A DNA stretch of 64,000 bases from Siphlonurus alternatus (taxonomy: Eukaryota > Arthropoda > Insecta > Ephemeroptera > Siphlonuridae). Each line of letters begins with the position of its first letter. Position 1 is the stretch's first letter. Shown in pieces: positions 1-64,000 of this stretch. The notes beneath the pieces are model-generated. The model searched no databases and was not told the origin of the DNA. It saw nothing but the letters and a program-made list of their open reading frames with translations. The stretch spans positions 7,199,431 through 7,263,430 of the forward strand of contig OX463784.1 of assembly GCA_949825025.1 (NCBI GenBank). Reading direction: 5' to 3'. Made by a program: the position numbers and the translations under genes.

Positions 1-170
1 TACTTCTTATTAAGGATTCAGGGGTGCCAACTTAACTTACAGAACTTTCAATAATTATTTAAAAATTGTTCCGGGTCTCAAAAATAATTTGCAAAAATTC
101 AGAGTAGCATAATTTGGCGCCCTCTATTCATTTCTGCAATAAAAAATTTTCATAATGTATGTTGTCCATT
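1..170. mobile_element. Palindromic MITE family A (variant A'), cut by window edge
   Basis: Right half of the element seen complete at 20419-20762: GGGTCTCAAAAA, TTCAGAGTAGCATAATTTGG, CCCTCTATTCATTTCTGC and terminal ATGTATGTTGTCCATT. Lies 25 bp from CTL-1 exon 5 (195). Confidence 0.8.
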
Positions 171-194
171 ACGCAACTTTTATTTATTTCTTAC

Positions 195-2189
195 CAATGG
201 ACGTCAAATGTTCTTCAATCAAGGCATTCTCTGCCGATGTTTCGATGGACGTGATGTCCATGTTAAACGCCATACAGAAGGACAGAGCCTCCATCCAGGA
301 CATCTGGAAAATTGGTAATATTTACAATCATTCTTACAATTCCATAATTAAATATCTATTATAATGTCTAAAGGCGGATTCAGATGGCAACAGCGGCGAT
401 GCGACGCGATTTTGTCACACAAGCTGTGAAATCCTATGCGGAAGCGAATTCGCTATTGCGGTGGCGAATATCGAGTTAAATTACGATGCTCTTTTTTTTA
501 ATCGCCAAATATGGCTGGACATTAATGTATAAACTATTTATGAAATAAAAAAAAAAAAAAATATGGCCGCCAATGGATGTTACAGCAAGTGCGCATTATT
601 CGCTTCGCGTCGCAGGCTGCAGAAATCGCCATGTGAATCCACCTTAATGCGTATTTGCAGAGATCTCATAGTGTACAATATAAGCTCTTTGGTATATTTG
701 TTGACGATGTATTGAGATATAATTAATCCATCTTATATGTATAATGTAAAGCATGTTAGCTTGTTGACGTGCCTTTTGAAGGTTAATTAATTTTTAATTT
801 GATTATTTTTCTTAATTTTTTAAGGATAGTGGCAACATTATTAAAATTTTAAACATGACATGTGTCAGTGTATATTCATACAGTATTTTATTATCACCTT
901 ATACTAACAATAGATAAAATAATGAGAAAAAATATTATTTTATATAAAATTATAATTTATGCTAAATTGATAATTTGTATTAACATACATAAATTTTTTA
1001 TAGACAAAAAAGTTTAATTTATCATTCATATTATACTCACCAGTTGGTTGGAGAAAAAATATTTGGTACCTCCCAAGTTGACGATATCCATATATTGAGT
1101 TGCTGTAAAAATAATATACATTATAAATTATAATGATTATTGTCAAGTTGAAGTGAGTTTCCAAAAGTATTTGTTAACCCTAGTATTTATTTATTTCTCT
1201 TTCTAAAACTACAATATTTTTAATTATTTTTTTCATTGAAGAAATATCAATTTGTCATCATATAAATGCCATGATAATAATACAGTATAATTTAAATAAT
1301 AAATAACTGTGCTCTAAAAAACAATAATTGAAAATATGGGAAATTATGATGACCAAAATGTGTCAATTGCCCCAAAATACCAATCAATCGATCAATCAAT
1401 CAATCAATCATAATATACTGTATAATAATACAGTTAAAAAAAAATTCTCTTGGGAAAACTTTCTTAAAATTATTTGGCGTCAATATTGGCATCAAATATC
1501 GACATATTTTTTAGCGAGAGGATGCATTACACAAATTGAGCATATATTAAATTTAATAAACTAAATAAATATATAATTAATAATTATATTTAAATACTGC
1601 TCACTGTATTGACGTGACAATCCATCTTGTAATTTTCCAGTTGATTTTTCTAGAACCTCTGTATCCTGAAACAAATAATGATTAAATTATTAATCATAAA
1701 CATTTTGTCATTTTAGTATAAGTGTGAGTTTAGTGACTTTTTTTTTAAAAAATATGTGATCTTGACCAAATTATTATAAAAAACTATAAAAAAACTTTTA
1801 TTTTATTTATTTTATAAAAAAATAGTTATTCGTGGGTTTATATTATAGTAGATGTGACTTAGGGAACCATAAAAACTTCAACCAAGATTGCCCATTATAA
1901 TAAATATTGGGTGCGATTCACGAAGCAGTTAGCCAGGTTTCTAACCACTTTTAATTATATACCTGTTTTACGTGTTAAACCACCTAGTTAAGAGTGGTTA
2001 AGTTAAACGTGGTTACAAACCTGGTCTTAAATTGAAATTCAAGTCTTTAAAGCTCTTAAATTCAGTAAAATTATAATTCAAGTTTTTACGTACCAGACTG
2101 TACTTGTATCTCCCAGGTTCGTTGGTGTCAGCATAAGCTGCACCAAGCACTACTACAACAGTAAATAACACGGAGAAACTGGGGGACAT
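195..2189 (-). CDS. CTL-1: secreted C-type lectin, 3' end beyond window
   Basis: Minus-strand gene rebuilt from splice sites: exon 1 2189-2094 (32 codons, signal peptide MSPSFSVLFTVVVVLGAAYA), exon 1665-1605, exon 1102-1041, exon 303-195. All junctions are GT-AG with phases 0,1,0,1, the same phases as the other CTL genes in the window. The last exon, carrying the three C-terminal cysteines, lies left of position 1. The CTL fold is recognised by LGGTKYFFSNQ (beta strand 1), then MSWMEALSFC (WIDA-like helix and first disulfide cysteine) and the SIETSAEN helix. It is the close paralogue of CTL-6 (nearly identical exon 1, similar exon 5) and lacks the exon 2 found in CTL-2 to CTL-4. Predicted role: secreted, immune- or recognition-type lectin; the ligand cannot be told. 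Gene structure is seen in the sequence; function is family inference. Confidence 0.85.
370..645. mobile_element. Foldback MITE family E, copy 1
   Basis: Inverted ends AAGGCGGATTCAGATGGC and GCCATGTGAATCCACCTT. The same family is found in opposite orientation at 28177-28389. Sits in the last visible intron of CTL-1. Flanks suggest a TTA or TTAA target. Confidence 0.75.
1384..1411. repeat. (CAAT)n microsatellite
   Basis: About seven CAAT/CAATCGAT units inside a CTL-1 intron. Confidence 0.9.
1909..2024. mobile_element. Foldback family D, partial copy
   Basis: Begins GGGTGCGATTCACGAAGCAG and runs through GTTTAAC-rich arms to GTTACAAACCTGG; the outer right arm is missing. Complete copies are at 28416-28570 and 33800-33952. 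Confidence 0.75.
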
Positions 2190-2199
2190 CTTGACTAAC

Positions 2200-2234
2200 T
2201 GTGAGTTAACATCTTTCAACCTGTGTCTTTTATA
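2200..2234 (-). promoter_or_regulatory. CTL-1 core promoter (TATA + initiator)
   Basis: TATAAAAG at 2234-2227 on the minus strand is followed about 30 bp later by CACAGTTAGTC, just before the ATG at 2189. The same pair is found at CTL-6. Confidence 0.7.
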
Positions 2235-2239
2235 TCTGT

Positions 2240-3190
2240 CAATTATGTCACATTTATACGTCATGTGTTACATTTGCAGAATAAAGATAAATCAATTACC
2301 ATTAATTAACTGACGTAAATAAGATAATCTTAATGTATACTCGTCAATATTCTAATTTGATAAAGAGATTAAAAAGTATTTCTTTTTGTCGGCAAATTTT
2401 AGTTTCATTATTATTTCCTAATATGCCATTATGAATCATAGTACGGGAATTGTCATATTTCATGTAAACTGTAGCACCATTAAATGTATATTTAATTTTT
2501 CTGTTACGTCATTACTAGATCATAATTAACATCGCAATTAGGGAGTTTACTAGATAAACATAAATAAATACAAATCAAACCCATTTTAAAATATTTTTTT
2601 ACAATTTAAAAATAAAATATTTATAAATATATTTTGTTGAAAAATGTTTCAATTATAAGAATTTTTAAAAATAAAATATAACAATTTACCATTTAATATT
2701 AATAATAATTGTTTAAACAATAAATTTATAAAAAGTATGCTTTATTTTGAATGATATGATGTATGTAAAAATTTCCGTCATATATTTTATTTTATAATTA
2801 TTAATTAAACGTTTATTTGATCACGAATTCAATAAAATGTAGAACAATATTATTGATATTATGCCAGCTATTATATAAAAATTACATTAATCAATATCTC
2901 ATTTTATATTTCCATAATCATCTAACTCATACCAACCTACATCTTTTAAAAGAGACACAATTTTAATATCCTACATTAAAATCTTGACTGGATGTACGAA
3001 TTGTCTTGTCAATTATATAATTATGTTCGTTAAATGTACTTAACTGTTGACATTTTCATTTTGCAATGAAATAATCATTTCACCCACCATCTATTTAAAA
3101 AAAATACTAGTATGTAGGCATTCATAATAAGATATTATTTTAAAGTTTGGTTACACAGTTATCGCAAAATGTACCTATAATAGAATGGGA
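2240..3190. other. AT-rich spacer between divergent CTL-1 and CTL-2
   Basis: No coding signal is seen. Very AT-rich with only short open frames. From about 3146 the sequence GTTTGGTTACACAGTTATCG begins the upstream block shared with CTL-3 (11735) and CTL-4 (19865). Confidence 0.5.
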
Positions 3191-3700
3191 GCTATTCAGT
3201 AAGCGTTAAGGAGAGTTTTAAGAAGTGTTTTCTTAAGAAGCGTTTTCTTAAAGGCATACAGGCCTCAAAATACAAGTCAGACAGTAACCAAGTGGGTTTA
3301 GAGTATATAATCAACATTCGCATAATTTTTTTCTACGCGTGATGCATCTGTGCGAAGTCGCAGTTCAAAGTAAGAAATTTAGTCCTTGATGACGTCACGA
3401 AGTCCTTGATGACGTCACAACTCAATGCTAATCGGTGCTAGCTGTGAGTTGTGACGTCAGCAAGGACTTTCTTTACAGCGCGACTTCGCACAGACGCACC
3501 GCGCGCATGCAGGTAAAAATAATACGAATGTTGATTATAAACTCGAGCAACACTTAATGTCTGTCTAATTTGTAAGTTGAGGCCTGTATACCTTTAAAGA
3601 AGCGATTTTTATCGCAGGTAACAGGTAAGAAAAACGCTTCTTAAAAAAATGCTTCTTTAATCGTTCCTTAACGCTTGTTGAATCGCTCTCATTAATATTA
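3190..3700. mobile_element. Outer hairpin element carrying a nested TTAA MITE
   Basis: Inverted arms GAGCTATTCAGTAAGCGTTA and TAACGCTTGTTGAATCGCTC, with runs of AAGCGTTTTTCTTAA on both sides, surround the TTAA element at 3252-3593. Upstream of CTL-2. Confidence 0.75.
3252..3593 (+). mobile_element. TTAA MITE family M, copy 1 (342 bp)
   Basis: Terminal repeats AGGCATACAGGCCTC and GAGGCCTGTATACCT, flanked on both sides by TTAA (3248-3251, 3594-3597). This is the target signature of piggyBac transposases. The interior carries two GTCCTTGATGACGTCAC repeats and a GTGCGAAGTCGC arm. An inverted copy lies at 48992-49329. Confidence 0.88.
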
Positions 3701-4060
3701 TGTATTTTGTTTTAACCTAAAATCAGGGAATATGTATACACGTATTCTTTGCTAAAATTTTATATTTGACTCTGGGGTCGGGGAGGGGGAAGAGTTAGGC
3801 ACTTGGAAGAGAGATGAATTTTGAGATAATTTATTGAAGAGACTCACATTTCCTAAGGGTTGAAATATGTTATTCCTAAATATGTTTTACTGTGTAGCAA
3901 TTTTAGTATAATATTTTTAAATTGAAGATAAAAAATAAAGAATAATTGAAACTCATTATCTCTCAATTTTATAACATAAGGTCATTCGTGCGCTTTAAAT
4001 TCAACTACCCACAAAAATTTCCACTTATATTTACCATTTTTTTATGTACCCCTTTTGCAT

Positions 4061-4097
4061 TATATATACTGATTCGAGACTCGATTTTTGCCACAGT
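4061..4097 (+). promoter_or_regulatory. CTL-2 core promoter
   Basis: TATATATA at 4061-4068, then CACAGTTAAAC at about 4092, spaced as TATA and initiator. The arrangement is conserved upstream of CTL-3 and CTL-4. Confidence 0.7.
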
Positions 4098-4107
4098 TAA
4101 ACTTGCC

Positions 4108-7100
4108 ATGGCGAAGACAACGGCGTGTGTTTTTTTATTGTTAGTAGGGACGGTGTGGGCTGCCAGAGTACCTGCAAACCCCGAGATCCAGGTGAGAACT
4201 GTTAATTAGTAACTAACTGCATGATTTCTTTGGTATTTTAATTATTTTTTTAAAACTTTAAGGAGTTTGTTAACACATATATTTCTTCAAGAAATGTCTT
4301 AACGATTGACCTCAGTTATTACGCGAGTCAAAGGAAATTTTTGTTAGACGGAATCGAATAAAATATTTTTTTAGAAATTTGAGAATGCTCCAAAACTTAA
4401 TCGCTTATGGTTTGAGCAGATTCAAGGGGGCAGTTACCTCAAAATAGCTCCATTTCCGGTTTCCGTCCATAAGGCCAATGTTAAACTTCTACCTAAGTTT
4501 TCTCAAAACTGATAAGACCGATCCACTTCAAAATTTACATGCTATATCTATTGATGGTGAGTTCTAAGTTCTCTGCAAATCTTGTAGCATTTAAGGAGGC
4601 CGATTCCGAGATCTCAATCAACTGAGGTCAATTCTTAAGCAGGTACATAAAATGACATGATTTTTGTTCTATAATATTTTTCTACTTATTGCATACGATT
4701 ATTAATTATAATAAAACTTCAGCTTTTTGTATGAAAATGAAATTTTCTTATAAAGAAAATTGTATGCAATAAGTAAAAAAAATTGTAACAAATAATAAAT
4801 GAGTTTCAAACGTGTATAGAGACTTCAAGTCAGCTGATTTTTCGGTGATCCCACCCGCTATACCAAACCTATGTAAAAAAAAAACGTGAATTTGTTTTTT
4901 CACCAAGAATAAGATTTTTTTAGGGAAAATTCCTTTACGGAACTTTGGTCCAAACTGAAAAATAAAGTAGATAATTCAACATTTAGATATTTTACTTGAT
5001 ATATAACCGAGAAAAGTAAAAACAACACTTTGCTTCATTTTCAAGTGCAAGATGAACCTTATCGACAACAGTTGCGCAGCGCGAGCGCACTCACTTGAAA
5101 CCTCTATTGAGAGTTGCATAAGACAAGGTGCTACAATTGCATGGGATTGTGACTGCAGTCTGTTCGTATCTAAATATATCTTGAGTTCTGACTAAGGGAA
5201 CTGTGGAAAACATTAAATATTGAAATTGTTACTCTTCAATCCTTATACAATTTTTGTTACTATTGGTTAATGGAAACTGTAATTTACTTAATATTTATGG
5301 GAGGCATTAATGTGTAGGCTAAGTTTGTGCTAACTCTGTTTAGCATTGCTTAGCCCCGATTTAGCCCACATGTACCATGTTTAGCCCCTGTTTTTTTTTT
5401 AATTGTTTATTTATTTTTTACTAGGATACACTCCTAAGAGCTTACAGCTCGCGGCGGGGTAATGATAAAGTAGGGAAAGGATGGCTGTCACGGCCTGTTA
5501 CGCGTCACAGCATTCACTAAGATGAGACTGAGGGAACCGTGGAAAACCTCAGTTGAGGACGGATACCTCTACTTTTTATCAATGGACTAAAGAGATGTCC
5601 AAAGTTAACCAGAGATAAAAATTAAGACTAACTTATAGGGGCTAAATTTCTGAGAGAATGCTCCTCATATTTCTGGTTTTGTTTTTTTGTAAAATGATCA
5701 TATTTTTTTTTTATATTTTAGGTTAGTATTTATTTTTTGCTACAGGTATCAAATATTCCTAATTTTTTACTAATTTTATAATTTCTTTCTTAGCGTGCGG
5801 TCGAACAGCTGACGTCACGTCTGACGGTGAACCAAAGCTTGTCAGCTGGAGGAGAAGGGGGCGTGGTCCTGATGCCTCCCACCTTCAGTGTGGACATTTG
5901 GAGCCTCCTCAGACTCGCCGTGCACCACGAGGTACAACCTCAGTCATGTACTGACTAGGGACAGCTGGAACGTTACTGCTGCTTGATTTACTTGAGTTTT
6001 AAGAGACAACTTGATATATTATCAAGTTAAAAGGATGTGAAAAGAACACGCAATCTGTATTACAAAAATTTAATTCACCTCGTCTATCTTGTAGACTGTA
6101 TATAAACGCAGACAAAACTAGCAAGAAATTTAGACAGGAAAAATTATATTTTATTTCACTTTTCGGACTTTTACCTTTGCCGGTGTTCGATGTAATCCTT
6201 CTGTATGTAGTATGTTGCGATGCATGGTCACTTACTGTTCGTGCACGTCACTGACACTAACTGTAAGTGACCATCTTAACATACTACATACAGAAGGATT
6301 ACATCGAACACCGGCAAAGATAAAAGTCCGAAATGTGAAATAAAATATATTCAATATGAATATCCTTTGCACGAAAAAGTTATTTACTATAGGAAAAATT
6401 ACATTATACAAGACTTTATTAAATATTTAAAAATGATAATAAAAGTACAATAAATTAAATCTACTTAATTGCAATATAGTCTACTAATATATGTAATAAT
6501 AAAGAATTACGTTAACCATTTTATACTAATTCAAACATGTTTATTACATGATATTTTTAGCTTCAACAACAAACTACTCAAACTGCAGCTAAAGAAGTTC
6601 TCTATGCAGCAGCAAATGGTCCTTCGAAAATATACTGTAAGTTTAAATAGTTACTACCTTCCTCAGAATTGGATTATGAATCCTCGAATGGAAATACTTG
6701 CCAGCCTACTTTTTTTTTTTGTTTTTTCATTGCACATTTAGATACAGAACCTCGACCGAATTGTGCAATATCAATATATGTATTTTTTAAACCCTTTAAA
6801 AGGGTAACGTGAATTAGCTGTTGTTTTTTTTTTAGATCCATTTGATTAACATGTAAACCTTAGCAAATCCACAAAAATTCTGAAAAAAATTTAAGACACA
6901 TATTTTAGTACCTAAAAGCCATAGAAGAAAATTTCGAGCCGATTTTTTTTAATTAATTTTTTTAATTTTCAGCGTAGGGCTTTCTCATGGAGAGCCAAAC
7001 TGAAAACTTAATTAAAAAAAATCGGCCTGAATAATTGTCTTAAAATTTTTTTCTATGGCTTTTAGGTACTAAAATCAGTCTCAAATATTCTTCAGAATTT

Positions 7101-9776
7101 TTGTGAATTTGTTAAGGTTTACATGTTAATCAAATGGATCTAAAAAGCAGCTGATTTGTGTTACCTTACCCTTAATTAAAACTCATAAATTCATGTTACA
7201 AAACGCTGTGACGTCATAGTCATGCAAATATTTTACTTACAGCAAAATTATGGAACAAACGTTACATGACTATGATGTCATAGCGAATTGTAGAAATATT
7301 TTAAGGATGTTGGAGGGTTAAAAAAAAATCTAAAAAAAACAAAAGCAAAAAAAACATTTATTAATATGAATATAATTTAATAATATCATTCAAATTTGAG
7401 GGTTTCGATTTTTGTATTTTAGTTTTCTTTTAATGTAGAATTTTAACATAAAAACTTCATCAACGAAGAAAACTTATAGTGATTTCTTTTTATAAATTAA
7501 TTAAAGTAATATATTATGTAAATTTTTTGCAGCACGATCACAATTGAATATTGTAAAACTTGGTGGAAGAGATTACTTTTTCTCACGACATCAAACAGTA
7601 AGTAATATAAAAATATAATAAATAATAGTTAATAAAATTGATAATTTTTCAATATTTTAATTTTTATCATAAATATATGATAATTATATTGACATAAAAG
7701 CTGTGAATTAATGTAACTTATTAATACAGTGTATTTTAGAATTCGATTATAACAGTTATTTTTAAAAAAAGATTGAAAGTCTATTTTATGGCACTGCCCT
7801 ATCCTTTTTCTTAAGGAGTGCCACCCGTGACGTCATCAATATAGACTTTCAATAATTTTTTAAAAATAGTTCCCGGTCTCAGAAAAATCTGAAAAAATTC
7901 ACAGTACTATATTTTTACCCCTTCTTTCGATTAAACCACTAAAATTTTCACATTCTAATATCTCATTCTATGTTATTATAGTTTAAATTCGAGAGTACCG
8001 GACTTCCTACTGAAGGTTTCCATGGTTTCCTATATACTAAGGTTCATATTTAACATGTTTTTCGTCGGAAACACTCGGATGTCCTTCGGCTCTGCTCGGC
8101 AAATGAAATTATTTGTTACAAACAACACACCAATGACAGAAGACGTTACAAACATGACGAAAATCAAATTAAATGTGAGCCAGAGTGTAGCTAATATGCG
8201 TAATGACGGGAAGTTTGAATAGAGTATTGTCCTCAATTTTTTTTATTACAGAAATGGATAGAGGGTGCAAAGTTATGCTACCCTGATTTTTTTCAGATTT
8301 TTTAGAGCCCGGAAACTATTTTTAAAAAAATTATTGAAAGTCCTTTTCGTGACGTCACGAGACGCCGCTCCTTAAGAACAAGATAGGACTTGCCGCCGCG
8401 TGACGTCACAAAAAGGACTTTCAATATTTTTTTAAAAATAGTTCTAGGTCTCAAAAAAATCTGAAAAAAATCAGGGTAGCATAACTTTGCACCCTCTATC
8501 CATTTCTGCAATAAAAAAAAATGAGGACAATACTCCATTATGCAATATAGTCACCCATATTTGTACGAGTTATTTGCTATAACAATACTTTTTAAGTTTC
8601 AATGCTTACACTAATAGTAGAAAATGTTGTAGTAAGCTAACATTGTAAATAATTCTCTTATCTTTGAACCCAGAAATATATTACCGCAGTGTTTTTTTCT
8701 ATCGAAAACTTTGGGTGTACCTTTATTAAATTTGTTATAGCATCTCAAAAATTCATAATGAAAAAAATACAAACAATTTATTTAGAGACAAATATAATAT
8801 TAAATATTAAGATTTAATTTTTTTAACTATAACTTCTGCTGATTAAAATAAATCATCGAATCCCTTAATCTTTAATCTCCCTAATTTGGTTTTTAATTAA
8901 TAATTCGTTTCAGTTTTCTTGGATCGACGCTGCCTCATTCTGCCGCTTCTACGGTATGGCGCTAGTGTCGGTGGAGACCCGCGAGGAAGATCAGCTGATC
9001 ATCAACCACCTCAAGTCCATCGGTAAGAGGTTGCATAATTGATAGATTTGCAGGATTGTATGATAATTTATCTCTATAGCAATTGAAAGACCAAAAGAGA
9101 CCAATACACACGGATCTTATGCTCAGTTCTTTGTTGAAAAACTTTATAAAGCGTGAGCCATAATGCTCGGGACGTCTGTTCCCCAAGCTTTGGAAAAATA
9201 CTTTTATCCATAAAAGCAGAGGTGTCTGCCCCTGCCCTGACTAAGATTTTCTACAGTTCCCTCAATCTCAACTCAACAAATGCTGGGATGCGTAACATGA
9301 GGCCGTGGCCACCACCCTTAAGTAATTTTATAAACTATCGATCAAACGCTACTTATTTAGAGAGATAACAATTTGCGATAAAAAAAATTGCTCCTCGTAC
9401 AATCTTATCGTATATATTTGGCAGCAAAGGATTAAAATGACCTCATTTTAATTATTTCCTGGTAGTACGACGGTTTGTGACGTCAATGTAGATGCTCATC
9501 ATTGTGTTCCAATAAAAAAAAACATGCACTCAAATTGTAAATTTTGACTGTTTCACAGGTCTAGGTGGGCAAAAGGCCGTATTTACCTCTGGCAATAATA
9601 TCGGACGCTCCACCTACCTATGGCTGAATGGTGCTCAATTTATCTACGAAAACTGGAGACCAGGACAGCCCGCTGAACCTGCCTCTCAACATTGTCTTGT
9701 GTACTGGGAGAGTGAATGGCATGACGATCCATGCTTTGGACGTGACGCAAACTTTATTTGTGAGCAGGAGGATTGA
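4108..9776 (+). CDS. CTL-2: secreted C-type lectin (229 aa)
   Basis: Six exons: 4108-4191, 5794-5931, 6561-6636, 7533-7597, 8914-9022, 9559-9776, all GT-AG, phases 0,0,1,0,1, giving 690 nt including the TGA. The ATG follows the TATA box and starts a signal peptide (MAKTTACVFLLLVGTVWA). Residues 29-74 (exon 2) are an unrecognised segment; 75-100 are Gln/Thr/Ala-rich. From about residue 105 a short-form C-type lectin domain follows: LGGRDYFFSRHQ, SWIDAASFC (C131), LWLNGAQFIYENW, then C203, C216 and FIC at C225, the four canonical cysteines. The mannose/galactose EPN/QPD motif is replaced by GQPAEPA and WND by WHD, so classical calcium-dependent sugar binding is doubtful. First member of a tandem triplet with CTL-3 and CTL-4. 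Introns hold several MITEs. Confidence 0.92.
4303..4634 (+). mobile_element. TTAA MITE family L, copy 1 (332 bp)
   Basis: Ends CGATTGACCTCAGTT and AACTGAGGTCAATTC, flanked by TTAA (4299-4302, 4635-4638). The same family is inverted at 58638-58964, with a half copy near 37500-37625. Lies in CTL-2 intron 1. Confidence 0.85.
4675..4790. repeat. Short AT-rich hairpin
   Basis: TACTTATTGCATACGATT is repeated in inverted form as TGTATGCAATAAGTA, with GAAATTTTCTTATAAAGAAA in the loop. In CTL-2 intron 1. Confidence 0.6.
4820..5120. repeat. Dispersed repeat with GTCAGCTGATTTT..GGTGATCCCACC end
   Basis: The segment GACTTCAAGTCAGCTGATTT with a GGTG-TCCCACC block also ends repeats near 10800, 17800 and 32090 (there on the other strand). 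Boundaries are not resolved. Confidence 0.5.
5391..5608 (-). mobile_element. SINE, head-truncated, minus orientation
   Basis: T-run, then AGCTCGCGGCGGGGTAATG, GGCCTGTTACGCGTC and the core GACTGAGGGAACCGTGGAAA followed by ACCTCAG. Same body as the 5S-headed SINE at 39745-40165. In CTL-2 intron 1. Confidence 0.8.
6146..6349. mobile_element. Near-perfect 204-bp hairpin element
   Basis: Arms of about 80 bp begin ATATTTTATTTCAC and contain GGACTTTTACCTTTGCCGG and TCGATGTAATCC, repeated in inverted form with few mismatches. In CTL-2 intron 2. Confidence 0.85.
6800..7171. mobile_element. TTAA MITE family B, copy 1
   Basis: Flanked by TTAA (6796-6799, 7172-7175). Ends AAGGGTAACGTGAAT and GTGTTACCTTACCC. 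Subterminal arms TTTGATTAACATGTAAACC and the loop block AGGGCTTTCTCATGGAGAGCC are shared by all family members. In CTL-2 intron 3. Confidence 0.85.
7198..7290. repeat. CRE-bearing palindrome (family Q)
   Basis: CGCTGTGACGTCATAGTCATG is followed about 60 bp later by the inverted CATGACTATGATGTCATAGCG. Similar pairs lie near 10852-10925, 17862-17945, 26900-26985 and 36760-36822. Confidence 0.7.
7755..7955. mobile_element. MITE family A, partial copy
   Basis: Contains the hairpin centre (TGACGTCA, AGACTTTCAATAATTTTTTA, TAGTTCCCGGTCTC) and one half of the arm, but the outer left arm is missing. In CTL-2 intron 4. Confidence 0.65.
8222..8538. mobile_element. MITE family A, complete copy
   Basis: Palindromic element with ends GAGTATTGTCCTCA and TGAGGACAATACTC, arms AGAAATGGATAGAGGGTGCA and GTGACGTCACGAGACGCCGC at the centre. 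In CTL-2 intron 4. Short open frames in it are not genes. Confidence 0.88.
9080..9320 (+). mobile_element. Degenerate SINE fragment
   Basis: CTACAGTTCCCTCAATCTCAA, GCTGGGATGCGTAACA and GGCCGTGGCCACCACCC match the SINE body in plus orientation. In CTL-2 intron 5. Confidence 0.65.
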
Positions 9777-12100
9777 CTAGGATTGTAGAAGAAATTCTTC
9801 TACTTATCCTAGGATTGACTTTGTGTCAGCTGGTAATGAAGATTCAAATCAGCTGATGTTACTATCTCAATAACAAAGGAAAATCTACATGCATATCCTC
9901 TCCGATATGCTTATACTGTATACTCTCCGAACTTTGCCTCCAAGAAAATTTTGTAAATTTTATGCAACAAAGGAAAAATCAACCTTAAATGTTTTTTTAT
10001 TGCAGAAATTGATAGAGGGTGCAAAGTTATGCTACCTTGATTTTTTTTCAGATTTTTTACAGATCAGTAATTATTTTTGAAAAACTATTGAAAGTTCTTT
10101 TTCATGACGTCACGAGACGCCGCTTCTTAAGAAAAAGATAAGACTTGCCGCTTCGTGACGTCACAAAATCGACTTTCAATAATTAAAAAAAAAATAGTAA
10201 CCGATCTGTAAAAAATCTGAAAAAAATCAGAGTAGCATAACTTAATTGCACCCTCTATCCATTTCTGCAATAAAAAAAAAATTGAAGTCGATACTCCTTT
10301 GTTATTTTTATATTTTTATGCAACAAATGTGGAGTGTGTTTGTTTTCTTATTGTAAGTAGTTGCTGGGATATTAATTTTAATATACTGTATATGACGTGA
10401 TCAATGTTGACGTTTACAACCAGTAATCGAAATAAATTTATTATTTATAAAATAAATAATAAATTTATAAATAAATATGCTTTATGCTACCAACAAAAGT
10501 TCAAAATATTGAAATAAAATAAATTAAATATTATTATTATTTATTTTCAAGGGTTTTCCGGCGTGAAAATTTTCTCCATAAGCCCCCATGTTAGAAAATG
10601 TAAATTTTTTCTTAGCAAATATTAAAGCTATTAATTTGAAAACATCTATGCCCCTACCCCCCATTTAGGGTTAATTTTATAATGAATCATGAGCTTATTT
10701 TGCTCTAAAGAATTTGTGTAATTCCAAAATTGCAATTTCGATTATTTTTGTTTTGCATAATATGTTTGGATGGGACGGTGGAAACACCGCAAAATCAGCT
10801 GACATGAAGCCTCTATTGTTATTTTTTTTTATCAAATGGAGAGGAAAGAGGCGTTGTGACATCATAGTCATGAATTTCTTTCTCTATGTTTGAGTGTGCA
10901 TGACTATGACGTCATAGCATTTTAATAAAGTTTAATTTTTTTAAAAAAAAGAGAAATTTAAACTCGTGGTTTTCTCCACTTTAATATGCATATGATAAAT
11001 TCTTGCAGCTTGTTCACTGATGAAAATAAACCAGTGCTGAAAAAATAGGGTATAAAAAGCGTACTGCTCCTATTTCTCTACAATTTTTTCTATAATAATT
11101 AATTCTATATTTTTACGTTAACAATGATTGATTAAAGATAATATAACAATGTCAGTGTTACTTATTAAATAAAAAAAATTATTGAGTACATGAAGCTATT
11201 TTTATTTATTTTTTAAATTAATTAAATTGAAAAATAATTTTCATTAGAAAAGTTTTTACCTATAAAATTAATATATTTTCTTATTCTAATCAAATTAAAG
11301 AAATTCACTATAGGGATACTTGCATCTTTTCATAAAAAATAATATTGTGCATTGATATTAAATATTCATGTACTGCAGTTATTTTTGTACTAAACTTGTA
11401 TTATAATAAATAATTATGATTCCTTATGATACTGTACGGAGATATTTTAAAATTTATTATAAATTTATATACGAGCATGCAATTATTATGAGATGAACTC
11501 AAATAACCAAATAAATAATTGTTAAACTAATAATTTTATGTATTTTTTTTATTAATATATAATATTTTTTTTTACGTTTACAGAGGCCATCTGCAGCTGT
11601 GTTTAAACACCACTTAATTTAAATTTCTGTGAAATGTAATATCTAAATGATGATATTTTTATTTTGCATCGTAATTTATCATCATACAAAACCCACCAAG
11701 TAAAAAAATTAAAAAAAAATGCATCATATTAAAGTTTGGTTACACAGTAACGAAAAATAAGCAACTGTAATAGATTTTGTTGTAACTTGTAGGATAATTG
11801 CATGAGTCGGGGTTGGGGGGGGGGGAAGAAGCCACCAATTTTTTATGACCATGTAGAAAGAAGGCTGGTTTTCCTACCTACCCCCAATTCTTGGCATTGG
11901 GAATTTATTACTCCTGATTATTTTTACTGTGTAATAATTTCAGTATATTTTTAAAACACAAAGTGGTAATTAAAAGACTTTAACTTCTGACCTTTTCTTT
12001 ATTTGTCTCAATTTATAACACAAAGTGAGTCGAATTCAACGTCTAAATTTACTGCACTAATTTCCACTTTAATTTGTATTTTTTATGCAGCTCAGTTACA
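9777..12100. other. Spacer CTL-2 to CTL-3, partly duplicated
   Basis: No gene is seen. It holds a family A MITE, a CRE palindrome (10852-10925) and a repeat at 10550-10830 ending GGACGGTGGAAACACCGC. The block from about 11580 (CATCTGCAGCTGTG) to CTL-3 is homologous to 19268-20311 upstream of CTL-4, which indicates tandem duplication of gene plus promoter. Confidence 0.6.
9965..10305. mobile_element. MITE family A copy downstream of CTL-2
   Basis: Ends AACAAAGGAAAAATCAACCTT and AAGTCGATACTCCTTTGTT, with the central TGACGTCA hairpin. The right arm supplies CAATAAAAAA near 10268, the first AATAAA after the CTL-2 stop. Confidence 0.85.
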
Positions 12101-12101
12101 T

Positions 12102-12145
12102 TATATAAACTAATTTGAGCCTATTTTACACCACAGTTAAACATC
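12102..12145 (+). promoter_or_regulatory. CTL-3 core promoter
   Basis: TATATAAA at 12102-12109 followed by CCACAGTTAAAC around 12131. It lies in a longer upstream block shared with CTL-4 (about 11720-12150 versus 19855-20310). Confidence 0.7.
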
Positions 12146-12152
12146 ACTTGCC

Positions 12153-13142
12153 ATGGCGAAGACAACGACGTTTGTTTTGTTATTGTTGGAAGGGATGGTG
12201 TGGGCTGCCAGTGTACCTGTAAACCCCGAGATCCAGGTGAGAATTGTTAATTAATAATTTATAATTGTGTGATTTCCCGAACGATTTTTTAAAGTGTTTT
12301 CTGAATATTATTGAAATTTTTGTTGCATTAAATTGAATTGAATTTTGTATTGTCGATTTTTTCAGATTTTTTTAAAAATCCTCCTTTATTCTTTAATTAA
12401 ATTCATGTTTGCAAATTGTTGTGCATGACATTATATATAGTCATGTACTAAATTAACAGGCAAGCATAGGGAAAGACGGTGCAAGGCTATGCCATATGAC
12501 ATTACAGCGTCTTTCTTCTTAATTTTGAGGTTAGAGGGTTACAAAACACATGAAAGGAATTGACAATACTATGTACCATTCATTTTATGTTCCAGGTAAA
12601 AAAATAATAATTAGAATTTGTGATTTTTGTGTCACTTTTGTTAAAAAATTGCACCACCCACCCAGCACCTCTCCCACAGCCTAGAAATCAGTTTTAAAGT
12701 ATACATTTCCATGGAGCGAGGAAAGCGAGAAAATCACGTGCCGCAGTCAATCAGAGGCTCGGAATTTCCTCACCTTGCGGGGATATCGCCAAGATGGCCG
12801 CCATACGAGATGGAAGCAAGTACGCTTTTCTCGCCCCGCCAAGCTCCGCTAGACATTCGCTCCATGGAAATGCACCCTTTAATCTCTGTTTCAGCGCGCG
12901 GTCGAACAGCTGACGTCACGTCTGACGGTGAACCAAAGTTTGTCAGCTGGAGGAGAAGGGGGCGTGGTCCTGATGCCTCCCACCTTCAGTGTGGACATTT
13001 GGAGCCTCCTCAGACTCGCCGTGCACCACGAGGTACAACCTCAGTCATATACTGAAGAGACCTTAAAAAATGCCTATATTTTGTTTACACGGAATCGGCA
13101 ACGATGTGTATGTGTATTGGATTTGATATGTCCATATATATG

Positions 13143-13192
<50 letters not shown>

Positions 13193-14530
13193 CATGTCTT
13201 TAGTAGTTTTGTGTGAACACATCGAAAAAATTGCCAAGAGTAACTTTCATGATTTTTCTAGATGTATTATATGAATTATAAAAATTTATATAGGGAAAAA
13301 TTATATTTCATGAGAAGTTATTTTTTTTTTATAAATAATAATAATAATAAAGAAATTACTAAAATGGATGCAATATCCAGAATCTTCGTAATAATTATAT
13401 TTAGCTTACTAATAATAAATTATAGCTAAAGGATTACGATAAATATATAATCTGAACATGTTTTGTAATGATAATTTTTCTTTTTAGCTTCAACAACAAC
13501 AAACTACTCAAACCACAGCAAGAGAATCTCGATATGCAGCGACAAATGGTCCCTCCAAAATATATTGTAAGTTTAAATCGTTACTATTTCTCTAGCATAT
13601 CTAATAAACTGAATCTATTTTCTTTTTATTGCAATTTAGGATACAAGTGTTGCATTGTCGATATTTTCAGTGTTTTTTAACACTGAAAATCATAAATTCG
13701 TGATGCAAAACATCAGTTTTGCAAATATTTTACAAACAATATAATTATTGGTACAGACATTACATACAATATGGACATCAAATCAAATAATTTATTAATT
13801 TTTTCCTATAAGACAAGTCACAGAAAATACAATAGATATTATACGCAAAAAAAATATTGTAAAAGATAATCAATTATTATTTTATTCACATTTTTTTTTT
13901 TTTGTTTTTTTTTCAAGTAAAAGTCACCTTACATACTTTTTAAACATATTAAAGTTTTTTTTTCTTCACTTCAATGTCTTGAGGGAGATAATTGAAAACA
14001 ATTTCGTGGAATACATTACCCTATCTTCATATGCTGCAGTTTGATGTTATTCCAAAACAAATGAATCCTTATCATGTTAATAAGAAATATTTTAAGAGGG
14101 TAAAAACAAATTGTGGGAAAAAATAATAAATAACAATACATATTAACTAAAAAATTAACTAAAAAGCCTGTAACGTAGATATGGACTTTAAATATGTTAG
14201 CAAAAAATATCATGCAAATTCTCTCTTAGAATTTTTTTAAATTACTTTAAATTAAAATATTTTTTTTTATTATTATTTTTTATTTTTTGCAGCACGATCA
14301 CAATTAAATCTCGTGAACCTGGGAGGAAGAGATTATTTTTTCTCACGACATCAAAAAGTAAGTAATATACAAAATATTGTTAATCTCTTGCAGTACTTAA
14401 TAGTCAATTTATATAGGGAGTTTTATCATACAATATTGTCATTTAGAATTTAGAGCTGTAAATTAGTGTTACTAATTATTGTAATTAAATTTGTGAATTA
14501 GTTAAAATTGATTGTTAATGTTTGTGACTT

Positions 14531-14561
<31 letters not shown>

Positions 14562-17243
14562 CACATTAACACATTTTAGCAGCTAACAATTTTGTTATGA
14601 AATAATATAATGTTAACAAATTTATTTACATATACACAAAATGTTAAATTTAATTGGAAGATTCCATTTCTTTTACTAACTTCATGCTAGATACTCCATA
14701 TATTAGAAAGACTTAATTTCGCTACTTTTTTTTTAACTATCTGTAGATTTCGATTCCCTTAATTTTTAATTAATAATTTTAATTAACAATTTTTAATCAA
14801 TGATTTCTTGCAGTTATCTTGGATCGACGCTGCCTCATTCTGTCGCTTCTACGGTATGGCGCTAGTGTCGGTGGAGACCCGCGAGGAAGATTTACTTATC
14901 ATCAACCACCTCAAATCCATTGGTAAGAGTTTGCATAACTGACAGAGTTGCAGGATTGCAGACATTTTTGGTTGTTCTGCAATTCAGAGGCTTTTTTTTT
15001 ACATGATCTTTGAGCTCGAGGCGGGGTAGTGAATAGAGATTAGGGGGAAAAGGATGCTGGCCACGACCTGTTACGCATCCCATGAGAATTTGCTGAGGTT
15101 GAGACTGAGGGAACTGTGGAAAACTTCAGTCAGGATGGACACTTCTACTTTTTATCAATGGACTAAAGTGATGTTCAAATCCTGGGGAACCACACACAAG
15201 TACATCAATGCACTGAGTGGATAGAAAACGAGACGAATACCCTTATGGCCAGTTCTTATAGTACAAAATAAATAAGACGATTCATAAGACGTTTGTGATA
15301 GTAACTGTGGTGTTCCAGACTTTGGACATTAATTAGACATTAATTACCTTGGTTCATTGAATAAAAAAATTAATTTTTTCCACAGTTTCCTCAGTCTCAC
15401 CTCTGCAAATGTTAAGACGCGTAACAGCCAAGGCCCCCATCCCTTCCCACCCTAATCACTTCCCATTACCCCGCCTCTAGCTTCAAGCTCATAGCGATGT
15501 ATTGTCCCTGTAAAAAAATCTATGTTTTAAAGCTTAGTAAATATAAGTATAATCCTGAACGTAGCACAATTTCATAGAATTTATAACAATTTTAATCTCC
15601 CACCATATTGAGTTTCAGATTTTAAATAACTCTTAAAACACAGCATATCACACAGACTACTTTCACAATTAAGATTCACTTCATTCAGTACGTATACTTT
15701 TTATAAATCTTATATCGATATTAAATTAACAGCTAAGTAAAATATTTTACAAATAATTCTATACAAATAAAAATAAAAATAGCATTTTTTTTTAAATAAA
15801 AAAGAGCATAACTGAAATATGTTATAAAGAAAACTCATTTCCCAAAAAAAAAAAAAAAAAAAAATAGAACCCCTAATAATGACACGATGCAACCCGCGTA
15901 ACAGTTCTGTCTGAAGAGTTGCATAGATTTCAAGTCAGCAGGCGTTAAACAAAAATGGTGGCTTTTCAATAAAAATATTACCAAAAAGTTTTCAATAATT
16001 ACTACATTTATAAAGATAAAAATTAAAAAACTTTATTTTTTAATTTTAAATTAGTAAAACTTTAAAATAATATTGTATTGATTGAAAACCTAATTAATAA
16101 AAAACCATATTAATTTTTTTAGTTGCATCTGTAAAATTTTGCCTATTCTGTATGTGTTTGGCCGGGTCTCGTTAGATCACCGAAGTCAAACAACGCCGAG
16201 CGTTGTTATTAGTTGGATGGGTGACTATTTTCGACGAAAATCACGCATCTTACAGCGGTTATTGCATATTAATGCAATTAAATTAATGCATATTTTTTTA
16301 ACTACGTGGTTCCTCTCATGGTTTTGGACCATGCATTTCCAGTTTATTTACAAAAGCTGTAGCGTCCATTTTGATTGATGTTTCCACGTTTCCCTCAGTG
16401 ACCGGTAAATTTGGTCCGATGGATTGTTAGGCTGTGGCCGCTCTCATTTCCAACGATTCACAAAACACTCAAGTTAGGGTTTCGGAAGGTTCATATTTAT
16501 AATTATTGATGGGTTTTGATATTAAGGTATAACCTGAGAATTTGTCTGTCAAGGTCAAGAGGCGTGGCTATAGTGGCAACACTGTTTGCATTGGAATGCA
16601 AATAATTTTTTAGGAGGGAGTGGTGACATCAGTCCTTGAGAACGTTGCCACATTTCTCATCACATATAGGAAACGATCATCGCCACGGTTCAAAATATAT
16701 GAAAACAATTCAGAAAAATAGTCTAAAAAATTAGGTTTTAGTAAAAAAAAAAAAAAAAAGTAAAAGAATCTGTTGTATAGTTTTTTTGCAATGCTAATTA
16801 ACAAATTTAACATTGGAAGGATACAAAATTCTCATTTAAATAAATTAATTATAATTAAACCAATGGTTAAAAAATTCCGAAAAAATTCAGAGCTAATTTG
16901 ACGATTGTTGTAAGTCCACCAAATTAATTTGAAGAAAATCTGTTGTAGCGAATTTTTCGTCCAAATTTCTCAGGTTAAGCCTTAAGTTATATAAAAACAT
17001 TAAAAATTTTGACCTTTTTTCACAGGTCTAGGTGGCAAAGTGGTAGTTTATACCTCTGGCAACAAGATCGGACGCTCCACCTACCTTTGGTTAAACGGTG
17101 CTCAACTTATATACGAACACTGGAGACCAGGACAGCCCGCTGATCCCGCTTCTGAACATTGTCTCTGTTACTTTGAAGGAGACTGGCATGATTATCACTG
17201 CTTTGGATACGAATCACACTTCATTTGTGAGCAGGAAGATTAA
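12153..17243 (+). CDS. CTL-3: secreted C-type lectin (230 aa)
   Basis: Exons 12153-12236, 12895-13032, 13488-13566, 14293-14357, 14814-14922, 17026-17243, with the same phases as CTL-2; 693 nt including TAA. Signal peptide MAKTTTFVLLLLEGMVWA. Exon 2 protein is identical to CTL-2 and CTL-4. The C-type lectin domain has C132, C204, C217 and C226 plus one extra cysteine, C206 (in HCLCY), with no obvious partner. Motifs: GQPADPA in the EPN/QPD position and WHD instead of WND. The 2.1-kb last intron holds SINE fragments, a 5S-derived SINE and a 456-bp TTAA element that ends 44 bp before exon 6. Probable AATAAA about 440 bp after the stop (near 17687). Secreted lectin by family; ligand unknown. Confidence 0.92.
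12340..12545. repeat. Dispersed repeat in CTL-3 intron 1
   Basis: GTATTGTCGATTTTTTCAGA followed by TTAAAAATCCTCC is shared with 20845-20890 in CTL-4 intron 1 and resembles 6760 and 36680. Confidence 0.55.
12704..12872. mobile_element. Short GC-rich foldback element
   Basis: Perfect inverted ends CATTTCCATGGAGCGA and TCGCTCCATGGAAATG, 169 bp. Ends 22 bp before CTL-3 exon 2. Confidence 0.8.
13144..13189. repeat. Poly-T run of about 46
   Basis: Uninterrupted T run in CTL-3 intron 2, about 110 bp after exon 2. No SINE body adjoins it. Confidence 0.9.
14530..14554. repeat. (TA)n microsatellite
   Basis: About twelve TA units in CTL-3 intron 4. Confidence 0.9.
14990..15260 (-). mobile_element. 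SINE, minus orientation, head-truncated
   Basis: GAGCTCGAGGCGGGGTAGTG, GACCTGTTACGCATC and the core GACTGAGGGAACTGTGGAAA, then GGATGGACACTTCTACTTT. In CTL-3 intron 5. Confidence 0.8.
15340..15510 (+). mobile_element. SINE fragment, plus orientation
   Basis: CCACAGTTTCCTCAGTCTCA, AAGACGCGTAACAGCC and CCATTACCCCGCCTC, the inverse of the adjacent copy at 14990-15260. Confidence 0.75.
15865..15970. repeat. Repeat shared by last introns of CTL-3 and CTL-4
   Basis: CCCCTAATAATG, GATGCAACC, AGTTGCATAGAT and CAGGCGTTAAACAAAAATGG match 24662-24770 in the homologous intron of CTL-4, so it predates the gene duplication or is a separate family. Confidence 0.6.
16130..16505 (+). mobile_element. 5S rRNA-derived SINE, degenerate
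   Basis: Head GGGTCTCGTTAGATCACCGA, AGTTGGATGGGTGAC resembles the 5S rRNA internal promoter; the body ends CTCAAGTTAGGGTTTCGGAA. Divergent from the cleaner copy at 19403-19800. Confidence 0.8.
16526..16981 (+). mobile_element. TTAA MITE family K, copy 1 (456 bp)
   Basis: Flanked by TTAA (16522-16525, 16982-16985), ends GGTATAACCTGAGAA and TTCTCAGGTTAAGCC. Near-identical to 47420-47878. Its right end is 44 bp before CTL-3 exon 6. Confidence 0.9.
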
Positions 17244-18473
17244 TATTTTGTGTCAGCTGGTAAAGAAGATTCAGATCAACTGATGTCAACATTTTAATCA
17301 ACAATAGACAAGCGCATATTTTTTGTCAATGTCAAGCTATGTTATATTCAAGGATCTTGTACTTTATAGATAGGCTAGGTCTATAGCATTATAGTTACTG
17401 AGGTAAAAGGACATGGTATCATGGCCACCGAGTGCAATATTTTGTATTGTTTTGTCTTTACAGGCCATGATAAGATGGCGGATATCCTATTGTTTTACCA
17501 CCCACTTCCTCCTCAAAACCTTGCCTCACTGACGGCAGTGCCCCCACCTATCCATAATTATACAAGATCCTTGGTTAAATCGAGATTTCAAGTGTTCCAT
17601 GACAGGAAAATTTTCACAATGAGCCACCACATTAGAAATTTTGATTTTTGTCTCAGTAAATTAAAACTATTAATTTGAACCCTTTGATAATAAATCAATC
17701 AAGAGCTCATTCTTCGCTTAAAAAAATTAAGTAATGCTAAAAAAGCTATTTCGCAATTTTTGTTATATATAAGTTTAGATAGGACGGTATGGGAACACCG
17801 TATAATGAGCTGGCTTAAGTCATTTTTTTTATCAAACATGGAGAGAAAATGCGTTGTGACGTCATAGTCATGTAAAGTCTTTCCCTATATTTATATATGT
17901 TTGTTAAATTTAATATTTGAATGATTACATGATATTACAGCGTGTTGCAAAGGATATTTAGGGCTTTAAAATTTTATAAAAAATCAGAACAAAAACTCTC
18001 CTCTATCAAAATATGTAAAAACAAATCTTGTAGCTTGTTCATTGATGGGAATAAAAAGTTTTTTAAAATAAAACTGTTCCGATTCCATTTAATTATTTTC
18101 CAATGATTAATATAATATAACTTGGTGTTAATTGCTTAAATAAACAAATTTATTGAATTCATGCAACTATTTTTGTTTATGCTTATTTTTTAAAATGATA
18201 ATTTTGAAAAATGATTTTCGTTGCAAAGTTTTTAACTTTAAAATTGTTGTATTTTCTTCTTCTAATCAATTAAAGAAATTTATTTTCTGGATAATGATAC
18301 TCGAATCTTTTCATGATAAATAAAATTCTCCGTTGATAAAAATTGTTATAATGCAATTATTTTTTATTATTATACTTATTACATTAACAAATGATTCCCT
18401 TAGGTACAAAAATATAAATTATAAAATTTATTATATAATATAAGAGTATTTATTAGTTATTAAAAGAGGCATT

Positions 18474-19154
18474 CACAAAGCCCTAAGGCCACATTTAGGG
18501 CTCGATATTGGGGAATTCTCCTACATTTTTTTTTAATTTTTTTTCAGGTGCTCTATGCCTTAAAATAAATGTCCCAAAACAAAAAATTTTCAATCTTCAA
18601 AATTGGAGACATGGGAATTTTTTAAAAATCTTCCTTCTTTTGAATTTAGTGCCAAAACGTGACGTAGAAACTGCCTAGCAGGCGAAATTTTCCTGCAATA
18701 AATTTATATTTTCGATTATCACTCTTAAAATAAACTGATATTGGATTCAAAACTATTGATACTAGGGTAGAAAAGCCTGCTGATTTCGATTGTGTTACTA
18801 AAATTTATAGCCAATCACTCCTTGACGCTCAAATTATGATATCAGGCAGTTGTTGTGTGTTAACTAGGGAGTTTCTACGTCACAATTTTCAGGTTTGCGC
18901 GCAGGTTGCATACTTTGCCCCTATTCTAATAATCCCTTCAGAGTCCCCAAATTTGAGTTTAAAAAGTTGAAACTTAAGTCAAACTTATTGTTAATATGTA
19001 CCCTATCATAATATAGTAGTTAAATTAAATTTTGAGTTGTAAGAGAATTCCCCATTTAAAGCCTGATTTTAGGTATGCTTTTTAGACCCAAAATTTCTGG
19101 TCTTAAATTATCGAGCCCTAAATGTGGCCTTAAAGCTTTGTGAATGCCTCTTTA
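18474..19154. mobile_element. Foldback element family C, long copy (about 680 bp)
   Basis: Inverted ends AGAGGCATTCACAAAGCCCT and GCTTTGTGAATGCCTCT, with CCACATTTAGGGCTCGAT arms. A short 137-bp derivative lies at 29095-29231. Confidence 0.85.
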
Positions 19155-19402
19155 GGAGATTAACTAAAATAAATCATTGTTCAAATAATAATTATTAAAT
19201 TTTTGATTAACACTATAATATGCTAATTTTTCTTCCTTTTGTGCTTATACTTTATAGCATTACTTGTATCTGCAGCTGTGTTGAGAAATGACATAAGTAT
19301 ATAGGTAAAGTATATTTAAATGGTGATGGTTTTATTTTGCATTGTAAATTCACCATCATCATACATAAAAATCATCTATAAAAAAAAAGTATATATATAT
19401 AT

Positions 19403-19800
19403 ATGGGAGGTGTGGCGCAGTGCGCTTGACCGGGTCTCGTCAGATCACCGAAGTCAAGCAACGCCGCGCGTGGTTAGTAGTTGGATGGGTGACCATTTTC
19501 AACAAAAACCACGTTTCCCACCCAGGGGTAAAACGTTGCGCTTTTCCACTATGTGGTTCCTCTGGCTTTGGACCATTGCACTTCCGGTTCATTGACAAAA
19601 GCTGTAGCGTCCATCCTGGCTGAGGTTTCCATGTTTCCCTCAGCCGCAGGCAAATGCCGGGATGGATTTGCAAGGCCGTGGCCGCCCTCGTTCCAGAAGA
19701 GCCCGCGAAACGCTCAAGTTAGGGTTTCGGAAGGTTCGGGGTTTCAAAGTAGTATGTAATTAGTAAATAGAAGTACCCAATAGGGTTTGATTAAAAATTA
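19403..19800 (+). mobile_element. 5S rRNA-derived SINE, near complete
   Basis: The head (about 19430-19495) reads GGTCTCGTCAGATCACCGAA, AAGCAACGCCG, GGTTAGTAGTTGGATGGGTG, which matches the 3' half of 5S rRNA including its internal promoter. The body contains GGCTGAGGTTTCC and TTTCCCTCAGCC. The tail is CCAATAGGGTTTGATTAAAA followed by A/T-rich DNA and a (TA)n tract. This is the SINE3 type. Confidence 0.88.
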
Positions 19801-19803
19801 AAA

Positions 19804-19808
<5 letters not shown>

Positions 19809-19840
<32 letters not shown>
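19809..19840. repeat. (TA)n microsatellite at SINE tail
   Basis: About sixteen TA units immediately after the 5S SINE. Confidence 0.9.
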
Positions 19841-19842
<2 letters not shown>

Positions 19843-20261
19843 CATTCATGTCATCAACTATAAGACTTTAATGTTAGAGTTTAATTACACAGTAACAACA
19901 AATTTAACATGTGACTGCAATAGCATTTTTTTTATTATTATTTTAACCTGAAAATTTAGTAGTATAATTTGAGCTAAAGCATTAAGGTGTCAATAACTTT
20001 TCAGGCAATTTAAAGAAATCTGGTTTTTATCCTCTCATTTCTGGCATTTCCTGATTTTTTTTTTTTACTGTGTAATAATTTCGGTATTTTTCAAACACAA
20101 GGTGAAAGTTAAAAGATTATTTAACTTTTGACCTTTTCATAATCTGTCTCAATTTATAATAACACGTGAGTTTCTTCGAATTGAACGTCTCAATTGACGT
20201 CCAATGTCCAATGTACATATGTCCGCTTTAATTTACAATTTTTTATGCACCCTAGTTACAT

Positions 20262-20300
20262 TATATAAACTAATTCGAGACTGTTTTCGCCACAGTTAAA
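20262..20300 (+). promoter_or_regulatory. CTL-4 core promoter
   Basis: TATATAAA at 20262-20269 and CCACAGTTAAAC about 25 bp downstream, matching CTL-2 and CTL-3. Confidence 0.7.
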
Positions 20301-20311
20301 CATAACTTACC

Positions 20312-25803
<5,492 letters not shown>

Positions 25804-25839
25804 TGTCAGCTGTTCAAGCCAGCTGGTTTACTATATGCA

Positions 25840-25845
25840 AATAAA
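25840..25845 (+). terminator. CTL-4 polyadenylation signal
   Basis: AATAAA 37 bp downstream of the CTL-4 stop codon, the first such hexamer after it. Confidence 0.5.
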
Positions 25846-25978
25846 TCTGCTTTTTAAAGGATTAATCTCAATTAATTTCATTTCGGAATCGGTTGATCAA
25901 ATGGGGAACATTGGAAGTAAAAACTTAATTATCTCAAAATAATAATGCGTTAATTACTTTCCATGAATTTTATTTCAT

Positions 25979-26394
25979 AATTAGGTTGCTGCATGCCATT
26001 TTTTTTACTAGCTCAAACGAAAGAGGAGGTTGAGAAATACACCTGTGAATTTCATGCGATTTTTTTTTTTTTTTTTTTTTTTTTAGTACCGCATCTTGCC
26101 TAAAATGGAGATATAAAAAGTCACGTGATCTGGAGGCATCGCCTATGACGTCACGTTGCTATAGAAACAAATAATAAACAAGCAATAATTAACCAAGGTC
26201 TATATCGATTAATATATTTGTTTTCATAGAAACGTGATGTCATATAGGCGATGCCTCCAGGTCACGTGACTTTTTAAAGCTCCATTTTAGGCAAGATGCG
26301 GTAGTAAAAAAAAATCGCATAAAATTCACAGGTGTATTTTTCAACCTCCTCTTTCAACTGAGCTACTAAAAAAAAGGCATGCAGGAACCTAATT
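25979..26394. mobile_element. Foldback element family H (about 415 bp)
   Basis: Ends TAATTAGGTTGCTGCATGCC and GGCATGCAGGAACCTAATTA. Long arms include CCGCATCTTGCCTAAAATGG, AGTCACGTGA and GGCATCGCCTATGACGTCAC. Downstream of CTL-4. Confidence 0.88.
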
Positions 26395-27004
26395 ATGCTT
26401 GGCTCAAGTGAAATAGCTTGCAATTTTTTTTAGTATATGTATATTTCTTGATAGAGTATTATTATTATTATTATTAGTATTTTTTTTTTGTATTTAAATA
26501 TTATTTAGAAATAACATTCAATTGTCAAACAATTATCTGAAATTTGGTATTTTTATTTGTTACTTTTTTATCTGTTTCACCAGTACATTTATTTTACAAA
26601 TTTGTGTATACATTATTGCAACTATGTTTGTCTGCACATAATAATAATAATAATAATACATACATACATACACAGTCTTTCCTACCCTAAATGTTAGAAT
26701 TTATGATTGTCATTACTTATTACTGAAAAAACTATGTGACATTTTTTTCTGCGTATTTTGATTAAATTTATGAAATTTCAAATGTGTTTGAACCTTTTAT
26801 TTAAACACCCTCAAAATATAGAGAATTAGTATTAATATTTTAACAGTTTTTTGTTTTATTGTGTATATATCAGTCTAAAATACACTATAGAATGGGTAAC
26901 GTGGAAAAGGATAGTCATGCAACATCTTTTTCTATGCTTGCATAATGGATATAAGTATTTACATGACTATAATGAAGTCGCATCTTTTTACACCACAGTT
27001 AAAA

Positions 27005-27050
<46 letters not shown>

Positions 27051-27414
27051 AAATAAATTGACATTACTTGAGTCAAAGTCCAAAAATAAAATAAAAAATG
27101 CACGTATTCCTTTATAGAAGTGAATTTTACATAGTATAATGGTTACAACTATATCCTTTATCGCAATTAATTGCATAATATTCGAACATTTAAAATTAAA
27201 TATAGAATCTATATGATTCTACATATTAAAAAGTATATAATTCACATAATACATACAGTAATAATATAAACAATATTGTTAGCGTAGATAAGAAGAAATT
27301 TTTGAAGGGGTTCATGTATAGAAAAAAGTCCAAAGACAATAAAAAATCAGGGGGGGGGGAATATACATCCGTATATTATATTGATATAGATCAATAGTGA
27401 TTTTTTTCTCACTT
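26395..27414. other. AT-rich spacer between convergent CTL-4 and CTL-5
   Basis: No gene is seen. It contains (ATT)n and (AAT)n tracts, a CRE-like palindrome at 26900-26985 and an A42 run at 27007-27048. Confidence 0.6.
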
Positions 27415-27806
27415 GGGTAAGGTAACACGGAATAACTGATTTTGTAGTCTCATTTGATTAACATGTATACCTTAGCAAATTCACAAAAACTCTGCAAAAT
27501 ATTTGGAAAATAGATCTTGGTACCTAAAAGCCATGGAAAAAATTTCAAGACAATTATTTGAGCCGATTTTTTTAAATTAAGTTTTTAGTTTGGCTCTTCA
27601 TGGGAAAGCCCTATGCTGAAAAATAAAAAAATTTAATTAAAAAAAAAATTGGCTCGAATAATTGTCTTGAAATTTTTTCTACGTAATGGCTTTTTTAGGT
27701 ACTAAAATCTATCTCTCATTTTTTTTCAGCATTTTTGTGAATTTGCTAAGGTTTACATGTTAATCAAATAAAACTAAAAAAACAGCTGATCGGTGTTCTC
27801 TTTCCC
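27415..27806. mobile_element. TTAA-type MITE family B copy next to CTL-5 stop
   Basis: GGGTAAGGTAACACGG at the left and GGTGTTCTCTTTCCC at the right, with TTTGATTAACATGTATACC arms. Only the right flank keeps TTTAA. Its end is about 30 bp from the CTL-5 stop codon, so the 3' UTR probably runs into it. Confidence 0.8.
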
Positions 27807-27836
27807 TTTAAACAAAATTCGATCTAAAACTCCAGG

Positions 27837-30800
27837 CTATCTCTGTTCGCAAATGAAATGCTCCGGCCTCTCACATGGGGCATCGTACCAGTGGCTATAA
27901 AGCACCACGATGCAATGTTGGACGTCGAAAGAGCTTGGTTCTCCAACGCCCCAGTCTTCAAAGGCGAGGTTTTCTCCATTCAACCACATGTAATTCCAAC
28001 TGCCAATCTTGTTACCGGAAGTCCACGCCATCCCACCGTTTTGACCTAGAAATCACACCCGAGTTGAAATAAATTTCATATTTTCTTTGTTTTTAAGCTC
28101 TCTCCTCGTCCAATTTCCTCCTATTTTGTACCATTTTAGAGGTAAAAAGACTAGATTACGTTTTTTTTTCCCCTCTTAAGGTGGATTCACATGGCGATTT
28201 TTACCATGCGACGCGACGCGAATAATGCGCACTTGCAGTTACATCCATTGGCGGCCATATTGGGCGATTAAAAGAAAAAGAGCATCGCAATTAACGCGAT
28301 TACCAGCGAATTCGCCGCCGCATAGGATTTCACAGCTTTTACGTTAAAATCGCGTCGCATTGCCGTTGTCGCCATCTGAATCCACCTTTATTGAGCATAA
28401 AATGTTATAAACAATGGGTGCGATTCACGAAGCAGTTAGCCAGGTTTCTAACTACGTTTAAATTAACCACGTTTAACTATATCTGTTTTACGTGTTAAAT
28501 CACCTAGTTAAACGTGGTTAAGCTAAACGTGGTTATAAGAAACCTGGCTAACTGCTTCGTGAATCGCACTCAATATTGTCTTCCTTTCATCCTCACTTTG
28601 AGCGAAGAGGAAATAAGATGTGTTTTAGATGTAAAAAGATTAGATTTAGACGTATAAAGGACGAGTTGAAGTCGTAATTGTTTTAGTCACTTCTTTCATT
28701 ATGATAATAAAAATTAATTTTCGAGAGTAAAAAAATTAAGTTTGTATTTAGTATTTTATTGTTTTGATTGATTATAAATTATAACTAAGAAAAAATTAAA
28801 ATATATTTTTATATTTACTTTTTTAACTCCTCTTCTATATAGAAGAGTTCATAAAAACAAACATTTAGAAACATACTTGAAATTTGAGCAAAAATATTCA
28901 AAATTTGTTCAAATAAATTTTAAAAATACACCTGGAAAAAGAGCGTATTGAGAAAAAAATAATAAAATATTGACAATTACTGTTTCTCTGGTAATACTGT
29001 ACTTTTGTGTCATTTTTTTCCGCGATCTTGCTTAGTTTATTTTTATAGCCTTGTGAGAGGAAGGAGAACAAATAAGAAATGTTAGGGGGCATTCACAAAG
29101 CCTTAAGGCCACATTTAGGGCTCGATAATTAATTTAAGACCAGAAATTTTGGGTCTAAAAAGCATGCCTAAAATCAAGCTTTAAATTGTCGAGAACTAAA
29201 TGTGACCTTAGGGCTTTGTGAATACCCTTTATTAATTTTCATATCAGGTTTTGCTTAGCGTTGTTAATTTTTTTCTATAAATGATAATACCTTAACAGCA
29301 TGGTAACTACAATGCAAATTTTACAAAATTAACATATTTTTTTGTTCATATTTTTAAAATTGAATGGAAAAATAAATGAAAAAAAAAAAGAGAAAAAAAA
29401 GGACAGGATAAAACAATAGTTTAATTAAGTTGCCTCACCAACAGAGATAGAGTTGAAATGTTCAACGATCAAATCATTTTCACGTTGTGTTTCAATCGAC
29501 ACCAAGTCCATGCCAAAGTCTCGGCAGAAAGTTCTTGCCTCCATCCATGACATCTGTAAATTGCATTAATTTTTATAGCCTTAACTGAACCCTGTTGTAG
29601 GGTACTGGCCACAATTAAGTGACTGAATTTAACCTCCCGGCTTTTCGTAGACCCTACTTTTGTGGGTTCCTTCCAAACCGGGATGACCATGGCCTAAGCA
29701 ATCCATCACAGCATTTTCCTGGTTATGACTGAGGAAACCATGGAAACCTCAGTCAGGATGGTCGGCAATTGATGGAGGATGCCATCAATCACACCCAGGA
29801 TCCACGAGTGGGTGTTTTTTAGCAACCACCACTTGTGAAAAGTTTGGCGGTGCATGGCTGGGATCGAACTGACGACCATCCGATTACGAATCAGAAGCGT
29901 ATACCACTGCGTAAATTGTATAAATAAGATCCTTTTTCAAATAAAAATGAATTTAAAGAACAACCTATTTGAAATTTTTATTGCATATTTGGATAGGGGA
30001 TCTTGACTTGTCAATTGTTTTTTTCTAATTTTATTTAACTCTTCTGAACTCTATGTAGTATTACCAAGGAAGAGTGGGTTGAGACGGCTCTCAACTCTTT
30101 TCTTTTCTAAACAAATTCTCATTATACAAAGAAAAAAGTAATTTTTTTTTTTTTTTAGCTTGATTGTGTTTTAAATAGTGAGTCGTTTCGAATCCTTCTT
30201 CCCTTCCCTCTTGGTACATAACGTGTGACAAAAAGTTCTTAATAATAACCTGAAAATGCAATAATTTTGTGGCGTCGTGATTTTTAAAGTTTTTTTAAAT
30301 AGTTGAAACTTAAAAAGTTTTACAAAATATCAGCAATATAGAAACTCGTATAATGTAAGAAACTAAACATGCAATAGAAAATAAAAAAAACAAAAAAACA
30401 TACAGGTTGTCCATTTACCAACAAAAACCCTGACTAAAGTTTCCATAATTTTCCCACTTACAACCAGGCAACTCCCTGGATTGGTAATTGCCGCTTTGCT
30501 CCAAATTAGTTCTCAAAAAAGCACAAGTTCTGTACATTTACAATGTACAGAATAATATTATAAAGTTATAATGTATACCGATTGTATTCATATAATTTGT
30601 TTGCAAAAATAAATTCTTACTTTTTGTTTCTCAGAGAAGAAATAATTCTTGCCCGTCAATCCACCAAGTCTTACGATGTTCAAGATTGAAGATGCTGCAA
30701 ATATTGAAGAAGACATATCTCAGTGCGTGCTAAAGATATATTTGAGTAATAAAATTATATATTTCATACAAACTTTATGTTGATAACAACATATATCAGT

Positions 30801-33189
30801 TGTAATATATATTTTATTCCAGGTTTTTAAAATAAATTGAAAAATAATTTTTTAAAAAAATATATACTGTAATTTGATGAACTTCTTTATGACGTCACGG
30901 TCAACAAAAAATGAAAAATAAATTGGGGTACTGACCGGTATTTGAGCTAGCAATACTAGTAAAAAGTACTGTGAATTCTATGAAGAACGAGCCCTATTAG
31001 AGCATTCTACGACAATTTGCTGATTTTTTATGAAATTTTAAAAGTTTTTTTGATGACGTCATATATACCATTGAATCTCAAATGGGGAAATGCATCAGTT
31101 AAGGTAGAGATAACGTCGAACAGCTGTTCGACGTAATCCCCTTTGATTAACATGTAAACCTTAGCAAATTGACAAAAATTCTGAAATTTTTTTGAGAGGC
31201 AGATATTAGTGCCTAAAAGCCATAGCAAAAGTTTCAAAAACATTTAACGAGCCGATTTTTTTAAATTAATTTTTTAGTTTGGCTCTCCATGGGAAAGCCC
31301 TATGCTGAAAATTAAAAAAATTAATTAAAAAAAATCGGCTCGTTAAATCGTTTTGAAATTTTTTCTATGGCACTAATATCTGCCTCTCAAAAAAATTTCA
31401 GAATTTTTGTCAATTTGCTAAGGTTTACATGTTAATCAAAGGGCATTACGTCGATCAGCTGTTCGGCATTATCTCTACCTTAACATTGCTAAAATGAAAA
31501 GTTATTGAAGTACGCGGACGAATTTCAAACCTTCATTATCGTCATTCTAGTACCTGAAAACCTTGCAAATGAAGTTTTGGTTACATTTTAATATTAAGTA
31601 TGGGATTTGGCAATGTTAACTGATCTATTTTCCCATTTAAGATTCAATGCTATGACGTCATTTTTGAGAGGTTTTAAAAATTCATATAAAATCAGGAAAT
31701 TGTCGTAGAATGCTGTAATAGGGCTTGTTCTTCATGAAATTCTCGTGCCTTTTGAAATGTTGACAAAAACTTGAAACTTTTTTTTTTGTCAATACCCCAT
31801 TATGATAAAATAATCAACATTTTTTAAGACTCAGAAACATAACAGAAGCTTCAAGTGTTCCCAGTCTGGAAAATTTTCTCCATAAGCCTCCATGCTAGAA
31901 AATTTGAATTTTTTTAGTAACTATTAAAGCAACCAATTTAAAGCTTCTCTTACCCCCATTTAGGGGTCTTCTGATAATGAATCAACATTTCATTTTTCTC
32001 TAAAAAATTTCCTTAATGCCAAAAATGCAATTTCGAGTTTTTTTTTAACATAGGGTTAGATAGGACGGTGGGAACACCGCAAAATCAGCTGACTTGAAGC
32101 CTCCATTACGAAAAAAATATAAATTAATTCCTTTACAATGAAACTTGATAAATTTAAAATCCATTGAAATCGTGTTGTAAATAATTCATATATAATTTTT
32201 ATTACAATAGATTCCAGAATTCAAATTAAATTAAAATATAATACTTATAAAAATAGAAAAAATTTATAAACAAAAAATTACTTACGATAATATGATGCAT
32301 CCTGCAAATAAACGAATTAAATATTAATACAAGTTCTTTATAATTAGTTTACTCTGAACGCTTACTTTTAATTGAAAGTTAAGAAGTAAAAGTAAATTTC
32401 CCGAATTAAAACAATATTCACCTTTTAATTCTTTTATTCACTATTTAGTTCTCTCATCATCTAATTCTTTCCTATTTTATTCGTAATCAGAGACCCTACA
32501 GAGAACTCCGTGTCTTATGGCCAGAAATTTTACCAGCTTGGCCGAGCTTCACTGTAACTGAGAGTGGCGGCGCCACTGAATCGCAGTGGCACGGCACGGT
32601 TCTCGCTGGCTGCGCAGGCAATACCAGCAAGCAAGAACCGGGCCGTGCCGAACATTTAGCAGCTCCGCCACTCTCAGTTACAGTGAAGCTCTGATCAAAT
32701 CCCTGGCCATATGACACGGAGGTCTCTGTAAGGTCTCTGATTCGTAATAAGAGGAAAAAATACGAGATTATATTATTATCTTCTTTCCTCTTGTATTACG
32801 AATAAAATGTTAGAAATTTTCTTTCTCTTTTTCATCCTCATTTTGAGCAAGCAAGAAATAAGATGTAATATAATAATATTATAATAATAATATAATATAA
32901 TATAATATAATATAATATAATATAATATAATATAATATAATATAATATAATATAATATAATATAATATAATATAATATAATATAATATAATATAATATAA
33001 TATAATATAATATAATATAATATAATATAATATAATATAATATAATATAATATAATATAATAAGATTAGGTTTAAAGCATGAGTTGAAGACGTAAATATT
33101 CAACTAAAGTTGACCCAAATTTTCACCTGAGATTGTGATGACGTCACAGTCATCAGCAGTAGCAGAGCGGCGATCACGTTGGTAGCCAT
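27837..33189 (-). CDS. CTL-5: secreted C-type lectin (158 aa) with a 16-nt microexon
   Basis: Minus-strand exons: 33189-33127 (signal peptide MATNVIAALLLLMTVTSS, start in CCACCATGG), 32301-32286 (only 16 nt, DASYY), 30694-30621, 29553-29439, 28045-27837 (TAG). Phases 0,1,0,1 match the other CTL genes once exon 2 is omitted. The mature protein is almost only the lectin domain: VRLGGLTGKNYFFSEKQ, MSWMEARTFC (C61), MWLNGENLAFEDW, then C134, C147 and FIC (C155). The motif position reads GEPSS, close to an EPN/EPS type, and WND reads WYD, so some sugar binding may remain. The introns contain a MULE-like MITE, a (TATAA)n array and nested foldbacks. Divergent paralogue of CTL-1 and CTL-6. Confidence 0.88.
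28177..28389. mobile_element. Foldback MITE family E, copy 2
   Basis: Ends AAGGTGGATTCACATGGC and GCCATCTGAATCCACCTT; interior GCGACGCGAATAATGCGC. Inserted into repeat N. Confidence 0.85.
28416..28570. mobile_element. Foldback family D, complete (155 bp)
   Basis: GGTGCGATTCACGAAGCAGT and ACTGCTTCGTGAATCGCAC ends; the arms repeat AACGTGGTTAA motifs. Inserted into repeat N. Confidence 0.87.
29095..29231. mobile_element. Foldback family C, short copy
   Basis: GGGGCATTCACAAAGCCTTA and GGGCTTTGTGAATACCC ends, CCACATTTAGGGCTCGAT arms; lacks the 500-bp centre of 18474-19154. In CTL-5 last intron. Confidence 0.85.
29670..29935 (-). mobile_element. SINE with tRNA-like head, minus orientation
   Basis: On the minus strand, CGCAGTGGTATACGCTTCTG and GGTCGTCAGTTCGATCCCAG resemble tRNA A and B boxes. 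The body includes CCTCAGTCAGGATGG and CTGAGGAAACCATGG, the core seen in the 5S SINEs. In CTL-5 intron between 29553 and 30621. Confidence 0.75.
30922..31800. mobile_element. Foldback element split by a family B MITE
   Basis: TGGGGTACTGAC and GTCAATACCCCA, plus ATGAAGAACGAGCCCTATTA and its inverse, form arms of about 180 bp around the MITE at 31103-31479. Confidence 0.8.
31103..31479. mobile_element. TTAA MITE family B (377 bp), nested
   Basis: TTAA at 31099-31102 and 31480-31483; ends GGTAGAGATAACG and ATTATCTCTACC. Confidence 0.9.
32488..32739. mobile_element. MULE-like MITE with 9-bp target duplication
   Basis: Long inverted repeats from CAGAGACCCTACAGAGAACT to AGGTCTCTG; both flanks carry ATTCGTAAT (32479-32487, 32740-32748). 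A 9-bp duplication is typical of Mutator-like elements. Centre rich in GC (GGCGGCGCCACTG). In CTL-5 intron 1, inside repeat N. Confidence 0.85.
32880..33062. repeat. (TATAA)n array, about 36 units
   Basis: Pure pentanucleotide array in CTL-5 intron 1, 65 bp from exon 1, embedded in a copy of repeat N. Confidence 0.95.
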
Positions 33190-33222
33190 GGTGGAGATGT
33201 GACAGGGGACCGCCAGCTTCCA

Positions 33223-33229
33223 ATTTATA
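33223..33229 (-). promoter_or_regulatory. CTL-5 TATA box
   Basis: TATAAAT on the minus strand, 34 bp or more upstream of the ATG at 33189. The initiator differs from the other CTL genes (CTGTCACATC in place of CACAGTTA). Confidence 0.6.
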
Positions 33230-33799
33230 CCTGGCGACAGGGGTCACTGAACTCGTGGTCTAAATAATTACAGATTAGCTAATTTCATATGAAAAATCTT
33301 TAATAATATGAGATAACAATTTCAAGTGAAAAATCTTATCAGTAATTATCTCACTTGCCAAATTCTTAATTCTGCCAAGTGTCACTTTTTTTTTTTTGCA
33401 TTTTATCAATACGGAGTATTAGTGCTATTCATAAGTATACCCGAGCTGAAATAAATTTCATGTTTTATTCGCTATTAAGCTCTATCCTCCTCTAATTCTT
33501 TCTTACTCTGCACCATTTTAGAGGGAAAGTAAATGAGATTACGTCTTTTTTTCTCTTCTTGAGTGGGGGCATACATGACCAAAATGTGTCGATTGCCCAA
33601 AAATACCAACCAACGTAACCTAACCTCTTCTTGAGCATAAAATGTTAGAAATATTGTCTTCATTTTATCCTCACTTTGAGCGAGAAGGAAATAAGATGTG
33701 ATTTAGAGGTGAAAAGATAAGACGTGTAAATGATGAGTTGAAGACGTAATTTTTCAACTAAGGTAATGATTAAATATAATTACTATTCTAAGAAATGTT

Positions 33800-33952
33800 G
33801 GGCGCGATTCACGAAGCAGTTAGCCAGGTTTCCTACCATGTTTAGCTTAAACACGTTTAACTAGGTGGTTTAACATGTAAAACAGGTATAGTTAAACGCG
33901 GTTAAGCTAAACGTGGTTAGAAACCTGGCTAACTGCTTCGTAAATCGCGCCC
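33800..33952. mobile_element. Foldback family D, complete (153 bp)
   Basis: GGGCGCGATTCACGAAGCAG and CTGCTTCGTAAATCGCGCCC ends. Confidence 0.87.
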
Positions 33953-35269
33953 GTTCTTTTTTTTATATTTGTTTAATATTTCAATGTTATTTTTTATATA
34001 TAATAATGTGAGTACTCCGATTTCTTACACACAATTCTGATAATAATTTATAAAGCTTCATTTTTTTTATTGGTCATTTTGTTACATAGATCAACCAAAG
34101 TTATTTTACATAACCTTATTGGTTGAAACAAGTTATTAAAAAGAATAATTCTTCAAGACCCTTATTATATCTTTAAATTTAATCTTAATAAACAACATTT
34201 TTAAAAAAAAAAAAAATATATATATAGATGAAATTATAATATTGACAAAATATTTTTCAAGGAAAAATTTAAAAAAATTTTTAACCATTTTTATCAACTT
34301 ATTTAAATTATAAATTATAATGATTTAAAGAAATTTAAATCATTTACAATGATTTATCATGTTTCTCAAGAACTTAATTATGCTGATATGATTGATATCT
34401 TTACTTCGAAAATTGATACTGTTAATTGAAAAAGAAACAAGTATATTTTTTATATTATCAATATATACCAAACAGATAAATATATATATACTTAGAATTT
34501 TACATTATGTCAATCTAAAACTTTTTTTATATAGTGAGCACTTTTATGATGATTTAATTTTTTATATATATAATGAAATAAAAAAAAGCACAATACAATT
34601 ATATAATATAATATGTATATATTTTTATTACATCACATTTTTTTAAAAATATTTATTTTTTATGAAGTACCGTTGATAGCTTGGATTTAAGAATTTGGTA
34701 ATTCAAAGTAAATGTTAATAATTTTGGTTAATAAATTACAAGATTTTTAGCCTGAAGAATATTGTTATTAATAAATTTGCCTGGCACTTGTGGCTAACGT
34801 AAAAGTGAACGGACTTCTATATAATATATATTATGTTGACATCAGGTTATGTGGTCTAAATAATCCAAGATTAGCTAGTAAAAAGTTCTTTCAAACAGTA
34901 ATTTTACAGTACTTTACTATCCCAGTATTTAAGGTGTTCTACAGTGTCATGTTCTTTATCATTTCACTGTCTTGTGATTCAATTTAAAAATAGAACAAAA
35001 CATCTGGATGCTTGTCTTTTATTATTATATCGAATGCTAAAATTTATGTTAAATATTTTATCACAATCTAATGTATTATTTCTAATTTATTAATTAATTA
35101 ATTATAATATATTTTGGCAATTTGAGGAGTTGCAAGATGTTTTGTATCATTGCGAGTAGAAGATATTGATTAAAAATAAAACAAACATTTTATAAAATAC
35201 AGAACATAATATTTCATTTTAATCACACAAATTTGTTATTTAAAACTAAAACTTAAACATTTAAAACTA

Positions 35270-35618
35270 TCAAGTATCAACCTCAAAAATTTTTACTACA
35301 TAAATGAATTGAGTGCAAAGTTATGCTACTCTGATTTTTTATTGTATTTCTTAGAGTCTGAGAACTTTTTTTTTAACTGAAAGTACAGAGAGTCGTCAAT
35401 AGGTGTCACTTCTTTAAATAAAAGGACAGGCTCACACAGACATGGGATAGAGACAGGGGGCGTGGGTTCAAACCTGACCTCGGAAAAACTTTTTAGCAAT
35501 ACTTCCTGGACTAAAAAAAATAAATAAATAAAATAAAAAAAAACTGAAAAAAAAATCAGAGACAACTTAACGCCCTCAATCTATTTCTGCAATAAAATTT
35601 TTGAGGTTGGTACTCGAT
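35270..35618. mobile_element. MITE family A, diverged copy
   Basis: Ends CAAGTATCAACCTCAAAA and TTGAGGTTGGTACTCG; the central CRE is lost and the loop reads GGGGGCGTGGGTTCAAACC. Confidence 0.8.
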
Positions 35619-35680
35619 TAATAATTAGGAAAATATAAAAATAATATTGTTTTCCCTACACACAACTAAAAATATTTAAC

Positions 35681-36036
35681 TTATAGTTCCTCACAGATAG
35701 GCCGGGCTGCGGCTGCACAATCCATTCCCCACCAATAAAGAGCACGGAGGGCTACACAGTTAAAGTTTCCTGGATGACCGGGATAAAAGTCACTGTATAA
35801 CATGTTGGTCTCGCTGGCCCACATATACACAGAGCGGCCGATCTTGTTCGCTGAAGTCCAGTAAAATGTACCGGTTTGACCTGCAAGACATAATAATTGT
35901 AAATATACTGGGCACGATTATCCAGGTTTCTCATGCAAAATACTGTAACCACGGTTAGTGCTATTGAATTAGGGTGACGCACTAACCGTGGTTAGTGGGG
36001 AAGATGGATAAATTTCTTAATTACTCTTTGGAAGAT

Positions 36037-36067
<31 letters not shown>

Positions 36068-37180
36068 TCAAACCCTATTGGGTACTTCTATTTACTAATT
36101 ACATTATACTACTTTGAACCCCGAACCTTCCGAAGCCCTAACTTGAGCGTTTCGCGGGCTCTTCTGGAACGGGGGCGGCCACGGCCTTGCAAATCCATCC
36201 CGGCATTTGCCTGCGGCTGAGGGAAACGTGGCAACCTCAGCCAGCTACGCTACAGCTTTTTGTCAATGAACCGGAAGTGCAATGGTCCAAAGCCAGGGGA
36301 ACCACATAGTGGAAAAGCGCAACGTTTTACCCCTGGGTGGGAAACGTGGTTTTTGTTGAAGATTCCTTTTACAAACCAGAGAAAATTGTTTTAGAAATAA
36401 CAAGAGAAATTAACATATATTTTTTAAAGAAAAATAAAGTTATTGTAGATATTTTCTACCAAATTATTCCTCACCAATGGAAGTCAAGTGCTCTTCAATT
36501 AAAACGTTCTCAGCCGAAGTTTCGATGGACACGAGATGCATGTTGTAAGACCCACAGAAAGACATCGCCTCCATCCAAGACATCTGAAAACATTGATGAC
36601 ATGAACTTAAGGGTTAAAAAATGACAACCTGCAAGGATTTTTTTATTTAATATTTTTTGAATATAGGAACTCAAGTTACGTATTGTTAAATTTTTTTTCA
36701 GTGTGTTTTTAAATATATTATTATAACATATCCTTAAAATTGGTACTGCGCAAACTGCAGTGACGTCACTTTTTCTTTTGAGGGTTAAATAATTGCATAA
36801 CTATGACGTCATAGCATTTTGTAGCCTGATTGTTTTGCGTCTTATTGTTTATGATCATCTGATAACTCGAAATCCTCTAATTAAAAGTTGTGATATAGTT
36901 GAAGTGATTTAAAAAATTATAATAATATGGTTGAAAAAAAATTAGGTAAAGTATTATCTGATACCAATTTAATATAAAATATTAGAAACAAATGAATGTC
37001 TAATTTATTTTTTGCAAACATTTAATTAATATATTAATGTTAGATTTAATATAAAATATTATAAGCAAATAAAATGTCTATTTTATTTTTTATAAACAAT
37101 TAATTAAAATATTAATGTTGGATAATTAGTTGAAGGTATAATAAGATAAATTAAATTGAATGATATATATATTATAAAAG

Positions 37181-37215
<35 letters not shown>

Positions 37216-39461
37216 TACTCTTTTTATTACTTTACATTTTTCTGAATCCGGGAATTATAATTTAAAAATAATGGAAAATGTAATTAGTTAATTACATACC
37301 TCTGGAGGTATTTGTATGCTGTGTGTCCATTAAGTATATAACCTGGGAAGATATTTTATCAAGTGCTTTTTGGTTAATGAACTTACAAGTTGTGATGCGA
37401 AGACGTATGGAACGTCATTCAAATATACGAGGTCCAGGTTGGCATTTGCTGCAGACAAAATGTATTACCATGATATCTAATTTGAAGATATCTAGAAAAT
37501 AGATCGGATTAATCTCAGCTGATTGAGATCTTAGAATCAGTCCCCTTGAATCTAATTAACAAAACTTGTAGATGGTAAAAGTCCCATGCAAATTTTGTAA
37601 ACAAATTTTGAAGTAGATCTATCTTAAAGTATAATAATATGATATAAGAAGTTATTAAAAGTTAAATTAGATAAGAAACTATATTTTACAGTCATACGAT
37701 CATTTAAACGAAGGAACATCGTTTGAGTAATACGCGTACTTTTCATAAAATAATTAAAATTATAAAAAAAAAAACGATGCTGTTCTGCACAAACGGCAAA
37801 GTTGCATTTGTTCATTTATTGAGAGTGGCGAAGTTGCTAACAGCATAGAAGAGTGGCGAACTTGCAATTTTGAATAGACGCAACTTCGCCACTCTAAATA
37901 AATGAACAGATGCAACTTTGCCGTTTGGGCGGAAAAGCATCGAAATATAATATGAGCCAAGACTACTACATATGTTCATACAAGCCATGTTATAACTAAC
38001 CGTATTTAGGTGATATCTTTTGCTGTAAATTTTCAGGTGATGTCTTTGAAGTTTCAGGGGCATCGTTATGCTGAAACAAATAGTGGAATAAATAATTATT
38101 GAATAAACATTTCTTATCCTTACCCAAGGGTACTATATCGTTCATTTGATATATACCAGATTTTGCCTTACAAAAGTTGATTAAAGTGAAATAAAATTAG
38201 TAATACAACCCTATATAGTTCCCCAAGTTGAAATAAATTTCATATTTTATTCGATATTAAGCTCTCTCTTCGTCTGCACCATTTTAAAGGGAAAAAAGAG
38301 GGAAAGAGACGAGATTACTTTTTCTCTTACTGAGTGTAAAATGTTTAAAAAATATTGTCGCCATTTCATCCTCACTTTGAGCGAGGATGAAATAAGATGT
38401 TATTAAGATAATTTGAAATATCGCGAAATATTGCGATGTGGTGTAGTGTTAGTGAACATTAGTGACATTAATTACTTACACATCAAGAGACGGATTACAA
38501 ATACGCGCACACTGTAAATCCACACCTTCTTAAAATAAGACGAAAAAGTGTCCCCTTAATTAAGAAGGTCTTATTTTAAGAGATTTTCGTCTTGAAACAA
38601 GTAAATACATTCTTAAAATAAGAACCTATGTTCAAAGTACATATCTGAAATTAAGAACATAGGTTCTTATTTTAAGAATGTATTTACTTGTTTCAAGACA
38701 AAAATCTCTTAAAACCTTCTTAATTAAGGGGACACTTTTTCGTCTTATTTTAAGAAGGTGTAGATTTACAGTTATACGGTGAAGGTAAAAGTCAATTTTT
38801 TATTTTATTATATTTTAATCATGAAATAAGATGTGTTTTTGAGTTAAAAATATGTTATAAGGATTAGGTTTAGACGTGCAAAGGATGAGTTGAAGACGTA
38901 TATTTTTAACTAGGGACTAAACAAATATATTTAAATTAAATACCTCAATGGAGTATCAACCTCACATTTTTTTATTGCAGAAATGGATAGAGGGTGCAAA
39001 GTTATGCTTACCCTGATTTTTTTCAAATTTTTTTAAAGTCCGGGAACTGTTTTTAAAAAATTATTGAAAATTCATTTTGTGACTTCACAAGACACCACTT
39101 TTTAAGAAAAAGATAGGACTTGCCCCCGCGTGACGTCACAAAAAGAACTTTCAATAATTTTTTAAAAATACTTCTCGGGCACTAAAAAATCTGAAAAAAA
39201 AAATCAGGGTAGCATAACTTTTCACCCTCTATCCATATCTGCAATAAAAAAATTGAGGTTGATACTCCATTGAACCATGATCGAAAAGTGAACCCCTTTA
39301 AATTAAGAGTAAAGTAAAATACTTAAATTTAAATAAATAATGTAATTGATCAAGTTATTACGTACCAGACTGTACTTGTATGTCCCAGGTTCGTTGGTCT
39401 CGGCATAAGCTGCACCAAGCACCACTACAACAGTGAATAACACGGAGAAACTGGGGGACAT
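35681..39461 (-). CDS. CTL-6: divergent secreted C-type lectin (178 aa)
   Basis: Minus-strand exons: 39461-39366 (signal peptide, nearly identical to CTL-1), 38070-38001, 37448-37387, 36583-36475, 35880-35681 (TAA). Phases 0,1,0,1. The strand-1 region is degenerate (VYLNDVPYVFASQ instead of LGGxxYFFS). Exon 5 keeps MSWMEAMSFC (C86) and VSIETSAEN. Exon 6 keeps C154, C167 and C175, but the sugar/calcium loop is changed (GHPGNFN) and the WND segment reads WWGMD. It most likely lacks canonical carbohydrate binding. Intron 1 carries a palindromic MITE (38945-39272) and a near-perfect hairpin (38511-38772). Function: secreted CTL-fold protein, ligand unknown. Confidence 0.87.
36030..36360 (-). mobile_element. 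5S-type SINE, minus orientation, head lost
   Basis: T27 run (36040-36066), then AAACCCTATTGGGTACTTC, CCTAACTTGAGCGTTTCGCG and AACGTGGTTTTTGTTGAA. Closely matches 19403-19800 without the 5S part. In CTL-6 last intron, about 115 bp from exon 5. Confidence 0.85.
37180..37209. repeat. Poly-A run
   Basis: About 30 A in a CTL-6 intron. Confidence 0.85.
37773..37941. mobile_element. Foldback element (about 170 bp)
   Basis: ACGGCAAAGTTGCATTTGTT and GAGAGTGGCGAAGTTGC are repeated in inverted form as GATGCAACTTTGCCGT and GCAACTTCGCCACTC. In CTL-6 intron between 37448 and 38001. Confidence 0.82.
38511..38772. mobile_element. Near-perfect 262-bp hairpin element
   Basis: ACTGTAAATCCACACCTTCT and its inverse at the ends. 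Arms of about 120 bp differ at only a few positions. Transcribed with CTL-6 pre-mRNA it would fold into one long duplex. Confidence 0.9.
38945..39272. mobile_element. MITE family A, complete copy
   Basis: TCAATGGAGTATCAACCTCA and TGAGGTTGATACTCCATTGA ends, fully palindromic; ends about 95 bp from CTL-6 exon 1. Confidence 0.9.
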
Positions 39462-39498
39462 CTTGACTAACTGTGAGGTAACACCTTTCCACCAGAGT

Positions 39499-39508
39499 CT
39501 TTTATATA
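39499..39508 (-). promoter_or_regulatory. CTL-6 TATA box
   Basis: TATATAAAAG on the minus strand, followed about 30 bp later by CACAGTTAGTC, as in CTL-1. Confidence 0.7.
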
Positions 39509-39509
39509 C

Positions 39510-39740
39510 CTTTCAGTGTGCTGTGATTAATTGTCCATTTTCTAGCACATCTTGCGACATTTGAAACAGATAGTATAACAAAACAAATTATCTTGCAATT
39601 GCATTAAGAATGCAATTGAACGATAAGAAAAACTTTGAATGGGAATTTTCATCTCGTAAATTATCAATATTTCACAATGTAAGGAAATTTCAATATTTTT
39701 AATCTAATAATTATAAATATATACAATGCATATTTACGTT

Positions 39741-39773
<33 letters not shown>

Positions 39774-40500
39774 GAGTGAATTCATCTAATATAGAATTAT
39801 ATGTTTTTTACAAGGATATACAGCTCGCGGCAGGGTAATGGGTGGGGAGTGGGGACAGGGCATGATGGCCACGGCTTGTTACGCGTCCCAGCATTCGCTG
39901 AGGTAAGACTGAGGGAACCGTAGAAAACCTCAGTCAGGACGGACACCTCTACTTTTTCTCAATGGACCAAAGTGATGTCTAAAGCTTGGGAAACCACACA
40001 GTACATAACTGCACTGGGTAGAAAGCAAGATGAATTTACTCCAGGGAGGGAGCAATGTGATTTTTACTTAAAACGGCCACCCATCCAAGTACGAACCACG
40101 CTCTACGTAGCTTGACTTCGGTAATCTAACGAGAACCGGTCAATGCACTGCACCACGTTTATCTTCATGAGTCAAATGTACGAGTCAATGAACGAACTTA
40201 AGAGATAACAATCATTCAATTATATGTTTCGTTATCATATACTCATTGAACTAGTTTTGTAATAATAAAAGATAAGAGAGTTATCATTTTTTTAAAGAAC
40301 GATTGATCTAAATTACATCCATCCAGAGTTAAATATTATTTCAATTATTTATGTCAAAAGAAATAATGAAATCAATTTTAAAATAATTCGTTGCATATAT
40401 ATATATATTTATTTATTTAATTTTATTTTAACACTTAACATTTTAATTAAAACTATAATGGATTCAGAAGGTTAATTTAATTTAACAATGAAATTTTTGC
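39510..40500. other. CTL-6 upstream spacer
   Basis: AT-rich, no gene seen; contains the 5S SINE at 39745-40165. Confidence 0.5.
39745..40165 (-). mobile_element. 5S rRNA-derived SINE, full head, minus orientation
   Basis: On the minus strand from about 40160: GGTTCTCGTTAGATTACCGA, AGTCAAGCTACG, TACTTGGATGGGTGGCC (5S-like). The body has the core CTGAGGTTTTCTACGGTTCC and GACGCGTAACAAGCC, and the tail is an A-run. Different body from 19403-19800, the same head type. Confidence 0.88.
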
Positions 40501-40534
40501 ACCCTTTTTATTTAAATCCCATATCGAGATACAA

Positions 40535-40717
40535 TTGATTTTTAGTTTAGACCATCAGAAGGATTTTCAGGAGAATTTTCATTCGATTATAACAAAAGCT
40601 GTAAAGTTTCAAAACTCCTCAAACAACCCTTCAAAAATAAGACACGTATTAAAGGACTTTTTACCATTGTGTCTGAGAGAATTGGAAAATATAAATGAAA
40701 TGTATTTAAGGAATTAA
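40535..40717 (+). CDS. Small ORF, possible terminal exon (weak)
   Basis: Sixty codons ending KDFLPLCLRELENINEMYLRN, preceded by an acceptor-like TTGATTTTTAG and followed by AATAAA near 40769. Composition is less AT-biased than its surroundings. A second frame is also open across it. I recognise no family and see no upstream exon; it may be chance. Confidence 0.2.
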   Translation: MIFSLDHQKDFQENFHSIITKAVKFQNSSNNPSKIRHVLKDFLPLCLRELENINEMYLRN

Positions 40718-42026
40718 AAAAAAAACTTATTAACAAAGAAATTTATTCTGTACAGATGTTTTTTTAGCAATAAATTGCATGAGGATATATTGTCTGGTGC
40801 GATTTTATAAATATTTATGTATAAATAATAAATATTGTTAGTAACTGTTACTATTATATGTGTTGTAAAGTGTTTGTTATATTTCGTAAAATGACGTAAT
40901 CCATTTTGTATTTGTGCAGCCAGTGATTGAATAAATTATGAATCGGACACATGCATGTAATTTTTCCCTATCCATATACTCTATTTTATATTTTATGTTG
41001 ATCTATATTTTGTATAACATTTATGTAAATATATTTAAATTGTTGTATTATTCATTTCTTATGCTGGATATTAATATTATAAATTATAAACAATATAACC
41101 ATGTGATTTTTTTTTTACTCTAAATTACGCTAATTATAACACTAGAGGTCATGGTGCCAGTAAATCAATAAATTGAAACAGGTTATAATGATAATTATAT
41201 TTAATCATATAGTATAAAAATACATAGTAATATATAGAAATATTTCACTTTATAATACAAAAGACAGAAACAGAGTACATTATTTAGTTACACAAATATA
41301 TCGGATAAAAATTCCTAATCATTATAAAACACTAATATTCGGTGCCATATATTATAATAGAGAGCTACAATAATTTAAATGTCAAGCAAATAATATATTT
41401 TTAAATTTAAATTCATAATAGAAAGTAGGAATTAAATGAAAAAATTTACATTCTAATTGACTAAATTATTTCCATTTTTATTATGAAAATTATATGGTAT
41501 AAGGAAAATACAATAATTTTTAGATTCAACAATATTTTGTTGATACAGTGGCTATAGGTATATTTGAATATTAGGGTAACTAAAATATGAGGGGGGAGGG
41601 GGGACGAGTTTAATTTATTCAACATAGCTTTAAAATATTCCCTCTAAATTATTGGTAACATTGCAATTTATTAATTTGAAATACTATTAAAGAGAAAATA
41701 GTAGTAACATAAATCTACCATAGTTTTACAAGTGATAATAATAATAAAGTGCCTATATACAGTCATGCAAATAAAAATACTCCCAGAAACAACAATGTAT
41801 CAATTTTCAAGAATTGCTTTTTTTCAGTTTCGAATCTCATAAGATTGAGAAATTAGGAGTTATATTACTAATAGATAATTTATGAAGGCTAAAGATACGC
41901 CTTTATTAGAAATAATAAACTGCTAGACTGTAGTACATAAGGTTAGCTTGAGTTACTGAATCTTACTATGTACACAAAATATCAGCCTTAGGTATTATTT
42001 TTTAACATAAAAAGTGGCATTTTTTC

Positions 42027-42030
<4 letters not shown>

Positions 42031-42076
<46 letters not shown>
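42031..42076. repeat. (TA)n microsatellite
   Basis: About 23 TA units. Confidence 0.9.
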
Positions 42077-42080
<4 letters not shown>

Positions 42081-42569
42081 CACACTTCGGGACCGTCTAT
42101 CATCTGATTTGCTTAAGTGGACGTTACAATTAAAGTACAAATTTGCATAAAATAAAGAATAATTTCTCTCATCTAGCATACAATATTTTAGTTTACAATT
42201 TATTAATTCCCATTTTTATTGATGATTTTTTACTAGAATTATTGATATAGGACATTGATGTATTTTTTTTTAAATGATCTAACAATCTCAAAAAAGTAAT
42301 TTTTGTGATAGCATTAAATTCATGGTGTCCAGACGTGTGTATAAAATTGTATACAAAAAGTTGATATTTTGTTACATTATTATTTAGTTAACTCTAGCAA
42401 CTTTTTAACAGTTAAACAATGTAAAATGAAACAATATAACAATGAATGACATGACGAGAATATTATATAAATAATTACACAAATACACTTACTAGTAGCA
42501 AGATTTTCTACAATTTAAAACAGTTCAAATTAATTTAAAATGGATATTTATCAATATTTTAGTATAGTA

Positions 42570-42776
42570 CAGTAATTTGCACAAAAAATGTCCCTTGCCC
42601 ATCAGGCTCCTCCTACATTTAGACGTATACGAGTCTGATCATTGCACTAAAAATGTCCCCTGGTCAGGCCTTCCTCTCCTTTCACCCTATTTCACTCTAT
42701 ACCACATATAACCGAAATGGGAGGAGCAAATGGAGCTATGTTTATGCAATGGTACATTTTTTTGTGCAAATTACTG
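42570..42776. mobile_element. TA-flanked MITE (207 bp), mariner-type
   Basis: CAGTAATTTGCACAAAAAAT and ATTTTTTTGTGCAAATTACTG ends, flanked by TA on both sides. Confidence 0.87.
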
Positions 42777-43118
42777 TACATTTGAGCTCATTGACTAATA
42801 AAACAATATATCTCTATTATTTAAAAAAAAAATGAAATCAGTAAATACGCCCAATTCAATACTAATATATTTTTTTGTTGTTGTTCATTTAAAAAATTAT
42901 GAAAAAAGGTGCTAAATTTGGAATTTTACGCTAAATTTTCCAATTTTGAGTCTATATAAAGCCATTTAGATTTTAATACCAGTTTTCATTACAAAAAAAT
43001 TTCTGTTTAAAACATGAAGTATTAATACATCCATTTTAAATTAAATTTTTTCAATATATCAATCTTAATTAAATCCACATTTCAAGAACTATTTTCCAGA
43101 CAATTTTCTCAATACTAT

Positions 43119-52949
<9,831 letters not shown>

Positions 52950-54997
52950 CTGTGGAAATGCATTAGTTAGAACTGCAGAGGAAGGAAAATATTGAGTCAT
53001 TATTATTTCGAACAAGTCTTACTATGGCCATTTGACTATTGGTTTCCGATTAAAAAACTTAAAATATTTCTACAACTAAAAATAGACAGCAAAAAAATTA
53101 TAAGATCTATATTATTATATAGTTAATAATTTTTCTATTGTTGTTTTAAGATGATTTGACTAACTGTAAGAAACGTTGTGTTTCCCATTGCACATTCTTC
53201 CTTTGAAATAATAATCATCTATTTTCACCAGTATTTTACGATTTGGCACTCATTTTTTAATTCATACATTGTAATTACATAATTATTATATACTATATTA
53301 TATTTTAATATTTTTGAAACAATATTAAATATAGAGAAAACAAGATATCAGCGATTGTTGAATAATATTTTTTTATGTTTTATATGTAAAGTAAATTGTT
53401 TTACTTAAAAAAATTAAATACAAAGATTTTTAAAATAATATTTTATAAATATTAAATTTAAAAAAATTATATTACTTGTTCACTTTTTAACTATATAAAA
53501 ATTAGTTTTTTTAAATTTTAGGTTATTATTATTATTAATGTATCAATAGCAAATAAAAGCTTTATTAGTTATTTCATCAATTAATATTACGTGTTGCGTA
53601 ACACAATCAAACATGTAAAATAATGTCAAGAAAATAAAGCGTGATATGCAAATAATATTATGACTACATATTATGCATTATCAAATTGAACAAATATTAA
53701 GATTAATAAGAATTTTATGATAACGAAGGGTAGGCTGACTATATGAATTAATTATTTTAGGTTGATTTTATAGTATGTAATTATAATATGCATTTTGAAT
53801 TATTAAAATATTGAAATATGTTTTAGAATTAGTGAATAATTATATAATTATAAAGCAATAATATAATTATACAAACTGGGTGAATTTTTATTGCAATTAT
53901 GGATGGGGTATAATTTTATCACGTTAAAGGGTTAAAGGAGAATAGGAAGAAATCAGTCAATTTTTCTTCAAGGTTTTATACAGTAAATATCTGTGTATGT
54001 CACAAGAGCGTGGAATGTAACAGGTTAGACAAAGGTTATATGGGAGTTTGCAATTAATTTAACTAAAGTAAATAATTGCTACTTTTGTACGTTGGTGCGG
54101 GACCAATCAAAACAAGTTGCTACATGTGTGATTTTTTTTGTATTACACAGGTTTTAATTGAGTTCGGTAATTTAGTTGTGTCATATTATTGCACATGTTA
54201 GTCTTTATCAAGTATGTTGATGATTATATTTTGTACTGGAGTGCTCTAAAATTGAGGTATAAATTTTGAAGTTTTTTTTTTCTTTTTTTATTCATGTCAC
54301 TGTTTTGATGATTCTTTTAATTTTATTGTTTTTACTATTAATTAAACACTTTTTTTTTATAATATATGTGATTATATATGTGATTTGACGTGCTTATATT
54401 GTTATGTACAATCGAAAAGCAATAAATATTATGAATTATTAAATACATTATATGATCTACGATTTTAGCCTAAAATATTTTAGTAACAAAATATATACAA
54501 ATCCAGTACTAACACACATTTAATACTTAAATGTTGCTTAATAAATCTTTTTATTTTTCAACTGAATGCCCAGCATACTTTCTACAGTTTATCAAAGTCC
54601 TAAGAAAATAATTTTAGATTCATTGAAATCTTTTAAACAGTAATTTATTGATACTGATTTATCTTTAGTAACTGGTCATTATTAAAACGTAATTAAATTA
54701 ATTGCTTGTTACACCCACCCAATTACTTTTATTACAGTGTGTACATTAGATAATATAATAAAAAATTATATTAATTTGTTATTATAAATTCCCTCAATGA
54801 TTGATTATTGTTTTAACATTTTGAGACAGCTGATGAGCTGCAGATCGAAGAGAAATTGATGAGAATTTTTAATTTTGAAATGAGGTAAGGACTGTCTTGC
54901 TATCCTAACTAATTTTCTCATGTCCCCATAGACTGACAATGATAATATGCACAAAAGGAACGATCGTGCTATCCCGAGATCCACTTTTCAGTTAAGG

Positions 54998-55262
54998 TAA
55001 ACCGATTTGAAATAAATTTCAACTTTTATTCATTATTATGCTCTCTCTCCTTGTCTAATTATCTTTTATTTTGCTCCATTTTAGAGGAAAAAGGACGAGA
55101 TTACGTCTTCTTTCCTCTTCTTGAGCATGAAATGTTAGAAATGGTCTCCATTTCATTCTTAATTTGAGTGAGGAGATAATTAAATACGTTTTTAAGGTAA
55201 AAGACGTTAAAACATTAGGTTTAGACATGTAATGGATGAGGTGAAGATGTAAATTTTTAACT
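54998..55262. repeat. Dispersed repeat N
   Basis: TTGAAATAAATTTCAACTTT, GAGATTACGTCTTC, TTGAGCATGAAATGTTAGAA and GGTTTAGACATGTAATGGATG blocks. Confidence 0.65.
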
Positions 55263-56311
55263 CTGATCTTGTTTACATAAAGACAACTCCCTGAATGGCT
55301 TTTAAGGGAGTTTGATCAACATATTTATATAGTCTCAGATGCTCCATTGAAGATATTGGAAAATTATGAATGCTTATTGCAATGTAACATGGTCACCAAC
55401 GTATTATCCTACCAGATTGATAATTATTTGATACTAAAATCATTTATATATTTAATTACTTCTTAATTTTAATTATAAAGTGTTATTTAATTAGAATTAG
55501 ATATTTCTTGCAATTATACAAAAATAAATTAAAAAATATAATTTATAATAATTAAATATTATTAAATAAAAATATAAAATAATTTAATCTTTTTTTATTT
55601 TGAAAATAATATTTACAATGGTTTTGTATTTTAAACCATTTTAATTTATTGTATTAACAATGGTTTTGTGTTATAAACCATTTTAATTTATTGTATTAAA
55701 TATATTATTTTTTTTGTAGAAATTAAATTACCATTTCACTATGCTGATGGTCTGTGCTTCCACTGCTTCCATCTCGGGCTCTTATTTAGTCCATTATATT
55801 ATGAGTAATTAACTTTTTTTTTTACTAAAATTAAACTTTTCTAAAATTGTACATTTTACTGTATTCAGAGTATTTACAATTATTAACTGTATATAATATA
55901 TTATTTTTATTTTTTATTTTTTTTTTAATCAAACCCTCTATACTAACAATAAGAAAAGTTAATAAAAATAAAAGTCGTATATCTTTTTATAAGTTTTTAT
56001 TCTTAATATAAATCAGTTTCATCAAATAAATGTGTGACAATTTTTTAATTACAAGAAATTTTTATAGTGAAAGTAAATATATAAAAAAAATGTAATTGTT
56101 ATTTTACTTTTCATTTTTCTCAGTAAAAATTAAAAGCAAAAGAAAGTTTTAAATTATTATTGGCCCTCGTGCGGTGGTTTTGTGAAGTCAAAGGTTAGAC
56201 ATGGCATTGAAATTGTATTTGGATCACTTTCTATCTACATCGTAAAACATCAATAAAAAACAATACTAATTGTAACTGGAGCTACCTGAAACATACAGTT
56301 CAACGAATTCA

Positions 56312-56660
56312 AGATAGAGATAACACGAATCAGCTGTTCGACATCAACCTTAGCAAAATCACAAAAATTCTGAAATTTTTTTGAGAGGCAGATTTTAGTG
56401 CTTAATTAATTAAAAGCCATACTAAAAATTCAAAACAATGTAAGGAGCTGATTTTTTTTTTAATTTTCAGCATAGGGTTTTCCCATGGAGAGCCAAACTA
56501 AAAAATTAATTTAAAAAAATCGGCTCGTTATATTGTTTTGAATTTTTTTGTATGGCTTTTCTGCCTCTCAAAAATATTTCAGAAATTTTGTGAATTTGCT
56601 AAGGTTTACATGTTAATCAAAGGGGACTACGTCAAACAGCTGATCGGCGTTATCTCAATC
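56312..56660. mobile_element. TTAA-type MITE family B
   Basis: GATAGAGATAACACG and GGCGTTATCTCAATC ends; the right flank is TTAA and the left is TTCAA. The left arm is internally shortened. Confidence 0.78.
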
Positions 56661-57104
56661 TTAAGATTACCATCGGAAGTACGAGGTTTCTGAACTTTCT
56701 AGCTTATCCTGAAACTTTGTAGATTGATTTATATTGGGAGTTTCAAACCATCTGCAAACCATCCTTCCACTTCCGGCTACTTCCGGTGGTAATCTTACAT
56801 TTGTTGAACTATATTTCATCTTATATCGTCATTTTTCTTGTGTCTGAGGATTAAATTCATATAACTCTAGCGTAATGTTATAAGAAAAAAATACTAGAAT
56901 ACGTCCTATTAACAATTTATTTACGTCTCCATTTCATATTCAGCGTAATCAGCGAGAATGAATTTAGATGTGTTTGAACGTGTTAAGGATGATTTGATGA
57001 TGAAATTATGTGTTATTGGTAGAAAGAATCGAAGAAAACATGAGATGGAAAAGAAAAGTTTTCGAATAGTAATTGTTTCGAAGTTAAAGTGATTTTTCCC
57101 CCTA

Positions 57105-57240
57105 TCATCTTGCGGCTCGCGGCGGGTTAATGGGTAGGGATACGGTAAGGAAAGGATGGTGGCCACGGTCTGTTACGCGTCCTAGTCGCTGAAGTGAAAC
57201 TAAGGGAACCGTGGAAAACTCTAGTCAAGACGGACTACTT
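57105..57240 (-). mobile_element. SINE fragment
   Basis: GGCTCGCGGCGGGTTAATGG, CGGTCTGTTACGCGTCC and AGGGAACCGTGGAAAAC. Confidence 0.75.
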
Positions 57241-58637
57241 CTTTCCGATATCTATGTATGTATGATTTTCATGTAAAAACTCAACATGGAGATGTGAAAC
57301 ATTGTAAGGGAGTTCGTTAGTATTTTCAACCTCTAATGCTCATCCTTTTTTGTGTAATAAATTTGAAAGTCCTTCCTCTAACATTTTGTACAGTATATTC
57401 AACTTCAATGCAATGCAATATTGATGGAGAAAATTAAATAAAAAAATATGGAAATATGCTCAAGAGCATTTTGTTACGTTTTTATAAAACGTAAAAATTA
57501 AACATGACAGTTAAAAAATACGTATTGCAAAAGTTTTTAATATTTATTTGTTATTTAACTTAGAAATGAAATGCTATATAATTATCAAAATATTTAAAAA
57601 AAAATATTAATACATTTATTGTTCAATATATTTAAAATTTAAAAAAAAACTAAATATATTTTTTAACTTGACTTAAATAAACTGTTTTATTATTATTAAA
57701 ATTTAAAATTATTAATTATTTGTTAACCTGGATCAACCAACTGTCCATATCGGGTATTGTATTCCGCATTTTGAGAAATGTGTATGTAGAAATGTCAAAG
57801 AAAAAGAATTATAAGAAAAATGCAAAGTACACACGGAGTTATTCTAAATTACCTGATTACTTCATTATATTATGAACCTGAGGAAGTAAAAAATACGAAG
57901 ATAAGTTATTTGGAAAGGACCTTTATATTGTAATTTCAGTTTTGATATTCTCCAGAATTCAAGGCTTATTTGAAAGCTAACAACGAGATCAAAATGCTTG
58001 GTTTTACATCTTAATTCTAATAATATACTCGTATAATTTTTTTGTTTATCACTGTACTTGATATAAATCTTACAAACGTGAGAATTCAGTCCACAACAAT
58101 TGCTACAATAATCAACATGTACGGACTAACAATTAAAATAAGGTTCCCACCATTCATAAACAGTATATTAAAATAAAAAGTGATATATTTCACTTTCGCT
58201 TCAATATGATGAGAATATTGTCATTAAATAATCATTAAACAAGAACAATGTTGTACAGAGTGCTATAGAAGATTCACACTTTTTTATAAGTTTCATTACA
58301 ATTGCCTTATTATATTATTTTAGTGTTACTGCTATATAATCTCGTTGAATCTGTTTTGATCATATATCAAAACATAATATATCAAGTGCATTTTCAGTTG
58401 TTGTTTTTTTCTGACGATTATGTCAATTTTATTTTATGTTTTGTGTAGGTTAAAGGATAAAAATAGTATAAATGTCATTTAATTAATACCATTTTTTTTA
58501 CAACTTTGAATGATGAACCATGCTGCGAAGAATATGAATAAATTTGATTTCTTTCTTTTTATCAAATAAACGAGTACTTCTTGTTAAATTACTAATTACA
58601 CACTGCTTTGAAAACCCGAACTTTCTGATTAATTTAA

Positions 58638-58964
58638 GGATGAATCTCAGTAGGTTGATATCTCGCAATCGTACCGCCTGAATGCAACAAGACTTGCAGG
58701 GGACTTAGAACTCACCATCAATAGGTGGCATACAAATTTTGAAGCAAATCTGTCTTATCAGTTTTGTGAAAACTGAGGTAGAAGTTTAACATTGGCCTTA
58801 TGGACGGAAACTGGAAATGGAGCTGTTGTAAGAAAACTGCAAGACTGAATTTGCTCAAACCATAAGCGATTAAGTTTTAGAACATTCTTGATTTTTTAAA
58901 ATTTATTTCATTCGATTCGTTTGCAGGGAAATATTCTTTGATTCCGAAGTAACTGAGATTAATG
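58638..58964 (-). mobile_element. TTAA MITE family L, inverted copy (327 bp)
   Basis: TTAA at 58634-58637 and 58965-58968; GGATGAATCTCAGT and ACTGAGATTAATG ends. The internal block GGCCTTATGGACGGAAACTGG matches 4303-4634 on the other strand. Confidence 0.85.
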
Positions 58965-59549
58965 TTAAATGGATATTTCGATAAAAAAAAAGTATCAAAT
59001 TTTACTTTTGGACCAGAAGTATAAAATGTACTAATGAACACATATAATATACAGGAATTACAGGAACAACAATGAAGGAACCCATTTTTATAAAGATGTG
59101 AATTATATATATTTAAATAATAATTTATTTAAATAATTTTTATTTCATTCTAGTACCTTAATTTTTTAACATTTGATACTACGCGGTTAAATTTACTTCT
59201 AAAAGGGTGCATTGACACTTACCATCCAAGACACAAGATTTATTAGGGGTTTATATTCTTATTCATACAAGAAATAACTTTAATATAAAAAAATAATATT
59301 CAAAAAAATATTAATAATAATATAAAGTGTATAATGCAACACACAGACAAATTAAAATGTTAAACAACATAAATTAATAATTATAATTTGTTATAAAATT
59401 AAAATAATAAATTTTAAAAATAATGTTATAATTTTGTAAAACGTTTTTTCAATTTGATATTTTTGTAAATGTATAATTTGCAAAAAGTTTTAAAAAAAAA
59501 TTATTGTACAGCTACATCCTCCACATATTAATACCTCATTGGTAGAGCG

Positions 59550-60018
59550 CAGGGACCCTAAAGAGACCTCCGTGTCTTATAGTCAGAAATTAGACCAGCT
59601 TGGCCGAGCTTCACTGTAACTGAGAGTGGCGGCGCCACTGAATCGCAGCGGCACGGCCCGGTTCTTGTCACTGGATGCGCTGGCAATTTCAGCCAGCGAG
59701 AACTGGGCCGTGCCGAACATTTAGCAGCGCCGCCACAGTTACAGTACAGGGCTAATCCTCTATTGAACTGGGTAAAGTCACTCACGACCGTTACAAAAAA
59801 AATTGGATTGTTGAAATTTGTAAACAAAATGCAAATAACCCCTTTTTAACCAATAGGAAGGCGTTTCAGCAAAAAGGGTTATTTCTAAGCCAATCAGAAT
59901 TCAGAATTGGGCCCCCATAAGCCGGAAGGGAGTAACTATACCCCCTACAATAGAGGAATAGCCCTGTTACAGTGAAGCTCTGATCAAATCCCTGGCCATA
60001 AGACACGGAGGTCTCTGA
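59550..60018. mobile_element. MULE-like MITE, second copy, interrupted
   Basis: CAGGGACCCTAAAGAGACCT to GGAGGTCTCTG, the same family as 32488-32739, split by the hAT-like element at 59757-59966. No clear 9-bp duplication here. Confidence 0.8.
59757..59966. mobile_element. hAT-like MITE (210 bp) nested in the MULE-like MITE
   Basis: CAGGGCTAATCCTCTATTG and CAATAGAGGAATAGCCCTG ends; flanks TTACAGTA and TTACAGTG form an 8-bp duplication with one later change. The paralogous MITE at 32488-32739 shows the empty site CAGTTACAGTGAAGC. Confidence 0.9.
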
Positions 60019-60169
60019 GACTCATTAGAAATATGCATAACATCTCTTCGCAAAAAGATTTAAAAAAAAAGGTGATCGCAAGTGATCATAAAAAAGAAAA
60101 TATAGTTTAAATTTTTCGTATGAAATTTTTACAAATCAAATATTATTAATGTAAAAGGGAGTTTTTAAT

Positions 60170-61681
60170 ATGTGTATAGAATATTATATGATTATAACAT
60201 TTAAACAAGGACGTGGAGTTGCAACTCAATTTAAAAAAAAACATGGACAAACCCCTTTTTTAAAGAGTCAACTCAAAAATACTGGTGAAGTAGCTGTTTT
60301 ATCTTCAGATGACAGTTTTATTTTCTACTTAGTTACTAAATCTGTCCATAACAGCTATCCTGACCACTCAAATATACTACTTGCATTAAAAAATTTAAGA
60401 AATATCTGTGAGATTTTAAGTATAAAAAAACTCGCAATTCCTCGTTTAGCATGTGGCAGAGACGGTTTCAACTGGTCTACTATAAAACAAGACATTATTT
60501 CAGTGTTCAAAGATCTTGACATTGAAATTGTTGCTTATTATGGATGGAAGACATTAGCAAAGAAAGTTGCAAGTAATGATGATGAAACAGCTGTTAAAGA
60601 ACTCTTTGAGGAATCAGCCCAATCTACTCTAGCAAACGTCATTACCGCTAGGGCCCCTCCTTCTAATAACCTGGCGGTCCTTGTAAGTTCCGGGCAATGC
60701 CAGACCTCTACCTTGCGAGAGAGTACCCGCCCCTCAATTGTCACGCCTGACATAGTGAGGGTGGAGGGACTGCCAGTGCCAGCCACGAAGGAGCAGATGT
60801 CTAATACCCGGGGCGAGAAGTCAGGCCTCGCTCAGGTGAACGACGGTACCACCCCGGGCGAGGAGTCAGGCCTCGCTTCGGTGAACGACGGTACCACCCC
60901 GGGCGAGGAGTCAGGCCTCGCTTCGGTGAACGACGGTACCACCCCGGGCGAGGAGTCAGGCCTCGTTTCGGTGAACGACGGTACCACCCCGGGCGAGGAG
61001 TCAGGCCTCGCTTCGGTGAACGACGGTACCACCCCGGGCGAGGAGTCAGGCCTTGCTCCGGTGAACGACGGTACCACCCCGGGCGAGGAGTCAGGCCTCG
61101 CTTCGGTGAACGACGGTACCACCCCGGGCGAGGAGTCAGGCCTCGTTTCGGTGAACGACGGTACCACCCCGGGCGAGGAGTCAGGCCTCGCTCCGGCGAA
61201 CGACGGTATTGCCCCGAGTGAGGAGTCAAGTCTTGTTTTGGTAAACAATAGTTTGCCTGAATCAGGACCACCCTTACCAGATCCTGTATGTTCTCTTGAA
61301 TTGAATCAAGATATTATAGATCTGAACTCATTACATCCAAGACTCAAAGCTTTTTTACTAACGATTTTAGATAATAAATTCCAATTTACAAATGATCTAT
61401 TAAAAAATGATGAAACCGCTGCTAAGAAAAGTGCAATTAATTCAGAAAAATCAATTAATGAAATTTCATCTGTTGTCTCACCATCCATTATTAGTAAAAA
61501 TGATACTATTAATGATAATGTTTTGAGTTCAAATGTTGATAATTTTAATCTGGCATCTCAATTGAAATCCCCCATTAAAAATTCTCAGGAAGATACACAA
61601 TCTTCCCCTGTGAGATCACGGCTCCGTGCCAGTACACTAAACAGTATCTCCACCAAATTGCCCAACAAAAAAAAAACTTAA
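60170..61681 (+). CDS. LINE ORF1 with TARG1/OARD1-like macrodomain (503 aa)
   Basis: Open frame directly upstream of the retrotransposon ORF2. Residues about 1-125 resemble the OARD1/TARG1 ADP-ribose glycohydrolase family: GRGVATQFKKKHG (12-26), GEVAVL (39-44), FYLVTK with K57 at the catalytic Lys position, PRLACGRDGF (91-100) with D98 at the catalytic Asp position, and VAYYGW after the last strand. The first 25-30 residues of that fold (including the VKGD loop) are missing from this frame. Residues about 215-364 are nine or ten 15-residue repeats (GEESGLASVNDGTTP) from a GC-rich 45-bp minisatellite. The C-terminus is Asn/Ser/Lys-rich. No CCHC knuckle, PHD or RRM motif is visible. A domestically captured macrodomain acting on ADP-ribosylated targets is inference. 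The alternative is a host OARD1-like pseudogene joined by chance, which the long shared frame makes less likely. Confidence 0.85.
   Translation: MCIEYYMIITFKQGRGVATQFKKKHGQTPFLKSQLKNTGEVAVLSSDDSFIFYLVTKSVHNSYPDHSNILLALKNLRNICEILSIKKLAIPRLACGRDGFNWSTIKQDIISVFKDLDIEIVAYYGWKTLAKKVASNDDETAVKELFEESAQSTLANVITARAPPSNNLAVLVSSGQCQTSTLRESTRPSIVTPDIVRVEGLPVPATKEQMSNTRGEKSGLAQVNDGTTPGEESGLASVNDGTTPGEESGLASVNDGTTPGEESGLVSVNDGTTPGEESGLASVNDGTTPGEESGLAPVNDGTTPGEESGLASVNDGTTPGEESGLVSVNDGTTPGEESGLAPANDGIAPSEESSLVLVNNSLPESGPPLPDPVCSLELNQDIIDLNSLHPRLKAFLLTILDNKFQFTNDLLKNDETAAKKSAINSEKSINEISSVVSPSIISKNDTINDNVLSSNVDNFNLASQLKSPIKNSQEDTQSSPVRSRLRASTLNSISTKLPNKKKT
60812..61261 (+). repeat. In-frame 45-bp minisatellite in LINE ORF1
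   Basis: Nine good units and one degenerate unit of 45 bp encoding GEESGLASVNDGTTP. It is GC-rich against an AT-rich element. Units differ by few substitutions (for example Ala/Val and Ser/Pro in the GLxxV position), suggesting recent expansion. The minus strand is also open in two frames here, which is only a by-product of the repeat. Confidence 0.95.
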
Positions 61682-64000
61682 TGTTCAGGTTCACTCAGCC
61701 CCATGTAATATTAAAATTCTTCAGCTTAACTTACCAGGCCTAAAAAATAAATTACCAAAATTTGAGTATTTTCTTGAAATGGTTGATTGTGATATAATTA
61801 TATTATGTGAACATGGGCTGAATGAATCTGAAATTATAACAATAAATTTTAAAAATTTTATGATAGTTTCATATTACTGTAGAGATATTCAAAAATGTGG
61901 GGGAGTAGTAATTCTATCTCGTAAAGGTTCAAATATAAATGATATTAAAATAAAATCCATTGAATCAGTTTTTGAATGCTGCATAGCGAAATTAGTAATT
62001 AACAATACAACAAACATTTATTTTGCTTCTATATATCGCCCACCTAATATATCTAGAGTGATGAAAAAAATTCAGAATTTTGACAACACAGAAAATAATA
62101 TAAAACCATTCTTAAAAGAATTTGAAATGTTATGCAAAAAATTAATTAAATACTGTAAAAATAATGATGATTTTTTTATTATTGCGGGTGACGTAAATCT
62201 TAATTTATTTATTGATGATGCAAATGTAATTTTATATAAAGATATACTGGACTCATACAAGTTGGAAATTGTTAATAGTTCCGCTACTAGAGAAACAATG
62301 AAAACGGCTACTTTAATTGATCATATTATTAAAAGTACATCTGCTATTAATACTAATTATAAAACTGAAAAAACAACTCTGTCGGACCATAACTATACTA
62401 TAGTCACAATAACATTAAATAACTCGAAGAACATTGATAAAATACAAGAAAAACAATTTTATTATAAACGAATATTTGACAAATGCAATTTAGATAATTT
62501 TCTGCTCCTATTAATTCGTGAAGAATGGAATGATTTATTAAATCCTGATCTCAATTCAAATGAGAGATGGTCAAAATTTCTTGAAATTTTTATTTATCAT
62601 TTCAACGAGGCTTTTCCTGTTGTTAAAAGAAAAATTTCAAGTAACAAAAATAAACCTTCCTGGATACTCAATAACCCCCATCTTTACGAACAAGGGATTT
62701 CTTTAAAACGCTTACACTATGATGTAAAATTTACTGACCCAAATTTAGAGTCTACTTATAAAAAAGAAATGAAATCTTATAAACAAAATATGGCCACCGC
62801 TAAATTTAAAGAGAATGACCATGAAATAAAAGGAGCTAATAATAAAATTAAAGCTACGTGGAATATAATTAATAAAGAATGCAAAACAAAGAAAACAAAT
62901 GTTAATAATAAGAATAATTATGAATTATGTATAAATAGTGTAACGATTACAGACCCCAAACTAATTTGCAATTTATTTAATAATTTTTTTGTCAAGACAA
63001 TTGAAAATATAATAACAGAAAAATTTCCTTTTAATTATTCTAATACTTTAATTATTGTCGATTCTGATAAAAGTAAAACGAAATTAAATTTTAGTTCGAT
63101 AGACCCGATTTATATTTTAAATCGAATGAAATCCCTTCCTAATAAGTATGCAGCTGGCCCAGACGAAATACCATATACTGTTGTAAAATATTGTGCTTCT
63201 GTTTTGTCTGTCCCTTTATCTAATTTAATTAACCATTCAATATCAGATGGTATATTTCCTGATTGTTTAAAGGATTCTAAGATTTATGCAACTCATAAAA
63301 AAGGCCCAACTTTCATTATTGATAATTACAGACCAATATCAAATACATCTGTTTTTGGCAAATTATTTGAGAATACATTAGACGATCAAATTACGGATTA
63401 TCAAACAGAAAATCATTTAATTGCTCCCTGTCAACATGGATTCTTGAAAGACCGTTCTACTGATACAGCACTATTTGATCTTTTAAGCCACGTTTATATG
63501 GCAATAGATAATAAACTATTTTGCGTTGCAATATTTTTTGATTTATCTAAAGCGTTTGATAGTCTAAATAAAGATGTATTATTGAATAAATTTGATAACA
63601 TGGGAATAGGAGTTTCGAGTCGTAATCTATTAGATTCATATCTAACTAACAGACAACAATATGTTGAATTAAATTCAAATTCTAACGGCCAAAATATTAC
63701 ATATAAATCAGACAAATTACCGATTACACTTGGAATTCCTCAAGGAGGAAAAATGTCAGCCACATTGTTTAATACAGGAACAAATGACTTATCAGATCAT
63801 GTCAAGAATGCGGTATTAGTAAAGTATGCTGATGATATTACAGCTATAATCACAGCAGAAGCCGAAGATGAATTAATTCGTAAGATTAAACTTACTATTG
63901 AAGAGGTACATACATGGTGTACAAATAATAAGCTAATATTAAATTCAACTAAAACCGAATACATCCAATTTCATTCCCCTAGACAAATCCCTTTGAATAG
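61641..64000 (+). CDS. LINE ORF2: APE endonuclease and reverse transcriptase, runs off right edge
   Basis: The frame is open from 61641 to the window end with no stop. AP-type endonuclease: LQLNLPGL, LCEHGLNE (catalytic Glu), GGVVIL, YRPP, AGDVNLN (62184-62201), TLIDHI and SDHNY (about 62382). Reverse transcriptase: AAGPDEIPY, NYRPIS, FFDLSKAFDSL, LGIPQGGKMSATLF and YADD (63825-63836), then NKLILNSTKTE. The layout (ORF1, APE, RT) fits the Jockey/CR1/L2 group of non-LTR elements; I cannot assign the clade. The first in-frame ATG (61779) lies inside the endonuclease, after LQLNLPGL, so translation probably begins upstream without ATG or by a shift from ORF1. The frames overlap at 61641-61681, next to a run of ten A (61667-61676). 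No frameshift or stop is seen, so the copy may be young. Confidence 0.95.

What the first reader, a model, noticed from the sequence alone, without database searches (positions are those of the whole stretch)
60170..60560. TARG1/OARD1-like macrodomain at the start of a LINE ORF1
The first 125 residues of ORF1 carry the OARD1-type signature (GRGVATQF, GEVAVL, LVTK, PRLACGRDGF), with K57 and D98 at the catalytic Lys and Asp positions of TARG1. Common LINE ORF1 accessory domains are RRM, CCHC, PHD and esterase; I know of no described class with this hydrolase. It could remove ADP-ribose from the element's RNP, its cDNA ends or host PARP targets. Sequence match is seen; the role is inference.
Basis: partly seen in the sequence, partly recalled or inferred. 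Interest (0 to 1): 0.88.

Follow-up and report, generated by a model that had tools for sequence, protein, structure and literature searches.

The report
LINE retrotransposon carrying an ADP-ribose eraser
A family of jumping genes in this animal genome encodes, in its first protein, a well-preserved copy of the TARG1-type enzyme domain that strips ADP-ribose marks, which suggests that the element fights or exploits a host modification system; the copy in the window is a recent, front-truncated one.

Summary
The macrodomain is real. ORF1 (60170-61681) matches human TARG1/OARD1 (E 1.9e-19) and keeps the catalytic Lys and Asp. The window copy is a young 5'-truncated insertion beginning at 60193, 99.8% identical to a full-length copy over 4933 nt, so "at the start of ORF1" comes from truncation and this copy lacks the domain's first strands. 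Full-length copies of the nearer subfamilies have ORF1 frames of 700-789 codons: basic Q/P/R/N-rich N-terminus, whole macrodomain, variable linker, tail; then ORF2 (endonuclease, reverse transcriptase). The genome gave 150 scored matches. Of 29 that I chose and fetched across the divergence range, 28 have ORF2 downstream; the exception looks like the host's own OARD1 gene. Lys84/Asp125 equivalents are kept in 17 of 17 LINE macrodomains. dN/dS is 0.05-0.20 in 8 of the 10 pairs with dS under 2. At least one exchange of ORF1 between ORF2 lineages occurred. Best reading: the element's RNA-packaging protein carries a functional (ADP-ribosyl)hydrolase, taken from an animal TARG1 gene, that clears host ADP-ribosylation from the RNP or integration intermediate. 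Activity and target are inferred.

The parts
60193..64000 (+). 5'-truncated LINE copy; runs out of the window and ends at about window coordinate 65123 with an (AAAT)n tail
   Evidence: L107 2200-7130 aligns to window 60193 onward plus the adjoining stretch L132 at 99.78% over 4933 nt, 7 mismatches, 2 gap openings; junction also
60170..61681 (+). remnant of ORF1, 503 aa; codons 1-8 are flanking DNA, the rest LINE ORF1
   Evidence: the ORF1 frame is 789 codons in L107-L110
60197..60562 (+). TARG1/OARD1-type macrodomain without its first strands; catalytic Lys57 at 60338-60340 and Asp98 at 60461-60463
   Evidence: phmmer against PDB, alignments
60806..61228 (+). in-frame minisatellite in ORF1, 45-bp unit, 9.4 copies (15-aa repeat), in the linker after the macrodomain
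   Evidence: TRF; the same 9.4 copies in L107-L112, 9.0 in L120, none of this period in L113, L122, L125
61229..61681 (+). ORF1 C-terminal tail
   Evidence: 68 of 115 aligned residues identical to P0001
61641..64000 (+). ORF2 open frame (cut by the window end), +1 relative to ORF1 with 38 nt overlap; AP-type endonuclease then reverse transcriptase
   Evidence: the full ORF2 frame is 1013 codons in L107
63294..63965 (+). reverse transcriptase domain with YADD
   Evidence: Pfam RVT_1 5.4e-28, residues 529-752 of the frame from 61710
59562..60016 (.). neighbour, not part of the LINE: element with inverted terminal repeats
   Evidence: 37-nt arms 84% complementary; relative at 32488-32684

Best explanation
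The window holds a recent 5'-truncated copy of an APE-type LINE whose ORF1 protein has a basic, probably disordered N-terminal region (likely RNA binding and packaging) followed by a TARG1-type macrodomain. The LINE lineage took the domain long ago, most likely from an animal TARG1/OARD1 gene, and has kept its catalytic pair. Proposed mechanism: ORF1p coats the element RNA in cis. The macrodomain, using the Lys/Asp pair of TARG1, removes mono-ADP-ribose that host PARPs put on the RNP proteins (Asp/Glu esters), on RNA or cDNA ends, or on DNA at the nicked target, so that export, reverse transcription or integration is not blocked. This is the logic of viral macrodomains that counter PARPs (that comparison is recalled). 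Shown: domain, predicted fold, catalytic residues, linkage to ORF2, many recent copies, purifying selection. Inferred: RNA binding, hydrolysis, substrate, benefit to the element.
Against: No activity was measured. Human Ser35 is Asp, Gly or Ala in the LINE rows, and Gly41 of the MGAG loop is replaced in 10 of 17, so substrate or rate may differ. In 2 of 17 rows (L134, L135) Gly123 is Lys. Two of the 10 less saturated pairs give higher dN/dS (L120-L131 0.45, L124-L128 0.31; both distant pairs); the other 68 pairs are saturated or show dS of 2.00 or more. Residues that P0001 shares with human OARD1 were not significantly better kept in the window than other residues (34 of 41 against 53 of 73, Fisher p 0.26). 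In mammals PARP1/2 help L1, so erasing their mark need not favour the element. Only a minority of the 10 ORF1s pass Pfam's Macro cut-off (3 of 10; 1 of 10, L131, has no Pfam match). The window copy itself lacks the first strands and is probably inactive.
Confidence: 0.62

Rival explanations
1. The macrodomain is a reader: it binds ADP-ribose or RNA to hold the LINE RNP at PARP-marked sites such as nicks at the integration site, without needing hydrolysis.
For: The ALC1-like class holds readers as well as erasers (PMC7050489, passages). PARP1/2 gather at L1 integration nicks (PMC8535693, passages). The residues at human Ser35 and Gly41 vary among the LINE rows.
Against: The catalytic Lys and Asp, which a pure reader should not need, are kept in 17 of 17 LINE macrodomains although these are only 34-49% identical to the probable host gene.
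Confidence: 0.2
2. The domain acts on DNA: like DarG and TARG1 it removes ADP-ribose from thymidine or DNA ends on the new cDNA during target-primed reverse transcription.
For: The only NCBIfam match of P0001 is DarG (3.3e-11, 43 bits, far below its cut-off of 250). TARG1 reverses thymidine ADP-ribosylation and needs Lys84 for it (PMC8501950, passages).
Against: TARG1 is clearly closer than DarG in sequence and fold. Whether this host has a DNA-modifying transferase was not tested.
Confidence: 0.12
3. Structural role: the captured macrodomain serves as a building part of ORF1p (for example oligomerisation or RNA contact) and its active site is kept only by fold constraints.
For: Insect LINEs do capture foreign domains, such as SF1 helicase in ORF1 of Jockey elements (PMC5563155, abstract and passages).
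Against: Both catalytic residues are invariant in 17 of 17 rows while neighbouring pocket residues vary.
Confidence: 0.06
4. Chance: a truncated host OARD1 gene beside an unrelated LINE.
For: From the window alone the domain sits at the very front of the ORF, next to a junction.
Against: 28 of 29 fetched loci have the same ORF1-ORF2 order, and the probable host gene is elsewhere (L136) and 34-49% identical to the LINE macrodomains.
Confidence: 0

Closest known systems
TARG1/OARD1 (C6orf130), ALC1-like class (ADP-ribosyl)hydrolase
   Different: Embedded in a LINE ORF1 (frames of 529-789 codons in unbroken copies) rather than a stand-alone protein of about 150 aa; Ser35 and Gly41 positions vary; long separate evolution.
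LINE ORF1 types I-V (classes as given in PMC4120745, passages read)
   Same: Two-ORF LINE with endonuclease and RT in ORF2; ORF1 modular and exchanged between ORF2 lineages, as reported there for the Jockey superfamily.
   Different: No RRM, CCHC, PHD or esterase reached E 0.05 in 10 ORF1s; a macrodomain instead. 'macro' occurs 0 times in that paper's main text.
Jockey LINEs with SF1 RNA helicase in ORF1 (PMC5563155, abstract and passages read)
   Same: Insect LINE ORF1 that captured a foreign enzyme domain and kept its motifs.
   Different: Helicase of RNA-virus origin there; ADP-ribosylhydrolase of probable animal origin here.
Viral macrodomains (alphavirus nsP3, coronavirus Mac1)
   Different: Not of the TARG1 class (alphavirus rows 11-14% identity). 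Their counter-PARP role is recalled, not from a call.

Membership tests
TARG1/ALC1-like macrodomain hydrolase | Macrodomain fold, closest to TARG1 | tested here: met
TARG1/ALC1-like macrodomain hydrolase | Catalytic Lys (human Lys84) and acidic partner at 125 | tested here: met
   26 of 26 rows; 17 of 17 LINE rows. PMC7050489 writes the partner as Glu125; the PDB sequence shows Asp there
TARG1/ALC1-like macrodomain hydrolase | Complete domain, strand 1 included | tested here: inconclusive
   Met in P0001 and in full-length copies such as L107, not met in the window copy, truncated at 60193
TARG1/ALC1-like macrodomain hydrolase | Hydrolysis of ADP-ribose esters | not testable with these tools
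   needs an enzyme assay
APE-type LINE (non-LTR retrotransposon) | ORF2 with AP endonuclease and reverse transcriptase | tested here: met
   RVT_1 1.8e-30 in L107; Exo_endo_phos_2 1.4e-7 in L114. In the window ORF2 the endonuclease is only sub-threshold in Pfam (E 0.066), and L107 and L120 show no endonuclease match at E 0.01
APE-type LINE (non-LTR retrotransposon) | Dispersed copies, variable 5' truncation, common 3' end with simple tail | tested here: met
   copies on many contigs; window and L111 truncated at different points; shared (AAAT)n 3' end in L107-L112 and the window copy
APE-type LINE (non-LTR retrotransposon) | Target-site duplications | tested here: inconclusive
   6 copies (L107-L112) examined: no match in L108, only 7-9 nt chance-like matches in the other 5; the window copy was not put through this test
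LINE ORF1 type I/II/III/IV | RRM-CCHC, L1-type, PHD or esterase domain | tested here: not met
   none at E 0.05 by Pfam in 10 ORF1s; would fall in type V, 'unclassified'. More sensitive profile comparison was not run
A named LINE clade (CR1, Jockey, L2 and others) | Placement of RT with clade references | not tested
DarG | NCBIfam DarG model at cut-off; paired DarT | tested here: not met
   43 bits (P0001) and 38.5 bits (window) against cut-off 250; the neighbour is a LINE ORF2. DarT itself was not searched for

The most novel reading that the evidence does not exclude
A whole clade of animal LINEs has carried, through long evolution and at least one ORF1/ORF2 exchange, an active (ADP-ribosyl)hydrolase that disarms a PARP-based defence against retrotransposons. 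It would be the first transposon-encoded eraser of ADP-ribosylation that I know of, and evidence that ADP-ribosylation restricts LINEs in that host.
Probability: 0.5. Interest if true: 0.92.

Novelty: new variant of a known kind. Interest (0 to 1): 0.83.

Why it matters
Macrodomains are known (recalled) as counter-defence tools of RNA viruses. A retrotransposon ORF1 that keeps a TARG1 catalytic pair under purifying selection across subfamilies, and has moved between ORF2 lineages, points to ADP-ribosylation as a force on retrotransposons in animals. That makes an open question directly testable: does PARP activity restrict or assist LINEs in this host, and can the element erase it? It also adds a class to the short list of LINE ORF1 domains.

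Tried and rejected
Chance next to a host gene: rejected by 28 of 29 fetched loci. Domain truly at the ORF1 start: rejected (5' truncation; residues 1-290 of P0001 gave no alignment above the 95% point of shuffles in the six frames of two upstream stretches, 12 comparisons). The first AF2 model, on a 2-row alignment, was useless (mean pLDDT 33.5) and was replaced. Protein search with the macrodomain alone found nothing (0 of 9 candidates at E 1e-3); with the full ORF1 length it found 1 of 103 (P0001). The ORF2 search returned 6 relatives at E 1e-10; none is listed with the 3902-nt contig length of P0001, so ORF2 linkage of P0001 itself is not shown. Two prokaryote genome scans gave no relative, nor did a viral-contig scan with the ORF2 protein. 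In the viral-contig scan with the macrodomain 1 of 3 stretches passed (L001, 15 residues only); I did not follow it up. The Fisher test of whether TARG1-shared residues are better kept was negative. A first tree with only two LINE rows left the origin open; adding subfamilies separated LINE+animal from phage, but LINE against the probable host gene stays weak (74/77). Planned and not obtained: a genome-wide check whether ORF2 relatives occur without the macrodomain.

Rows dropped or chosen: L112 was left out of the 26-row residue count (its frame is broken inside the domain). L117 and L123 have a broken ORF2 or ORF1 frame and were kept in the linkage count; stretches L127-L131 and L133-L135 end inside ORF2, so only part of ORF2 could align. 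The 29 fetched loci were chosen by me out of 150 scored matches to span identity bands; they are not a random sample. The dN/dS table uses 13 of these loci, one per group as I judged it. The tree uses 14 of the 79 viral loci, my choice.

Full report
What is there. ORF1 in the window (60170-61681, + strand, 503 aa) is followed by ORF2, which runs out of the window. Residues 12-123 of ORF1 match human OARD1/TARG1 by phmmer at E 1.9e-19. Pfam's Macro model scores 19.2 bits, under its cut-off of 22, so the domain is easily missed by Pfam. K57 and D98 align with human Lys84 and Asp125.

Why the domain seems to open ORF1. A relative, P0001 (710 aa, from a 3902-nt public contig), aligns with the window ORF1 from its residue 287 on and has 286 more residues in front. 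With them the macrodomain is complete and OARD1 matches at 7e-27 over residues 263-400. The whole genome of the window was then searched once. L107, a full-length copy on contig C1, matches the window from position 60193 onward and not before; over 4933 nt, to the 3' end beyond the window, the two are 99.78% identical with 7 mismatches and 2 gap openings. So the window has a recent, 5'-truncated LINE insertion cut inside the macrodomain. The eight codons before the junction, start codon included, come from flanking DNA.

A family trait, not an accident. The genome search scored 150 of 313 candidates and reports 150 matches, the window and the probable host gene included; 147 have no stop inside the match, and 66 are 98-99% identical over residues 9-141 (counted by hand). 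The rest go down to 39% identity in many groups. I fetched 29 loci chosen to span this range. In the first 25, an ORF2 match lies downstream of the macrodomain in 25 of 25 (partial in L117, L127 and L129, and the stretches L127-L131 end inside ORF2). In four more it does so in 3 of 4. The exception, L136, has a 167-codon frame and no ORF2 in the fetched stretch, matches human OARD1 at 1.5e-41 and is 51% identical to it: most likely the host's own gene.

Constraint. The Lys84 and Asp125 equivalents are present in 26 of 26 rows (24 fetched loci, the window and P0001, near-identical copies included; L112, broken inside the domain, left out) and in 17 of 17 LINE rows of a second alignment without near-identical family copies, where the positions of human Ser35 and Gly41 vary. 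Nei-Gojobori dN/dS was computed for 78 pairs of 13 loci. Most pairs are saturated at synonymous sites. The ten with dS shown under 2.00 give 0.05, 0.06, 0.06, 0.07, 0.07, 0.08, 0.19, 0.20, 0.31 and 0.45; the two highest are distant pairs. Between P0001 and the window, identity is 91 of 118 in the macrodomain, 38 of 72 just after it, 34 of 107 in the linker and 68 of 115 in the tail. A test of whether residues shared with human TARG1 are especially kept was not significant (34 of 41 against 53 of 73, p 0.26).

Exchange and origin. L125 shares its ORF1 N-terminus and macrodomain with L122 and L124 (60-65% and 85-87%; only 35% and 63% with L107), but its ORF2 with L107 (EN 73%, RT 73%; against 42% and 57% with L122). 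So an ORF1 module has moved between ORF2 lineages at least once, as reported for Jockey-superfamily LINEs (PMC4120745, passages read). In a tree of 33 macrodomains the 17 LINE rows, human OARD1 and the probable host gene separate from 14 phage rows (99/93), and the LINE rows form one group with weak support (74/77). This favours one old capture from an animal TARG1 gene. Only two animal genes were in the tree.

How it probably works. From papers: TARG1 removes ADP-ribose from Asp/Glu esters and nucleic-acid ends (PMC7050489, passages) and from thymidine, needing Lys84 (PMC8501950, passages). PARP1 and PARP2 gather at L1 integration nicks, and their loss lowers L1 retrotransposition (PMC8535693, passages). 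Inference: the LINE ORF1p binds its RNA through the basic N-terminus and brings a hydrolase that clears ADP-ribose from the RNP, the RNA or cDNA ends, or the target site. A reader-only role and a DNA-specific role are the main rivals. The mammalian PARP result cuts both ways, since PARPs helped L1 there.

Known or new. Searches for macrodomain with non-LTR retrotransposon (0 papers), macro domain with retrotransposon and ORF1 (2 papers, not relevant by title and abstract start), macro domain with transposable element, ADP-ribose and reverse transcriptase (1 paper; its passages concern TRADD-N proteins, some of them fused to retrotransposons), macrodomain with retrotransposon (31 papers, 25 listed, none relevant by title or abstract start), OARD1 with transposon (4 papers, not relevant by title and abstract start) and one more with five terms (0) found no description. 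The library holds open-licence papers only. Capture of enzymes by insect LINE ORF1 is known (helicase, PMC5563155, abstract and passages). Hence: new variant of a known kind.

Limits. The LINE clade was not placed for want of named references. Whether ORF2 relatives without a macrodomain exist in this genome is open, because every fetched locus was found through its macrodomain and the genome search with ORF2 did not complete. No clear target-site duplication was seen in six copies.

Noticed in passing
61641-61779 and L107, L111, L113-L116, L118, L120, L122, L124, L125, L127, L128, L130, L131 (ORF1/ORF2 junction): ORF2 overlaps the end of ORF1 in another frame and its first in-frame ATG lies after the start of the endonuclease homology in 16 of 16 rows looked at, so ORF2 probably starts by frameshift, reinitiation or a non-AUG start. 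The shift is +1 in the nearer subfamilies and +2 in L127, L128, L130 and L131 (L117 and L129, with broken or partial ORF2, are not informative).
   Followed up: partly
L125/L126 against L107 and L122/L124: ORF1 (N-terminus and macrodomain) and ORF2 have different nearest relatives: module exchange between LINE lineages (L125; L126 is its near copy).
   Followed up: partly
L136 760-1260: Probable host OARD1/TARG1 gene, 51% identical to human over the domain, no LINE ORF2 in the fetched stretch.
   Followed up: partly
60806-61228: GC-rich in-frame minisatellite in an otherwise AT-rich LINE; third-position GC 0.78 against 0.205 in the macrodomain. Present with the same copy number in L107-L112.
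   Followed up: partly
59562-60016: Element with inverted terminal repeats a little upstream of the LINE insertion, related to one at 32488-32684.
   Followed up: no
L008-L086 (IMG/VR): 79 of 115 matched viral-contig stretches encode a relative of the macrodomain; 11 phage records do too, some annotated as O-acetyl-ADP-ribose deacetylase 1-like.
   Followed up: partly
50978-51730 (-) and 23824-24117 (+): Chitin-binding Peritrophin-A domain (6.8e-8) and a weak C-type lectin match (0.0088, under cut-off), probably host exons.
   Followed up: no
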